DNA of 57,829 nucleotides from Acidobacteriota bacterium (GTDB lineage: Bacteria; Acidobacteriota; Terriglobia; Terriglobales; Acidobacteriaceae). Under the pieces are notes generated by a model that ran no database searches, was not told the origin of the DNA, and saw only the letters and a list, made by a program, of their open reading frames with translations. This document shows, in pieces, positions 1 to 57,829 of the stretch. The translations under genes and the position numbers were made by a program. The stretch's first letter is position 1, and each line of letters opens with the position of its first letter. The stretch is taken from the NCBI GenBank assembly GCA_003225075.1, contig QIAP01000078.1:1-57829 (forward strand), in the 5' to 3' direction.

Positions 1-293
1 TCTTGCGTCAACTTTTGTAGGTCGCCAGTGTCAAGCATTTGTTGAAGTTCCTGCAGCGAGGATGCAGGAAATGATCCTTCGTAAATGCGTGAGCGATTAG
101 GCGCCGTGCGTTCCAGGTGAAATTGGCCATCGCCGCGCACCAGAATGCACACATTCTCAGCGCGTGTTCCCCGTTCCATCCGAAGCAGATAGGTAGGGGA
201 TGCAGGAGACGCAGAGTCCTCTCCGAAGGCTGGCCGAGCCGTGAGAAGATAACCGGCCAAAATAAACAAGAGAAACCGCTTCATGTACATCAT
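1..293 (-). CDS. Exported protein of unknown function, C-terminus cut off by window edge
   Basis: This reading frame stays open from an ATG at 291-293 to the window edge, so only about 97 N-terminal residues are seen. The start is ambiguous: the first residues are MMYMKRFLLF, and the third Met (282-284) gives the more usual signal peptide beginning MKRFLLFILAG. A basic start, a hydrophobic stretch and a likely cleavage site near ARPAFG indicate export. The mature part holds no motif I recognise and ends in a Gln/Leu-rich stretch at the edge. Export is well supported by the sequence; function is unknown. Confidence 0.7.
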   Translation of the reverse strand, partial: MMYMKRFLLFILAGYLLTARPAFGEDSASPASPTYLLRMERGTRAENVCILVRGDGQFHLERTAPNRSRIYEGSFPASSLQELQQMLDTGDLQKLTQ

Positions 294-421
294 AGCGGCA
301 GATTTAATCACAGAATGTAATAGACAGTCAGCAAAATTGTAGGTCATCGTTCTTGACAGTCGCTGTTGGCGGGTCCTATCGACGCCATGTCTTGCAGCCG
401 GGTAGCAGAATCCTACTTCCA

Positions 422-1183
422 TCACTTCCCAAACATCGGGTAGTGACTGGCGGCGCCCATGAAGAAGAGCATGGGAATGGAGAAGAAGGCGTTAGCACGC
501 GAGGTTAGGAATGCCATGCGGGCCATGGCTTTTGATTTTTCTGGAATTGGAGTGCCGTTGGTGGCGTTATCTCTTGTCCACAAGATCAGGCGCTTCTGAA
601 TACGCCAGATCACGCCCCAGACGTTCAGCATCATCATCCAGCTAATTCCGCCACCGATGCCGATGGAGAGCAGACGATTGCTTTCCCATCCATGATTGTT
701 CCAGCACAGAAAGAGCCAGGCAGCAATGACGATCACGACAGCGTAAATAGCCGCAAGGACTGGGCCTTTGTCCAAAACTCCTTTTCCGGGAATGAGACAG
801 GCATAAAGAATTGCCCAGACGATGGTCCAAATCAGAAAGAACCTGCCCATAACCGCGCCAGGGCTACCGCCGCCGTTGTGGGCGTCCGCGCCGACGATAT
901 TGCCCCAATAGGCTAGTCCCGCCACTACCGTGACCACGGCAGCCCAGCGGAACCACCACAATGCCCGCGGCATCAGGCTGGGGATGACCTTGCCTTTAGT
1001 CGGCGCGTCCAATTCCTTCATAAACGGCACGTTGACCAGGTTGAAAAAGTATAGGAGTCCAATCCAGGTGATGCCGGCGAGGAAGTGGATCCAGCGAAGC
1101 AGCATGAGGAATGTTGCGTTGGCATCGGGTAGAGCAATGTTGGGCGCCGGCGCGAACATCGCGATATGGTATGGACTGGGCAT
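422..1183 (-). CDS. PuuD/urate oxidase N-terminal-type integral membrane protein
   Basis: A 253-residue polytopic membrane protein. I see about seven hydrophobic segments and the motif LRWIHFLAGITWIGLLYFFN near residues 29-48, typical of the membrane domain of PuuD-type urate hydroxylases (Urate_ox_N family). Known PuuD proteins have a C-terminal cytochrome c domain. Here the protein ends after the membrane domain and has no CxxCH, so electron transfer would need a separate partner, or the protein has another role. GGAGGAACTC stands just before the ATG at 1183 and supports this start. It is transcribed divergently from hfq-hflX. Urate as substrate is not shown by the sequence. Confidence 0.75.
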   Translation of the reverse strand: MPSPYHIAMFAPAPNIALPDANATFLMLLRWIHFLAGITWIGLLYFFNLVNVPFMKELDAPTKGKVIPSLMPRALWWFRWAAVVTVVAGLAYWGNIVGADAHNGGGSPGAVMGRFFLIWTIVWAILYACLIPGKGVLDKGPVLAAIYAVVIVIAAWLFLCWNNHGWESNRLLSIGIGGGISWMMMLNVWGVIWRIQKRLILWTRDNATNGTPIPEKSKAMARMAFLTSRANAFFSIPMLFFMGAASHYPMFGK

Positions 1184-1389
1184 GAGTTCCTCCGGTGACT
1201 TTTAAAACGTCTTTGCCGGCGCACGGATTGTACAACAGGCTCGCGAAAGGTCCAGTAGCCTGGGTCAATTGACCTTGCAAGTCACACAGCTGAGTGTCAC
1301 TACATGTATCTGGCGGACGGCATCAGCAAGCTTTTTCCCGGTTCTCAGGTTGAAAACTCACGGGCAACGCCGTATCGTACTGGAGTTGT

Positions 1390-1411
1390 CTGCTGGGCTC
1401 TTTTCCAGCAG
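1390..1411 (+). promoter_or_regulatory. Hairpin in the leader of hfq
   Basis: CTGCTGG and CCAGCAG form a perfect 7-bp stem around the loop GCTCTTTT. It lies about 20 bases upstream of the hfq ribosome binding site (AAGGAG near 1433-1438). Hfq autoregulates its own mRNA in some bacteria, so a leader structure is plausible here. Regulation is inference from position only. Confidence 0.35.
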
Positions 1412-1446
1412 TTTATCCGCAGCAGCCGGGAAAAGGAGATCGGCAA

Positions 1447-1749
1447 ATGGAGACTAAGCCGGCGCAAAACATCCAGGACTCTTTTCTCAATACCGCCCGT
1501 AAAGAGAAAACTACGATTACTATTTACCTGATCAGCGGAGTCAAGCTAACGGGACGCATCCGATCATTCGACAAGTACTCGGTGGTGCTGGAGACCAACA
1601 ATCAAGAGCAGCTCATCTTCAAGCATGCGATCTCCACGGTCGTTATGGGAAGGCTGCTGCACTCGAGCCATGCGGAGGCAAAACCGGCCGGCACCGCGCA
1701 AGGGGCGCCCACCGAGATAACTCCCAGCGCATCGGGCACGGAAGGATAA
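1447..1749 (+). CDS. hfq: RNA chaperone Hfq
   Basis: Sm-like RNA chaperone that pairs small RNAs with mRNAs as a homohexamer. The 100-residue protein has the N-terminal NIQDSFLN motif (8-15), the Sm1 region (about 24-50) and the Sm2 signature FKHAIST (58-64), with the Lys-His pair that binds uridine at the proximal face. The C-terminal 30 residues are Ala/Pro/Thr-rich and look disordered, as in other long-tailed Hfq proteins. An AAGGAG site precedes the ATG. hflX follows after only 12 bases, the classic hfq-hflX order, which supports a shared transcript. Confidence 0.96.
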
Positions 1750-1761
1750 GGCGTTTCCGGA

Positions 1762-3267
1762 TTGCGCAGGTCTGATTCCAAACGTTCTAATGTTACACGC
1801 AGCCTGCTAAGCCATGCGGGCCAGAGCGGCCATCCTGGTGATCTGCAGCAGCGCGAGGGAAGTAATTCGTTAGCGAAGCCTTACTCCGCTAAGTCATCCT
1901 CGGTTCATGATCGGCAACACGAGCGCGCCTTCCTCGTAGGTCTTGATTACCGCAGGCGGCGCGCATCAACTAATGTGAAGGCTGGCAAGGACCCCGTCAC
2001 TTCGGTGGCGCGGGCGGCACGCGACTCGGCTGTTAAAGGGGCGGCTATTTCCCGGCCGCCCAATATACCGGAGTTTAGCGCCGAGGAATCGCTCGACGAG
2101 TTGCGCGCTCTCGCGGGTAGTGCGGGTGCCGAGATTGTCGGCGAATTTCTGCAGCGTCGCGACCGTCCCGATCCGGCCACGCTGATCGGGCGCGGCAAAG
2201 TCGCGGAAATTGCGGGGGCGGCTGCCTCGGTATCGGCAGACCTCATTCTCTTCGATCACGATCTCTCTCCTTCTCAACAACGGAATATCGAAAAAGTTGT
2301 CGGGACACGAGTGATCGACCGTACGCAACTTATCCTCGACATCTTTGCCCGGCACGCGCGCACGCGCGAGGGTCAGTTACAGGTGGAACTGGCACAACTG
2401 CAATACATGCTCCCGCGGCTGGCAGGACGCGGAATTGAGATGTCGCAGTTGGGTGGCGGGATTGGCACTCGCGGTCCCGGGGAAACTCAGCTAGAGACCG
2501 ATCGACGGAAAATATATCGCCGCGTTCGTCACGTAAAGGAGGAGCTGGAGAACGTCCGGCGTATCCGGACGCAACAGCGGCAAAGGCGGGAATCCGTGCC
2601 GATGGCGTTGGTGGCGCTAGTCGGATACACGAATGCAGGAAAGTCCACCCTGTTTAATGCATTGACCAAGGCGGCGGTGCTGGAGTCGCCGAAGATGTTC
2701 GCCACATTGGATCCAACGATCCGTTCCGTAGAGCTTCCGTCCCGGCGCAAGATATTGTTGTCGGATACAGTCGGGTTTATCCGCAATTTGCCACACACGC
2801 TCGTTTCGGCTTTTCGGGCGACCTTGGAAGAAGTCCAACGGACGGCGCTGGTCGTGCAGGTGTCCGATGCCAGCAGCCCGCTTTCTGCCGAACAAGATGC
2901 CCAGGTGGAGCTTGTCCTCAAAGAACTCGAGGCGGAGAAAAAGCCACGCATTCGAGTGATGAACAAAATTGATTTGTTGCTTCCAGCGCAGCGGGATTCT
3001 TTGCGTGACGATGCCGTAACCATCCATATCTCGGCCGCGCAAGGAATTGGACTAGGGTCGCTCCTCGAAAAAATTGACGAGATGATCAGTGAGGACCAGG
3101 TGAGCCGCGTAAGGCTGCGTGTCCCGCAGAAGGAAGGCAAGGCTTTGGCGTTGCTGCAGGCGCAGGCGCGAGTTTATTCCCGCACCTATAAGGATGGCCT
3201 TGTGGATTTGGAGGTTGAGGCGCCGGCCTCGGTTTTGAGAAAGATGAAGGCCTTTCTTGTGAGATAG
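1762..3267 (+). CDS. hflX: Ribosome-associated GTPase HflX
   Basis: GTPase of the OBG-HflX group that binds the large ribosomal subunit and splits or rescues ribosomes under stress. The HflX N-terminal domain (about residues 50-270) carries the family motif [21 protein letters not shown] in near-canonical form. The G domain follows: GYTNAGKST (about 288-296), DTVGFI (about 335) and NKID (about 402). The protein is 501 residues against about 430 in most family members. The frame opens at a TTG at 1762 and has no in-frame ATG before the conserved region, so the first 50-60 Ser/Arg-rich residues may not be translated. It forms an operon with hfq. Confidence 0.95.
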
Positions 3268-3620
3268 AGAAAAGGGCGCCGCTTGTGGCTAGGAGCTACG
3301 TCTACAATTATCCGTAAAATTAAAATGGGCCGGCAACCAAGAAGCGGTGACATTCCTTGGCTATCGGCCCACTCGATCCTGAATTGGATCGGAGGTGATA
3401 TGTCTATGGTAGACCACTGGTGCCAGATGTCAAGGGTAACTTCAACGGAACTCCGAAAAAATGAATTTGTTCGAATATGCTTGACACAGAAGGAGATGGA
3501 GGCACAGCAGTCATAGCTCAGTCAACATCCCGCAACACTTTGGCTGAAACGGCCCCGAGCTTTGTCCGCGTCACCGTGAGATAATTTTGTTTCTTCGACT
3601 CTCTCTCCTAAGGATCAACT
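3268..3620. other. Intergenic region between hflX and yggX
   Basis: About 350 bases without a convincing gene. A 77-codon frame at 3283-3516 has no ribosome binding site and no family character, so I do not call it. The only clear structure is the long hairpin at 3326-3371, listed separately. Confidence 0.5.
3326..3371. repeat. Two-tier inverted repeat
   Basis: TGGGCCG (3326-3332) pairs with CGGCCCA (3365-3371), and inside it CCAAG (3337-3341) pairs with CTTGG (3356-3360), separated by a symmetric GCAA/CTAT internal loop. No T-run follows, so it does not look like a standard intrinsic terminator. It could be a structured leader, an RNA element or an operator. Confidence 0.5.
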
Positions 3621-3899
3621 ATGGCAGAACGTAAGGTTTTTTGCGCCAAGCTGCACAAGGAGCTGCCGGGTCTGGACGAGCCGCCTTTTGATAACGAACT
3701 CGGTAGGAAAGTGTATGACAGCGTATCCCGCGACGCTTGGCACATGTGGATGGAACACTGCAAGATGCTGCTTAACGAATACCGTCTGAATCCGGCGCGC
3801 AAGGAGGATCAGGCAGCGATCGTCAAACAGATGGAACAATTCTTTTTTGGCGAAGGTGCTGCTTTGCCGAAAGAGTATGTCCCGCCCATCCAGAAATAG
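3621..3899 (+). CDS. yggX: YggX-family Fe(II) trafficking / oxidative damage protection protein
   Basis: A small cytosolic protein of the YggX family, which in enterobacteria protects iron-sulfur clusters from oxidation. The 92 residues match the family length. They show the expected order: an early FCAKLHKELPGLDEPPF with one conserved Cys, then WHMWMEHCKMLLNEYRL, then a C-terminal EEFF-like stretch (here QFFFGEG). AAGGATC upstream of the ATG at 3621 serves as a weak ribosome binding site. It is convergent with the flavin oxidoreductase, 15 bases away. The family call is strong; the physiological role is from known homologues. Confidence 0.92.
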   Translation: MAERKVFCAKLHKELPGLDEPPFDNELGRKVYDSVSRDAWHMWMEHCKMLLNEYRLNPARKEDQAAIVKQMEQFFFGEGAALPKEYVPPIQK

Positions 3900-3914
3900 G
3901 CTTCGTTAGAGGTT

Positions 3915-5468
3915 CTAGTCCAATTCCTTCTGTCCTGCGGCGAATGCGACGCTCTCCCGCGCCGCTTGTTTGCCGAGTGCCGCAATCACTTCTTTGCCGG
4001 CTCTATCGGCGGCCTTCAATGCGGTGGAATAGTCGGTTACTCCGCCTTCAGAATCGGAATGTGCGAAGAAAATATTGCCGAACGGCTTCCGCAGTTTGGG
4101 TGCAAGGCGTGTAAGCACGCCCGGTGCTGAAACGTACATGGGATGACCCCGCCGGTAGATGTGTACTTCTTCCACCTTGGATTTCGCCCCCGGAAACCAG
4201 ACATCAAGTTGATCAACGACCTTTTGGCCGAAGCTGATGCAATAGTCGTCTTTCAGCAATCGGGATCGCTCCTCTTCCGGACGCGGCACGTAGCAAGTAA
4301 GCACCGCCGGACGATTGATTTCTTTGTTGTCGCGGTTCATCACCCAGTCGGCGACGTTAAAATCGACGATAATGCTGGGCGCAGGAATGTTGGTGTCGAA
4401 GGATCCGTTGTAGATGACCTGGTTGGAGCAGACATTCACCACCAGATAGGGTTGGTAGCGCATCTCGTCCATGGCGTCCAGATGCTCTTTGTCGAGACCC
4501 TTCACTATTTTCTTGGTGATAAATTTGGGCGAGGCCATCACAACGGCCCTTGCCGCCACCGTCTTCACAGCATCATTTTCCGAGTAGCCGACCAGGATCT
4601 TGCTGCCCTTCGGTTCTACTTGCACGACGGTCGTGCCTTTGCGCAACCGCCCGGGAACCAGCTTCTGGAGCCGTTCTTCGAGGGCCAGCGAAATCCGCCC
4701 GAGCCCTCCATCCCATGTGAACCGGTCCGGTTGCACGCCGCCGCCCCAGATCATCGACTGGGCTCCCACTAACGCAGAAGTATTCTCGGCGTCGGCGCCC
4801 CAGTTGTTCCGACCGAAGTTGTCAAACCATGCCTTCAACTCGGGACCGTAAGGCCTCAGCAACTCCGCGAAGGTCATGTTGTCGAGTTTCTCGACGTTCT
4901 TTTCGTCTTTCTCCGTGTCGAGCGCCTTCATATCCTTTTGGAACCTGGCAAAGTTTTCTTTAACACCTTCTGGATAGGGTGCTTTCCGAAAACCTCCATT
5001 CCAGAATTCGGGTACCAGCGTGTTGTTGATAATGGCGGCATCCACGCTACGAATGGGATGGATTTCCATTCCGCCTTCGCGGCAGAGAGCCTTGACTGCT
5101 TCGTCTTCCTGGTAAGCGGCTCCGGTCGAATACCACTGCCCGCGCCACTGTTCGCTGATGGCATTTCCCCCGAGGCGAGGTTCTTTCTCCAAAAGCAGCA
5201 GATTGAGATTGCGGAGCTTGTAGGCGGTCATCAATCCACTAGGACCGCCACCGACGATCACTACCTCGTACTCAGCGGAAGGTGCAGGAAGGGTGAACTG
5301 CGCACCATCCCGCACCTGATGACAGATCTTATTCTGCTCGCTGCCGAGGTTGGTATTGAGGCTTGCCGCCGCCCACAGGCTCGAAGGAAGTGGACAGGCT
5401 GCGGCTACAGCGCCCCCGACCAGGTAGCGGATTGCCTGACGCCGGGAAGGGTTCTGCGGATCGTTCAT
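3915..5468 (-). CDS. Tat-exported FAD-dependent amine oxidase / protoporphyrinogen-oxidase-like oxidoreductase
   Basis: 517 residues. The N-terminus has SRRQAIRYLVGGAVAAAC, a twin-arginine followed by a hydrophobic stretch, so export folded through Tat is likely; a TatA homologue lies at 28.7 kb. A Rossmann FAD site VVIVGGGPSGLM sits at residues 69-80, followed by LLLLEKEPRLGGNA as expected for NAD(P)-binding/amine oxidase flavoproteins. A C-terminal FAHSDSEGGVTDYSTALKAA is typical of the second FAD contact in amine oxidases. The substrate cannot be told from the sequence. Confidence 0.82.
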   Translation of the reverse strand: MNDPQNPSRRQAIRYLVGGAVAAACPLPSSLWAAASLNTNLGSEQNKICHQVRDGAQFTLPAPSAEYEVVIVGGGPSGLMTAYKLRNLNLLLLEKEPRLGGNAISEQWRGQWYSTGAAYQEDEAVKALCREGGMEIHPIRSVDAAIINNTLVPEFWNGGFRKAPYPEGVKENFARFQKDMKALDTEKDEKNVEKLDNMTFAELLRPYGPELKAWFDNFGRNNWGADAENTSALVGAQSMIWGGGVQPDRFTWDGGLGRISLALEERLQKLVPGRLRKGTTVVQVEPKGSKILVGYSENDAVKTVAARAVVMASPKFITKKIVKGLDKEHLDAMDEMRYQPYLVVNVCSNQVIYNGSFDTNIPAPSIIVDFNVADWVMNRDNKEINRPAVLTCYVPRPEEERSRLLKDDYCISFGQKVVDQLDVWFPGAKSKVEEVHIYRRGHPMYVSAPGVLTRLAPKLRKPFGNIFFAHSDSEGGVTDYSTALKAADRAGKEVIAALGKQAARESVAFAAGQKELD

Positions 5469-5613
5469 GTTGGCTCCTGCAAGCGCCGCATCATTGTATG
5501 GATTTGACTGGAAAATTTCAGCCCTTTGCTTAAAAAGAAGAGAGCCGGATCAAGAAACTATGCGTCTCGATCGTTATCCTTGCTCCTGCTTGCGAGGGAG
5601 TTTTCAAAAACGT

Positions 5614-6198
5614 TTAAAAATTGAGCACCAGGCCAGTAGAAAAACGAAAATCATCTTGCTTATTGCTAAAAAAACGGGTCTGAAGGTAGTCGCCCTGCAC
5701 GCGCCAGCCAAGCAAGGGCAGAAGATGATAGTCGATTCCGCCACCAATGGCCGTGGCAAAAGAGGTGTCAGAGTTCGAAGTTCCACTCCCATTCAAATTA
5801 ATATGCGCCGCGCCGAACAAGGCGTGGGCAAACGGACGAACCTTTCCCACCGAGACAGAAACTCGTGGACCAAGCAGGAAGTTGTATTCCTTCACATTCT
5901 GGTGAATGGGGGAACATGGGGGCTGTGCCAAGGTGCAGTCGATCGGGGCCGCAAACGTGGTCGAGCCATAATGACCGCTGACATCCGCCACAATTCCAAG
6001 GAAAGGGAGGAACTTGCCTTCCAGGGAACCCTCCCATCCGTTCAGGTTACTGCGATCCGTATTGAAAGCCCCGGGCTGTGACGTTCCAGCACGGTTATAG
6101 GAATATCCAACGAAGACATTGCCTTTAGGCAGAATCTGCGCATTCAGCGCGCTCGTGAGCAAAAAGAGTGTAAAGACAAACGCGCCGGATCTGCACAT
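5614..6198 (-). CDS. Outer-membrane beta-barrel protein (OmpA-like porin fold)
   Basis: 194 residues with a signal peptide ending at ALNAQ and a mature part of alternating polar/hydrophobic strands. It ends in LNF, the C-terminal Phe that marks substrates of the barrel assembly machinery. Motifs such as VFVGYSYNR and WRVQGDYLQTRFFSNKQDDF recur in the next gene upstream, so the two are paralogues. GAGGATATTGTC precedes the ATG. Small eight-stranded barrels of this kind are numerous in Acidobacteriota; ligand or role is unknown. Confidence 0.85.
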   Translation of the reverse strand: MCRSGAFVFTLFLLTSALNAQILPKGNVFVGYSYNRAGTSQPGAFNTDRSNLNGWEGSLEGKFLPFLGIVADVSGHYGSTTFAAPIDCTLAQPPCSPIHQNVKEYNFLLGPRVSVSVGKVRPFAHALFGAAHINLNGSGTSNSDTSFATAIGGGIDYHLLPLLGWRVQGDYLQTRFFSNKQDDFRFSTGLVLNF

Positions 6199-6368
6199 GA
6201 CAATATCCTCCTCGAGCTAAAAGTTCCGAAACTGAGATTTCGCAGTTGGATGCGAGCGGCGGTTCGGAGGATGCTGGCGGACCAAGAAGGCTTCGGCCGC
6301 GGCCCCGGCGCCGGGAGCGAGATCCCGTGGGGGAAGCTCATCCTAACGGCAAAAATGAGATTCGTGAC

Positions 6369-7004
6369 TTACGGCGTCGTCAACGTTCGCGGCTTCTTCT
6401 CTTTGCCCACCAAGCGAAAAACAATTCCAGTAGACAGTCGGAAGTTGTCCTGTTTGCTTTTTAGGAAGTTGGTGTGGAGATAGTCGGCCTGTACGCGCCA
6501 CGCAAGTTTGCGAGTCATGGTGTAATCGGCACCAGCACCTAGGGTGTAAGCGAACTTTCCATCAGTTACTGCAAATTCCGGGACTTTGCCGCTAAGGCGC
6601 GCGCGTCCAAAGAGAACCTCCACGTACGGGGTGAACTTGTCCCACTTGCGATAAGGCAATTGCGCCCCGAACAGGAAGGTATACAGTCGTGTCTTTACGG
6701 GGAAAGTCGTTACCTGCGTCGGACAAAAGGGAGGACAAGGTGGGAAGGGTGTCGGATCGAGAACTGGAATCTGGGAAGTACCGTAGTCACCACCAAAATC
6801 CGCAACCAGCCCGAGCCGTTTTCCGGCAGTGATAGTAAATGTCGCGTCCCACCCGTTGAGGCCGACGCGATTGCCTGTCGAGAATGGATCGGCACCGGTA
6901 TAGGAATAGCCGCCGAAAACTTCCGCGAACGGTATCTTCTGTGCGTGCGACACATCGCACAACCACAGAAGCAGAACAAACCCCCAAACCCATCTTCTCA
7001 CCAT
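6369..7004 (-). CDS. Outer-membrane beta-barrel protein, paralogue of the 5614 gene
   Basis: 211 residues. The signal peptide ends around DVSHAQ. The barrel shares landmarks with its neighbour: VFGGYSYTGADPF near the start, WRVQADYLHTNFLKSKQDNF and RLSTGIVFRL near the end. It differs in a Pro/Cys-rich loop (DPTPFPPCPPFCPTQ) that aligns with the loop CTLAQPPCSPIHQ in the paralogue and is likely extracellular. The tail continues 12 residues past the barrel with basic residues, so it does not end in Phe. The 170-base spacer to the paralogue contains the perfect palindrome CCCGGCGCCGGG (6304-6315). Confidence 0.85.
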   Translation of the reverse strand: MVRRWVWGFVLLLWLCDVSHAQKIPFAEVFGGYSYTGADPFSTGNRVGLNGWDATFTITAGKRLGLVADFGGDYGTSQIPVLDPTPFPPCPPFCPTQVTTFPVKTRLYTFLFGAQLPYRKWDKFTPYVEVLFGRARLSGKVPEFAVTDGKFAYTLGAGADYTMTRKLAWRVQADYLHTNFLKSKQDNFRLSTGIVFRLVGKEKKPRTLTTP

Positions 7005-7258
7005 TCCCCCCTAAACCAATTGAATTGATAACTATGACAGGCTAACGACCTACTTGGCCGACCGGTATCAGCCGCACCCTGACATACAACTCACAATGCA
7101 GATTTCGTCTGAACTTAGACTCATTCTGGTAAATCTTACCGTGGCACAAGATATTCATTCGAAATAACTTGACGTCACGACCCAGACTGCTCTGGAAATT
7201 CACAACATTTTTATGATTTCGAAACAAATTCGTAATCAAGATCATTTAAGTTCTAAGC

Positions 7259-7684
7259 ATGACCATACCAAATATTCTTGCAGGCAGTACCATGATCGAG
7301 ACCTGCCCGGAGGAAAAAGAATTGTCCTTGCATATGGAAACGCAGCACCGGGGTGATGCCATTGTATTGCACTGCAAGGGGCGGATTGTCTTCCGTGACG
7401 AAGCTGCGGCACTATCGCGCACGGTAGGAGAATTGTTGCAGCGTACCCAACATCTTGTTGTCGAATTGAGCGGTGTAGAGGCCATCGACAGCGCAGGCCT
7501 TGGTGAACTGGTGCTTCTGCACATGTGGGCCGAGGGCAACAGGTATTCAGTCAAACTGGCTAGTCCCAGCAAGCGGGTGCGACATCTTTTACAAATTACC
7601 AACCTGGCATTAGTTTTTGAAATTTACGACACAGTCGATGATGCACTGGCTGCATTGCAAGAAAAGATGCGCCGCTCGGCTTAG
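7259..7684 (+). CDS. STAS-domain anti-sigma factor antagonist
   Basis: 141 residues, essentially one STAS domain (about 30-135) with the phosphorylation-site motif AIDSAGLGEL around residue 80. In SpoIIAA/RsbV-type proteins the Ser of DSxGL is phosphorylated by a partner kinase and controls release of a sigma factor. No anti-sigma kinase is adjacent, so its partner is elsewhere. The start is uncertain: the ATG at 7259 has a weak ribosome binding site, and Met codons at 7292 and 7334 are alternatives. It overlaps the convergent LysR gene by 4 bases. Confidence 0.85.
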   Translation: MTIPNILAGSTMIETCPEEKELSLHMETQHRGDAIVLHCKGRIVFRDEAAALSRTVGELLQRTQHLVVELSGVEAIDSAGLGELVLLHMWAEGNRYSVKLASPSKRVRHLLQITNLALVFEIYDTVDDALAALQEKMRRSA

Positions 7685-8604
7685 GCTTCGTTTTGGAACC
7701 TGTAATGACCAGCACGTTCCTGAGCAACTGCTTCTGCCACTTTAAGGAAAGCGCGTGCAGCGTGCGATAAGCTGGCCTCTTTGCGATAAATCAGACGAAG
7801 CTTGCGTTGCAGGCGAAGTTCGCGCACCGGCACGCGCACCAGTTCGCCGCGTGTGAGTTCGTTTTCCACGCTGATTTCAGGCACCAGTGCCACGCCATTA
7901 CCTGCGGCCACGAAGCGGGTGATCGCCTGTAATGTGGGCAACTCGGTATCCATATGCAGCGGCGTCTTGTGCCGTTTGAATGCTTGGATTACTTTTTCGC
8001 GATAGGGTGATGACACGATGTGCGCAACGAACGACTCTGCGCCCAGTTGCCGGATGCTCACATGATGGGCCTTCGCCAGTGGATGGCGGGGGGGAACCAC
8101 GAACACTAATTCGTCCAGGTAGACGACAATCGAGCGCAAATGCGGCTGCTGTGGATTGTAGGAGAGCACGCCCATTTCCACAGTGTGCCGAGCCAGGTCA
8201 TCGGGGATATGGCTGCCCAGAGACCGCTGCACTGTGATTTTGATCATGGGATGAAGACGCCGAAACTCTGCCAAAACCGGCAGCAAATACAGTGCAGTGA
8301 ATTCATTAGCGGCGATCGCCAGCTTGCCGGCATGCAATTCCCGAAGCTCGACTAGCGCTTCACGTGCGTCGTTACGCAGGTTGAGGAGTTTTTCTGCATA
8401 CTCTTGTAGTACGCGGCCGGCGTCCGTTAGCACACCTTCGCGAGAGGAACGATCAAAGAGCGGTTCGCCCACCCGCTCTTCCAGTTTGCGGATCGTCTGG
8501 CTAACCGCGGATTGCGTCCGGTACAGCTTTTCGGCGGCGCGCGAGAAACGTCCCTCCCGGGCGACCGCCAGGAACACTTCCAGTTGTGACAGGTCCATAT
8601 CCAT
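7681..8604 (-). CDS. LysR-family transcriptional regulator
   Basis: 307 residues, the normal LysR length. An N-terminal winged helix-turn-helix (about 4-63, with GRFSRAAEKLYRTQSAVSQT) is followed by a periplasmic-binding-like effector domain (about 90-300). It is transcribed divergently from leuA, separated by about 140 bases that contain a clear palindrome at 8659-8671. By analogy with other divergent LysR pairs it probably controls leuA-leuB and itself. That role is inference; the effector is unknown. Start ATG at 8604; the Met two codons later is also possible. Confidence 0.93.
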   Translation of the reverse strand: MDMDLSQLEVFLAVAREGRFSRAAEKLYRTQSAVSQTIRKLEERVGEPLFDRSSREGVLTDAGRVLQEYAEKLLNLRNDAREALVELRELHAGKLAIAANEFTALYLLPVLAEFRRLHPMIKITVQRSLGSHIPDDLARHTVEMGVLSYNPQQPHLRSIVVYLDELVFVVPPRHPLAKAHHVSIRQLGAESFVAHIVSSPYREKVIQAFKRHKTPLHMDTELPTLQAITRFVAAGNGVALVPEISVENELTRGELVRVPVRELRLQRKLRLIYRKEASLSHAARAFLKVAEAVAQERAGHYRFQNEA

Positions 8605-8658
8605 ACTTAAGCAAAACTTGCGGGGGCATTAGCTACGCTTACGTTCTTAAGTAATTCT

Positions 8659-8671
8659 TATGATAATCATA
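8659..8671. promoter_or_regulatory. Palindromic candidate operator in the lysR-leuA divergent region
   Basis: TATGAT-A-ATCATA is a perfect 13-bp palindrome of the T-N11-A type bound by LysR regulators, flanked by CTTA on the left and a further TTATAAG on the right. It lies midway between the two divergent start codons. Binding is inferred from symmetry and position. Confidence 0.55.
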
Positions 8672-8744
8672 GGATTATAAGCTTTGCTTTAACTCCCTGT
8701 CTACGTAGCATAGAAGTTTCATTACCCTTGGGAGGGCGTTGGCT

Positions 8745-10106
8745 ATGGAACGAGCGAGGATCAGGGTGTTCGACACCACCCTGCGAGATGGCGAACAGTC
8801 ACCCGGCTGCAGCATGAACGTGCGGGAGAAGCTGCGGATGGCGCACCAACTCGACCGTCTGGGTGTGGATGTGATCGAAGCCGGATTCCCCATTGCCTCA
8901 GACGGCGATTTCGAAGCGGTGCAGGCGGTGTCGGCCTCTATCCAGCGGCCGGTTATCGCTGGCTTGGCTCGTGCCTGCACGCCCGACATCGAACGTGCGT
9001 GGCAGGCCCTAAAAAGTGCCTCCCATCCACGCATTCATGTATTCCTGGCGACCTCCGATATTCATCTGACGTACAAGCTGCGAATCTCTCGACAGCAATG
9101 TCTGGAACAGGCTCGCGACGCGGTTCGCCTGGCGAAAACATTCTGTCAGGATGTGGAGTTTTCACCGGAAGATGCCACTCGTACGGATACCGATTTTTTA
9201 TGCCGGCTACTTGAGGCGGTGGTGGAAGCGGGTGCGACGACGCTAAATATTCCCGATACAGTGGGCTACGCCATGCCGGCGGAGTTCGGCCAGCTTATTG
9301 AGACTATCCAGCGCCGGGTACGTGGAATCGAAAGAGTCACGATATCAGCACACTGCCATGATGACCTCGGACTCGCGGTGGCCAACTCACTGGCCGCTAT
9401 CGCGGCGGGCGCACGGCAAGTGGAATGCGCCATCAATGGTATTGGGGAGCGCGCGGGGAATGCTTCGCTCGAAGAAATCGTAATGGCGATGCGTGTCCGA
9501 CCGGATCTTCACCCTTATGACACCGGCGTGCTCAGCGATCAACTCTACCCGACCAGTAAGCTGCTGAGCGAGATTACGGGCGTCAGCGTGCAGCCCAACA
9601 AAGCCATTATTGGACGCAATGCCTTTGCCCACGAAGCAGGTATTCATCAGGATGGGATGCTTAAGAATCCACTGACCTACGAGATTATGACACCGCAATC
9701 CGTGGGCGTCCCCGACTCCACCCTAGTTCTGGGCAAACACTCTGGCCGGCACGCACTTGCGCTGCGTTGCGAGCAACTCGGCTATCAATTCGAGCGCCGG
9801 GAACTCGACGAGATTTATCGTCGTTTCGTCATCCTGGCGGACAAGATCAAGACCGTTGAAGATCGTCATCTGCTGGAGCTTATTCGGGAGGCCCGGGAGC
9901 AAGCGCAGCGCATACCACCTGGCCATGTCGGGGAACTCCCACTGGCGATCGCCGCGTCCGCCGGCGCCGGACAAACCAGACCGTCGGGTGCATACTTTTC
10001 CAAACCACTCGCCGCACCACTGCCGGCCGATTCCAAGACATGTGAGCTGCCACTGTCGAAAGTAGAACAGCACAGTGAGCAGGAAGATTATTTGTGGGGC
10101 GTTTGA
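8745..10106 (+). CDS. leuA: 2-isopropylmalate synthase family enzyme lacking the C-terminal leucine-regulatory domain
   Basis: TIM-barrel acyltransferase of the LeuA/homocitrate synthase group, which condenses acetyl-CoA with a 2-oxo acid. It has [15 protein letters not shown] at the start and the metal ligands in [15 protein letters not shown], plus [22 protein letters not shown] before the ATG at 8745 fixes this start over a TTG six bases upstream. The protein is 453 residues. After about residue 390 there is only an Ala/Pro-rich tail with no LeuA dimer/allosteric domain, although typical LeuA proteins run past 500. So it is either a leucine-insensitive LeuA or a synthase for another 2-oxo acid. 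It is followed by leuB after 59 bases. Confidence 0.87.
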
Positions 10107-10165
10107 TTGGCGCGTTTGACCTCGAACATACGGGCGTTGACAATCTGCGATAGCGTGACCGCACC

Positions 10166-11278
10166 GTGCTCCTTAAGATCACTATCCTCCCCGGTGATGG
10201 CATTGGGCCAGAAGTCATCGAAGAGGCGGTTCGCGTTCTGGACGCGATTAGCCATTCCTTTGGACACGAAGTAAGTCTCACACGAAAGAATATCGGCGGC
10301 GCGGCCTTGGTGGCCAGCGAAGATCCACTTCCGCCTGATACGCTCCAGGCCTGCATCTCTTCATCGGCTGTACTTCTGGGAGCGGTCGGAGCCCCTTCCT
10401 TTGACAATCTGCCCGCTCATCTTCGGCCCGAGGCTGGGCTGCTAAGACTCCGGCGAGAGTTGGGCGCATTTGCCAACCTGCGCCCGGCGGTTTGTTATCC
10501 AGCGCTTGAGGATTGTTCCCCCTTGCGGGCTGAAGTTGTGAGGGGAACCGATATTCTTATTGTTCGCGAATTGCTTGGCGGACTCTATTTCGGAGAACCA
10601 AGACTTCTCCACGGACCTACCGGTGATCGCGCTGCCACGAATACTATGCGCTACCACGAACCAGAGGTTCAACGGATTGCGCGAATTGCATTCGACCTCG
10701 CACGTGCGCGCCGCCACAGTATAGTTTCAGTCGACAAGGCGAACGTATTGGAGTGTTCCCGCCTTTGGCGGGAGGTGGTGACGGAGATCGGGCGTGACTA
10801 CCCTGATGTAAAACTCTCGCACATGTATGTAGACTCGGCCGCTATGGCGCTGGTGCTGCGCCCGCGCGATTTCGATGTCCTACTCACGGAGAACATGTTT
10901 GGCGATATTCTCTCCGACCAGGCTGGCGGCGTTGTGGGCTCGCTGGGAATGCTGGCATCCGCCAGCATTGGGGGACCGGTCGCATTATATGAGCCGGTGC
11001 ATGGTTCGGCTCCCGATATTGCTGGACAAGGTGTTGCTAACCCACTGGGTGCAATTCTTTCAGTCGCCATGCTTTTGCGCCATTCCTTCCACGTGGAACG
11101 CGAGGCGGCTTGCATTGAGTCAGCGGTATCCAAAGTTCTGCATATGGGGAATCGCACTCGCGACCTCGCGAAGGACGGCAGGTTCGCCATATCGACGGCA
11201 GACATGGGTGAACGGGTACTCGAGGCCGTCAAGGAAATCGCGCTTAGCGACGTATCAAACAACGCAGCGCCAAATTAG
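10166..11278 (+). CDS. leuB: 3-isopropylmalate dehydrogenase
   Basis: Oxidative decarboxylase converting 3-isopropylmalate to 2-oxoisocaproate. 370 residues starting from GTG at 10166 (ILPGDGIGPEV near the start). Family landmarks are LRRELGAFANLRP, the substrate-binding arginines, SVDKANVLECSRLW with the catalytic Lys, and LLTENMFGDILSDQ. The RRELGAFANLRP pattern fits isopropylmalate rather than isocitrate dehydrogenases. It sits in an operon with leuA; leuC and leuD are not in this window. Confidence 0.92.
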   Translation: MLLKITILPGDGIGPEVIEEAVRVLDAISHSFGHEVSLTRKNIGGAALVASEDPLPPDTLQACISSSAVLLGAVGAPSFDNLPAHLRPEAGLLRLRRELGAFANLRPAVCYPALEDCSPLRAEVVRGTDILIVRELLGGLYFGEPRLLHGPTGDRAATNTMRYHEPEVQRIARIAFDLARARRHSIVSVDKANVLECSRLWREVVTEIGRDYPDVKLSHMYVDSAAMALVLRPRDFDVLLTENMFGDILSDQAGGVVGSLGMLASASIGGPVALYEPVHGSAPDIAGQGVANPLGAILSVAMLLRHSFHVEREAACIESAVSKVLHMGNRTRDLAKDGRFAISTADMGERVLEAVKEIALSDVSNNAAPN

Positions 11279-11402
11279 GTTGGATTATCCAGGCCGCCCC
11301 CTCCAACCCTTAGGTAATAGTTATTCACAGCGCCAGGAGCAAATTTTTGCACTAGAATGCATGCGCAACCCTTTCCCTCTTCGTGGCCGGGAGAGCCTTT
11401 CT

Positions 11403-11666
11403 ATGCTTTCTAAGTGCGCTAATCCCGCGTGCTCAGCTTCATTCCGCTACTTGCATAACGGCAAGTTGTTCCGCGTGGAAAGGCCAGCAGAGAGGGCCGC
11501 GAGGAGCAACCTGGATTTTGATGACCAACGTACCGTTAAGAAACCCGCCAGTCGAATTGAATTTTTCTGGCTGTGTGATGAGTGCTCGGCTGTGATGACC
11601 CTGGCGTTCGATGATGGCGCGGTTAAGACAGTGCCGCGGGCGAAGGCGCATACAGCGGCTTCATAA
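11403..11666 (+). CDS. Small protein with a putative four-cysteine metal site
   Basis: 87 residues. It contains CANPAC near the N-terminus and WLCDEC near the C-terminus, a CxxxxC...CxxC arrangement likely to bind zinc. GGGAGAG lies seven bases before the ATG at 11403, which selects this start within a much longer open frame whose upstream part is the shadow of leuB. The protein resembles small conserved proteins I associate with Acidobacteriota; no function is known to me. It overlaps the convergent glycosyltransferase by 6 bases. Confidence 0.72.
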   Translation: MLSKCANPACSASFRYLHNGKLFRVERPAERAARSNLDFDDQRTVKKPASRIEFFWLCDECSAVMTLAFDDGAVKTVPRAKAHTAAS

Positions 11667-12431
11667 AGTAGGTGCCAGTCTCGTCGGAGCCGCGTCGTAT
11701 TTCCCAGTCAATGCGTTCCACCGAATTCTCAACATCTCTTCGAACATACGACTACCGTCGCGTAGCGGGCTGATACGCGTGCCTTCGTCGTGGGCCCATT
11801 CCACTGGTATTTCGGCTACTTTGAATCCGAACCGGTTAGCCAGGAAAAGAATTTCGGGATCGAACCCCCAGCGCTCAATTCTTTGTCGGGGAAAGATTGC
11901 CTCAGCGGCAAGCCTCGTGAATGCTTTGAAGCCGCACTGCGTATCCTTGTATTTCAACCCTAGCGTGATCCTTAGCAGCATGTTGAAAATCCGCCCGAAT
12001 AATTGTCGGTACAAGGGCTGGCGTCCGGTCTGCAACTCGCTGCGCAGCCAGCGCGAACCAATGGCGACGTCCGCGCCGCTTGAGATAGCCTTCAAGAGCT
12101 TCGGGACCTCTTCAATAGGCGACGACAAATCGGCATCGCTGAACAACAAAATCTCTCCACGGGCATTGAGCATGCCATTCCTTACGCTGTAGCCTTTACC
12201 GCGATTGCCGGGATTCTCTATTAACCGCAACGTCGAATTTTGTTTGCAATAGCGATGAACCACTTCAACCGTGTTGTCGCGCGATCCATCGTTCACGACG
12301 ATTACTTCAGCATTCCAACGACGCTGTGCGACGTAAGCGAGAATTTTCTCAAGAGTGGCGCCAATGCGCGCGGCCTCGTTGTAGGCAGGAATCACGATGC
12401 TGTAAATCGGAGCCAAGAAGACTGTTCTCAA
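11661..12431 (-). CDS. Family 2 glycosyltransferase, dolichyl/polyprenyl-phosphate sugar synthase type
   Basis: 256 residues. A GT-A fold begins with YSIVIPAYNEAARIGATLEK, followed by VIVVNDGSRDNT and the metal-binding LLFSDADLSSP. The later QCGFKAFTRLAAEAIF and RWGFDPEIL motifs match dolichyl-phosphate beta-glucosyltransferase-like enzymes that load a sugar on a polyprenyl carrier. No C-terminal membrane segments are present, so it would be a membrane-surface enzyme. The start is a TTG at 12431. The sugar and pathway cannot be read from the sequence. Confidence 0.88.
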   Translation of the reverse strand: MRTVFLAPIYSIVIPAYNEAARIGATLEKILAYVAQRRWNAEVIVVNDGSRDNTVEVVHRYCKQNSTLRLIENPGNRGKGYSVRNGMLNARGEILLFSDADLSSPIEEVPKLLKAISSGADVAIGSRWLRSELQTGRQPLYRQLFGRIFNMLLRITLGLKYKDTQCGFKAFTRLAAEAIFPRQRIERWGFDPEILFLANRFGFKVAEIPVEWAHDEGTRISPLRDGSRMFEEMLRIRWNALTGKYDAAPTRLAPTL

Positions 12432-12630
12432 TTCTCGATTGCTAGGTCTCCCAGTTAGGGGACCAGGTTTTTAAATCGAAGTACCGAGCAGCATCAGTCT
12501 TAATGTTTAAGAGTTAGAAAGTCAAAAGCATCAGCCAGGATTGAAACAGGTGGGAAAGTCATTGAGGCGCGAACTATATGAAGGAATTGAATTAACTAAG
12601 TGCCAGAGAGGAGAATCGAGAAAACTGATT

Positions 12631-13614
12631 TCAAGCCACCTGCCGATGCTTGTGCAACATGGCAAAGAACTCGTCGACGAGTTCCTCATCCCAAAGACCG
12701 AAACCGGCCTCGGCTCGCATGGTCATGGCGGTTTCGTCGTGGCTAAGGGCGGGCTTGTAGGGACGCGATGTCCGCAACGCGTCGTAAACGTCGACCACCT
12801 GTAGAATTCGCGGCAAAAGGGGAATTTCTCCCTTTACCAGACCATCGGGGTAGCCACTGCCGTCAGAGTGCTCGTGGTGATAGCGAATAATAGGAAGGAC
12901 CAAACGCAATGATTTCAATGGCTTGCAAATATTTTCCCCGGTAATGGGATGCTTCTTAATAAGCTGCCACTCCTCGGGACTGAGATTGCTGCCCTTCTTC
13001 AGTATCTCGTCCGGCACCGCGATCTTCCCCAGGTCGTGCAAGTACCCGCCGCGGCGTAGCGCCACGATCGATTCATCGCTCAGCCCAATATGGCGTCCCA
13101 AATCGGAAGCATGACGAGCCAGACGCTCACAATGACCTTCTGTGTACGGATCGCGGGCTTCGACACTCAAGCCAAGAGTGCAGAGGACAGACTCGGCTGT
13201 CTCCAGTTCGTCGGTGAACTCCTTTATTTTCAGTAGCGATTTCACGCGGGCAAAGAGTTCTTCCGGGAAGATGGGTTTGTTCAGGAAGTCATCAGCTCCC
13301 GCCTCGATTCCTCGCAGCTTATCCTGTCGGTCAGTGAGGCCGGTGATCATCACTATTGGAATCAACCTGGTGGCAGGGTCTTCTTTCAATTCGCGGCAAA
13401 GTTCATAACCTGACTTCCCGGGCATGACTACGTCCAATAAGATCAGATCGGGGGGATCGCGGCGGATTTCATTTTCTGCATCGGCTGCATGTTGAACGGG
13501 CACAGCATGATAGCCACGGCTGATTAGCAATTCAGCGAGCAGCGCAGCGCCATCCTGATTATCGTCTACGACCAGAATTTTGGCTGCGCGACGCCGGAAC
13601 AGGAGTTCGCCCAT
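12631..13614 (-). CDS. Response regulator with HD-GYP cyclic-di-GMP phosphodiesterase domain
   Basis: 327 residues from the ATG at 13614. The frame continues upstream to 13761, but the extra residues are unlike a receiver domain, and no strong ribosome binding site separates this start from the ATG at 13674. A receiver domain (about 12-125) carries the phosphoacceptor Asp in LILLDVVMPGKSG and the Lys in FLNKPIFPEE. An HD-GYP domain (about 145-320) has GGYLHDLGKIAVPD and HHEHSDGSGYPDGL, so metal and GYP residues are intact. It should hydrolyse c-di-GMP under control of a sensor kinase not encoded nearby. Confidence 0.92.
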   Translation of the reverse strand: MGELLFRRRAAKILVVDDNQDGAALLAELLISRGYHAVPVQHAADAENEIRRDPPDLILLDVVMPGKSGYELCRELKEDPATRLIPIVMITGLTDRQDKLRGIEAGADDFLNKPIFPEELFARVKSLLKIKEFTDELETAESVLCTLGLSVEARDPYTEGHCERLARHASDLGRHIGLSDESIVALRRGGYLHDLGKIAVPDEILKKGSNLSPEEWQLIKKHPITGENICKPLKSLRLVLPIIRYHHEHSDGSGYPDGLVKGEIPLLPRILQVVDVYDALRTSRPYKPALSHDETAMTMRAEAGFGLWDEELVDEFFAMLHKHRQVA

Positions 13615-13937
13615 ACTTTTTTGAGAGTGGGACTTCGAAGAAACAGTTGTCCACGAATGCGGGGGAGAGTTCATTGGCACAGCCCGATTACTCCGACATT
13701 GTAGCGGATTTTCTTTTTGCGCAACAGACACCGCCTGCGAAACACGCTTGTCACAGACCATTCCTCATGCATGCACACGGCCACCCGGTCGTATGGCAAT
13801 TATGAAAGTGAGTCGGCAGCCCCAATCTTTCGCACGAAAGTAGCGAGCTCTGCTGTTTTCCCACTTGAGGACCACCACGCGCACATTTGTGTCACCTGCC
13901 CTTGCGCAAAGCGGGAAGGCATCCCTAGGCTTATGCG

Positions 13938-14616
13938 ATGCGTCGTATTTGCTATTGCCCTGCCATATTGTTGAGTTTACTGATCCCAGTCTTTGCCGCA
14001 CCCAAACCGCACGTGATCAGCTTTGGGAAATGGATGGTTGTAAAATCTTATGCTGGACCCGACGAAAGTACGCCCCTAGCTAGGTCTTAAGGTGCGAGCT
14101 CTGTACCTGGATGGACGACTCAAGGCTTTCACCGTTGGTTCTTCTCACGACATCACGGACCGCCAATTCGCTGTGCGTAGTGCTTTTCGTCTCCATGACG
14201 ATCTTCCGCAAGAGAGAGGTTCGGCAATACGCTGGTATTGGGAGTCCGGGGGATGGATGCTCGTGGACCGGGCCACTGGCCACCTGTCACAAATTAGTCT
14301 ACCGAATTTTGATCCAACCTACTCGGCCACGAGTTGGTATCGGGACTACATCAGCTATTGTGGACTGTCGGAGGATGGCACGACAGTTTATGCCATTGTG
14401 GCTCAGGTTGGCCGGCGCAAACCAATTCTGAAAAAATCTGTCGGAGAGGTCAAGGATGACGGTAAAGCTGCTTACGAATGCTCTACACCAACCTGGCAGC
14501 GTCAGCCCGTACGGGTGAGCTTCCAGTCGCAAGAAGGCCAGAAGTTGACTTTCACAGTACGTGGCCATGCGGTAGACGTGGTTGACGACACGGCAGAGGA
14601 GGAAGGAACGGAGTAA
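13938..14616 (+). pseudogene. Exported protein of unknown function, split by a +1 frameshift
   Basis: An ATG at 13938 opens a signal peptide (MRRICYCPAILLSLLIPVF, cleavage near AAP) and a mature start reading HVISFGKWMVVKSYAG. This frame stops at TAA 14088-14090. The next frame is open from just before that stop to 14616 and continues smoothly as KVRALYLDGRLKAFTVG, then a 170-residue domain with many Trp/Tyr. The joined product would be about 225 residues. Removing one base around TCTTAAGG restores it. Causes could be a sequencing error, a real inactivating insertion, or recoding. There is no slippery run or strong Shine-Dalgarno at the junction to favour recoding. Family unknown. Confidence 0.65.
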
Positions 14617-14698
14617 TAGCTGCGAAGCGCAACCTTGCTTCTATCATTTAGCAATCAGCACCAAGGTTTTAGCACCAACGCCCAGAACCGCCTCGGTA

Positions 14699-15019
14699 TC
14701 AGCTAGCCGATTTCTTTTGACGACTCTGGATCCCGTATTCCTTTACTTTGCCATCCACCGACACGGCGACAAATTTGTTGCTCTGGACATCTTTGAACTG
14801 GACTACTTGATGTCCAGAGCTTGCCAGTTTGCCCCACTGGCTTGTTTTGTGGGGGTTCTGTTCAATCGCTTCGTATTTCCGGCTATTCATATCAAAGGCA
14901 ACCGTTCTTAGACGCTGGCTGCTGGTTCGGCGCACCCTGATGCTCTGGCCCTGCAGCTCGACTGACGTGCGGCTCATCATCTGTATCACGATAGAGCGTA
15001 ACAGTTCGATGTCCAGCAT
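14699..15019 (-). CDS. Small conserved-looking protein of unknown function
   Basis: 106 residues, basic, with no signal peptide or membrane segment. GGATGAGAG lies just before the ATG at 15019; Met codons 13 and 14 are alternative starts. The central part (RTVAFDMNSRKYEAIEQN, then GHQVVQFKDVQSNKFVAVSV) has the regular hydrophobic spacing of a folded beta domain, so I take it as a real gene rather than a shadow. It lies just upstream of the DinB gene on the same strand side, convergent with the frameshifted exported gene. Function unknown. Confidence 0.55.
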   Translation of the reverse strand: MLDIELLRSIVIQMMSRTSVELQGQSIRVRRTSSQRLRTVAFDMNSRKYEAIEQNPHKTSQWGKLASSGHQVVQFKDVQSNKFVAVSVDGKVKEYGIQSRQKKSAS

Positions 15020-15033
15020 CTCTCATCCAGCAC

Positions 15034-15633
15034 TTATTGCTTAGGGAACTTCGGATCTGCCTTCACCTCGTTGATCTGCTTAGTGTGCCGTTCACTATGT
15101 GCCCCAATGAAAAGAACCCACTCGTAGGCATCGAGCTTCTTTCCTAAGGGACTGTCTACCGCGTGAGCACGTAGATCGTCGTGTTTGCGCAAGAAGTCCT
15201 CTGTCTGCTCGCGCGATTCCGCGAAATGTTTCAGAGATCCTTCAGGAGATCCGAAGCGATTGGTGGGCTTGAGTGGCTCGGGCGCCTGCGCCTTGTGGCT
15301 GCGATCGGGAATCGCCACCAGCACGAAGTCGTCAATCGCCTTTACGTCCTCGCCTTCCGGACGAGGCGGAGCATTCATCACTTTTTCGGTGATCATTCCT
15401 CGAAGAAAATCTTCGGCTGCGGCAATGTGCTCCGTCACCTCCGCCACCGACCAACGGTCCGGTGCTGGCTTGAAGTTCCATTGTGCTTCGGAAAGGCCCG
15501 CCGTTGCGTCCTGTACGGCCTGCTTGGTGCTTTCCAGGTATTTAATGGCGCGGTCCTTATCTGCTTGCGTTTGGGAATAAGCCGAAGCCGCAACAAGCAG
15601 CATGAAAACCATCAATGTGAGAATACGTTTCAT
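15034..15633 (-). CDS. Exported DinB-superfamily protein
   Basis: 199 residues. The signal peptide runs MKRILTLMVFMLLVAASAYSQ. The mature part is a four-helix DinB-like bundle with WNFKPAPDRWSVAEVTEHIA and a C-terminal HSERHTKQINEV; the spaced histidines are the usual metal ligands of this fold. GGAGGAAG seven bases upstream fixes the ATG at 15633; the frame is open further upstream but without start signals. DinB-fold proteins include thiol S-transferases, but exported members have no assigned role. It is part of the minus-strand run headed by the ECF sigma factor. Confidence 0.88.
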   Translation of the reverse strand: MKRILTLMVFMLLVAASAYSQTQADKDRAIKYLESTKQAVQDATAGLSEAQWNFKPAPDRWSVAEVTEHIAAAEDFLRGMITEKVMNAPPRPEGEDVKAIDDFVLVAIPDRSHKAQAPEPLKPTNRFGSPEGSLKHFAESREQTEDFLRKHDDLRAHAVDSPLGKKLDAYEWVLFIGAHSERHTKQINEVKADPKFPKQ

Positions 15634-15766
15634 GATCCTGCTTCCTCCAGTTTTGCGCATGCGCGCGTGAATTGAAACACCATACCTCTGTGATTTTTCG
15701 TACGTCCGTCGACTGCGCTGTGGCAGCCTGTTTTGTGTCAAATCGTAGATTGGCTAGTGAAACTGG

Positions 15767-16822
15767 TCAGCGCATTGTAGCAAAGTGGACGATGGTGCCA
15801 TTTGGACCGACGGCCAGAGCATCTCCTGTGGGGAAGAAGCTCACCGCATTCAAATTGAGTTCCATGTATTTTGCCCAGCGTTCCTTGCGAAAATCTCCGG
15901 TGTACGCCACACGAATTGAGCCAACGGCGAGCACGCCGTTATCATGTCTTGACGTGAAGGCGACGGCCGAGAAATAGGATTGAGGCGAAATCCTGGACAC
16001 CTTCCAGTTAGCGCCGCCGTCGTCCGTAAAGGCAACGTTAGCATTGCCATCCCTGGGATTTTTGTAGTCCCCTCCTACGATCACGCCGTAGTTGGCGTCG
16101 CGGAAAGCGACGGAGAAGATGCCCGACGAATCGTTGCCCCGCGTCCTTCCAGAGGCTATCGGGGTCTCGGTGACCTGCCATGTTTCCCCGCGATCGATCG
16201 AATGGAATACCCGTGCTGCTTTACCGCCTGTAACAAACCATGCTTGGTTTTTTCCCTCAACCGTGATGCAGCTTCCGCTTGCGGCAAATGCTCCTTCGCC
16301 CTCCACCGCCGGCGGAATTTTATCGCGCGGAAGAGGTTTCCAGTTTTTTCCGCCGTCTTCAGTCACGATAAGTTCAAATTTTCCATTGACCGGATCACCG
16401 AGTGCGATGCCTTGATCGCTATTCCAGAAGGCCATGCAATCGAAGAAGCCTTTGGAGTCCGGATTGGTGAACTGCAACGTCCAGTTCTTGCCTCCATCCG
16501 CGGTGTTGTAGATTCGGGACTCGTCTCCTGGCCCCGCGCTGAGCAGATAAGCAACGTCGGCGCTGAAGGCTTCTACGTCGCGGAAGTCGAGGGTCTCCGC
16601 ACCCGGAACCTGCGCTGCCCTCCATGTTTTCCCGCCGTCGAGAGTCCGCAGATAAGTTCCGTGGGTGCCGCTTGCCCACGCAACTCCGTTAGAGAGCGCA
16701 CTCACTCCTCGCAAGTTCTCAGTCGTGGGGCTTTTTTGTCGAGTCGCAAATTCCTGACCGAAACAACAAGACACGAGGATGGTTGCCACCAGCACTGTGA
16801 AATGCGCATGTGTCGCTTTCAT
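15767..16822 (-). CDS. Exported BNR/Asp-box beta-propeller protein (YCF48-like)
   Basis: 351 residues with a signal peptide ending near SCCFGQ. Repeated Asp-box motifs DGGKTW, DGGKNW (twice), DRGETW and DGGANW are spaced through the protein and mark blades of a sialidase- or YCF48/HCF136-like beta-propeller. Such proteins are often annotated as oxidoreductases, but no cofactor motif is visible here; a binding or assembly role in the periplasm is equally likely. Its start codon overlaps the stop of the upstream VOC gene in an ATGA, so the two are translationally coupled. Confidence 0.83.
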   Translation of the reverse strand: MKATHAHFTVLVATILVSCCFGQEFATRQKSPTTENLRGVSALSNGVAWASGTHGTYLRTLDGGKTWRAAQVPGAETLDFRDVEAFSADVAYLLSAGPGDESRIYNTADGGKNWTLQFTNPDSKGFFDCMAFWNSDQGIALGDPVNGKFELIVTEDGGKNWKPLPRDKIPPAVEGEGAFAASGSCITVEGKNQAWFVTGGKAARVFHSIDRGETWQVTETPIASGRTRGNDSSGIFSVAFRDANYGVIVGGDYKNPRDGNANVAFTDDGGANWKVSRISPQSYFSAVAFTSRHDNGVLAVGSIRVAYTGDFRKERWAKYMELNLNAVSFFPTGDALAVGPNGTIVHFATMR

Positions 16823-17316
16823 TTTTGCGAGTGCAAGGCTTCTGCCCTCTTCTTCAATTCTTCCGGCGGCACATCTTCTTTGTGAGTTGCGATGCCCCAG
16901 TTGTGCCCGAACGGGTCCTCTATAAATCCGGACCGGTCGCCATAGAACTGGTCTTGTACCGGTTTCAATACCTTGGCCCCGGCTGCAACTGCATCACGGA
17001 CGACGGCGTCCACATCGTCTACGTAAAGAAGGATGCTAACCGAGGAACCGCCGCGCGACTTCGGTCCCAGGTACCCCATCTCCGGGAACTCGTCGGCCAG
17101 CATAATCGGCGAATCTCCAATTTTGACTTCGGCGTGACCGACCCGGCCATCGGGTTGCGCCATGCGGAGCAATTCGGTCGCCCCGAAGGCCTTTTTGTAA
17201 AACTCGATAGCATCAGACGCGCCCTTGATGATTAAGTAGGGCGTCGCCGTATGGTACCCCTTCGGAATGGGGTTAACTGCCATTGTGGTTTGCTCCTTCG
17301 CGTTTACGAGTGCCAT
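16819..17316 (-). CDS. VOC-superfamily protein, PhnB/glyoxalase-like, single domain
   Basis: 165 residues. It starts with PIPKGYHTATPYLIIKGASD and ends with FGHNWGIATH, the beginning and end of a PhnB-type vicinal oxygen chelate domain. AAGGAGG six bases before the ATG at 17316 selects that start over one 18 codons upstream. It is related to both VOC domains of the next upstream gene (NPIREGFHTITPYLIV there), so this cluster carries three copies of the domain. Substrate unknown; PhnB-like members usually lack known enzymatic activity. Confidence 0.88.
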   Translation of the reverse strand: MALVNAKEQTTMAVNPIPKGYHTATPYLIIKGASDAIEFYKKAFGATELLRMAQPDGRVGHAEVKIGDSPIMLADEFPEMGYLGPKSRGGSSVSILLYVDDVDAVVRDAVAAGAKVLKPVQDQFYGDRSGFIEDPFGHNWGIATHKEDVPPEELKKRAEALHSQK

Positions 17317-17412
17317 GTCATTCCTCCTTGAAATTGATTTCACGGCTGCTTGAACTGTCGCGACTCCCAATAATTGTCGCTCGAATTCGTCGGCGAGCGC
17401 GGCGGCTACACG

Positions 17413-18429
17413 TTACATGCCAACGTCGCTGATGTGCGTTGCAATGTACCATTCGTTGCCAAACGGGTCCCTGACCCCGCCATTCCGGTCTCCATAAGGC
17501 TGGTCGGCGGGCTCGGAAAGCGATGTGCCACCTGCCGCGAGAGCAGCTTTGTAAACGGCGTCTGCATTTTCCACGTACATGTAGATAGTCGTGGGCATCG
17601 GCTGATACTCGCCGTGAGCCTCGCCCATTTCGATCAGCGAGCTTCCGATTCTGACCTTCGCATGCACGATGGTACCGTCCGGCGATCTGTAAACTCCAGA
17701 TTCCTCTGCCCCGAATGCGCGCTTCAGAAAATCGACCATCCGGTCGGCACCGCGTGGATGCAGGTATGGCGTCACGCTTCGAAGCCCCTCGGGGATATAT
17801 TTTTTCCCCTTATGCGTGGCGATCCACCAGTAGTTGCCCGCCAGGTCTTTCACACCCGCTTCGCGATCGCCATAAGACTGGTCAACTGGCTGCGCAACCG
17901 AGGTCGCGCCCGCTTGCAGCGCGCGCTGGTAAACCGCGTCCGTGTCATTGACGTAGAGGTGAAGGGAGGTAGGCATAACTTTGCCACGCCACCCGCCACC
18001 ACCACCAATCATTACCATGGAATCACCGATCCGAACCTCGCAGTGAATACCAGCCCCGGAGCCAGTTCCGCGGTAAAGCTCATCGGCACCGAATGCGTCT
18101 TTCACAAAGTCGATCAGCCCAGCCGCTTCATCGACAATCAGATAAGGAGTAATGGTATGAAAGCCTTCACGAATCGGATTGACTGCCGTCGTTGTGCCTT
18201 GGCTTCTCGTTGAATTGCTCAGCATTGAATTTCTCATGGACGATATTTCCCTTTCCAAATCAGCCTTGAGGCGAGCTTTAAAGTCCGGACGCGGAAGATC
18301 GCGCAGCTCGGCGGCCACACTTATCAACGGAGCAATGCGAACGTCGACGCCCGGCAGCGGCGTGCTGGGATGGATGATGATCGCCTGCACCGCTTCATCG
18401 AGTTGTTCGATCAGGCTGCGCCTAGCCAT
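17413..18429 (-). CDS. Two-domain VOC protein with an N-terminal sigma-factor-associated helical domain
   Basis: 338 residues. The first 60-70 (MARRSLIEQLDEAVQAI, later LRDLPRPDFKARLKADLERE) form a helical domain with no metal site. Two tandem PhnB-like VOC domains follow (about 80-200 and 210-335), each ending in a motif like GNxWxIATH. The reading frame begins inside the end of the ECF sigma factor gene; TTG 18441, GTG 18438 and ATG 18429 are all possible starts. Overlap with the sigma gene and the added N-terminal domain suggest it senses something and modulates that sigma factor. This is inference. Confidence 0.82.
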   Translation of the reverse strand: MARRSLIEQLDEAVQAIIIHPSTPLPGVDVRIAPLISVAAELRDLPRPDFKARLKADLEREISSMRNSMLSNSTRSQGTTTAVNPIREGFHTITPYLIVDEAAGLIDFVKDAFGADELYRGTGSGAGIHCEVRIGDSMVMIGGGGGWRGKVMPTSLHLYVNDTDAVYQRALQAGATSVAQPVDQSYGDREAGVKDLAGNYWWIATHKGKKYIPEGLRSVTPYLHPRGADRMVDFLKRAFGAEESGVYRSPDGTIVHAKVRIGSSLIEMGEAHGEYQPMPTTIYMYVENADAVYKAALAAGGTSLSEPADQPYGDRNGGVRDPFGNEWYIATHISDVGM

Positions 18430-19018
18430 TCTTGCCACCAAACTTTTCTCCGAAATGTGCCCGTAAGCTCTGCAATCCCCGGAATTGAAGCTGCTTCACG
18501 GCCCCTTCAGTACGCCCCAGTTCATGTGATATTTCGCGAACTGTCTTGCCTTCCGCGAATCGCATTACAACCACCCGGCCCTGATCTTCGGGAAGCTGGT
18601 TCACCAGCCGGAAGAGTTGGGCCCGCTGCTCGACATCTTCGGGAGTCACATCCACAACTGGCTCGTGTGAATCATCGGAAACCTCTTTCGCTGCCTGCTT
18701 CCACTGATCAGTCACCACATTCGCCGCGATTCGTAGGAGCCACACAGCAAAGGGTATACCCCTCCAATCGAAGCGTGGGAGGGCGGCAAGGGTCTTGTGA
18801 AAGACGTCGGAGGTCAAGTCCTCTGCCAAGTCGCGGTTGCGAACGCGGCGTGCGACAAAGGCATACACGCGTTCAAAATGCTTGTCATAAAGCTCGGCAA
18901 ACCTGGATGGATCGTTCTGCGCTGCCTGGACCAAGAGGCGTTCGCTCTCCGGCGAGCCGAGCGCCTCCTGCCGCGCCGCTTTCGATGCAGGTTTTCCGAC
19001 GGCCATTTGCTGTCTCAT
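18422..19018 (-). CDS. ECF-subfamily RNA polymerase sigma factor
   Basis: 198 residues with region 2 (FAELYDKHFERVYAFVARRV, then NRDLAEDLTSDVFHKTLAAL) and region 4 (QLPEDQGRVVVMRFAEGKTVREIS, then GRTEGAVKQLQFRGLQSLR). It is an extracytoplasmic-function sigma factor of group IV length. No classical zinc-binding anti-sigma gene is next to it; the overlapping downstream gene encodes the VOC protein with an extra N-terminal domain. It probably heads the minus-strand run down to the DinB gene. Confidence 0.93.
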   Translation of the reverse strand: MRQQMAVGKPASKAARQEALGSPESERLLVQAAQNDPSRFAELYDKHFERVYAFVARRVRNRDLAEDLTSDVFHKTLAALPRFDWRGIPFAVWLLRIAANVVTDQWKQAAKEVSDDSHEPVVDVTPEDVEQRAQLFRLVNQLPEDQGRVVVMRFAEGKTVREISHELGRTEGAVKQLQFRGLQSLRAHFGEKFGGKNG

Positions 19019-19081
19019 CTACATAAACTGGCGACGCGCCAAAAGGTTACGCCCAGACCGCTTTCTCAGCAGTTACGCACA

Positions 19082-19105
19082 GGGCAACGCCCCGGGCAAC
19101 GCCCC
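19082..19105. repeat. Tandem 12-bp repeat
   Basis: GGGCAACGCCCC occurs twice in immediate succession (19082-19093 and 19094-19105). Each copy is itself a mini-hairpin (GGGC-AAC-GCCC). It lies between the divergent ECF sigma factor and DoxX genes, so it could be a binding site or a simple slippage repeat. Confidence 0.7.
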
Positions 19106-19155
19106 CGCACGCTCCGGAATCGAACTACCACCAAAATCCTGGAGGTTGAAGTACG

Positions 19156-19602
19156 ATGAAAGCTCCATTCTTGATCGGTCGTCTCCTGTTTGGCGGTTAT
19201 TTCTTGTATAGCGGAATCAATCACTTCACGCAGCGCAGAATGCTTGCGCAGTATGTGAGCTCAAAGCGTGTTCCTAAATCCGACTTAGCGGTGATTGCCT
19301 CAGGAGCCGTGCTGGTAGCGGGAGGCGCCAGTGTTCTTCTTGGGGTCAAGCCCAAGCTGGGTACGGCGGCGATAGTCGGTTTTCTGGCCGGCGTTTCACC
19401 GCTGATGCACGATTTCTGGCGTGTCGAAGATCCCAACCAGCGCATGAATGACATGATCAATTTCACCAAAAACCTGGCGCTCTTGGGTGGTGCCGTGGCA
19501 CTGATGGGCGTGGAGGAGCCGTGGCCGGCAAGTGTGCCCGTTGCCCAGCCCAGCAGGTTAAGACGCCTTCGCCAGTTCGCACGTCGACCATTGGCCGCTT
19601 AG
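19156..19602 (+). CDS. DoxX-family membrane protein
   Basis: 148 residues with four predicted membrane helices. The N-terminal LIGRLLFGGYFLYSGINHF is the DoxX signature, and GLAxxxxxxxHDFW occurs in the form GVSPLMHDFW. DoxX proteins are small inner-membrane proteins linked to quinone or redox homeostasis. GGAGGTTGAAGTACG precedes the ATG at 19156. The C-terminal 20 residues are basic and overlap the end of the convergent rhomboid gene by 45 bases, an unusually long tail-to-tail overlap. Confidence 0.87.
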   Translation: MKAPFLIGRLLFGGYFLYSGINHFTQRRMLAQYVSSKRVPKSDLAVIASGAVLVAGGASVLLGVKPKLGTAAIVGFLAGVSPLMHDFWRVEDPNQRMNDMINFTKNLALLGGAVALMGVEEPWPASVPVAQPSRLRRLRQFARRPLAA

Positions 19603-20385
19603 CCGTTCCGCTATCGAAAACTCGGCGGCGGCATCCGAAGTGGTCACAAAGCGATACTTATGTTTCACAAAGGTGCCTGCTGCCAGCAGCACCAGGGCAG
19701 CGGCCAGGAAGACGTATCGTTCCAGGCGCGTTCGTTCCTCTGGCGCATGAGTCAAGAACTGTCCCAGGATCGCGCCTAGCGCTAATCCCATTACTAGGCC
19801 GCCGATGTGCGCCGAATTGTCGATTCCTCGCGCGACCGCTCCAAAGAATAGGTTATAACCTGCGAACGTCAGCAGGCTGCGCAGGGTGCGCTGTAACCCT
19901 TGCTTGGGGAAGGGAAGCTTGCCCAGGTATAACGCCGCAATCAGGGCTCCGGCTAAGCCGAAAATCGCTCCCGAAGCGCCCGCGCCGAACACCATAGGAT
20001 GCATCCACAAACTTGCTATGCTCCCGGCCAAGCCACAAAGGGTGTAGATCAAGAACAGGGTCAAACCGCCGAAAATCCGCTCCGCCAGCCTGCCCAAATC
20101 CCAAAGGCACCACATGTTCAGCAATATGTGAACGATGCCGATATGTACGTAATTCGAAGTCAGCGCCCGCCATGGCTGGCCATCGAGCGTGAGAGGCCCC
20201 CAATTCGCCCCCCAGTTCACTAATTGCGCGGTACCAGGGTTAGTCAGCGAGACTCCCCTTAATGTCATCAATACAAATACCGCGATGTTGATGCCAACCA
20301 GCGCGCTGGTGACCGGTGGGCGATACGGAACCACCGCACGCGGATGGTCCATAGGTGGCGCAGGTGCTGCGTTAGCTGCAAGCAT
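19558..20385 (-). CDS. Rhomboid-family intramembrane serine protease
   Basis: 275 residues. Six or seven membrane helices, with the catalytic serine in GASGAIFG and the catalytic histidine in SAHIGGLVMGLALG, so the Ser-His dyad is intact. The WR-like loop (GQPWRALTSNYVHIGIVHILLN) is also present. A Pro-rich cytoplasmic N-terminus precedes the first helix. It starts directly after the stop of the GNAT gene (TAA then ATG), so the two genes are coupled. Substrates are not deducible. Confidence 0.93.
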   Translation of the reverse strand: MLAANAAPAPPMDHPRAVVPYRPPVTSALVGINIAVFVLMTLRGVSLTNPGTAQLVNWGANWGPLTLDGQPWRALTSNYVHIGIVHILLNMWCLWDLGRLAERIFGGLTLFLIYTLCGLAGSIASLWMHPMVFGAGASGAIFGLAGALIAALYLGKLPFPKQGLQRTLRSLLTFAGYNLFFGAVARGIDNSAHIGGLVMGLALGAILGQFLTHAPEERTRLERYVFLAAALVLLAAGTFVKHKYRFVTTSDAAAEFSIAERLSGQWSTCELAKAS

Positions 20386-20778
20386 TTACTTTTCCCTCGG
20401 CCAGGACCACCCATTCTCAATCTTCTTCCAGCCAATGTGCTGGTAATAATCTGTCGCGATCGTGGAAGCGCGCAGGATCCAGTCGACTTCCGGGCGCCCT
20501 TCGCGCACTAATTCCAGCAGCGTGGCTCCAATACGCCGCCTCTGGTAATCGGGATAAACAGCCAGATCGCAAACGTATCCATCACGCGCTTCGTCAGTCC
20601 AGCCACGCAGAATGCCGGCCAATCGTGATCCCTCCCATGCGGTCAGAATGAGGTTGGATCCATCGTACATTCGACGGATGCGGTCAAGGTCATCGACTGG
20701 CCGATTCAGCAGCGCGGCGCGGTAAAGCTCAGCGATGGTCCTGACATCAGGACGAACGTCAGATCGGTAGGTGATCAT
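20386..20778 (-). CDS. GNAT-family N-acetyltransferase
   Basis: 130 residues. Motif A of the GNAT fold is seen as CDLAVYPDYQRRRIGATLLE, with the pyrophosphate-binding QRRRIG loop, and YYQHIGWKKIENGW matches the C-terminal motif B. It transfers an acetyl group from acetyl-CoA to an amine that cannot be identified here. It is coupled to the rhomboid gene downstream and preceded by the EamA transporter 30 bases away, so the three genes probably form one transcript. Confidence 0.9.
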   Translation of the reverse strand: MITYRSDVRPDVRTIAELYRAALLNRPVDDLDRIRRMYDGSNLILTAWEGSRLAGILRGWTDEARDGYVCDLAVYPDYQRRRIGATLLELVREGRPEVDWILRASTIATDYYQHIGWKKIENGWSWPREK

Positions 20779-20808
20779 ATGCCAGTCTTTGCGGCTAAGT
20801 TCTCGCTC

Positions 20809-21762
20809 TTAATCCGCTACGGTTTCTGCGGCAGCAAATTGTTCATTCGCGGTTCTCGTCTTTACCTTCGCGCTGGTTACCAAAATCACAGAGGCAATGA
20901 CAATGACGCTGCCTGCCAGGATATGCAGGTCTACGCGCTCGTGTAATATCAGCCATCCCAGGAAAACAGCGACTACCGGATTAACGTAAGCATACGTGGA
21001 GACCTTCGACGTCGGCACATGCTGTAAGAGGAAAATGTAGGCAGTGTACCCGATCCATGATCCGCATACCACGAGATACAGGGTGGCTGAAATTCCGCGC
21101 ACACCCCAAATCACTCGGGAAAAATCTCCGGCAATTACCGCGAACAGCAGGTTCCCTACGCCTGCAAATGTCGTCTCCCATCCTGCTGCACTGAACGGGT
21201 CGGCAACCGACTGCCAGCGCTTGGAGAGTACCGATCCTAACGCCCAAGTAAACGAGGACAACAGAAGACTCAGCGACGACCAGAGATGTGTAGATGCCAA
21301 AGTTCCGGCCATCGTCAAGTCGGGCCAGAGAAGTATGACAATGCCGGCAATGCCCAATCCCAGTCCGGCTAGCCCCCGCCGCGAAATGCGATGATGCCCG
21401 ATCAACAACGAATCCAGGACGAGGAACCACAAGGGTGTGACGGCCAGAATCAGCGCCGAGAGTCCTGAAGGTACGTACCTTTCGGCGTATGAAAGCGTAA
21501 GGTTGCCGCCCACCAGCAACAGCACACCAATCACCGCCATTTGACCGAGTTGCCGCGGAGGATAGACGATCGTGCGTCCGCTAAGCCCGCAAAACGCCAG
21601 CATGAAGACACCAGCAATAAGGAAGCGCGTGGCGCACATCAGCGCGGGTGGAATTTGCTGCACCGCGATGCGGATACCGAGATAGGTTGAGCCCCAGAAC
21701 AAATAGACCAGCCCGAAGGCGAGAATCACCATCCACCGTTGCTGCCGCTGGGCTTCTGTCAT
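20809..21762 (-). CDS. EamA/DMT-superfamily permease
   Basis: 317 residues from the ATG at 21762 (MTEAQRQQRW); the frame extends 23 codons further without start signals. Ten hydrophobic segments fall into two EamA repeats: the first opens with VYLFWGSTYLGIRIAV, the second with SFTWALGSVLSKRW and ends near PVVAVFLGWLILHERV. Transporters of this family export amino acids or metabolites, often as drug/metabolite efflux. The substrate cannot be read from the sequence. Confidence 0.9.
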   Translation of the reverse strand: MTEAQRQQRWMVILAFGLVYLFWGSTYLGIRIAVQQIPPALMCATRFLIAGVFMLAFCGLSGRTIVYPPRQLGQMAVIGVLLLVGGNLTLSYAERYVPSGLSALILAVTPLWFLVLDSLLIGHHRISRRGLAGLGLGIAGIVILLWPDLTMAGTLASTHLWSSLSLLLSSFTWALGSVLSKRWQSVADPFSAAGWETTFAGVGNLLFAVIAGDFSRVIWGVRGISATLYLVVCGSWIGYTAYIFLLQHVPTSKVSTYAYVNPVVAVFLGWLILHERVDLHILAGSVIVIASVILVTSAKVKTRTANEQFAAAETVAD

Positions 21763-22129
21763 AGGAATAGTCGAGGGTTCAAAGATATCAGACGTGGTTT
21801 TGAGTGAAGATGATGCAATTTTGTGGCGCAATAGCGATGTTTTTGAGGGGTTACGGAATGCGTTATCAGGCGCTATAATGACGACGTACGATGCGCAGTC
21901 AAAGACCCAATTCGCATCTCCCCGCGTGCTGGTTGCATTCGCTAGTCGGCCCGCGCCGCTACATGGCGGTGTTGCCTTCGCACGCGCGTCCTAACCTTTT
22001 CGGCAGCGACTAGTTTCCCCATCCTCCACGTTTGATTTCGCTTCTGCGCACGTTCGTCAGCACATAACTGGCGATCTTCCGGAGAAGCGATCATCGACCA
22101 GCGAATAAGCAGCATTTTTGGAGGATTCC

Positions 22130-23488
22130 ATGTCAACCAAGACGATTACCATCGGCCCCAAGATCAAGACCGCTTTGCCTGGCCCCAATGCCAAGCGCGT
22201 CCTCGAGGGCGACACCAAATACATCTCGCCGTCCTATACCCGTTCGTATCCGTTGGTGGCCAAGCAGGGTCGTGGCCTCGTCATCACGGATGTGGATGGC
22301 AACGAGTTCCTCGATTTCTCCGCCGGCATTGCTGTGACCTCAACTGGCCACTGCCACCCCCGGGTTGTGGAGGCGATTCAGAAGCAGGCAGCCGAATTGA
22401 TTCATATGTCCGGTACCGACTTCTATTACGAGAACATGATCACGCTGGCCGATCGGCTGTCGAAGATTGCCCCGATGCCTGGTCCCCACAGGATTTATTA
22501 CGGTAACTCAGGCGCCGAAGCGATCGAAGCTGCTCTGAAGCTGGCGCGTTACCATACGAAGCGGCAGAACATCATCGCGTTCTTCGGGGCGTTTCATGGA
22601 CGCACTATGGGGGCACTCTCGCTGACCGCTTCCAAGCCGCAGCAACGCCGTAGATTTGCACCGCTCATGCCCGGCGTGACCCATGTGCGTTATCCCGATG
22701 TCTACCGCGGATGCGAGGGCGGCCCGCAGGACGCCGAAGCCTTTGCGCTGGGTTGTGCTCGGTTTATTGAAGACAAGTTATTCAAGACCATTCTTCCTCC
22801 CGAGGAAGTGGCCGCGATCTTCGTCGAACCGGTGCAAGGAGAGGGAGGGTACGTAATCGCGCCAACAGTCTTTATGCAGGAATTACGGCGTATTTGCGAT
22901 CGCCACGGCATTCTGCTGGTGGCGGATGAAGTTCAAAGCGGCGCAGGCCGCACCGGTAAGTGGTGGGCCATCGAACACACGGGCGTGCAGCCGGATATCG
23001 TTTGCATGGCGAAAGGAATTGCCTCGGGCATGCCGCTGGGCATCACGATGAGCCGGGCCAAGATTATGGACTGGGTGCCGGGCTCGCACGCTTCGACCTT
23101 CGGCGGCAATCCCGTCTGCATTGCGGCTGCACTTGCCACACTCGATGTCATCGAAGGCGAAGGCCTTATGCGAAATGCGACGGAGGTTGGCAGTTACATG
23201 TTGAAGCGCATGGCCGACTGGCCGCAGAAACACAAATTGGTTGGTGACGTCCGGGGCCGCGGATTGATGATCGGAGTCGAGATCGTCAAGGACAAGAAGA
23301 CGAAAGAGTATGCCCCTGCCGAAAGAGATCGCATCGTCGAACTGGCCTTCGAACGCGGCATTCTTTTTCTTGGCTGCGGACCGAGCACAATACGTATCGC
23401 GCCGCCGCTCATCGTCAACCCGGAACAGGCCGACGCCGCTATTGACGCGCTCGATGAGTCCATCTCCGCTGTCGGCAAGAGTGCATAA
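22130..23488 (+). CDS. Class III PLP-dependent aminotransferase, GABA/acetylornithine-type
   Basis: 452 residues. TTTGGAGG seven bases before the ATG at 22130 fixes the start. Fold-type I aminotransferase with GNSGAEAIEAALKLARYHT, LLVADEVQSGAGRTG (PLP-ring Asp) and the Schiff-base Lys in CMAKGIASGMPLG. The length and QGEGGY motif fit 4-aminobutyrate aminotransferase or related omega-aminotransferases better than ArgD. A MOSC gene follows after 17 bases. The exact amino donor is uncertain. Confidence 0.88.
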   Translation: MSTKTITIGPKIKTALPGPNAKRVLEGDTKYISPSYTRSYPLVAKQGRGLVITDVDGNEFLDFSAGIAVTSTGHCHPRVVEAIQKQAAELIHMSGTDFYYENMITLADRLSKIAPMPGPHRIYYGNSGAEAIEAALKLARYHTKRQNIIAFFGAFHGRTMGALSLTASKPQQRRRFAPLMPGVTHVRYPDVYRGCEGGPQDAEAFALGCARFIEDKLFKTILPPEEVAAIFVEPVQGEGGYVIAPTVFMQELRRICDRHGILLVADEVQSGAGRTGKWWAIEHTGVQPDIVCMAKGIASGMPLGITMSRAKIMDWVPGSHASTFGGNPVCIAAALATLDVIEGEGLMRNATEVGSYMLKRMADWPQKHKLVGDVRGRGLMIGVEIVKDKKTKEYAPAERDRIVELAFERGILFLGCGPSTIRIAPPLIVNPEQADAAIDALDESISAVGKSA

Positions 23489-23505
23489 GACGTCGAGCCC
23501 CCGCC

Positions 23506-23967
23506 ATGTGGACTGGAACGGTGAAATCGATTCACATCGCTGCTGCTGCCCGGGAGCGGATGCAGTCTCTCGACCAGGCACGAGCTATACCGGGAGTTGG
23601 ACTGGAAGGCGACCGCTACGCTCTGCGGCAGGGGACCTTTTTCAAACCACTCCCGGATTTCGAACTCACCCTGATTGAGGGCGAGGCGGTCGAAGCGCTC
23701 CGGCGCGACTATGACGTGGACCTCGATTCCGGGGAAATCCGCCGCAACCTGGTCACGCGCGGTGTGCCCCTCAATCATCTCGTGGGGCGGGAGTTTCGTA
23801 TCGGCGAGGTGAGGATCCGTGGCATACGGCTGTGTGAGCCCTGTGCTCATCTGCAAAAGCTGACCGGACGTCCAGCCATCATCAAAGGGTTACGCCATCG
23901 CGGCGGTTTGCGGGCACAGATCTTGAGCCCCGGCATAATTCGCGTGGGCGACACTGTGACCGAGTAA
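23506..23967 (+). CDS. MOSC-domain protein
   Basis: 153 residues, all one MOSC domain. It has GVGLEGDRYA near residue 30, FELTLIEGEAVEAL, and the conserved Cys in RLCEPCAHLQKLTG. MOSC domains bind sulfur or molybdenum cofactor intermediates and occur in molybdenum cofactor sulfurases and in YiiM-type reductases. This short form has no ferredoxin or sulfurase partner domain. Start ATG at 23506. Confidence 0.87.
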   Translation: MWTGTVKSIHIAAAARERMQSLDQARAIPGVGLEGDRYALRQGTFFKPLPDFELTLIEGEAVEALRRDYDVDLDSGEIRRNLVTRGVPLNHLVGREFRIGEVRIRGIRLCEPCAHLQKLTGRPAIIKGLRHRGGLRAQILSPGIIRVGDTVTE

Positions 23968-23980
23968 GAAAACTTCCTCC

Positions 23981-24009
23981 TTGACTCAGTCTCAGATTCG
24001 CCGTATGTT
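23981..24009 (+). promoter_or_regulatory. Sigma-70-type promoter ahead of leader ORF and rsgA
   Basis: TTGACT (23981-23986) and TATGTT (24004-24009) are separated by exactly 17 bases. The predicted start would fall near 24016, about 40 bases before the ATG of the 17-codon leader ORF. It lies just after the MOSC stop codon. Confidence 0.6.
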
Positions 24010-24058
24010 GCCAATGTCTGAGCCTCAGTTCGGACAAAATCACCTTCAGGAGGCGCCT

Positions 24059-24112
24059 ATGTCTGCCGTTCACAATCGGAAGAATAGGTCTGCCTCCAGA
24101 CTGCTCCTCTAG
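24059..24112 (+). CDS. 17-residue leader ORF upstream of rsgA
   Basis: ATG at 24059 follows CAGGAGG by six bases, one of the strongest ribosome binding sites in the window, and the frame ends at TAG 24110-24112. The product is MSAVHNRKNRSASRLLL. It lies between a good promoter and rsgA, whose own GTG start is 194 bases further on and lacks a comparable site. A leader peptide controlling rsgA, an unannotated small protein or a chance ORF are all possible; no regulatory codon run is obvious apart from the terminal Leu-Leu-Leu. Confidence 0.45.
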   Translation: MSAVHNRKNRSASRLLL

Positions 24113-24306
24113 CCGCGCGCTGAGTTTTAGCCGTCCTATCGCCAGTCTTTAGCGGGCCGCTTGACCAGGGCTGATCTTCTTCCTTCTTGGCATGTTATTC
24201 GGTCGGTAGCCGTGTGTCTTGCGACTACTGGACCATTCTTGTGCGAACCAGTGCACGCCAATTCAAACCATATGGTTAGAACAAGGCGACGAAAGAAGGA
24301 TTTCAC

Positions 24307-25428
24307 GTGCATATTGAGGATTCAAATTGCAACAAGACTCACCGCGAACGTCTTCGGCGCCTTGCTCTCAGCGATCTCGGATGGAATTCATTCTTCGAAA
24401 GCGAATTCTGGGGTCTTAGACGTCCATCGCTCGTTCCCGCCCGCGTGATAGAGGAGCTCAAAGGCTCTCATCGACTGCGAACTGAGCAGGGAGACTATCT
24501 GGCGGAAGTTGCCGGTAGAGTCCGCTATCAAGCGGAGGATCGCGACGATTTACCAGCCGTAGGCGACTGGGTCGGTATCACACCGCGTCCCGAGGAAGGC
24601 CGCGCCCGAATTGAGTGCATTCTGCCGCGAAGAACGAAACTCTCACGTAAAGTGGCTGGCCGCGAGCAGAGCGAGCAGATCATAGCCACAAATCTCGACA
24701 CGGTATTTGTCGTCGGCTCGCTCAATCGAGAGTTCAACGTTCGTCGCATCGAGCGCTATTTGACGCTGGTGTATGAAAGCGGGGCGCGTCCGGTCGTGCT
24801 GCTTAATAAAGCGGACCTCTGCTTAGACACGTCCAGCGTTGTTGGGACGGTAGAAAGCATCGCGTTGGGCACGCCCGTGCACCTCCTGAGCGCGTTGCAA
24901 GTAACAGGACTCGAAGCCGTGCGCGCATATTTGGCACGGGGGCAAGCCTCGGCATTCGTGGGTTCGTCTGGCGTTGGGAAGTCCACGATCATTAATGCCC
25001 TGGCGGGCACGGATTTTCTCCGCGCGCAAGCGGTGCGCGAGCATGATGACCGCGGCCGTCATACTACAAGCTCCCGCCAAATGCTTTTTCTGCCCGAAGG
25101 CGGCATTGTGGTTGACACCCCGGGAATGCGTGAGCTCCAACTCTGGAACAGCGCAGAAGGAGTAGCACGCGCCTTCGAGGACATAACAATCCTGGCGCAG
25201 GGCTGCAAATTCCGAGACTGCGGCCACCGCGGTGAACCGGGATGCGCGGTTGAGGCGGCTATTCTAGAAGGCACACTGGAACGTGAACGGCTGGAAAATC
25301 ATCGTAAGCTTGAGGCAGAGCTACGGTTCCAAGAACGCAAAGCCGACCCCCGAGCCGCCCAGCGGCAGAAAGCAGAATGGAAGAAGATTCACAAAGCTAT
25401 GCGTCACATCAAGCCCGACCGGTTTTGA
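24307..25428 (+). CDS. rsgA: Ribosome small subunit biogenesis GTPase RsgA
   Basis: Circularly permuted GTPase that checks maturation of the 30S subunit. An OB domain (about 45-110, PAVGDWVGITPR) is followed by motifs in the permuted order G4 (LLNKADL), G1 (GSSGVGKST) and G3 (DTPGMRE). A zinc knuckle CKFRDCGHRGEPGC completes the C-terminal domain. The protein is 373 residues from the GTG at 24307, slightly longer than usual, so a later start is possible although no ATG precedes the conserved region. A promoter and a leader ORF lie upstream. Confidence 0.95.
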   Translation: MHIEDSNCNKTHRERLRRLALSDLGWNSFFESEFWGLRRPSLVPARVIEELKGSHRLRTEQGDYLAEVAGRVRYQAEDRDDLPAVGDWVGITPRPEEGRARIECILPRRTKLSRKVAGREQSEQIIATNLDTVFVVGSLNREFNVRRIERYLTLVYESGARPVVLLNKADLCLDTSSVVGTVESIALGTPVHLLSALQVTGLEAVRAYLARGQASAFVGSSGVGKSTIINALAGTDFLRAQAVREHDDRGRHTTSSRQMLFLPEGGIVVDTPGMRELQLWNSAEGVARAFEDITILAQGCKFRDCGHRGEPGCAVEAAILEGTLERERLENHRKLEAELRFQERKADPRAAQRQKAEWKKIHKAMRHIKPDRF

Positions 25429-25560
25429 TTCGAAAGGCGAGAATATTAACGCGGACAATTGTAGTCACGCCAAGGATTGCCGTCAGAAGTTCTTGCAGCA
25501 TCCTGACTGGAAAGCGTAGATTCAAGCCGCGAAGATTTCAAAAGGAAGGAGAAGAGCTTC

Positions 25561-25946
25561 ATGAACGAAATTCGCAGATGTATCGCATCGGCGATGTGGG
25601 TCGGGTTGGTAATTTGTGCGGCGCTGGCGCAGCAGAGATGGTGCTGGCCGGAATGGTAGACACATCTGGATACTCATCCGATCTGCAGCAAAAGTATCAG
25701 GGAATGTTTATCACCGAGGTCAAACTTGATATTGAAGGTTCAAGCCTCTCGCCTGGTGCGTACGGGTTTGGCTTCACCAAGGATGGCAAGTTCATAGTGA
25801 TGGATGTCGGCGCCAATGATGTTCTCAGCGTGGCTTCAAAAACGGATGACAAGTTGCGCCGGCCGGTGCCGCTGAAGATTGTCGAAGAGGGAGGCATATA
25901 CCGCCTCTATGCCGGCAAAAAGTGGGTAGGTCTGAAAACGCAATAA
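25561..25946 (+). pseudogene. Small exported protein of unknown function, frame broken after the signal peptide
   Basis: AAGGAAGGAG leads to the ATG at 25561, which encodes a signal peptide (MNEIRRCIASAMWVGLVICA, cleavage near LAQ). This frame ends at TAG 25657-25659. The -1 frame, open across this junction, continues as AEMVLAGMVDTSGYSSDLQQ and a folded-looking 95-residue domain to 25946. Adding one base near GCGCAGCAGAG joins them into a protein of about 128 residues. A frame-0 start without a signal peptide is an alternative but has no ribosome binding site. Either a decayed gene or an assembly indel. Family unknown. Confidence 0.6.
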
Positions 25947-25956
25947 CTGATAGCCT

Positions 25957-26604
25957 TCAGTGCGGCAACGGTTGCAACGAGCCCAGTACCAGAGTGATGC
26001 CCGCACGCTTGCGCAATTCCGAGAGCAGCGCCTGTGCCGCGTTCTGATAAGTCTTGCTGGGGTCCGATGAATCCGCCCAAACCGCGTCGTATATGACTTG
26101 CGCTGCTTCCTTCAGATCCATGTGCAGAGCCGCTTCGGTGACATCCACCCGCTCCTGAACGTGATCGTAGCAGCACTTGCAAACGGCCGCCGGTTCATAG
26201 GCGCCCTGATGATTTTCCTCGAGGCTGCAGCGAAAACTGGCTGCCGCATTGATCTGCGTGTGAGCCGCGTACAGTTGCGATTTGAATTCACGCAGAAAAC
26301 GTTCCCGCTCTTCTTCCAACGCGACTCCGTCCGGCATTTCTTCGCCCAGCGGAGGGGCAGTGGCAACCGGCGCTCCCAGGGGTGAAACCCGCTGGGGGCT
26401 TTTGCAAACCGGACATGCCTTGAGATCGGCGGCGTAATAGGTCCGGCACTTGGCGCACGGCAACCCATATCCTATGGCGCGCGGCGTAATCTCCGAGTCC
26501 GGTGCAAGTACGGGCTCCGCTCGCTGGACATCGCTACTCCGTTGCAGTACGGTTTTGGCCGCTTGCTGGCCGATCACAGATTGCATTGTTCGCGTGGAAT
26601 CCAT
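25957..26604 (-). CDS. Conserved-looking protein with zinc-ribbon-like N-terminal half
   Basis: 215 residues. CAGGAG before the ATG at 26604 selects this start. CAKCRTYYAADLKACPVC near residues 50-70 forms a CxxC...CxxC zinc ribbon. A second Cys-rich part (CSLEENHQ, then CKCCYDHV) precedes a helical C-terminus. A Thr/Pro-rich linker separates the ribbon from a predicted coiled region. No membrane segment or signal peptide. I do not recognise a named family; a regulatory or scaffolding role is possible. It lies convergent with the frameshifted exported gene, 10 bases away. Confidence 0.68.
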   Translation of the reverse strand: MDSTRTMQSVIGQQAAKTVLQRSSDVQRAEPVLAPDSEITPRAIGYGLPCAKCRTYYAADLKACPVCKSPQRVSPLGAPVATAPPLGEEMPDGVALEEERERFLREFKSQLYAAHTQINAAASFRCSLEENHQGAYEPAAVCKCCYDHVQERVDVTEAALHMDLKEAAQVIYDAVWADSSDPSKTYQNAAQALLSELRKRAGITLVLGSLQPLPH

Positions 26605-26929
26605 GGTTTGCTCCTGGTGCTTTGCGGTCGCTTTCTCGTGCACTTCTTGGATCGGGAACGCCAGTAAAACTAAGTCTCATTCTAGGGACGATTACTGGAA
26701 TCGCCGATGCACTGCAGTGCATGTCTCGATACTGCCCATTAGTACAACGCAGAGTCCGCATCCGGCGGCTCGGCTTCCTCAAACTCTCATCCGAACCCGC
26801 GTGCCGCCGCTCACTTATTGCAGCTAACCGACCAATCGTGCGGAACGCAAATAAAGAACTTGTTGGTCATGTCGCTTTACTTCCCTGAGATTCCCCCAGC
26901 ACAATTTCAAAGTGAGATGAGACTACAAA
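26605..26929. promoter_or_regulatory. Intergenic region with a perfect 16-bp palindrome
   Basis: About 325 bases between the zinc-ribbon gene start and the TPR gene end. ATGCACTGCAGTGCAT at 26707-26722 is a perfect 16-bp palindrome lying about 100 bases upstream of the start at 26604, a good position for a repressor or activator site. Small frames here carry no start signals and are not called. Confidence 0.5.
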
Positions 26930-28390
26930 TCAACGTGCGTTTGCCTTCATCAGCTTGATAAGTTCTTCTTTACGCGCGCGAAACAGGCTCTGTCCCGGTT
27001 CGAGATGGGACGCAACTTCTAACTCAGCCAGCGCATCTTCATATCGATTCATACTCACCAGGCACGCTGCAAGATCGTAATGGTGATCAGCCGTAGGCTC
27101 CAGGCGAAGTGCCTGCCGGAATTCTTTTTCTGCCGCCTCGAACCGCTGCAAGTCGAACAAAGCAGTGCCCAAATAATGGTGAGCCAAAGCGGAATCCGGA
27201 TTCAGGGAAACAGCCACGCGCAATTCCCGGGCAGCATCTTCGTTTTTTCCAATCAGCAGCAAGGCCTGTCCTAGAACCCGGTGCTCGCTGGATCCTGTCG
27301 GATTCTGGAGGATGGCCAAATGCAGTTCCGAGATGGCAGATTCGTAATCACGCTTGGCCATAAAAGCCCGCGCCAGACAGCTGTGACCACTTTCCCAGCC
27401 GGGATTCATGCGAAAGAGTTCACGGAATTCCGCAATGGCATTGTCGTAGTCGCCCTTGTCGCAAAACGTGTTGCCCAGGTTGTTACGAACCGAAGCTTCG
27501 TTCGGCGCCAGCAGCTTGGCTTCACGGTATTCGTCTATAGCTTCGTCGTTTCTTCCCTCATCGTGTAGAACGATGCCCAGATTGGTGTGTGCCTCCCAAG
27601 ACTGAGGGTTCAACCGTAGGGCATGGCGATAGGCCGCGACGGCCGCGTGCAGATTGCCTTTGTCCCGCAGAGTGATCCCCATGTCGTAGTAGGTATCGGG
27701 ATTATCAGGCTCGTACTCCAGCGATTCCGCAAATGCATGTAGCGCTGCATCGTACTGGCCGTCTGCAAACAGACCAAGTCCGAGGTAGCGGTAAGCTTCA
27801 GCATTGTGCGGGTCCATGCTCAAGGCAGTGCGCGCCTCGGCGATGGCATTTTCACTATCGTCAGAGCGATAAAACAAATAGGCGAGGCGGCTGTGAGTTT
27901 CGGGAAAGCCTGGCATCAAGCGGGCCGATCTCGTGAATTCCTCGAAAGCTCCATCCCACTGTTCTTGCTGTCGTAGTACGTATGCCAGAGCGAAGTGTAG
28001 CGCCGCGTTTTCGGAATCTGACTGCAACAATTCACGCAGTTTTTGTTCAGCCTCGTCATAGTGTTTGTTCCGAACGAGTTGGGCTGCTTTCGCTAAAGCA
28101 GACGGAAAGTCAGACTTTTGCCCATTACCGACCTTTGCGCTTGCATTCCGCAAGACCTGTATTAGTGCGGTATCGGCTCCGGCGGCGCTAAGGGCTTTGG
28201 AGTAGAGCTCATCAGTCTTGAAGTCAATTCCGCGCTCTTTGACCAACCGGCCAAGCCGATTGTTCGACACACCACCTGCCAGCCATGCCATCAATTGAAA
28301 GCTCCGGATGGGCTTGGCCTGCATTGATGCGGCTAAAACTTGCGGGACGATCGCCGCACCAAAGAACATTGAAAGCAACAACTTCCGCAT
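26930..28390 (-). CDS. Exported TPR-repeat protein
   Basis: 486 residues. A signal peptide (MRKLLLSMFFGAAIVPQVLA) is followed by a short non-repeat domain (about 25-95) and then roughly ten tetratricopeptide repeats to the end. The repeats show the usual W-L-G-Y-A-F-A-P spacing, for example AYRYLGLGLFADGQYDAALH and AHHYLGTALFDLQRFEAAEK. It probably acts as a periplasmic or membrane-associated scaffold for protein complexes. No partner is indicated by the neighbours. Confidence 0.9.
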   Translation of the reverse strand: MRKLLLSMFFGAAIVPQVLAASMQAKPIRSFQLMAWLAGGVSNNRLGRLVKERGIDFKTDELYSKALSAAGADTALIQVLRNASAKVGNGQKSDFPSALAKAAQLVRNKHYDEAEQKLRELLQSDSENAALHFALAYVLRQQEQWDGAFEEFTRSARLMPGFPETHSRLAYLFYRSDDSENAIAEARTALSMDPHNAEAYRYLGLGLFADGQYDAALHAFAESLEYEPDNPDTYYDMGITLRDKGNLHAAVAAYRHALRLNPQSWEAHTNLGIVLHDEGRNDEAIDEYREAKLLAPNEASVRNNLGNTFCDKGDYDNAIAEFRELFRMNPGWESGHSCLARAFMAKRDYESAISELHLAILQNPTGSSEHRVLGQALLLIGKNEDAARELRVAVSLNPDSALAHHYLGTALFDLQRFEAAEKEFRQALRLEPTADHHYDLAACLVSMNRYEDALAELEVASHLEPGQSLFRARKEELIKLMKANAR

Positions 28391-28677
28391 CTCTCGGAAT
28401 CCTCCACACGGCTCGGGGAGCTTGTTTGGCTCTCACGCGAGTGCTTCTCACCAAGAACATAGATCAGCAAGGTAATCCCCGGAAGGTCACCAAAGTAATG
28501 GTGGGGTTGTTGGACGCGCGATCTGAGCCACCTAACGGTTTTCCATCTGAAAGTGAGTCGAAGGCTTACCGATTGCTTAAATAAATCAATAATTTGCAGC
28601 GCTAGGTTGACTGCAAACTAAGGGTCGGAGTAACGTAAATTATGTATGTGCTGCGCGGTCGGCACTGGTGAGGACTT

Positions 28678-28866
28678 ATGTTTGAAGGTTTATTTCAACC
28701 GATGCATCTGCTGGTGATTTTCTTTATAGCCTTGTTGGTCTTTGGTCCGAAGAAGCTGCCTGAGCTCGGCAAAGGGCTGGGCGATGGCATTCGCGCCCTG
28801 AAAGAAGGTCTGAAGGATCGCCCAGCGGAACCTCCCAAGAGCGAAAACACCGAAGTAAAGAGTTAG
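28678..28866 (+). CDS. tatA: Twin-arginine translocase subunit TatA/TatE
   Basis: 62 residues: an N-terminal membrane helix (LLVIFFIALLVFGPKKLPEL) with the FGP hinge and a Lys/Glu-rich amphipathic helix behind it, then a charged tail. This matches TatA, which forms the pore of the Tat system exporting folded proteins. No tatB or tatC is in the window. At least one likely client, the flavin oxidoreductase at 3.9 kb, is encoded here. Convergent with phoU. Confidence 0.94.
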   Translation: MFEGLFQPMHLLVIFFIALLVFGPKKLPELGKGLGDGIRALKEGLKDRPAEPPKSENTEVKS

Positions 28867-28951
28867 GTTTCTCCCATTTACTCCTATCCGGTCTAAATTC
28901 TGCTTTTTCGCCGCAATCTTAGTTGTCGTCGTAGTCCGGATTGCCATCCCG

Positions 28952-29683
28952 TCATTGCTTTTCATCGCGGGTGCGAAGCCAGTCAATGAACATCTGTTCG
29001 ATGGGCTTGTCGTAAGCCATGAGGACGTGACGAATGGTGTGTCCGCTGACCAGGTGGCAGACTTCCTCAGCTAGATTCTTGACGTGGTCGCCCGCCCGTT
29101 CCAGGGATTGCGTCATGAAGATGACCTGCAGACTGGCCTGATGAACAAGATTTTCCGGGTTCTCAATGTGCCGCATAGAGATCAGATTGCGCAGCCGATC
29201 TATCTCGGCATCGGAACGCAATACGTCAATCGCTTTCTTTACATCGCGACCAGAGAATGCCGCACCGACGTCGTTCAGCATCTTCTCCAGCACCGTTGCC
29301 ATCCGTGTTAGTTCGCGGGTGTCCTGCGGATCGAGTCTGGGACCGGCGGATTGGGCACTGTTGGCGAAGCTGAGCAATAGATCTCCAATGCGCTCCAGCC
29401 CGATCATGAACTTCATGCAAGCGAGCAGTTCGCGAGCCTCGGGCTCGGTAACCTGAGTAATCGCGGCGGTGACTCCGGAATCCAGTTCCATGTCGAAGCG
29501 GTCGAGCTCTCGTTCGCACTGCCGGATTGAATTAAGCAGTACCGACGAGCCAGTCGCGATTCCTTCCGCCGCCGCGCCAGCGGCTTCCCGGGCAACAGAA
29601 CAGGCTTGCACCGTGCGCCGGACAAGGTGAGCGGAATAGGGCTCCTGCGCGGCTTTGATGCTCGGGGTACTGGCTGTGCTCAT
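28952..29683 (-). CDS. phoU: PhoU-family phosphate signalling protein
   Basis: 243 residues forming two PhoU repeats. The second carries SLERAGDHVKNLAEEVCHLV, the (E/D)xxxD metal-binding PhoU signature; the first reads GLERIGDLLLSFANSAQ. PhoU links phosphate transport to the PhoR/PhoB system. GGAGGAA before the ATG at 29683 supports the start. It heads a phosphate block: Pit, DUF47, PhoR and PhoB follow on the same strand upstream within 5 kb. Confidence 0.85.
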   Translation of the reverse strand: MSTASTPSIKAAQEPYSAHLVRRTVQACSVAREAAGAAAEGIATGSSVLLNSIRQCERELDRFDMELDSGVTAAITQVTEPEARELLACMKFMIGLERIGDLLLSFANSAQSAGPRLDPQDTRELTRMATVLEKMLNDVGAAFSGRDVKKAIDVLRSDAEIDRLRNLISMRHIENPENLVHQASLQVIFMTQSLERAGDHVKNLAEEVCHLVSGHTIRHVLMAYDKPIEQMFIDWLRTRDEKQ

Positions 29684-29926
29684 AGAATCATTCCTCCGGC
29701 GGGGGAGTGGGGGGGCGGAGCCCACTGATTTCCCAACGCCTGTTTAGCACGAAGCCAGGATATCTTCATTCTTTCTTCAGCTTGGTTAAAAGCGTGTGAA
29801 TTTCTTGGAGGGAGCGAGCTAACACGACGCGCTAATAAGGGCTGTGGGACTCTAGCTTGCGTGGTACTTAGGTCATCTTGAGGTGCCTTGGGCACGGGAC
29901 TACAGTTAACTCAACTTGGAGCAGTT

Positions 29927-30034
29927 ATGTTGTTTGCCGTATTGATTGTCTCAGCCGCATTCGGCTTATTGTACGGACTGGTAGGCGCTGAAGAACGCCG
30001 CCTTCAGGAAGTAAAAAAACCTCGCCGACGATAG
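29927..30034 (+). CDS. 35-residue single-pass membrane peptide
   Basis: TTGGAG five bases before the ATG at 29927, then MLFAVLIVSAAFGLLYGLVG, one membrane helix, followed by a charged EERRLQEVKKPRRR tail and TAG. The amphipathic layout (helix then strongly basic cytoplasmic tail) is that of a real small membrane protein, not of random sequence. It is encoded on the plus strand in the gap between phoU and pit, both on the minus strand. A regulatory peptide of the phosphate transporter is possible; there is no direct evidence. Confidence 0.6.
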   Translation: MLFAVLIVSAAFGLLYGLVGAEERRLQEVKKPRRR

Positions 30035-30072
30035 CCACACATTCAGCAAGGCCTGGAGCGCATTCCTCCGGA

Positions 30073-31122
30073 TCATGCCCCTCGATTAAAGAACCGAATC
30101 ATCCAGAAAGCGATTGCTGCGACGCCCGCAGAAGCCGGAATCGTCACAATCCATGCCCAAACGATGCGGCGTGCTACTCCCCAACGCACTGCCGAGAGCC
30201 GATGCACCGCGCCGACACCTATTATTGCTCCTGTGATGGTGTGGGTGGTGCTGACCGGGATGCCGGCCAGCGCGGTGCCAAACAGAGTGATGGCGCCAGC
30301 GCTTTCCGCGCAGAAGCCGCCGAAGGGCTTTAGCTTGGTGATCTTCGATCCCATGGTATGGACAATGCGCCAGCCACCAAAGTACGTGCCCAGAGCAATG
30401 GCAGTGTGCGCGGCCAGGATAATGGGCCAGTGGTAGCGTCCCCAGTTCGCAGCCATATCGGCCTTGTTCATATAGCCTGCAGTGTAGAGTGCGCCCGCAA
30501 CAATGCCCATGGTTTTTTGTGCGTCGTTGCCGCCGTGTCCGAGGCTGTAGCCTGCGGCCGAGACGAGTTGCAACTTACGAAACCAGGTATCCACTTGTCG
30601 TGGTGATTTATTTTGCAACAACCAATAGCCCGCGACACTGAAAAGCAGGGCCAGTACAAGTCCCATCACCGGCGCCACCACGATGAAAATCAGCGTCTTG
30701 GTCCAGCCTTGCGGGAGGATTACTCCGTAGGCGGCAGGTAGCCCATGATTTAGCGCAGCGCGTGCCATTGCCGCACCTGCGTAGCCGCCGATCAGCGCGT
30801 GCGAAGACGACGTGGGCAGGCCCCACCACCAGGTGAGTAAATCCCATACTATTGCTCCCATCAGGCCTGCAATCACCACATACTGGGTCACGTCTTCCAG
30901 GCGGATCATACCCTTGCCAATAGTCTTGGCGACGGCAGTACCGAGGAAAAAAGCGGCAACAAAGTTGAAGAATGCAGCCCAGATCACGGCCAGCTTGGGC
31001 GAGAGTACACGGGTAGAAACAACTGTGGCAATACTGTTGGCGGCATCGTGAAAGCCGTTCAGAAAATCAAAAATCAGAGCGGTCGATACGGTGACGATGA
31101 GCAGCAGCAATCCTGTGTTCAC
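30073..31122 (-). CDS. pit: Low-affinity inorganic phosphate transporter, PiT family
   Basis: 349 residues with about nine membrane helices. PiT signatures are GFHDAANSIATVVSTRVL near the start and the related second copy PTSSSHALIGGYAGAA and PVSTTHTITGAIIGVG. Phosphate is taken up with H+ or Na+. The downstream DUF47 gene and the nearby phoU, phoR and phoB fit a phosphate-uptake and sensing block. The protein is shorter than the 490-residue E. coli PitA but matches the short form common in other phyla. Confidence 0.94.
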   Translation of the reverse strand: MNTGLLLLIVTVSTALIFDFLNGFHDAANSIATVVSTRVLSPKLAVIWAAFFNFVAAFFLGTAVAKTIGKGMIRLEDVTQYVVIAGLMGAIVWDLLTWWWGLPTSSSHALIGGYAGAAMARAALNHGLPAAYGVILPQGWTKTLIFIVVAPVMGLVLALLFSVAGYWLLQNKSPRQVDTWFRKLQLVSAAGYSLGHGGNDAQKTMGIVAGALYTAGYMNKADMAANWGRYHWPIILAAHTAIALGTYFGGWRIVHTMGSKITKLKPFGGFCAESAGAITLFGTALAGIPVSTTHTITGAIIGVGAVHRLSAVRWGVARRIVWAWIVTIPASAGVAAIAFWMIRFFNRGA

Positions 31123-31168
31123 CGGCGGGCATACCTCGTCTGTGTGGTTGGCTGCCGTTGGGACAACA

Positions 31169-31783
31169 TCACGCGCTCTTCAGGGCCACGGCTTCGAGAA
31201 CGTTGGCCGCGTCTTCCGCTTTGTCCGTGGCGTTCTCCAGAACTTCGTACAGTTCCTTAAGCTTGATCAGTTGGATAGGGTCCTTTTCGTGCTCGAACAG
31301 CTCAGCGATTGCCTTGCGGCTTACCCGGTCCGCCTCATTTTCGAGACGATTGACCTCGACGCAATGCTCGAGCACGTTCTGGTTATTCTGTAACAGCGAC
31401 ACTCCAATCGCCAATTCTTCGGACTGCTGCACGATTAGGCCTGCCAGTTCCGATGCTGCCGGTGGTGGATCGAAAATCCGATACAAAGTCAGGCGTACAG
31501 CCGCCGCGTTCACGAAATCGAGGACGTCGTCCAAGGACGACGCCAAGCGGTGGATATCTTCGCGGTCGAAGGGAGTAATGAATGTTTGGTTCAGCTTGGT
31601 GATGATGGCATGAGTGATGTCGTCGGCCCGATGCTCGATCTCCTGCAATTGTTTCACTCGGGATTCAGCATCGCGTGAATGCTGAAGGATATCCTGCAAT
31701 AGTTTCGCACCCTCGGTGATGTTGCGGGAGAGATCGGCAAACATGTCAAAGAACTTGGCTTCCCGGGGGATCATGCGAACCAT
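31169..31783 (-). CDS. DUF47 PhoU-like phosphate transport regulator
   Basis: 204 residues, all helical, of the DUF47 family (YkaA/PhoU-like), which almost always pairs with a PiT transporter. Recognisable stretches are KQLQEIEHRADDITHAIITK and FDREDIHRLASSLDDVLDFV. The Asp/Glu pattern resembles the metal-binding PhoU repeat. The gene lies 46 bases upstream of pit and is probably co-transcribed with it, the usual order for this pair. Confidence 0.93.
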   Translation of the reverse strand: MVRMIPREAKFFDMFADLSRNITEGAKLLQDILQHSRDAESRVKQLQEIEHRADDITHAIITKLNQTFITPFDREDIHRLASSLDDVLDFVNAAAVRLTLYRIFDPPPAASELAGLIVQQSEELAIGVSLLQNNQNVLEHCVEVNRLENEADRVSRKAIAELFEHEKDPIQLIKLKELYEVLENATDKAEDAANVLEAVALKSA

Positions 31784-32016
31784 AGGTTCTTTAAGCTCTC
31801 CTTATTACTTCTCGACAGGGTTAGGACATAGGATGCAGCCGAGAAACGCACTAAATATCTCACGCACCTGATGCATCGTCAAATCACTTGATCGCCGGCG
31901 TTCGCGACCATGACGATTCGCGGCGTAATACAGCAGCCCAATCCGCGACGCATCCATTGCCCTAGAGAAGAGCAAAAACATCGGACTACTAACTGGTGTA
32001 AACAACAGCATCTTTT

Positions 32017-33729
32017 TCAGGAAGATTGGGCAACGGGCAAGGTAAACAGGAAAGTCGACCCATGATTGAGTTCGCTTTCTGCACGGATCGTTCCCCCGTG
32101 CGCCAGCACAATGTGCTTGGCAATCGCCAGCCCCAGTCCAGTTCCTCCCGATTCGCGCGAGCGGGCTTTGTCCACCCGATAGAAGCGCTCAAAGAGACGC
32201 TGCAGGTGCTCGGACCCGATGCCAGGCCCCGAGTCTCGGACGTAGAACTCAACATTGTGCTTGCCGGGCAAAGAGCCCAGGACAATCTCGCCTCCGCCGT
32301 ACTTCAATGCATTATCGATCAAATTGGAAAACACTTGATGGATGGCTTCGCGATCCGCCTTGACTGGGTTGGGCGCGGAATTTTCCACCACAATTTCGAC
32401 GTGCTGATTGCGTGCAATGTCGCGGAAGCTCTGGGCAGCCTCCTCCAGCAGTTCACCGGGAGCGACCGGCTGAATGTCGAAAGGCTGCTCGCCAGATTCC
32501 ACTCGCGCCAGCGTCAGCAGATCTTCCGTGAGCCGGGACATGCGGGCTGCATTCTTACGGATTATCTCCAGAAACTCTCGGGCGTGATTGCTGTCGGGCG
32601 AACTGTCAAGCAAGGTTTCCGTGTAGCCCTGGATGGACGTCAATGGCGTGCGCAATTCGTGCGACACATTGGCGATGAAGTCGCGCCGGGTTTTTTCGAC
32701 ACGCTCAGTCTCCGTGAGGTCGCGCAGCACCGCAACCGCGCCACCCCCGGGCATGGGTGCGGCGGTGACGTCGAAGGTGCGGCCGGGAATGATGGAGGCG
32801 GCGCGCCTCGCCGTGACTCTCTGTGTATCAGTTGCTCCGCTCAGGGCGGTTAGAAAGTCGGGATCGCGAACCGTCTCAACGATGGGAGCATGCAACCGGG
32901 TGCGCTGCAGCGCCAGTCGGTCCATGCCCCGATTCGCCCATTGCACGCGGCCGTCGGCGTCTACAGCGATGACGGCGTCCTGCATGCTGTTAAGAAGAGT
33001 TTCGAGCTGGCGCTGGCTGGTTTGTAGTGCGGAGAAACTCTCCTCGAGTTTGCGTGCAGTTTTATCCAGTGCGGCAGCGACTTGGCCGATTCGATCGCTG
33101 GATCCCTCGGCGATCCGCGCGGAGAGGTCGCCGGACGCAATTCGCTCGGCAAAACCTACAATGCGACGCAGGCGGCGGGCACTATACTGAGCGGTAATGG
33201 CTGCAATGACCAACGCGACAATGAACGCCAGCCCTGAACTGAACCACAGAGTGTGTCGTACTAGCTGTGTAGTGGCCTCGAGTTCGGAAAGCGGATAGGC
33301 GAAGCGCACCGCGCCTCCCGAAATAGGTGCGGCCACATAGAGAAAGGGAACACCGAGTGTCCGGCTGCGGCGTTCGTCGGATCCAACCTTGCCGTGGAGT
33401 GCGGCTACGAATTCCTTCCGCTGGGCATGGTTCTCCATCGTTGATGCCTGCGCTTCCGAATCGGCGAGCACTTTGCCGGTGGGATCAATAATCGTCGCGC
33501 GAGCGCTGGCAGCTTGAGCTTCTTGAGAAGCGATGTCCTGCAACGATTGGGTGTGTTCAACCTCGACGCGATGGGCGAGCAGCAAGGTTTTTTGAATAAG
33601 GTTGCGGTTAATTTCCTGGCGCAGTGAGGCTTCCCATGCGCGCCGTACTGAGAAATCGATCGTGATAGTGGTGGCTGCGATGACAAAAACAAACGCAGCC
33701 AGCAACTTGATAAAAATCCGGCTCCTCAC
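32017..33729 (-). CDS. phoR: Membrane sensor histidine kinase, PhoR-like
   Basis: 570 residues. Two membrane helices (about 7-29 and 160-181) enclose a periplasmic sensor segment. A HAMP domain (about 182-235), a PAS domain (about 245-345), HisKA with ANVSHELRTPLTSIQGY, and HATPase_c with N (FSNLIDNALKYGGGE), G1 (VRDSGPGIG) and G2 (GGTGLGLAIAK) follow in order. The PAS insertion and the neighbouring response regulator are typical of PhoR. Its start overlaps the stop of the regulator gene by 4 bases (ATGA). Confidence 0.93.
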   Translation of the reverse strand: MRSRIFIKLLAAFVFVIAATTITIDFSVRRAWEASLRQEINRNLIQKTLLLAHRVEVEHTQSLQDIASQEAQAASARATIIDPTGKVLADSEAQASTMENHAQRKEFVAALHGKVGSDERRSRTLGVPFLYVAAPISGGAVRFAYPLSELEATTQLVRHTLWFSSGLAFIVALVIAAITAQYSARRLRRIVGFAERIASGDLSARIAEGSSDRIGQVAAALDKTARKLEESFSALQTSQRQLETLLNSMQDAVIAVDADGRVQWANRGMDRLALQRTRLHAPIVETVRDPDFLTALSGATDTQRVTARRAASIIPGRTFDVTAAPMPGGGAVAVLRDLTETERVEKTRRDFIANVSHELRTPLTSIQGYTETLLDSSPDSNHAREFLEIIRKNAARMSRLTEDLLTLARVESGEQPFDIQPVAPGELLEEAAQSFRDIARNQHVEIVVENSAPNPVKADREAIHQVFSNLIDNALKYGGGEIVLGSLPGKHNVEFYVRDSGPGIGSEHLQRLFERFYRVDKARSRESGGTGLGLAIAKHIVLAHGGTIRAESELNHGSTFLFTLPVAQSS

Positions 33730-34448
33730 TTCGGAACCTCAAAACGGTAGCCCGCACCTCGCACGGTTTTGAGGTAGCGCGGATTCTCCGGGTCGGGCTC
33801 AATCTTCTCGCGAATGCGCCGCACGTACACGTCCACCGAACGCGGCGTGACGAAGGCCGTGTCTCGCCAGACCGAGTCGAGGAGCTGATCGCGAGTAAAG
33901 ACGCGCCCCACGTGACGTGCGAAGTAGTCGAGCAGGCGGAACTCGGTGGCAGTAGTCGTAACCAGATTGCCACTCACCGTCAATGTCATGGCGGCAGGAT
34001 CGATTTCGATCTCGCCTGCCCGAACCAGTGTTTGCATGAGCGGGCGCTCGAAGCGGCGCAGCACAGCCTTTACTCGAGCCACGAGTTCACGCGGACTGAA
34101 AGGCTTGGGAATGTAATCGTCAGCGCCCAATTCCAGTCCAAGGACGCGGTCAGGTTCGCCGCTCTTTGCTGTCAAAAAAATAACGGGGATCATGGCCAGC
34201 AATTGGGCCTGGCGAATCTGGCGGCAAAGCTCCAGTCCATCTTTGCCGGGAACCATGATATCCAGAATAAAGAGTGCGGGTCGCTGCCGCTCGGCATCGG
34301 ATAGCACCGCATTCCCTGTGGGATAAACGCGAACAGAGAAGCCCGCGCTCTCGAGGTGATGGCGGACCAGGCGCGAAATGTCCGGGTCGTCTTCTACGAT
34401 AACGATGTTGGGCTTCACAGGTCGTATTGTAGCCGGAGGCAGGGCCAT
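33726..34448 (-). CDS. phoB: OmpR/PhoB-family response regulator
   Basis: 240 residues from the ATG at 34448 (the frame extends 26 codons upstream). A receiver domain (about 10-125) has the phosphoacceptor in LFILDIMVPGKDG and Lys in YIPKPFSPRE. A winged-helix C-terminus ends in VRRIREKIEPDPENPRYLKTV and GYRFE. With the adjacent PhoR-like kinase and phosphate transport genes, a PhoB role in phosphate starvation is likely. Pho boxes were not located by eye in the nearby promoters. Confidence 0.91.
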   Translation of the reverse strand: MALPPATIRPVKPNIVIVEDDPDISRLVRHHLESAGFSVRVYPTGNAVLSDAERQRPALFILDIMVPGKDGLELCRQIRQAQLLAMIPVIFLTAKSGEPDRVLGLELGADDYIPKPFSPRELVARVKAVLRRFERPLMQTLVRAGEIEIDPAAMTLTVSGNLVTTTATEFRLLDYFARHVGRVFTRDQLLDSVWRDTAFVTPRSVDVYVRRIREKIEPDPENPRYLKTVRGAGYRFEVPK

Positions 34449-34547
34449 CGGCAGGCTGCTGACGGCGCTACCAGGAGGAAAGCCGCCATACTTAACATCT
34501 TTCGGCTCCAATCTGTCAGCTCCCACTTGGGCAGCTACTCAATTAGA

Positions 34548-36599
34548 TTAGTGGATCGTTATCAACAGATTCGAGGCTTCATCCAGCCGGAATCGCACTC
34601 CTGGCGGTACTACAGTAGTGGCACTATATTCAGTAATCACTGCTGGCCCGGAATATTCTTTGCGCGGTTGAAGCTCGTCGCGAGAGTAAATCGCAGTTTC
34701 TATGTTCTTACTGCCGAAAAAGACCGGAGCACGTTCGGCGCGATCGCGCCGTCGTGCCACGATGCCCTTCCCATATCTAGCCGCGAGATTAGCCTGCGGA
34801 GACTTCATGCTCGCACGTAAACGCAATGTGACCAGTTCCACTTGCCGTTGGGGATGGCTATAACCGTAACGCCGCTGATGCTCGACATGGAACGCCTCAA
34901 CCAGACTGCGAGTAAAAGGGACGTTCAACTCGTACCCCTGGCCGCGATAGCGGATATCCACGGTACGCCCGTATCGTAAGGTTCCCCGCCAGCCTTCCGA
35001 ATGAAAATCTTCGTCTGCAACCTTACGAAGCGTGAAGAATTCTTTTTCTAATCCAGCTAACGGTAGCTCCCCCGCGAGGCGCCAAAGCACCGTCCGCGAA
35101 TAGTCCTTCACCACATCGCTAACCAGTATTCCAAATGCGGAGAGCGCTCCCGGCAGGGCAGGCACCATCACCCGTGGGATGCTCAGAGCCGCGGCCAGCT
35201 CACAGGCGTGCAACCCACCAGCGCCGCCGAAGGCGACCAGCGCAAACTCACGAGGATCGTAGCCGCGCTCAATTGAGACCACGCGAATTGCCTTTTCCAT
35301 GGTTGCATTCACCACGTGGATTACACCTGCGGCGAACTCTTGCAGCGTGAGTCTAGTCGGTTGTTCTTGAAGCCAGTGGCTTACCAGGTGGCGTGTGCGA
35401 TCCAGATCGAGTGAGAACTCACCACCGAGGAAGCGTTCCGGTTGCAATCGTCCAAGAAGAAGATTGGCGTCGGTGACTGTCGGCTGGGTCCCCCGGCCAT
35501 AGCAAATCGGACCAGGATCAGCGCCGGCAGATTCTGGCCCTACACGCAGAGCGCCTGCAGCATCGAATCGAGCGATCGATCCTCCACCCGTCCCAACGGT
35601 GTGAATGTCGAGCATGGGTACCCCAACGGGCAGTCCCGCGACTTCGGATTGGCCACTAGTTCGAGTTTCGCGATCAACCAATGAAACGTCAGTAGAAGTC
35701 CCGCCCATGTCGAAAGAGATGATGCGCTCGAAACCGCTGCGGCGGCCCAGCGCGGCGGCGCCTACCACCCCACCCGCCGGTCCGGAAAGCACAGTTCGTA
35801 CGGGCTCGCGGACCGCGGACGATAGAGCGGTGATGCCGCCGCTCGATTGCATCACGAAAAAACTAACCTTCGCAGAGAATGATTCCCTTTGAGAGCCGGG
35901 TCTGAACCAAGTTTGGCTACGGCGTTCTACATTTTTCAAATAGTGCTGCATCACGGGTTGCAGGTAGGCATTAACGATCACCGTACTGCTGCGTTCATAT
36001 TCGCGGAACTCGGGGAGGATCTCGTGCGAGACAGATAGTGGAAGCCCCAACTTCTCCAGCGCTGCCGCAACCGCCCGCTCGTTCTCGGCGTTTGCGAACG
36101 AGAAGAGGAGAGAAATCGCCACGGCTTCGGCGCCACTCTGCTGAATTCTATCTCCCAGATTGCGCAGGTTCGCCGATGCGGGCGGCTGCAGGATTTTCCC
36201 GTCACTGCCCGTGCGCTCATCCACGCCGAAGCGTAAATCTGCGCGCACTAACGGCTCTACGCGCTCAAAGAAAAAATCGTAAAGCTTTGCACGGTTCTGG
36301 CGCCCGATTTCAATCGCATCTTCGAATCCCGAAGTTGTAACCAGCGCTACCCGCGCTCCTTTGCGCTGTAGAAGAGTGTTGGTGCCGACGGTCGTTCCAT
36401 GCAGCAGCACCAGCGATCCGGTCAATCCGATTTGCTTCAGGGCTTCCACAATGGCTCGTGACGGATCCGCAGGAGTAGAAAAAACCTTCAGCATGCGAAT
36501 GCGGCCCCGCTCCACCCACACACAATCCGTGAACGTGCCGCCGGTGTCGATCGCGATGTGAAATGTATCGCGCTGCAATTTTGTCCTGAAACCTACCAT
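34548..36599 (-). CDS. Hydantoinase/oxoprolinase subunit A family protein
   Basis: 683 residues. N-terminal hydantoinase A fold with the ATP-binding IAIDTGGTFTDCVW near residue 15 and a second phosphate loop FDMGGTSTDVSLVDR around residue 300. Members hydrolyse hydantoins, 5-oxoproline or acetone in ATP-dependent reactions and normally work with a HyuB/acetophenone carboxylase beta subunit. No such partner is encoded next to it, so it may act alone or with a distant subunit. ATG at 36599; the upstream sequence gives no strong ribosome binding site. Confidence 0.86.
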   Translation of the reverse strand: MVGFRTKLQRDTFHIAIDTGGTFTDCVWVERGRIRMLKVFSTPADPSRAIVEALKQIGLTGSLVLLHGTTVGTNTLLQRKGARVALVTTSGFEDAIEIGRQNRAKLYDFFFERVEPLVRADLRFGVDERTGSDGKILQPPASANLRNLGDRIQQSGAEAVAISLLFSFANAENERAVAAALEKLGLPLSVSHEILPEFREYERSSTVIVNAYLQPVMQHYLKNVERRSQTWFRPGSQRESFSAKVSFFVMQSSGGITALSSAVREPVRTVLSGPAGGVVGAAALGRRSGFERIISFDMGGTSTDVSLVDRETRTSGQSEVAGLPVGVPMLDIHTVGTGGGSIARFDAAGALRVGPESAGADPGPICYGRGTQPTVTDANLLLGRLQPERFLGGEFSLDLDRTRHLVSHWLQEQPTRLTLQEFAAGVIHVVNATMEKAIRVVSIERGYDPREFALVAFGGAGGLHACELAAALSIPRVMVPALPGALSAFGILVSDVVKDYSRTVLWRLAGELPLAGLEKEFFTLRKVADEDFHSEGWRGTLRYGRTVDIRYRGQGYELNVPFTRSLVEAFHVEHQRRYGYSHPQRQVELVTLRLRASMKSPQANLAARYGKGIVARRRDRAERAPVFFGSKNIETAIYSRDELQPRKEYSGPAVITEYSATTVVPPGVRFRLDEASNLLITIH

Positions 36600-36733
36600 G
36601 ATGAAGGCGAATTATAGATGGTAGGACACTCGAGCACGCGGCACGCCATGAACTGTCACCGCCTGAGTGTGCAGAACCCTGATGAGAAATCGTTACTCAG
36701 GGATGGTCAAAATCTGTATGCGAAGGGCCAAAA

Positions 36734-39196
36734 TTACGTTTTTGCCCGGAAGGCCAGCGCCAGCAACGTCTTTTGCTCGACTTCGTGTGCTTTCGCGGAT
36801 CCGGTCGCTGGGCTGGCGCTGGCGGAGCGCTTCACTGAAAATACGGGCCGGCTGCGGGATATCCGCCGCAATCTCGGCATTACATAGAAGAGTGCCCCCA
36901 TATTTGCTGGCTCCTCCTGTACCCATACGACCTCTTCCGCCGACGAGTAGCGGTCCAGTTCGGTTGTCAACTCGGCTTCAGGAAACGGATAGAGCTGTTC
37001 GAGAAAGACAATAGCTGTCGACCGATCTTTTCGCCTCTTGCGCTCTGCGCGCAACTCGTGACCGATCTTCCCTGTACAAATCAGAATGCGATTGGCGTCT
37101 GTGATTTCGGCGTCGGGAAGCATGCTCAGAAAACGCTGATGAGTGAAATCTTCGATAGGAGAAGATGCATCGGGATGCCGCAGCATACTCTTGGGAGTGA
37201 AAACTACCAGCGGCTTTCGCCAGGCGCGGAGGGCTTGCCGGCGCAGTAAATGGAAGTACTGGGCTGCGTTCGAAGGCTGGCAAATCTGGAAATTGTCCCT
37301 TGCTGCGAGCTGTAAAAAGCGTTCGATGCGGGCGCTCGAGTGCTCCGGGCCCTGGCCTTCAAAGCCATGGGGCAGGAGCAATCCGACCCCTGACAGCAGT
37401 CCCCACTTGTCCTCGCCGGCACTGATGAACTGGTCAATGATAGCCTGGGCAACATTGGCAAAATCGCCGAACTGCGCTTCCCACAGCACCAGCGCCTCAG
37501 GATAGTCGCGGCTATAGCCATATTCGAAACCAAGCACGCCGGCTTCGGAGAGGGTGGAATTATAAATCTCACAGCGTGCTTGATCTGGAGCAATGTGTTC
37601 GAGTGGTACGTATTCCTTCTCATCCTCAACGTCCGTGAGCACGGAGTGGCGCTGGTTAAAAGTTCCCCGTTTGGTATCCTGGCCGCTCAAGCGCACGGGA
37701 ATACCATGCTTCACCAGGCTGCCGAATGCCAGTGCTTCAGCCATGCCGTAGTCTACGGCGCGCTTCCCGGCGCCCATCTCGGCGCGCTGTTCAAGCAACT
37801 TCTTGACCTTGGGATGTATGTGGAAGTCCCCTGGATACGTCGTCAGCCTTTCTGTGATTTCGGTCAATTCTTGTGCTGGTACTCCAGTATCAACTTCATA
37901 TTCGCGTTTGTGGCAACCGCCCTTATAGTTGTTCCAGTAACGCGGCAATTCGCGCAAGGTAGGCTTCTTCTTGATTGAACTGGCATTTTTCTGCGCCGCT
38001 TCGTATTCGCTGCGAATTTGGTCGACCTTTGCTTGTACGTCTTCCGCGCCAATATCTTCGGAATAGATTTCCCACAGCGGCGGATGGTCCTTTATTGCCT
38101 TGTAAAGAAGCGGCTGAGTAACAGTGGGATCGTCTACCTCGCTGTGGCCATGGCGCCGGTAGCCAATCAAGTCGATTACCACATCACTGCCATAGGTGTA
38201 CCGGTATTCCAGCGCCATCCTCCCCACCCGCAGCACCGCGTCTACGTCTTCTCCATTCACATGAAATATTGGCACTGCCTGCCGCCGCGCAAGTTGCGCG
38301 GCAAATCGAGACGAGTGGAGTTCGTTGTAAGGTGTTGTGAAACCCAGCAGGTTGTTGACAATAACGTGCACCGTCCCGCCAACGGTGTAGCCTTTGAGAT
38401 CGGCGTAGTTGAGGGTCTCTGCGGTGATTCCTTGTCCGGCGAAAGCGGCGTCTCCGTGCACCAGTAGAGGAAGATATTTTCGCGAGCCGTCTTCACCGTT
38501 GCGGTCCTGCTTGGCTCGCGTGCGTCCAATCGTAACCGGATCGACTGCCTCGAGATGGCTGGGATTTGAAACCAGGTGGATATGAATCTTCGCGCCGCTG
38601 CGGGTAACGTATTCGCCGGTGGCGCCCATGTGGTATTTAACGTCGCCACCCCCCAGAACACTGCGCGGGTCCACATCTTCGAATCCGGCGAAGACTTCTT
38701 CTGGCGCGCGGCGCGCAACGTGTACGATCACGTTCAGGCGGCCGCGATGGCTCATGCCCATCACCAGCTCGACCGCGTCGTGCCGGCCAGCACCTTCAAG
38801 AATCTCATCCACTAACGGAAGCAGCGCCGTGACGCCTTCAAGTGAGAAGCGCTTACTGCCGAGATAACGTTGCTGCAGCACCTGTTCGAACAAGTCAGCC
38901 CGCACCAGCAGATCGAGGACGCGTTCCTTGTCGGCCGTCTCCTGTTCCGCTACAAACTCGCTCTCCATGTGTTCCTGAATCCAGCGGCGGCGCTCAGTTT
39001 CAGCGATGTGCATAAATTCCACGCCTATTGTGCCGCAGTAAATACGACGCGCTTCACGAGCGGGTTCGCCATCAATGTGGAGTTCCGATTGTGGCTGCGG
39101 GCGCAGAAGGCCTAAGGGGTCGAGATCGGCCTCAAAATATCCCCACTGGCGAAACATGTCGAAAACACGCTCGCGGTCGTTCGAGGTTACTTCCAT
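36734..39196 (-). CDS. sucA: 2-oxoglutarate dehydrogenase E1 component, N-terminally short
   Basis: 820 residues from the ATG at 39196, supported by GAGGGGG upstream; a Met 16 codons earlier is an alternative. Thiamine diphosphate binding is seen in GDAAFAGQGI, and the E1 core continues through VIDLIGYRRHGHSEVDDP and YGFEYGYSRDYPEALVLWEAQF. E. coli SucA is about 930 residues with an N-terminal segment that binds the E2 core. Here the sequence starts at the equivalent of residue 100, and the 150 bases upstream leave no room for it. No sucB or lpd is in the window. Confidence 0.88.
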   Translation of the reverse strand: MEVTSNDRERVFDMFRQWGYFEADLDPLGLLRPQPQSELHIDGEPAREARRIYCGTIGVEFMHIAETERRRWIQEHMESEFVAEQETADKERVLDLLVRADLFEQVLQQRYLGSKRFSLEGVTALLPLVDEILEGAGRHDAVELVMGMSHRGRLNVIVHVARRAPEEVFAGFEDVDPRSVLGGGDVKYHMGATGEYVTRSGAKIHIHLVSNPSHLEAVDPVTIGRTRAKQDRNGEDGSRKYLPLLVHGDAAFAGQGITAETLNYADLKGYTVGGTVHVIVNNLLGFTTPYNELHSSRFAAQLARRQAVPIFHVNGEDVDAVLRVGRMALEYRYTYGSDVVIDLIGYRRHGHSEVDDPTVTQPLLYKAIKDHPPLWEIYSEDIGAEDVQAKVDQIRSEYEAAQKNASSIKKKPTLRELPRYWNNYKGGCHKREYEVDTGVPAQELTEITERLTTYPGDFHIHPKVKKLLEQRAEMGAGKRAVDYGMAEALAFGSLVKHGIPVRLSGQDTKRGTFNQRHSVLTDVEDEKEYVPLEHIAPDQARCEIYNSTLSEAGVLGFEYGYSRDYPEALVLWEAQFGDFANVAQAIIDQFISAGEDKWGLLSGVGLLLPHGFEGQGPEHSSARIERFLQLAARDNFQICQPSNAAQYFHLLRRQALRAWRKPLVVFTPKSMLRHPDASSPIEDFTHQRFLSMLPDAEITDANRILICTGKIGHELRAERKRRKDRSTAIVFLEQLYPFPEAELTTELDRYSSAEEVVWVQEEPANMGALFYVMPRLRRISRSRPVFSVKRSASASPATGSAKAHEVEQKTLLALAFRAKT

Positions 39197-39439
39197 AACC
39201 AGCCCCCTCGAACTAGTCTCCGCCCTACTCTGTGGGATAGCCATATGTTCGTACTAGAATAATGGATGAGGGGCCTGTGGCGCGCGATTCACCCCGGCAT
39301 GCGCGGTTAATCAAGCCTTCCTGAAAACGATTCTCTCCGACCTCCAGTCCGGCTACAATACTCTGCCCAATGATCAGAGCCCCTGCGCCAGGCGCTTGTG
39401 GGTCGTGGTCTGGGACGGCTGCGCGCCGCCTGGAAAGCA

Positions 39440-40162
39440 ATGGCCAAAGCTCAAAGTAAGAACGTTCAAAGTAAGAACGATCAAGAAAAGGAAGCAGCGG
39501 CGCGAGCCAGCCTCCGTTTTGTGCACGAAGGCGATGTCGTAGGACTTGGCACCGGCTCCAGCGCTGAGCACGCGATTCGTTTGCTTGCGCAGCGGGTCCA
39601 GGGCGGGCTGAAGATCCTCGCGATCCCGACCTCAGCGCGCTCCAAACAGTTGGCCACAGATTTGCACATCCCGCTGACCACGATCGACGATTATCAGGAG
39701 ATTGACGTCACCATCGACGGGGCGGATGAGTTTGATCCCAAGCTGCGGCTGATCAAGGGCGGCGGCGGCGCGCTCTTACGGGAGAAAATCGTTGCTTCCG
39801 CATCTAAACGGGTTGTGATCGTCGCCGACTCCAGTAAGCAAGTTTCGACTTTGGGCAAATTCCCGTTGCCGGTTGAGGTGATTCCGTTCGCGCAAGCAGT
39901 AATTGCCAGGAAAATCGCGTCCCTCGCCGACTCAGTTACACTGCGCAAAGCTGCCGATGGAAGTTCGTTTACCACCGACGAAGGGCATCACATCTTGGAT
40001 TGTCATTTCCGGCGAATTTCAGATCCTGCCGCACTAGCGCACACGCTTAAGGACATGCCCGGCGTAGTGGAGCACGGCCTGTTCATCGACCTCGCGAGCG
40101 TAGTGCTGATGGGAAAGGGGACGGAAGTGTTGGAATTCCGAAGAGAGGCGCTGGAAGAATAG
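39440..40162 (+). CDS. rpiA: Ribose-5-phosphate isomerase A
   Basis: Converts ribose 5-phosphate to ribulose 5-phosphate in the pentose phosphate pathway. 240 residues with GLGTGSSAEHAIRLLAQRV, TIDGADEFDPKLRLIKGGGG with the catalytic Asp, and the C-terminal GVVEHGLFIDLASVVLMG. GGAAAG just before the ATG at 39440 selects this start over one 14 codons upstream. The first residues include a tandem repeat of a 15-base unit (39451-39480). Divergent from sucA with a 240-base shared promoter region. Confidence 0.94.
   Translation: MAKAQSKNVQSKNDQEKEAAARASLRFVHEGDVVGLGTGSSAEHAIRLLAQRVQGGLKILAIPTSARSKQLATDLHIPLTTIDDYQEIDVTIDGADEFDPKLRLIKGGGGALLREKIVASASKRVVIVADSSKQVSTLGKFPLPVEVIPFAQAVIARKIASLADSVTLRKAADGSSFTTDEGHHILDCHFRRISDPAALAHTLKDMPGVVEHGLFIDLASVVLMGKGTEVLEFRREALEE
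39451..39480 (+). repeat. Two 15-bp direct repeats in the 5' end of rpiA
   Basis: TCAAAGTAAGAACGT is followed at once by TCAAAGTAAGAACGA. In protein this gives QSKNV/QSKND near residues 5-14, before the conserved fold begins, so it is a tolerated slippage duplication. Confidence 0.75.
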
Positions 40163-40197
40163 ATTTCAGGCCGCGATGAACCTAAGACTGGCTGTCC

Positions 40198-41466
40198 TCA
40201 GCTAATGATGTCCTTCAAGGCTGCCAGCAACCGTTCCACTTCGTCCGCCGTATTGTAGTGCACCAGCCCGATGCGCAAGAATCCGCCGCGCTTCTCCACA
40301 TCGAGATGTTCGGTTAGGTTAATCGCGTAGTAATTGCCATCCCAGGTGAAGAAGCCGCGCTCTCCCAACATGGTAGCAAGTTCGAGCGGAGTATGTCCCT
40401 CAATACGGACCGCGATCGTGGGGCAGCGCTGGTCAAATCGCTTGGGATCAGAAATGCCGTACAGCTTCAGACCCGGTAGGGCCAGCAATCCTCGGATAAG
40501 TCGCTCCGCGAGGTCGCGTTCGTGCTGTTGAATGGCGCCATAGGCGGCCAGCAAAGCGGCGCGTCGCTTCTGAACCGCAGGGTCCACGTGATGACCGAGA
40601 TCCGCGAGGTATTCAACGCAGGCGGTGATCCCCGCGATGCATTCGTGGTTCAGCGTACCCCACTCCCAGCGAAAGGGACTGTCATTCGTGAGGGCACGCA
40701 CTTTGTAGGGTTGCAAGCGTTTAAGGTGCTCCCGCTTTCCGTAGAGCACGCCCATGTGCGGACCAAAGAATTTGTAAGTGGAGCAAACGAGAAAATCACA
40801 ATCCAGCGCGCGCACGTCAATGGGGCCGTGGGGCGCGTAGTGGACGGCATCAATGTAACTAAGGGCGCCAGCTTTTCGGGCGAGGCTCACCGCTTCTTTG
40901 ACATTGTTGATCGTGCCCACCGCATTTGACGCATAACCCACTGCCACCAATCGAGTATGTCCTGAAATCTTACGTGCCAGATCATGCATGTCGAGAGTGC
41001 AATCCGCTGGGTTGATGTCGGCAAAGCGTATGGTCACACCCCGCTCTTCAAGCGCTCGCCAAGGTGAAATGTTGGCATCATGATCGAGATGGGTTAACAC
41101 GATCTCATTTCCCGGAGCGAACTGGCGGCCTAACGCGCGACTTAGTGCGAAAGTCAGCGCGGTCATGTTTTGGCCGAAGATGACTTCATCTGGATCGCAA
41201 TTGAAAAAATCTGCCATGGCGGCGCGGGCTCCGGAAATCATGGCATCGGTGCGCCGACTGGTTGGATAGGCTCCGGCCGTGTTGGCATTGTCGCGCGCCA
41301 GGTAACCGCCTATGGCATCTATCACCCGCTGCGGTACCTGTGTCCCGCCCGGGCCATCGAGGAATGCCACGGGATGCCCGTTTACGGTCTGTGCCAGAGA
41401 AGGGAATTGGCCGCGAATCCACATGAGATCGAGCGAACTGGTTGCTTCATTCTGCGTAATCGCCAT
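40198..41466 (-). CDS. PLP-dependent cysteine-desulfurase-like protein lacking the catalytic Cys loop
   Basis: 422 residues, fold-type I PLP enzyme. The internal aldimine Lys is in CSTYKFFGPHMG. It follows the SufS/NifS layout but matches the divergent VC1184-like subfamily. Class II desulfurases carry a mobile loop with an essential Cys (RxGHHCxxP); here the equivalent stretch reads TWDGNYYAINL, without Cys. So persulfide chemistry by this route is unlikely, and another PLP activity on a sulfur amino acid or an amine is possible. It stands alone, convergent with rpiA. Confidence 0.87.
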   Translation of the reverse strand: MAITQNEATSSLDLMWIRGQFPSLAQTVNGHPVAFLDGPGGTQVPQRVIDAIGGYLARDNANTAGAYPTSRRTDAMISGARAAMADFFNCDPDEVIFGQNMTALTFALSRALGRQFAPGNEIVLTHLDHDANISPWRALEERGVTIRFADINPADCTLDMHDLARKISGHTRLVAVGYASNAVGTINNVKEAVSLARKAGALSYIDAVHYAPHGPIDVRALDCDFLVCSTYKFFGPHMGVLYGKREHLKRLQPYKVRALTNDSPFRWEWGTLNHECIAGITACVEYLADLGHHVDPAVQKRRAALLAAYGAIQQHERDLAERLIRGLLALPGLKLYGISDPKRFDQRCPTIAVRIEGHTPLELATMLGERGFFTWDGNYYAINLTEHLDVEKRGGFLRIGLVHYNTADEVERLLAALKDIIS

Positions 41467-41539
41467 TAGGTTCCTGGGATTCTACAAACTGACACGCATG
41501 AGGCGGCTGAACGATCTTGTTAAACTTAAAGGTCATTGC

Positions 41540-42640
41540 TCACTGCTCGCTGCCTTTATAACTCACTGCCTTCATGAAATCTGCCAACATTCCATATGCT
41601 GTGGTATCCAGTCCCGGATTATCTTCCCTGATGATCAGACCGGGAAACATATCAGTTTCAAAACATACAATTGATGATGTCCCCGCAACCCATGCCAGCG
41701 GATCACTTAAAGGCACTTGTTCGGGGCCCACTGTTGCGCTAATTCCCCCGGTTGTACGCTTAGCATGGCAAACGAGTTTATATGGAGTGCCCGCCGCGCG
41801 TGCGGTAAAGACAGCTTCGGCCGTGAGCCCGCGAATTCCCTCGCGATCGACATCTCCCGGCCGGAGCCGCACGCCCATCAGCACCGTAACCAGCGCCGCA
41901 ACTTTAACCGCAGCATCCCATCCATCAATATCGTGACTGGCATCGGTTTCCGCGACGCCGATGTTTTGTGCTTTCTGTAGCGCCTGCTCAAAGCTCAACC
42001 CCTCTTCCATTCCACTGAGGATTAAGTTCGTCGTGGAGTTGAGGATGCCGCGGAATCCGCGTAGATGGACGGTTGGCAAATGCTCACGAAACAAAGAAAA
42101 GATTGGCGCTCCGTCCATCACCGTGGACTCGAATAAAAAACGTTTGCCCTGGGCTGCAGCGAGGTCGCGCAATTCATCATAAGCGAAAACAATCGGACCC
42201 TTGTTTGCGGTAATGGCGTGTGCTCCGCATTCGAGAGCGGAGCGTATATGCTCAATGGCAGGCTGCCCATTCTCGACGTTCAACGAAGTTGCTTCGAAGA
42301 GAACATCCGCCTCCGCCGCGCGAAGCCACTCCCGAACACCGTTCAGCTTACTGCCGTTGTCTTCGAACGCCGATCCGTCTGCGGCCGGCAGCGTTGGCAG
42401 GCCCTCACCATTTGCGATCCACCCCAACCTTCGTGAGGCCACGCCTGTAATCTTCCAGGCAATCCCATATTGCTCTCGAAGTTCCTGCTCTCGTGAGCGC
42501 AGAAGCCGCAATAGCGTGCGATTCACGTTCCCCACACCGAGCAGGCACAGCTTGTAAGTGCGAATGAGTAACTCCTCGAGAATGAGAGAAACAAAGGAAA
42601 AGAATATCCTCAGATTGCGAAAACGAACTCCAATCGGCAC
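41540..42640 (-). CDS. hom: Homoserine dehydrogenase (short form)
   Basis: 366 residues as drawn from the GTG at 42640. NAD(P) binding begins at LCLLGVGNVNRTLLRLL near residue 32, so the true start is probably later, near a GAGGAG followed by TTACTCATT. The catalytic segment DASHDIDGWDAAVKVAALV and GILNSTTNLIL match homoserine dehydrogenase, which reduces aspartate semialdehyde. There is no C-terminal ACT domain, so feedback control by threonine through that domain is absent. It precedes an F420/FMN-type oxidoreductase gene by 27 bases. Confidence 0.9.
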   Translation of the reverse strand: MPIGVRFRNLRIFFSFVSLILEELLIRTYKLCLLGVGNVNRTLLRLLRSREQELREQYGIAWKITGVASRRLGWIANGEGLPTLPAADGSAFEDNGSKLNGVREWLRAAEADVLFEATSLNVENGQPAIEHIRSALECGAHAITANKGPIVFAYDELRDLAAAQGKRFLFESTVMDGAPIFSLFREHLPTVHLRGFRGILNSTTNLILSGMEEGLSFEQALQKAQNIGVAETDASHDIDGWDAAVKVAALVTVLMGVRLRPGDVDREGIRGLTAEAVFTARAAGTPYKLVCHAKRTTGGISATVGPEQVPLSDPLAWVAGTSSIVCFETDMFPGLIIREDNPGLDTTAYGMLADFMKAVSYKGSEQ

Positions 42641-42667
42641 TCAGCAGGGGCGGTCCCGCAGTCGCAG

Positions 42668-43066
42668 CTATCCCATAGTGGTCGTGTGCTCAGGTTTGAT
42701 TTTGTACAACACCCGTACTTCGCCTGGCTGACCATAGGGATACTTGTCTACGCCCAAATACTTCTTGGCCATCTTGTCGATGTGCTCGTTGGCGCCCTGC
42801 TCGGTAATCTCTTGTACCTTGCCACGAATTTCAACATAGCGATAAGGATTATCGGGGTCCATGATAGCCAGCGCCACATTGGGATCGCGCCGCACATTAC
42901 GATCTTTCTGCCGGCCTCTTGCGGAATTGAAGATCACATGTTGGCCGTCATAGTCCACCCACACTGGCGTCACCTGCGGCCGCCCGTCCGGCATGATTGT
43001 ACCGAGGCTGGCGAATGCCTTCTTTTTAAACAGGTCTTGATATTTCTCTGGAATAGCTTGCGACAT
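42668..43066 (-). CDS. PPOX-class flavin/F420-dependent oxidoreductase
   Basis: 132 residues, a small split-barrel protein of the pyridoxamine 5'-phosphate oxidase fold. Landmarks are SLGTIMPDGRPQVTPVWVDY, ARGRQKDRNVRRDPNVALAI and the terminal EVRVLYKIKPE. This short class often uses F420 in actinobacteria but FMN elsewhere; cofactor is not decided by the sequence. AAGGAGG six bases before the ATG fixes the start. It lies downstream of the citrate-lyase operon end, separated by about 100 bases, so it may be a separate unit. Confidence 0.87.
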   Translation of the reverse strand: MSQAIPEKYQDLFKKKAFASLGTIMPDGRPQVTPVWVDYDGQHVIFNSARGRQKDRNVRRDPNVALAIMDPDNPYRYVEIRGKVQEITEQGANEHIDKMAKKYLGVDKYPYGQPGEVRVLYKIKPEHTTTMG

Positions 43067-43165
43067 GAAACCTCCTTACATTTTGAAGCCGGTACAACAA
43101 AAAGATTCAATGCCAAGATTCAACGCTTCAAATTATCGCCGCTGCTGGCACACATGCAAGCTTCT

Positions 43166-44728
43166 TTATCCAACCTGCCAAACCGTGTCCAGAACCCTCC
43201 CATCCACCCATTTCACCACCGCCACAGGTCGATCTCCCAGCTTTGGCTTTGCCGGTCTGCCGCCGCAGATTTGCTCTACTTCCGCCTTGATCTCCTGAAT
43301 TGATCGCACGGGCAGGTTTGAACCCTTCACCGCGTCCAGCAAATCCTGCCGCTGGGGATTGATCGCGATCCCGCGTTCTGTGACAACTACATCAATCAAT
43401 TCTCCCGGCCCGGTGAGGGTCGTCACTTCATCCACGATCACCGGAATCCGATCGCGGAAGGACGGTACCGCCAGGATCGTGCATTTAGCAAATAAACAGT
43501 TCTGCCATCCCCCAATGCCATGCAGCAAACGACCATCGGAGTGCGTTACCACATTTCCGTTAAAGTTCACGTCCACTTCGGTAGCGCCAAGCACAACCGC
43601 GTCCACCATGGACGCAAAATTCCCTTTCCCATGATAGTTGTATGAAGTAAACGGCGACGTCGGCACGTGCCGCGGATCGCTGGCAATCGACTTCACCGCA
43701 TCCAGATCAAACGTTTGCCCGTCAAGGATGTAGTCGGTCAATCCCTCGTGCAGCATCTCCACCAGATATCGTGTGGACCCGCCGCGCACAAAGCGCGCCT
43801 TCACGCCATCTTCTTTCATCATGCGACGAAGGTAATCGACGAACGCCAGCGCAATGCCTCCCGCGCCCGCCTGGAACGAAAATCCATTACGCATGATTCC
43901 CGCCTCGCGCATAAACCGCGCCACCAGTTCCGCAATCCGCAATCGATCGGGAGAGCGGGTGATTTGTGTGGTGCCAGAAACGATCTTTGCCGGATCGCCG
44001 ATCGAGTCCACTTCTACAACGTAATCCACGTTATTACCTTGAATCTGCCAGGGAATGCAGGGGAACGGGACCAGGTTGTCGGTGACTACGATCACGGTGT
44101 CGGCATACATCGAATCCGCAAGCGCGAAGCCTAGCGAGCCGCAGGCCGACTTCCCGTGCGAGCCGTCTGCGTTGCCGAAAGCGTCCGCTGTAGGTGCGGC
44201 GATGATCGCAATATCGATGTGCACCTCACCATCCTGAATTGCTTGCCAACGTCCGCCGTGCGATCGCAGCACACCCGTGCCGCGCATTTTTCCTTGGCTG
44301 CAATAGTCGCCAAGAGGCCCATTCATGCTGCCTTCGATGTGGTGAATAACGCCCGACTGCATTAAATCAATTGCACTCTTCTGCGAAGGAAAGGATGCGC
44401 TGGGAAACCAGGTCAAATCTCTTATTCCGAGCTTTGCCGCTGCCTCAAGCGCCATCAGCGCGACGCGGTCACCATCCCGCAGATGATGATGATTAGAAAT
44501 CACCATGCCGTCGCGCAGCCCGCCCTTCTTGAGTGCCGTTGTCAAATCAGGCAGTCGCTTATCGCCGTTGTCGGGATAATCTTTATTCGACCGCAGGGGT
44601 GGCGCCGCTTTGCGCCCGCGTACTTGATATTTTCCAACTCCGAGATAAGGAATCTGCGGCCTGCCATTCACTACGCTGGGGACTTTGCGTCCCGCCGCAT
44701 TGTGGGCCAGTTCGACTCTCTCGCTCAT
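43166..44728 (-). CDS. citF: Citrate lyase alpha subunit (acyl-carrier transferase)
   Basis: 520 residues. CitF swaps the acetyl group on the lyase carrier protein for citrate. The two-half CoA-transferase fold is visible: GGLRDGMVISNHHHLRDGD near the start, then GSMNGPLGDYCSQGKMRGTG, and VDEVTTLTGPGELIDVVVTE in the C-terminal half. Length matches CitF (about 505-520). It is the last gene of the six-gene operon, 24 bases after the CitD-CitE fusion. No citC, citX or citG for carrier priming is in the window. The physiological substrate may not be citrate, given the partners. Confidence 0.9.
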   Translation of the reverse strand: MSERVELAHNAAGRKVPSVVNGRPQIPYLGVGKYQVRGRKAAPPLRSNKDYPDNGDKRLPDLTTALKKGGLRDGMVISNHHHLRDGDRVALMALEAAAKLGIRDLTWFPSASFPSQKSAIDLMQSGVIHHIEGSMNGPLGDYCSQGKMRGTGVLRSHGGRWQAIQDGEVHIDIAIIAAPTADAFGNADGSHGKSACGSLGFALADSMYADTVIVVTDNLVPFPCIPWQIQGNNVDYVVEVDSIGDPAKIVSGTTQITRSPDRLRIAELVARFMREAGIMRNGFSFQAGAGGIALAFVDYLRRMMKEDGVKARFVRGGSTRYLVEMLHEGLTDYILDGQTFDLDAVKSIASDPRHVPTSPFTSYNYHGKGNFASMVDAVVLGATEVDVNFNGNVVTHSDGRLLHGIGGWQNCLFAKCTILAVPSFRDRIPVIVDEVTTLTGPGELIDVVVTERGIAINPQRQDLLDAVKGSNLPVRSIQEIKAEVEQICGGRPAKPKLGDRPVAVVKWVDGRVLDTVWQVG

Positions 44729-44752
44729 TTCGTTCCTGATTTGCCCCGCTGC

Positions 44753-45961
44753 CTACTGCTTCGTGGCTTTCGCGCGCGTCACCAGTTTCTGCGCCCGCTG
44801 CACCACCGGAGGGTCGATCATCTTCGATCCCAGACTCACCACCCCCAGCCCACGCTGCTGCGCCTCTTCGAATGCCGCAACAATCTTCTCCGCCTTCTCA
44901 ACTTCTGCTGGGGACGGCGAAAATGCCGCGTGCACCACAGGTATTTGCGAAGGATGAATACATCCCATCCCTTCAAATCCTAGCGCGCGGGAATTTTCTC
45001 CCCACTGCCGCAATGCTTCCATATCGGCTACGTCACTAAACACAGAATCAATCGCCTGAACTCCCGCCGCCCGCGAAGCGTTCACGATTCGCGACCGCGC
45101 GTACAGCGATTCTCGTCCGTCCACAGTCCTCGCCACCCCCAAATCAGCGGTGTAATCCTCAAGTCCGATCGTAAGCGCGACCACATTTGGACTTGCCGCG
45201 ACGATAGCGAATGCATTCTCGATACCAAGCGCCGACTCGATAATTGGCATCAACCAGATCGCGCGATTGATATCCTGACGCGCTTTAAGTTCACCGATCA
45301 TGCGATCCACTTCCGCGATTTGTCCCGGATGCTCCACTTTCGGCACCAACACCAAGTCCGGCTGCTCCGGAATTAATTCCACCAAATCCTCAAGCCCCAG
45401 CGGCAACTGGTTAATGCGCAACATACGCTCACAGTCGCCAAAATCGACTGCCCGCAGTGCGTTCCGCACCAGGATTCGTGCCGCATCTTTCTCCGCGTGA
45501 TGGACCGAATCTTCCAGATCGAGAATGATCGCGTCCGGCTGATGAAGACTGGCATTGATGAAGTATTTGGGTTCCGATCCAGGCAAATACAGCCGGGAGC
45601 GTCGCAAGCGATCACGAGCCGAACTAGCGGGTAATGCCACTTTTTCGGGCATGGCCTTTTTCCCTGAGCCCAGTCCAGCTCGCTTGACTGCGGTCTCGAT
45701 GCGCGATGAGATCACGAACGGCAACGCGCCTTCATCATGGATCGCGACTCGAGCATGTTTCACCCCCAACGTTTCCAACACCTGCCGCGTCTGCGCCAGA
45801 ATGGATGTTCCGTAATACGCCGAGACGCGAGATTCGAGAGTAATTTCCAGGCCACCGGAATCGCTCGGCTCGAGCGACACGTGCAGGTCGGAGCGGACAT
45901 CCTTGCCCCAGTGTCCAGCTTCGGCCGCCTGCGCCGTTCTTTTTTCCTTAGCGCCGCTCAT
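44753..45961 (-). CDS. citE: CitD-CitE fusion: acyl-carrier domain joined to a citryl-ACP-lyase-type domain
   Basis: 402 residues. The first 115 align with CitD: LEITLESRVSAYYGTSILAQ, VLETLGVKHARVAI, HDEGALPFVISSRIETAV. The rest is CitE/HpcH-like: RRSRLYLPGSEPKYF, DAIILDLEDSVHHAEKDAAR with metal-binding residues, and LMPIIESALGI. CitD and CitE are normally separate small and medium subunits, so this is a gene fusion. In known CitD the cofactor-carrying Ser sits in ES(S/G)D; the aligned residues here read VRSD, so that Ser is Arg with a Ser one place later. Carrier function is therefore uncertain. Confidence 0.86.
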   Translation of the reverse strand: MSGAKEKRTAQAAEAGHWGKDVRSDLHVSLEPSDSGGLEITLESRVSAYYGTSILAQTRQVLETLGVKHARVAIHDEGALPFVISSRIETAVKRAGLGSGKKAMPEKVALPASSARDRLRRSRLYLPGSEPKYFINASLHQPDAIILDLEDSVHHAEKDAARILVRNALRAVDFGDCERMLRINQLPLGLEDLVELIPEQPDLVLVPKVEHPGQIAEVDRMIGELKARQDINRAIWLMPIIESALGIENAFAIVAASPNVVALTIGLEDYTADLGVARTVDGRESLYARSRIVNASRAAGVQAIDSVFSDVADMEALRQWGENSRALGFEGMGCIHPSQIPVVHAAFSPSPAEVEKAEKIVAAFEEAQQRGLGVVSLGSKMIDPPVVQRAQKLVTRAKATKQ

Positions 45962-45997
45962 GCTGAATCCTTCCGTGAAGCCTGTTCTGAAGCCCGC

Positions 45998-47185
45998 CTA
46001 CTTCAATTTCTTCAGAATCGCATCCGTCATCTGCGTCGTGCTCGCCGCGCCTTTGCTGATCGACTTTGCGCCTCCCGGAATCCGCATCATGTCGTATGTT
46101 CGTACTTTCCCTTCCTTTACGACTGCCGCAATCGCGTCCCGAATCTGTTTCGCCTTTTCCATTTCGCCGACATGCTCCAGCATCATGACCGCCGATAGAA
46201 GCATTGCGATCGGATTCACGATCGGAGGATTCAACTCCGCATATTTGGGCGCAGATCCATGCGTGGGCTCAAACACCGCCACCTCGTCGCCGATGTTGCC
46301 CGACGCAGCAAACCCCAGCCCTCCAACCAATCCCGCGAATGCATCCGAAATCACGTCCCCAAACAAATTCGACGCCACCACCACTCCATAGTCCTCAGGA
46401 TTCTTGGTTAGCCACATGGTTTGCGCATCAATGTTGGTGGACCACAGCGCAATCCCTGGATACTCTTTTGCCACGTTCTTGGCTTCGTCTTCCATCATGC
46501 CCGAGGTTTCACGCAGCACGTTCGGCTTTTCACAAATCGTCACTGACTTGTAGCCAAACTTGTTGGCCCACTCGAACCCAGCCTTGCTGATTTTGCGCGC
46601 CGCATTGCGCGTGATAATCCGTACTGATATTGCGAGGTCTGGTCCAGGAGTGCTGGAAAATGGCTTGAATTTGGGATGCGTTGCCAGCGCGGTACGCACT
46701 CCATCCGGCGGATTCGTCCACTCCACGCCAGCATAGAGTCCTTCCGTATTCTGCCGAAATACAACCACATTAACAAATGGCTCTTCAAAGCCCCCGTCTG
46801 GCTTCTTGCGAATAAAATTCAGCGGATTGCCGGGAAACGCAATGCAGGGACGAACGCAGGTATCAAGATTAAATTTCTGCCGCATAGACACGATGGGACT
46901 GAAATATGAATAGCCCTTGCCACGCAGTTCCGGCTTTAATTCTTCATCGGCCTCTTTCTTCGGCTTGGAAGTGATCGCGCCAAACAGACCCAGCTTGTGC
47001 TTTGCCAGCAAGTCGATGGTCCGTTGCGGTAGCGCGTTGCCTTCGTTGATCCAGCACTCCCAGCCGATGTCCGCGTGAACGTACTCGGCATCAAATCCCA
47101 CCGCCTTCAATACCCGCAATGCCTCGGGCAGAACCTGATTGCCGATTCCATCCCCCGGCATCGTGACTACCGTATGTTTCGCCAT
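45998..47185 (-). CDS. Isocitrate/isopropylmalate-family oxidative decarboxylase with a divergent substrate loop
   Basis: 395 residues. It has TMPGDGIGNQVLPEALRVL, RQNTEGLYAGVEW (as in NAD-dependent isocitrate dehydrogenases), and NLFGDVISDAFAGL. The loop that selects substrate in isocitrate dehydrogenase (SxNxxxR) reads SPIVSMR: Ser and Arg are kept, Asn is Ile. The isopropylmalate-type RRELGLFANLRP is absent. So it is neither a plain isocitrate nor isopropylmalate enzyme by motif; homoisocitrate or a related 3-hydroxy-acid is a reasonable guess given the Lys4-like neighbour. Fourth gene of the operon. Confidence 0.85.
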   Translation of the reverse strand: MAKHTVVTMPGDGIGNQVLPEALRVLKAVGFDAEYVHADIGWECWINEGNALPQRTIDLLAKHKLGLFGAITSKPKKEADEELKPELRGKGYSYFSPIVSMRQKFNLDTCVRPCIAFPGNPLNFIRKKPDGGFEEPFVNVVVFRQNTEGLYAGVEWTNPPDGVRTALATHPKFKPFSSTPGPDLAISVRIITRNAARKISKAGFEWANKFGYKSVTICEKPNVLRETSGMMEDEAKNVAKEYPGIALWSTNIDAQTMWLTKNPEDYGVVVASNLFGDVISDAFAGLVGGLGFAASGNIGDEVAVFEPTHGSAPKYAELNPPIVNPIAMLLSAVMMLEHVGEMEKAKQIRDAIAAVVKEGKVRTYDMMRIPGGAKSISKGAASTTQMTDAILKKLK

Positions 47186-47255
47186 GAATGCGTTAGTCTC
47201 CTTACTCAGTGCTTTTAGAATTGCGCACGTCTGCGTGGGTGTCCTTGCCCGCGAC

Positions 47256-49205
47256 TTATCCCAAGCCCAACCGCCGAGCTACCAGATTCTCCACCCCGTG
47301 GGCGATCACCAGCGATTGCGGCACGCTTCCCAAAGCCGGGAATGAAAACTTCTCGTCGCGCCATGAGATCGTGCTCGAAGTGAAATCAATGTCGATCTCA
47401 TCTCCAGGAATAATGGTCTTCTCTTTACCTGCGATCTCTCCAGGGAACTGCTCGCGCAACCGCTTTACCAACTCCGGAACTTCTATACAAAGGAATCCAT
47501 TATTAAAGGCGTTGCGCAAATAGGTCTGAGAAAAGCTCCCCGCAATCACCAGCGGAATTCCCTTGGCTTTCAGCGCCGTCACTGCCTGCTCACGACTGGA
47601 CCCAGTGCCGAAGTTATAGCAGCTCACGATCACATCACCTGCGCGGGTACGCTCGGCAAATTGTGGATCATAATTTTCCATCACGACCTTGGCCATCATT
47701 TCCGGTGTTACATCGTCGCGGTACGTGTAGTCCTTGCCGTAAATCGCATCGGTGTTGACGTTGTCCTGTGGCATGAAGACCAATCGGCCCTTCAGGCGCT
47801 CAGGAAATCCCCTCAAAATCTCAACTTTCTCTGCTGCTGTGCCGCCGTCCGCTGCAAATTCCGTGTAGCTCCGTTGCGGTGCGTGATCCCCCAGTTCGTG
47901 CGGGCCGCGAATGTAACCAGCCACCGCGGACGCGGCCACGACCTCCGGACTGGCGAGATAACACCGTGCATCGCGCGATCCCATGCGCCCTTTGAAATTA
48001 CGGTTGGTCGCCGAGATACCAACTTCGCCTGGCTCTAGCAGACCCACACCGAGACCGATGCAAGGCCCGCAACCCGCGGGAAGCGGATGGGCACCTGCAG
48101 CCAGCAGCGTCTGCCAGATGCCATGCTTCTCAGCCTCCTCTTGCACCCATTTGCTGGCAGCGCCCAAATAAAACTCCACTCCCGGCGCGACCTTTTTCCC
48201 TTTCACAACTTCTGCCGCCGCCGCCAAGTCCTCGAGTCGCGAGTTCACGCACGAAAGCAAGTAAGCCTTCTGAATCGTGATCTTCTTCTTTTCCATCGCC
48301 GCCAACGACTCCATCACCTGAACGGTGTCGGGGCCCGAGACGTGCGGCGTAACATCCCGAAGATTAAGCACAATGCGGGCGGCATACACTGCATCCGAAT
48401 CCGGCCGCGGCGGATTCTTTTGCCAGTTCTCGACGTCCTTATCGGTGAAGCGTTCGATTCCCATCGCTGCCAAGCGCCGCTTCACACCTTTAAGATATTC
48501 AATCGTGATTTCGTCCATTGGGAACCAGCCCACCAGCGGTCCCCACTCGGTCGTCATGTTCGAGATGGAGAGCCGCGCATCCATCGACAGGCTGGCTACT
48601 CCCGGTCCAGTGAACTCGACTGCCGAGTTCAGCACCTCATCGTGGTTGTAGAGACCGCACAAAGTGATGATGATGTCTTTCCCGGTTGCTCCGTCAGGCA
48701 GTCGCCCTTCGAGCACCACCTGGACGGACCGCGGTATCTGCCACCAGAACTCTCCGGTTGCCCAGACGGCTGCCGCGTCAGTGCGAACAATTGGGGTGCC
48801 CACGGCACCAATGGCCCCATACATATTCGAATGCGAGTCCGAAGCCACTACGAAAGATCCCGGTACTGCATATCCGCGCTCCACCATGATCTGGTGACCA
48901 ATGCCCGAGCCTGCGGGATAGAAATCAACTCCGTGCTGCTTGGCGAATGCCTCTATGGCGCGATATTTGGCCTGGTTAGATTCGTCTTTGTTTTGAATGT
49001 CGTGATCGAGTGCAAAAACAAGCTGTTTGGGATCGTGAATCTTCTTCGCGCCGATGCCCTGGAATTTCTTCATCACCGCCGAAGTGTTGTCGTGGGTCAT
49101 TACATGATGCGGTCGAATCGAGACGAAGTCTCCCGTGCGCAAGGGCCGCTTTGGACCCTCGCTCAGATGCGATTGCGCGATCTTTTCAACAATAGTCTGG
49201 CCCAT
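47256..49205 (-). CDS. Aconitase-superfamily hydratase, Lys4/homoaconitase-like fused form
   Basis: 649 residues from the ATG at 49205. Iron-sulfur ligands are in LLSCVNSR and AGCGPCIGLG. The swivel domain is fused in the same chain and carries YNFGTGSSREQAVTALKAKG, like fungal homoaconitase and unlike the GCGSSREHA of LeuD. The active-site ends with SQTYLRNAFNNGF. Canonical aconitases are about 750-900 residues, and LeuC and LeuD are usually separate; this size and swivel loop fit homoaconitase best. It is preceded by the PrpD gene with a 7-base gap. Substrate is inferred, not shown. Confidence 0.85.
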   Translation of the reverse strand: MGQTIVEKIAQSHLSEGPKRPLRTGDFVSIRPHHVMTHDNTSAVMKKFQGIGAKKIHDPKQLVFALDHDIQNKDESNQAKYRAIEAFAKQHGVDFYPAGSGIGHQIMVERGYAVPGSFVVASDSHSNMYGAIGAVGTPIVRTDAAAVWATGEFWWQIPRSVQVVLEGRLPDGATGKDIIITLCGLYNHDEVLNSAVEFTGPGVASLSMDARLSISNMTTEWGPLVGWFPMDEITIEYLKGVKRRLAAMGIERFTDKDVENWQKNPPRPDSDAVYAARIVLNLRDVTPHVSGPDTVQVMESLAAMEKKKITIQKAYLLSCVNSRLEDLAAAAEVVKGKKVAPGVEFYLGAASKWVQEEAEKHGIWQTLLAAGAHPLPAGCGPCIGLGVGLLEPGEVGISATNRNFKGRMGSRDARCYLASPEVVAASAVAGYIRGPHELGDHAPQRSYTEFAADGGTAAEKVEILRGFPERLKGRLVFMPQDNVNTDAIYGKDYTYRDDVTPEMMAKVVMENYDPQFAERTRAGDVIVSCYNFGTGSSREQAVTALKAKGIPLVIAGSFSQTYLRNAFNNGFLCIEVPELVKRLREQFPGEIAGKEKTIIPGDEIDIDFTSSTISWRDEKFSFPALGSVPQSLVIAHGVENLVARRLGLG

Positions 49206-49212
49206 AATCAAC

Positions 49213-50652
49213 TCACTTCTTCTTGGGATTCGTGCGAGTCTTCTTCGCTCGCACATCCGCCTTCAGCAGCCCCATGAGATTGCTCACCGAGTCGACTTTC
49301 TCAAGGTTCCAAATAGCATCCTTCACCTTCTTCTCAGCGGTGGGCGACAGCACGCCTCCCGCTAGCGCGGCGAACTTCTCTTCAATTTCTTGATCGGTCA
49401 GCGGATTACGCGGGTCGCCTTTTGGATAATCAAGTTGCTTGCTGAACGACCGCCCGTCCGTAGTCATGATATTTACGATGACACGCTGCAGTGCCGGGAA
49501 AACCTTTTCGATCTCTGGATCCGCCACCACTTCCACCTTCTGAAGTTGGGCGCGGATCTTAGGGTCCATGATCTTTTCCATAGTGAACTGCCCGGGCGTG
49601 ACTTGTCTTTCTGCCAGCGCCGCCGCGATCACATAAGGCAGCGAATGGTCCGCCGTTTCTTTACTGCGTGGATCGTATTTGCTGGGATCGGAAAGTATAT
49701 CGGCCGCACGCGCCAGCGACCGGATCTGAATCTTCTCCACGTTATCTGGCTGCAGGTCGTTCTGCTTTACCAAGTCGAGTACTGCGGAAATGGGCGTATG
49801 TGTCAACGCTTCCGTGGGGAACGCTTTCATTCCACATTGGGTAATGCGCCACGAGTCACCAAGCCCATCAGTGAGCACATTGAGTTTCCACTCTGGGCCA
49901 AGACAGTGCGCCAGTCCTTCTTTCCCATCCACTACGTGTTCGGGCCCGGTGTAGCCTTTCTCAGCCAGGAGCGCTGCCAGGACACCGCTTTGCGTCGCCA
50001 TCGGATCTACGGTATTTTTCATCATGGTGAGCTTGCCCGCGGTGACCGCGCCCAGCGTGGCGTGACGGCTGGCCGAGATTCCAATGGCATGCTGGATCTG
50101 CTCCCATCCAAGGTGCAGCGCCCGTCCCGCGACGATCGGTGAAACAAATGCCGTCAGCGTGGCGTGATGCCAGCCCCGCTCACGGATACCCGGAAACGCC
50201 GCCTCGCAAAAACGCATTTCAAATTCATGCCCCAGCACCAGACCGGCGATCAACTCTTTTCCATCGCTCTTCGCGCGTTCACAACAAGCAAGTGCCGCAG
50301 GGAAAATATCGGATGGATGCGAAGGATCCTGCTTCCAATAAATATCGTTGTAGTCCATGCAGCGGATCATCAGCGCATTAGCCAGCGAAGCCGAGACCGG
50401 ATCCATCTTCTTTCCTGTGCCAATCACGGTCGCCGGGCCGTTTCCGGCGATTTCGTCGAGCACTTCGAGCGCAATCTTCACATCGTGCTGCTGGTACCCC
50501 CCAAGGGCACAGCCTACTGAATCCAACAGAAACCGCTTCGCTTGATACACCGCGTCTTGAGAGACTTGTTTGTAGTCGAGCACCGCCACCCAGCGCGCCA
50601 TCTTTGCCGTGACCGTATCTTTCGACCCAGAAATTGGTTTCATACCCGACAA
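49213..50652 (-). CDS. MmgE/PrpD-family dehydratase
   Basis: 479 residues. MmgE/PrpD enzymes dehydrate 2-methylcitrate or related tricarboxylates; cis-aconitate decarboxylase shares the fold. Family landmarks are YQAKRFLLDSVGCALGGY, ANALMIRCMDYNDIY, and KAFPTEALTHTPISAVLDL. The C-terminus ends with a Lys-rich tail. Start: TTG at 50652 has AGGGGAA upstream, while ATG 50643 lacks one, so the TTG is used here. It lies between the HD protein and the homoaconitase-like gene in the operon. Confidence 0.87.
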   Translation of the reverse strand: MSGMKPISGSKDTVTAKMARWVAVLDYKQVSQDAVYQAKRFLLDSVGCALGGYQQHDVKIALEVLDEIAGNGPATVIGTGKKMDPVSASLANALMIRCMDYNDIYWKQDPSHPSDIFPAALACCERAKSDGKELIAGLVLGHEFEMRFCEAAFPGIRERGWHHATLTAFVSPIVAGRALHLGWEQIQHAIGISASRHATLGAVTAGKLTMMKNTVDPMATQSGVLAALLAEKGYTGPEHVVDGKEGLAHCLGPEWKLNVLTDGLGDSWRITQCGMKAFPTEALTHTPISAVLDLVKQNDLQPDNVEKIQIRSLARAADILSDPSKYDPRSKETADHSLPYVIAAALAERQVTPGQFTMEKIMDPKIRAQLQKVEVVADPEIEKVFPALQRVIVNIMTTDGRSFSKQLDYPKGDPRNPLTDQEIEEKFAALAGGVLSPTAEKKVKDAIWNLEKVDSVSNLMGLLKADVRAKKTRTNPKKK

Positions 50653-50665
50653 GTCTTCCCCTGGC

Positions 50666-51223
50666 TCATTTCACTTTTATGTTTCTAGGATTCTTAAAAG
50701 GCAAAAATGCCATGAAATCGGCATGGTGGACGATGTAAGCCTCAGTAGTGCGCTTCATCAGATCGCCCTCGGCGGCGTGCGCGGCGATGATGTGGCAGAC
50801 CGCGTCGGGCACGCCGCACTCCAGCGCCAATGCGACGCCGGTAAAAGGATGACGCAGTGCCTCGCCGCGCTCACTCTGCCGGCTCTTTCCGTCGGGGCCA
50901 AGTTCGTACTCCAGCAACTTGCCCACGTCGGCGAGGATTGCACCCGCAATCACTGTATCCATATCGATTGGCAGGGAACGTCCCATGAATTCCTGCATGG
51001 CCTCGGCGCTATGACGCGCGATGTGCACCACACAACGCTTATGTTCCATGAATGTAATTGGACAATTAGGCACCAGCAGCGTGAACGGAATATGGTTGAG
51101 GTCATCGGCCTTCAGCGGACTGCGCTCAAGCGCCTTGATCCAGGTCTCGGTGACCTGCTCTCGCAATCGTGCGTCCTTGATCCACTGAATCTCCGGCCAC
51201 AGCCGTTGGACAGCCTCGCGCAT
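50666..51223 (-). CDS. HD-domain-like protein with a degenerate HD dyad
   Basis: 185 residues; TGGAGG eight bases before the ATG at 51223 selects this start. The HD superfamily fold is suggested by an early HIARHSAEAM, the central GAILADVGKLLEYE and later HPFTGVALALE and IIAAHAAEGD. In active HD hydrolases the centre reads HDxGK; here it is ADVGK, so one metal ligand is missing. The protein may bind nucleotide or act as a regulator rather than a hydrolase. It is the first gene of the operon and could control it. Confidence 0.72.
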   Translation of the reverse strand: MREAVQRLWPEIQWIKDARLREQVTETWIKALERSPLKADDLNHIPFTLLVPNCPITFMEHKRCVVHIARHSAEAMQEFMGRSLPIDMDTVIAGAILADVGKLLEYELGPDGKSRQSERGEALRHPFTGVALALECGVPDAVCHIIAAHAAEGDLMKRTTEAYIVHHADFMAFLPFKNPRNIKVK

Positions 51224-51448
51224 GCTTCCGGCCTCCACTAGAAAACCATCTAGCTTATCGTGCGGGGCGTGGGGGCGTCGAGGGGGACCAAGGAAGGTCG
51301 CATCCGGCAGGAGGTCTAGGCTGTCTCTATTCGCTTCAGTGCGGGTAACCTGCCATGTGCGTTGTCCCTATCTAACGCTCTGGGTGCACTTTAGTTACTT
51401 GTACTCATTGGCGAAGGCTTCAAAAATATACTCTGACAAAGAGGGCCC

Positions 51449-51874
51449 ATGAGCAAACACTTTTGGATTGCATCATTGATAATGCTTGGCTTGATGCTAG
51501 CTATTCCTGCGTCGGCGCAGGGTCGAGGCCGCGATAAAGATCATGACCGCGATGACCGCAAGGAATTGCGAGACCATGATGCTGATCATGATCGTGATAA
51601 GTCACCGCATCATGTGGGGCACAACGCCGGCCACGATCGGGATTTTGATAGAGACGGCGACCGCGACGATCACGACCGCCGGCCTCCCGGCTGGAGTCAC
51701 GGTCGCAAAACCGGTTGGGGCGACTGTGACGTGCCCCCGGGACAGGCAAAGAAACACGGCTGCCACTCCGGACACCGGCATCCTTCGACCAGAACCGTGA
51801 ACCATACTCCGGTGCTGCGCCGTCCGCGCGCTGAAGTGCATGCGCATGGCAGCGTGGACGCGGGTGTCCACTAG
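51449..51874 (+). CDS. Secreted Asp/His/Arg-rich low-complexity protein
   Basis: 141 residues. GAGGG upstream of the ATG at 51449, then a signal peptide ending at ASAQ. The mature part is a run of DHDRD-type repeats (about 28-80), rich in Asp, His and Arg, then PPGWSHGRKTGWGDCDVPPG with a Cys pair flanking KKHGC. The Asp/His content suggests metal or calcium binding at the cell surface. It is divergent from the HD-PrpD operon, so the 225-base region between them holds both promoters. No family recognised. Confidence 0.7.
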   Translation: MSKHFWIASLIMLGLMLAIPASAQGRGRDKDHDRDDRKELRDHDADHDRDKSPHHVGHNAGHDRDFDRDGDRDDHDRRPPGWSHGRKTGWGDCDVPPGQAKKHGCHSGHRHPSTRTVNHTPVLRRPRAEVHAHGSVDAGVH

Positions 51875-51931
51875 GATCTGCGCTTTTCTTGTAATTGAAT
51901 GAAGTCGTGGCGGTTGGTCGTCGAGCGCCTG

Positions 51932-52519
51932 CTAGGCCAGTTGGTAATAGCAGCCTGCTGTGCCCGCGCAGGCCCGGCAGAGTACTCTACCGTCGCGACG
52001 GACTTCACGGCGGAAATTAATTCCTTCCCCGCAAACCTCACACACAACCCGGTCACCCTTGTATCCCGGAAACTCTTCTGGCGGCAATTCCACTTTTACC
52101 CACTGCGTCGAAAATAGATCGTCATCCGCAATTTCGCGATATGCCGCCATCTGCTGCTGATTCTTATTCTCAATTTCCGGATGTATCTGGCGCGCCAAAG
52201 TTTTTGACGACTCCTTGGCAGCCACGCGAATCGCCTTGCCTGTACTGACGTCCACGAATGTAGCCGCCACCTTTCCCCAATCGCGAAACTTCAGGGCACG
52301 CTTCCCCAGGCGGCAGCCAGTGACGACGGCAACAGCGTCAGTGGCGCAACGGTCGATTTCGACGAAGGTGACGAGGCGCTTGCGGTCTTTACCGCGAGGA
52401 TCATCAATGCCCAATTTCTCCAACCCGAGCATTGCCATGCGCACACCGAGAATCTGCCCCGCGCAAAGGTGGCCATGGGCCTGCTCGGCGTCATGAAGAT
52501 ATTCATCGAGGGATTTCAT
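51932..52519 (-). CDS. FmdE-domain protein with C-terminal zinc finger
   Basis: 195 residues. The FmdE domain (about 10-150) has HGHLCAGQILGVRMA and VEIDRCATDAVAVVTGC with the conserved His and Cys residues. A C-terminal CEVCGEGINFRREVRR...CRAC forms a zinc knuckle. FmdE-type proteins accompany molybdenum formylmethanofuran or formate dehydrogenases and act in molybdenum or iron-sulfur handling. No other formylmethanofuran dehydrogenase gene is nearby, so it may serve a formate dehydrogenase elsewhere. It is the only such gene here. Confidence 0.88.
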   Translation of the reverse strand: MKSLDEYLHDAEQAHGHLCAGQILGVRMAMLGLEKLGIDDPRGKDRKRLVTFVEIDRCATDAVAVVTGCRLGKRALKFRDWGKVAATFVDVSTGKAIRVAAKESSKTLARQIHPEIENKNQQQMAAYREIADDDLFSTQWVKVELPPEEFPGYKGDRVVCEVCGEGINFRREVRRDGRVLCRACAGTAGCYYQLA

Positions 52520-52589
52520 GGGGCCTCAGCTTGCAGGTCATAAAGTCGTGTCATTCTGAGCCAAACGACGGATCTATGCCCATATATGC

Positions 52590-54074
52590 TCACTTCCGCT
52601 TCCAGCGAACGCCGTCTTTCGTGTTCTCGACAATGATCCCAGCGGCGGCAAGTTCGGCGCGGATAGCATCCGACTTGGAAAAATTGCGCGCCCGGCGCGC
52701 TTGCTCCATCTCCGCGACTTTATGGTTTACTTGCTCTGAGCTCAGGGCACCGGACTGAACAATCTCCAGCAGTTCGTTGCTGATGTCCTGCTCGCGACCC
52801 GCCGACTTCGCCCATTCGAGAATACTCTTCATCTTAGGCACGTCGTCGTCTTTAAGGACCGCAAAAATCTCCTCGAATTTGTCCATCGCGGCCAGCAGCG
52901 GTGCGACGTCGTCCTTGCGGATCTCACCATTGTCAATTGCGGCATTTGCCTTGCGCACCATGTCAAAGATGGCGGCTTGCGCCTGTGCGGTGTTGAGGTC
53001 GTCTTCGAGCGCGCTCTTCATGCGTTGAACTGTCTCGAGGGCAAGTTGCACGATGGTCGCAGTCGCGCCCTCGGAGAAATTGGCAGCCGTGAGCCGCAGC
53101 CAGAAATTGCGCAAGCGCTCCACCGAGGTGGCTGCCTGTTTTAGGCCGTCGAAAGTAAAGTTGAGCTGGTTGCGATATGGGACCGAAGACAATAAATAAC
53201 GAATTGATGAAGGCTTATGTCCCTTCAAAACCAGGTCGCGCAAGGTAAAAAAATTGCCCAGGCTTTTGGACATCTTTTCGCCTTCGACCAGCAGAAATCG
53301 CGCGTGAAACCAAAAATGGGCAAATGGCTTGCCGGTGAGTGCCTCAGATTGCGCGATTTCGTTTTCGTGATGCGGGAAAATCAGGTCTTCGCCGCCGGCG
53401 TGTAAGTCGAAACTTTCTCCCAAGGTCTCCATGGACATCACCGAGCACTCGATGTGCCAACCGGGGCGCCCGCGCCCAATGGGTGTGTCCCAGAATGCTT
53501 CGCCTGGTTTTGGCGATTTCCACAGTGCGAAGTCGCGCGCGTTGTCCTTCTCGTATTCGTCCACGTCGACGCGGGCGCCATCTTCCATGCCGGCGAAATC
53601 TCGCTTCGAAAGTTTCCCGTAATTGGGGAATTTGGCGATGCGGAAATAATAGGAACCATCCTCCGTGCGGTAAGCAAAACCCTTGCTTTCAAGTTCAGCA
53701 ATAAATTTCGCCATCTCCTGGATGTGGTCGGTGGCGCGCACAAAGATGGGCTGTTCAATGTTCACAGTGATTGTGTCTTCCAGAAATGCCCGCTCAAACT
53801 TGGCCGTGTATTCCTTCACCGGTATCGCAGCGCGAGATGAATTGCGAATGATTTTGTCATCCACGTCGGTGATGTTCATCACGTGTCGTACTTGGTATCC
53901 GCTTTGGACGAGAAAACGGTGGAGCACATCTATGGCAATAAACGTACGAAAATTTCCGATATGCCCATAGTCATAAACCGTGAGTCCGCACGCATACATG
54001 CGGACCTCGTTGTCCTCCAGCGGCCGAAATTCCTCAATCTTGCCGGAGAGCGTGTTGTAGAGGTGGAGAGCCAT
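52590..54074 (-). CDS. cysS: Cysteinyl-tRNA synthetase
   Basis: 494 residues from the ATG at 54074 (MALHLYNTLSGKIEEF), with an alternative start 11 codons upstream; neither has a strong ribosome binding site. Class I synthetase motifs are YDYGHIGNFR (HIGH) and KMSKSLGN (KMSKS), and the zinc-binding Cys in YACGLTVYDYGH, with GRGRPGWHIECSVMSMETLG further on. It loads cysteine on tRNA-Cys. It is transcribed together with the pgsA gene upstream, from which it is separated by 57 bases. Confidence 0.95.
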   Translation of the reverse strand: MALHLYNTLSGKIEEFRPLEDNEVRMYACGLTVYDYGHIGNFRTFIAIDVLHRFLVQSGYQVRHVMNITDVDDKIIRNSSRAAIPVKEYTAKFERAFLEDTITVNIEQPIFVRATDHIQEMAKFIAELESKGFAYRTEDGSYYFRIAKFPNYGKLSKRDFAGMEDGARVDVDEYEKDNARDFALWKSPKPGEAFWDTPIGRGRPGWHIECSVMSMETLGESFDLHAGGEDLIFPHHENEIAQSEALTGKPFAHFWFHARFLLVEGEKMSKSLGNFFTLRDLVLKGHKPSSIRYLLSSVPYRNQLNFTFDGLKQAATSVERLRNFWLRLTAANFSEGATATIVQLALETVQRMKSALEDDLNTAQAQAAIFDMVRKANAAIDNGEIRKDDVAPLLAAMDKFEEIFAVLKDDDVPKMKSILEWAKSAGREQDISNELLEIVQSGALSSEQVNHKVAEMEQARRARNFSKSDAIRAELAAAGIIVENTKDGVRWKRK

Positions 54075-54131
54075 GCACAAGCAGCACTGCGAAAGCGAAT
54101 CGTTCATTCTAGGGGTACGTAAGAAAAGGGG

Positions 54132-54743
54132 TCAAATGCGGTGACTGGCTGAGGCTGGAGGTGCGGAAGGAAGTTGCCCCTGGGCCTGACCATGATCGCG
54201 CAATCGCTTCTGGACAAGAAAAAGATAGTGCACGGCTGAGATGATGGTGAAGGCGAACACCGCCCGCAAAAAAACTGTCCGCGCGATCCAAACCCATCGC
54301 AATGGCTCCAAGTCAAACAGGAGCACAAAGAATACCGCGGTCACCTGGGCAAAGGTGTTTGCTTTGCCAAAAATGCTGGGACGAAAGTCGCGTAACCCGG
54401 CAATCGCATACAGCACAGCGCTGACCGCCAGGATGGAAATGTCTCGGCTGAACACCAGCACGGTGAACTTCCATGGAATGTTGTGCAGAATCGAAAGCAC
54501 TAGGAACATCGTGCTCATCAGCAGTTTGTCGGCGATGGGATCGAGATACTGGCCAAGCATGGTCTGCTGCTTAAGTTTCCGAGCCAGCACGCCGTCGAGG
54601 CCGTCGCTAATTCCTGCCGCCACAAAAAGTCCCAAGGCCCAGGAATAATGATGATTCAGCAGGTTGATGATGATGAAAGGAAGAAACAGCATGCGCACCA
54701 GCGTGAGTTGGTTGGGAGCGGTCAACAGGGTAGAGAGTTTCAC
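54132..54743 (-). CDS. pgsA: CDP-diacylglycerol-glycerol-3-phosphate 3-phosphatidyltransferase (PgsA-like)
   Basis: 203 residues from the GTG at 54743, four bases overlapping the stop of the upstream gene (GTGA); AGGGGA precedes it. The frame is open far upstream, but that stretch is the shadow of the neighbour gene. The CDP-alcohol phosphatidyltransferase motif appears in full: DGLDGVLARKLKQQ, then GQYLDPIADK, that is DGxxAR with the two later Asp. The protein has about five membrane helices and starts with TAPNQLTLVRMLFLP, as in PgsA. Confidence 0.91.
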   Translation of the reverse strand: MKLSTLLTAPNQLTLVRMLFLPFIIINLLNHHYSWALGLFVAAGISDGLDGVLARKLKQQTMLGQYLDPIADKLLMSTMFLVLSILHNIPWKFTVLVFSRDISILAVSAVLYAIAGLRDFRPSIFGKANTFAQVTAVFFVLLFDLEPLRWVWIARTVFLRAVFAFTIISAVHYLFLVQKRLRDHGQAQGQLPSAPPASASHRI

Positions 54744-55192
54744 GCCGGGTCCCCTTTGGGACCACCCTTTGTCAGGTATTCCGCGCACAACAGAACCGCC
54801 GGATCCACGCCTGTCTTGGCAGCAAACCGTTGCGAAAGCGAAGGGATGGAGCCATCCGGCAAATCCATTTCCATGCGTTCCACGCGATGCATTGGAAAAA
54901 ATACGACGCCGGGAGACGATCGTTCGCCATCTCTCACCATGACAACAAAATCTTCGAACGAGGCTAGTTCGATGCAACCAGTTCCTTCGGTGGTCGGGAC
55001 TTGCCGGACGTATTCACAAAAGAGATTGTCTATGTTGGCCACGACGGAATGCAAATCAAGCAGACCAAGCAGCCGCTGCCAGAGCGAACGGTCGGTCTCG
55101 GGATGGAATTTCAGAAGGATGGAATCTAAAGCGGGGTAGGCAACTGTGATGTTGCGGCCCACGCTGCCGTTGCCGCCCATCATTCTGGCCAT
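54740..55192 (-). CDS. Conserved-looking protein of unknown function
   Basis: 150 residues. It has no signal peptide and no membrane segment. Hydrophobic and charged blocks alternate (LWQRLLGLLDLHSVVANIDN, FEDFVVMVRDGERSSPGVVF), consistent with a folded alpha/beta domain. It overlaps pgsA by four bases, so the two are translationally coupled, a common sign of functional linkage. No cofactor or nucleic-acid motif is seen. A role connected to lipid synthesis or the envelope is inference from position only. Confidence 0.65.
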   Translation of the reverse strand: MARMMGGNGSVGRNITVAYPALDSILLKFHPETDRSLWQRLLGLLDLHSVVANIDNLFCEYVRQVPTTEGTGCIELASFEDFVVMVRDGERSSPGVVFFPMHRVERMEMDLPDGSIPSLSQRFAAKTGVDPAVLLCAEYLTKGGPKGDPA

Positions 55193-55198
55193 TACAAT
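55170..55198 (+). promoter_or_regulatory. Promoter of tRNA-Val
   Basis: TTGCCG (55170-55175) and TACAAT (55193-55198) are 17 bases apart. The tRNA begins at 55212, 13 bases after the -10 box. The stretch overlaps the start of the minus-strand gene ending at 54740. Confidence 0.6.
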
Positions 55199-55211
55199 AG
55201 TGCCTAATCGT

Positions 55212-55288
55212 AGGCGCGTAGCTCAGTTGGTTAGAGCGCTACCTTGACACGGTAGAGGTCTGGGGTTCGAGTCCCCACGTGCCTACCA
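55212..55288 (+). tRNA. tRNA-Val (anticodon GAC)
   Basis: Full cloverleaf. Acceptor AGGCGCG (55212-55218) pairs with CGTGCCT (55278-55284, one G-T pair). D stem GCTC/GAGC, anticodon stem CTACC/GGTAG around loop TTGACAC with anticodon GAC, T stem TGGGG/CCCCA around TTCGAGT, discriminator A and encoded CCA (55286-55288). The tRNA is 77 bases with CCA. Integrases often use the 3' half of tRNA genes; the integrase pseudogene ends 7 bases further on. Confidence 0.96.
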
Positions 55289-55294
55289 TGTATC

Positions 55295-56487
55295 TCACTG
55301 AATCTGCTGGGCAGCGATCGGCAGTTCTGTCGCGAGTTGTTTCTTCTCGTCAACATTCGTCAACAAAACCTGGCAAAGTTTTTCGACTGCTGCCCGTTGC
55401 TGAGAGGGGATGGGTAGGGTGTAAAGCTCCAGCGTGGTTGAAAGTTTGGAGTGACCGAGCTGTGCCTGGGCATCCTTGAGGGAACCGCCCGCCATTTGCA
55501 ACAGCGTGGCGTGCGTGCGTCTCAAGGTGTGCCAGTTCAGCCAGGTCGCTCCGATTTGTTGACCGGCAGGCTTCAGGTGACGATGGAGCAGATTGGTGTC
55601 GCTCATGGCATTGCCGTTGGCCGTCTGAAAAAGAAGATCGTCCGGTTCGCTTCGAATACCCTGCACGCGATACTGAACCAAGCAATCCACCAGAGCAAGG
55701 GGAAGAGGCAGACACCGTTTGCTGCCTTGCGTCTTGGGAGAACCGACGCGGCCCCGATAGCAGGCTTGTTCCACCCGCAGTTGTCCGGAGCCGAAGTCTA
55801 AGTCCTTCCAGCGTAGGCCGAGAATTTCTCCCACGCGCAGACCTGTAAAATCGCCAGCAAAAACATGGTTCGTACAGGTTCGCCAAGAACGCTTAAAAGT
55901 TGGGAAATCTGTTCGGGTGTTAGGACATGCTTCTCTCGAACCGACTTCTTCTCCGGCAGTTCCACTCCGGCGGCCGGATTTTCGCCCGAGTAGTAGCTCC
56001 ATTTCTTCGCCGTCGAAAAGATCTTCGACAGCAAATGCCGATAGTGATCGACACAGGCCCAACTCAGGCCAGTGTCGGCTTTCTGCAGTATGAACCGCTG
56101 CAGGTCCAGTGTCCCCATATCGCAGAGGCGACGAGCACCTAGAGCGGGCAAAATGTGGTTGTCCAAGGTGCGGCGATAGCGATCCTGGGTTGAGAGTTTC
56201 AGCACCGGGAAGACATTGGGGACAAACTGCTGTTTCACGAAATCCCCCAGGGTGACGGTCGAAAGAGGCATTACGCGACCCAGATTCAAAGGTCGCAAAT
56301 GCTCCTCGGCAAGCTTTTTGGCTTGTCTTCGAGTCAAGTCCCGGACCGCTCCCAGCGTTTTGGACGCCAGGCGTCGTCCGACACTGCCATCTTCCTTGAT
56401 GAAGTCTTCCCACCACAGTAGCTCCCAAACCGGATTGCGCTTGCCGCGTTTACGGATACAGCCATTCTGATAGCGACGACGAGCCAT
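55295..56487 (-). pseudogene. Tyrosine-recombinase (phage-type integrase), frameshifted
   Basis: The ATG at 56487 opens a core-binding domain (MARRRYQNGCIRKRGKRN, then TQDRYRRTLDNHILPALGAR). The frame is lost near 55850 at ATTTTACAGG. From there the other frame encodes the catalytic domain to 55295: GLRVGEILGLRW (Arg I), HTLRRTHATLL (HxxR) and LGHSKLSTTLELYT (His and nucleophile Tyr). All catalytic residues are present, so one missing base explains the break. It points at and ends 7 bases from tRNA-Val, the classic integrase-attL layout. Either a dead integrase of a trapped element or an assembly indel. Confidence 0.85.
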
Positions 56488-56576
56488 ATCTTTTTGCCAG
56501 CCTCCTGACTGGCTTGGCTCTCGTTGCTTTTCCGGGATGGGAAGTATATCCATTTGCTCGGCGGTGTGCGAGAAAC

Positions 56577-56987
56577 TTAAGTTGCTACCGTCTTCTTGAG
56601 TCCGGGCTCCTCATGAATGTCTTCAGCCGTCCTTTCCAGTTCGGCCAGGAGGGCATCGACACGTTTCTGCACGGCATCGCGAGCCCGCACCTTCTCTTGG
56701 TCGCGGAAGATATGACCCGCCGCTAGTTCGAGCTTTTGGATCTCTTTCTTCAATGCGTCGATTTCGTTGAGCCGTGCTTGCACCTGGAGCAGTGACTCCA
56801 TGCGTGCCGCCAGTTGGGCGGTCTGCTGTGGAAAGTACCGCCCCATTTCTTTAAGGCGCTCCATACCGTGTTGGCGCCTGACGAAATGCTGGGAACCGCA
56901 AGAATCACAAATCAGGTAAAGCTTGCCGTTTTTATCTGTGCGCACACCTAACAGCGTGCCGCACAAAAAACATGGAATTTTGTCCAT
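56577..56987 (-). CDS. Zinc-ribbon protein with a coiled-coil C-terminal half
   Basis: 136 residues from the ATG at 56987, with GGGAGA upstream; a slightly earlier Met lacks a site. CFLCGTLLGVRTDKNGKLYL and then CDSCGSQHF form a CxxC...CxxC zinc ribbon. The remainder (about 55-130) has a heptad-like pattern of Leu and charged residues (ARLNEIDALKKEIQKLELAA), a coiled coil. It probably binds DNA or protein as a dimer. It lies inside the likely element, next to the integrase. Confidence 0.65.
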   Translation of the reverse strand: MDKIPCFLCGTLLGVRTDKNGKLYLICDSCGSQHFVRRQHGMERLKEMGRYFPQQTAQLAARMESLLQVQARLNEIDALKKEIQKLELAAGHIFRDQEKVRARDAVQKRVDALLAELERTAEDIHEEPGLKKTVAT

Positions 56988-57165
56988 TTCAATATCTCCC
57001 AACGTTGACGTTTACATTGTTTTCAGCGACGCCTAAGCCTGCGACTCCGGAGAAAAAAGCCGGTTGAAGCATTGCCCCTGCGGCCTTATCCTCACTTTTC
57101 CGAGCCGTTGCGTGCTGGTATTGATCGTTAGTCATCGAGGTTTCCTTGTGTTTTGGCCTCTACCT

Positions 57166-57829
57166 ATGGGCATTCAGCCAAGAAGGGGTCGGAGCAGGAA
57201 GGCATTAACTAATGCAGAATCAAGAAGACAAGGCTGCCAAGAGGAAGAGAAGCTATTTTGGCGGAACTGCCCGATTTGCGCGCAAGAGTTTAAGGATTTC
57301 TTACCGCTGATAAAGCACGTGGAAGAGCATCGTCGGCGTGAATCTCAGGCAGTGAAGATCGAGTTGGGAGCAGACAATTATCTGCAGAAGGAGATTGAGC
57401 GTGAATTCTTACCTCATGCTCGGGACGAAACCGACAAAAAGCTGCGTCGATCTGCGGGCCAAGCTTCTAAGAGGAAAGTGGCACCCGGCACTAAGGATTT
57501 ACTTCCCTCGGTTGCAGATTGGCTGCAGGAAGCTTTGATGACGTTTCCGGAAATCAATAGGATTGTCACCAGCGACGTGAAAGTGGCGGAGCAATTGGTT
57601 GGTTTCGCCCGCCGCCTGTCCGATAATTTCCGCGAACAACGCGAGTACTTACTGAAACATCAAGATCGGGTAAGAGAGACAGGCATGGATCCCAAGTGGC
57701 TGCGGAAACCCGGCAGCCAGGTTCGGTTTGTTGCGGAATCATTGGCCGGGGCAGAGTGGAATTTGACCCCATCTACCTCTCGGGAATTCATCCGTGAGTA
57801 CAAGCCGAGAAAGAGTGCCATCCCAGCGC
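57166..57829 (+). CDS. C2H2 zinc-finger protein, C-terminus cut off by window edge
   Basis: An open frame of about 221 codons runs off the window. The first ATG is 57166; a GTG at 57148 with CGAGG upstream is an alternative, and the frame is open back to a stop at 57034. After a basic N-terminus (RRGRSRKAL) comes CPICAQEFKDFLPLIKHVEEH, a C-x2-C-x12-H-x3-H zinc finger. The rest is charged and helical with a Trp-rich stretch (SVADWLQEALM, later MDPKWLRKP). Classical C2H2 fingers are rare in bacteria outside Ros/MucR-like proteins. It lies in the likely integrated element, so it may be an element-encoded regulator. Function unknown. Confidence 0.6.
   Translation, partial: MGIQPRRGRSRKALTNAESRRQGCQEEEKLFWRNCPICAQEFKDFLPLIKHVEEHRRRESQAVKIELGADNYLQKEIEREFLPHARDETDKKLRRSAGQASKRKVAPGTKDLLPSVADWLQEALMTFPEINRIVTSDVKVAEQLVGFARRLSDNFREQREYLLKHQDRVRETGMDPKWLRKPGSQVRFVAESLAGAEWNLTPSTSREFIREYKPRKSAIPA

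Follow-up and report, generated by a model that had tools for sequence, protein, structure and literature searches.

The textbook examples of enzymes that use a CoA-like group tethered to a carrier protein are citrate lyase and malonate decarboxylase. A gene from an Acidobacteriota bacterium (GenBank assembly GCA_003225075.1) encodes the carrier and lyase parts of a citrate-lyase-type enzyme in one chain and has arginine at the site of the serine that holds this group, which raises the questions of whether such an enzyme carries a bound cofactor at all and what it cleaves. The window analyzed here is the whole 57,829-nucleotide stretch of contig QIAP01000078.1 (positions 1 to 57,829, forward strand). 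The gene and its parts are as follows.

44753..45961, minus strand: citDE fusion gene (P0001), 402 aa, ATG start, with a CitD-like domain, a linker and a CitE-like lyase
45677..45895, minus strand: CitD/MdcC-like domain, residues 23-95 (PF06857, 68.9 bits)
45887..45895, minus strand: R23-S24-D25 motif at the site of the canonical cofactor Ser (codons CGC TCC GAC)
44951..45601, minus strand: CitE-like HpcH/HpaI lyase domain, residues 121-337 (PF03328, 180.6 bits)

The window protein is a CitD-like domain fused to a CitE-like lyase, with Arg at the cofactor-Ser site. Residues 23-95 belong to the ACP/MdcD carrier family PF06857 (E value, 4.6e-19; Pfam cut-off, 25.1 bits). The original prediction correctly placed CitD and CitE in one chain but gave CitD 115 residues, which is too long, as the match ends at residue 95 and is followed by a linker. 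Its reading of the aligned cofactor site as VRSD was exact. Ser14, Gly15 and Asp16 of E. coli CitD align with Arg23, Ser24 and Asp25 of citDE, and the NCBIfam CitD model TIGR01608 is concordant (profile position 15 is citDE residue 24). The sequence V22-R23-S24-D25 replaces E-S-(S/G)-D, and Arg23 occupies the place of the cofactor Ser in the E/Q-S-(S/G)-D pattern. The Gly-to-Arg loop is usually three residues longer in the fused form (6 residues versus the canonical 3 in 125 of 154 sequences, by pattern count), so that the Ser lies "one place on" only when the alignment is anchored at Asp.

The full-length CitDE AlphaFold model has a mean pLDDT of 95.6, and the CitD domain folded alone has a mean pLDDT of 88.4. 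Foldseek placed elongation factor G before the malonate decarboxylase carrier MdcC, and a second structural alignment placed MdcC first by a small margin (5vit_C; Z score of 9.5, rmsd of 2.5, 82 aligned residues; next row, Z score of 9.1). Because this margin is narrow, the Pfam family match is the stronger evidence for carrier identity. Designed beta-trefoils ranked above MdcC in a PDB sequence search with the CitD profile were discarded as chance matches.

The fused family is far larger than is visible from the window alone. A scan of 200 genomes of the same family matched the citDE protein in 61, which on reading the table comprise 51 with the fused gene (at least 65% identity, a few in pieces) and 10 with unfused lyases or weak fragments; the unfused relatives gave no CitD match. 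In the tree, Terriglobia and Candidatus Sulfotelmatobacter, both Acidobacteriota, are the closest named relatives, and the loci fetched from close relatives carry RSD in 30/30 cases. Across the phylum, the CitD family was found in 40 of 297 genomes, with 36 fused (for a few, frame length was the sole criterion or a contig end truncates the gene), 3 containing a standalone CitD and 1 containing another standalone protein, which adjoins a CitG-family gene and was assigned by context to malonate decarboxylase. A sample of the phylum of a Bacteroidales carrier yielded the CitD family in 28 of 296 genomes, all of which were classed as fused from their frames of 377 to 455 aa. A scan of species genomes produced 439 confirmed loci, and the best 80 were taken. 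Their phyla include Acidobacteriota, Planctomycetota, Ignavibacteriota, Bacteroidota, Gemmatimonadota, Krumholzibacteriota, Chloroflexota, Cloacimonadota, Neomarinimicrobia, Calditrichota and others. The CitD domain is retained in all 80, the query itself having included this domain.

The motif is RSD in 72 of the 80 loci and KSD in 4, with SSD, ASD, RSE and NND in 1 each. Among 154 distinct fused sequences (two of them fragments), it is RSD in 143, KSD in 5, SSD in 2 (L155 and L158) and RSE, ASD and NND in 1 each, with 1 unaligned. The cofactor-Ser column is Arg or Lys in 149/154 sequences, and Ser is present at the next position (Ser24) in 152/154. Standalone CitDs read (E/Q)-S-(S/G)-D and have the cofactor Ser in 11 of 11 cases (E. 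coli, three Acidobacteriota genomes and seven plasmid records). The replacement of Ser by Arg or Lys is a fixed trait, and the RSD counts in the close relatives and the fused set rule out a one-off loss or a sequencing error. Such a cross-genome alignment had been proposed in the original prediction as a check for an equivalent Ser; the aligned site bears out the loss, whereas the neighboring Ser24 is kept. An apparently motif-less member in genome G710 (L177/L188) is explained by a reading-frame break: in L188, a frame change close to the beginning of citDE puts the RSD stretch into another frame, and the sequence is the one entered as unaligned. In a Calditrichaeota member (L128:5968-7119), N-N-D replaces R-S-D, and no CitF was found within about 6 kb downstream; decay or a different function is possible there.

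The citDE gene of the window lies within a set of genes on the same strand.

43166..44728, minus strand: citF-like CoA/ACP transferase, 520 aa, 24 bases downstream of citDE (PF04223, 433.9 bits)
45998..47185, minus strand: isocitrate/homoisocitrate-dehydrogenase-like gene, 395 aa (PF00180)
47256..49256, minus strand: homoaconitase-like gene, 666 aa (TIGR00139)
49213..50652, minus strand: MmgE/PrpD-family gene, 479 aa (PF03972, PF19305)
50666..51238, minus strand: HD-domain protein, 190 aa (TIGR00277 HDIG, 32.7 bits, cut-off 27.6; no Pfam match)

The four upstream genes, in the order dehydrogenase-like, homoaconitase-like, PrpD-like and HD, are separated by small gaps or overlap; the PrpD-like gene, for which TTG is the listed start codon, runs into the 5' end of the homoaconitase-like gene. 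The citF product is a member of PF04223 and scores 484.6 bits against TIGR01584, below the cut-off of 501.45. Just upstream of the module, positions 51932-52519 encode an FmdE domain and a DksA-type zinc finger in one protein. Elsewhere in the window, positions 42668-43066 encode an F420-dependent PPOX-type oxidoreductase (TIGR03618, 124.3 bits; cut-off, 79).

CitF co-occurs with citDE in 71 of the 80 loci, and IDH-, aconitase-, HD- and PrpD-like genes are found in 29, 27, 25 and 19 of them, respectively, many of the loci being short. The module of HD, PrpD-like, homoaconitase-like, homoisocitrate-dehydrogenase-like, citDE and citF genes is present, whole or in part, in about ten phyla. A survey of these loci and 40 further stretches (120 in total, with some genomes possibly repeated) found at least one labelled module gene in 111; the HD gene is present in 40 of the 120, many of which are incomplete. 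The 111 loci comprise 28 with PrpD and the homoaconitase-like gene of about 660 aa, 8 with an aconitase-like gene of about 600 aa and HacA/HacB-like genes, 53 with neither combination, and 22 with one part only (PrpD in 11, HacA/B-like in 4, the ~600-aa gene in 3, the ~660-aa gene in 3, and PrpD with a short aconitase piece in 1). PrpD and the ~600-aa aconitase type occur together in none of the 111, so they look like alternatives for one step.

The CitG family produces the precursor of the prosthetic group of citrate lyase and malonate decarboxylase. Whole genomes were searched with profiles for CitX (PF03802), CitG (PF01874) and CitC (PF08218), and the known CitX and CitG families were found in 0 of 117 genomes with a fused gene, the window genome included. 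These carriers are 36 of a first set of 46 genomes, 31 of a second set of 35, and 50 from the genomes of the 80 loci. The first set gave no CitX or CitG in any of its 46 genomes, 10 of which are without the fused gene. The second set gave CitX in 3/35 and CitG in 4/35 genomes, and its 31 fused carriers, some assigned by frame length alone, had neither. Both genes are present in 3 of 3 same-phylum genomes with a standalone CitD, and the fourth CitG genome is the malonate-decarboxylase-like one. The E. coli control matched in every CitX and CitG search, and completeness of 90% or more with contamination of 5% or less holds for 44/46 and 28/35 genomes of the first and second sets, respectively. 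The original remark that the operon has no citX or citG is confirmed, and neither gene was found elsewhere in the window genome; a location of genes of these two known families outside the operon was rejected accordingly.

CitC scored above 200 bits in 3 of 49 genomes, namely, only those with a standalone CitD, in which CitC, D, E, F, X and G all lie together in one operon. Partial matches of 20 to 29 bits were obtained in 19 further genomes, 16 of them above the low cut-off of 20.9; that of the window genome is 21.2 bits. These are probably other nucleotidyltransferases because they span about half of the profile and because the same search was also positive in 7 of 14 named control genomes. 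With E. coli CitC, CitG and CitX as queries, there were no matches in the 80 loci. Clustering of the genes of the 80 loci gave no sign of a transferase gene hidden between citDE and citF: every cluster shared by more than 11 loci is a module gene, with most clusters unannotated, and what lies between citDE and citF in the 11 listed loci is short and variable. The sole transferase candidates seen are genes of about 100 aa near citDE with a nucleotidyltransferase-like GS motif, recognized by eye (L088:5132-5461, L089:4546-4875 and L107:4681-4980), which are probably stray MNT-type genes.

These data bear on the option that the Ser one place on is used, with Ser24 bearing the usual prosthetic group or a relative of it and with enzymes other than those of the CitX and CitG type attaching it, for example, the HD protein of the module. 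The near-universal retention of Ser24, an Asp25 retained as in canonical CitD, the recurrence of the HD gene across the surveyed loci, and the small nucleotidyltransferase-like genes would all suit it. We nevertheless regard this option as unlikely, given the lack of CitG in all 117 fused-gene genomes searched, the Arg or Lys at the cofactor-Ser site, the position of the small nucleotidyltransferase-like genes outside the 25 commonest clusters of the 80 loci (most clusters being unannotated) and the Asn at the Ser24 position in L128. Alignment and genome content have thus weakened the option without removing the conservation that speaks for it.

The lyase part belongs to the HpcH/HpaI family PF03328 and scores 267.2 bits against the CitE model TIGR01588, below its cut-off of 443.4. 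R182, E242 and D269, which we take to be the catalytic positions of CitE/HpcH-HpaI lyases, are invariant in 74 sequences. Two other positions were compared across 151 fused sequences, 10 canonical CitEs and 10 unfused lyases. Position 205 is Leu in 150/151 fused sequences and Arg in 10/10 canonical CitEs, and none of the 10 unfused lyases has Arg there. Position 336 is His in 151/151 fused and 10/10 unfused sequences, versus Asn in 8, His in 1 and Ser in 1 of the canonical CitEs. The five PDB lyases with a printed alignment, among 13 matched (two malyl-CoA lyases, CLYBL and two called citrate lyase), have His at 336 and no Arg at 205 as judged by eye, and Foldseek placed the CitDE model closest to malyl-CoA lyase and CLYBL. 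At both positions, fused CitE agrees with lyases that act on free CoA thioesters, and activity on free thioesters is predicted from these residues. The free-CoA lyases CLYBL, malyl-CoA lyase and RipC/Ccl, which share the non-Arg residue at 205 and His at 336 where printed, are the nearest solved structures; to our knowledge, they have no CitD domain and no CitF partner.

A maximum likelihood tree was built from 96 sequences, comprising 76 fused (the window and L077-L156, duplicates removed), 10 canonical and 10 unfused. Among the canonical records, Lelliottia L196 was unused, Klebsiella L192 served for CitD only, and Limosilactobacillus L195 was without CitF. Fused CitE forms a single clade on one side of a branch with support of 100/99, and canonical CitE forms another (99/93); the two are jointly separated from the unfused lyases (98/97), several of which are long-branched. 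Provided that the root falls within the unfused lyases, canonical CitE is the sister group of fused CitE, which then represents a citrate-lyase branch rather than a CoA lyase that gained a carrier.

The enzyme as a whole resembles the canonical citrate lyase CitDEF of E. coli, Klebsiella and Leuconostoc in having CitD-, CitE- and CitF-homologous parts encoded by adjacent genes. It differs in the fusion of CitD to CitE, the Ser-to-Arg/Lys replacement, the lack of recognizable CitX and CitG and of a full-length CitC, and altered residues at CitE 205/336 and CitF 362-363 and 408-412. CitF position 363 is Tyr in 91/92 sequences versus Ala in 9/9 canonical ones, and positions 408 and 410 are Trp in 91/92 and Asn in 90/92, where canonical CitF has His and Asp in 9/9. 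These changes would fit a different acyl substrate or a different way of holding CoA.

We infer that CitDE and CitF probably form a citrate-lyase-type enzyme without covalent 2'-(5''-phosphoribosyl)-3'-dephospho-CoA, using free CoA instead. The original prediction leaned the same way, and the genome content, the residues at the cofactor site and the free-CoA-type residues of CitE all support it; as far as genome content is concerned, the proposal of no covalent cofactor and free CoA is well supported. With acetyl-CoA or a different acyl-CoA as the donor, CitF would transfer CoA to the tricarboxylate, the CitE domain would cleave the free (homo)citryl-CoA to a 2-oxo acid and acetyl-CoA, and acetyl-CoA would cycle as a soluble co-substrate. 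Three observations count against the use of free CoA: the conservation of Ser24 exceeds the need of a purely structural bridge, the two SSD members retain Ser at the cofactor site, and partial CitC matches exceed the low family cut-off in 16 of the 49 genomes, including that of the window.

The CitD domain would be retained as a fused bridge joining both active sites, as MdcC does in malonate decarboxylase. That system, MdcACDE, shares with the present one the MdcC fold and the combination of a transferase, a carrier and a C-C-cleaving enzyme. In the malonate decarboxylase structure (PMC5534430), MdcC links transferase and decarboxylase, its prosthetic group is attached at Ser25, and Ser25 lies at a loop tip about 10 Å from the modelled CoA ribose; in MdcD-MdcE the 3' phosphate of CoA is exposed, and malonyl-CoA is accepted. 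The systems differ in that MdcC is modified on Ser25 and works with an unrelated decarboxylase instead of a lyase. By analogy, the conserved Arg or Lys at the former Ser site could grip a phosphate of free CoA. That the CitD domain is instead a vestigial leftover beside a lyase that acts alone is very unlikely: the missing known cofactor genes would agree with it, but 13 CitD-domain positions are invariant in 18 diverse sequences, the domain persists throughout the 80 loci (found with a query that contained it), and CitF accompanies it in most of them.

The neighboring genes and the altered CitF bear on what such an enzyme, working with free CoA, would cleave. The homoaconitase-like gene scores 781.6 bits against TIGR00139, above the cut-off of 529.9. 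The best PDB sequence match of the dehydrogenase is homoisocitrate dehydrogenase 3asj; in NCBIfam its top matches are AksF2 (274.4 bits) and AksF (250.3 bits), with 16 of 16 matches under the cut-off. The PrpD-like protein has its best PDB sequence matches in IRG1-like proteins, IDS epimerase and cis-aconitate decarboxylase, followed by PrpD. Beyond the module, the window genome has one citrate synthase, a long aconitase (994-aa frame), a LeuC-like gene and an aconitase-family gene of 686 aa; a citrate synthase was detected in 21 of 24 sampled genomes. Downstream of citF by about 4 kb, on the same strand, positions 36734-39244 encode an 836-aa 2-oxoglutarate-dehydrogenase-type E1 (PF16870), which could be a 2-oxoadipate enzyme.

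As a tentative reading, the enzyme may be a cofactor-free homocitrate lyase, with the Arg/Lys CoA clamp, that ends an alpha-aminoadipate front end running backward, in a CO2-consuming breakdown of lysine or aminoadipate. In such a route 2-oxoadipate would be carboxylated to homoisocitrate, isomerized by a separate hydratase and dehydratase, and then cleaved, homocitrate yielding 2-oxoglutarate and acetate via free homocitryl-CoA. The likeness to the alpha-aminoadipate front end (homoaconitase and homoisocitrate dehydrogenase) lies in the TIGR00139 aconitase and the nearest-PDB dehydrogenase; the difference is that the window genes sit by a lyase, and the direction of homocitrate cleavage is what we infer. 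Fungal homoaconitases interconvert only homoaconitate and homoisocitrate, and homocitrate is dehydrated by aconitases (PMC3556520). Three of four Cloacimonadota loci (L107, L111 and L120, not L119) have a gene with an AlaDh_PNT_N domain just upstream of citDE, which we label lysine-oxoglutarate-reductase-like. A saccharopine dehydrogenase is encoded in L111 (PF16653, 272 bits), with a 65% identical gene in L107 and a 44% identical gene in L209. The lysine link, present in 4 of 120 loci, is suggestive only. Together, the separate dehydratase and hydratase genes, the changed CitF site and the saccharopine-type genes of Cloacimonadota suggest that homocitrate is slightly more likely than citrate as the substrate.

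Citrate itself, cleaved in the ordinary citrate lyase reaction with free CoA as part of a partial reverse TCA or citrate-use route, is possible but doubtful. It is in keeping with the 41 to 43% identity between the window CitF and the CitF of the three standalone operons, with aconitase- and IDH-like enzymes within the module, and with the frequency of citrate synthase in the sampled genomes. It sits less well with the long aconitase that the window genome already has beyond that of the module, the apparent division of dehydration and hydration between two module enzymes, the Trp and Asn of CitF 408/410 in place of His and Asp, and a module aconitase scoring above the homoaconitase cut-off. 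Two-step citrate cleavage via free citryl-CoA, the likeness here, also occurs in the ATP-dependent citryl-CoA synthetase/citryl-CoA lyase route of Hydrogenobacter. That pair differs in its kinship, being related to ATP-citrate lyase (PMC9560492).

An improbable substrate is a methyl-branched or C5 acid (2-methylcitrate or citramalate), which the PrpD-like enzyme would dehydrate. The PrpD-family gene does belong to the module, the methylcitrate cycle also has a two-enzyme isomerization logic, the three-subunit architecture is shared with clostridial citramalate lyase, and some Bacteroidales loci contain epimerase-like and carboxyltransferase genes of the propionate-metabolism type. Against this, the PrpD-like protein scores only 71 to 96 bits where the PrpD models have cut-offs of 458 to 950, and no methylisocitrate-lyase-type gene was recognized in the loci, in which most neighbor clusters are unannotated. 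In the Bacteroidales loci L115, L121 and L139, citDE is preceded by an epimerase-like gene and a carboxyltransferase (both profile-tested in L115). Genes resembling OadB/OadG and biotin carriers were also recognized by eye ahead of citDE, as was a dipeptidase-like one behind citF, a neighborhood hinting at amino-acid fermentation.

Among the matches listed in open-licence literature, at the level of titles and abstract openings, none describes a fused CitDE, a cofactor-free citrate lyase or a homocitrate lyase. If true, a large branch of the family in which the tether was dropped and the carrier kept would reveal a role of the carrier besides carrying. Family models annotate these genes as subunits of citrate lyase, making it tempting to predict citrate cleavage or a reverse TCA cycle for many uncultured phyla; were homocitrate the substrate, such predictions would be wrong, and a route of lysine breakdown would have been overlooked.
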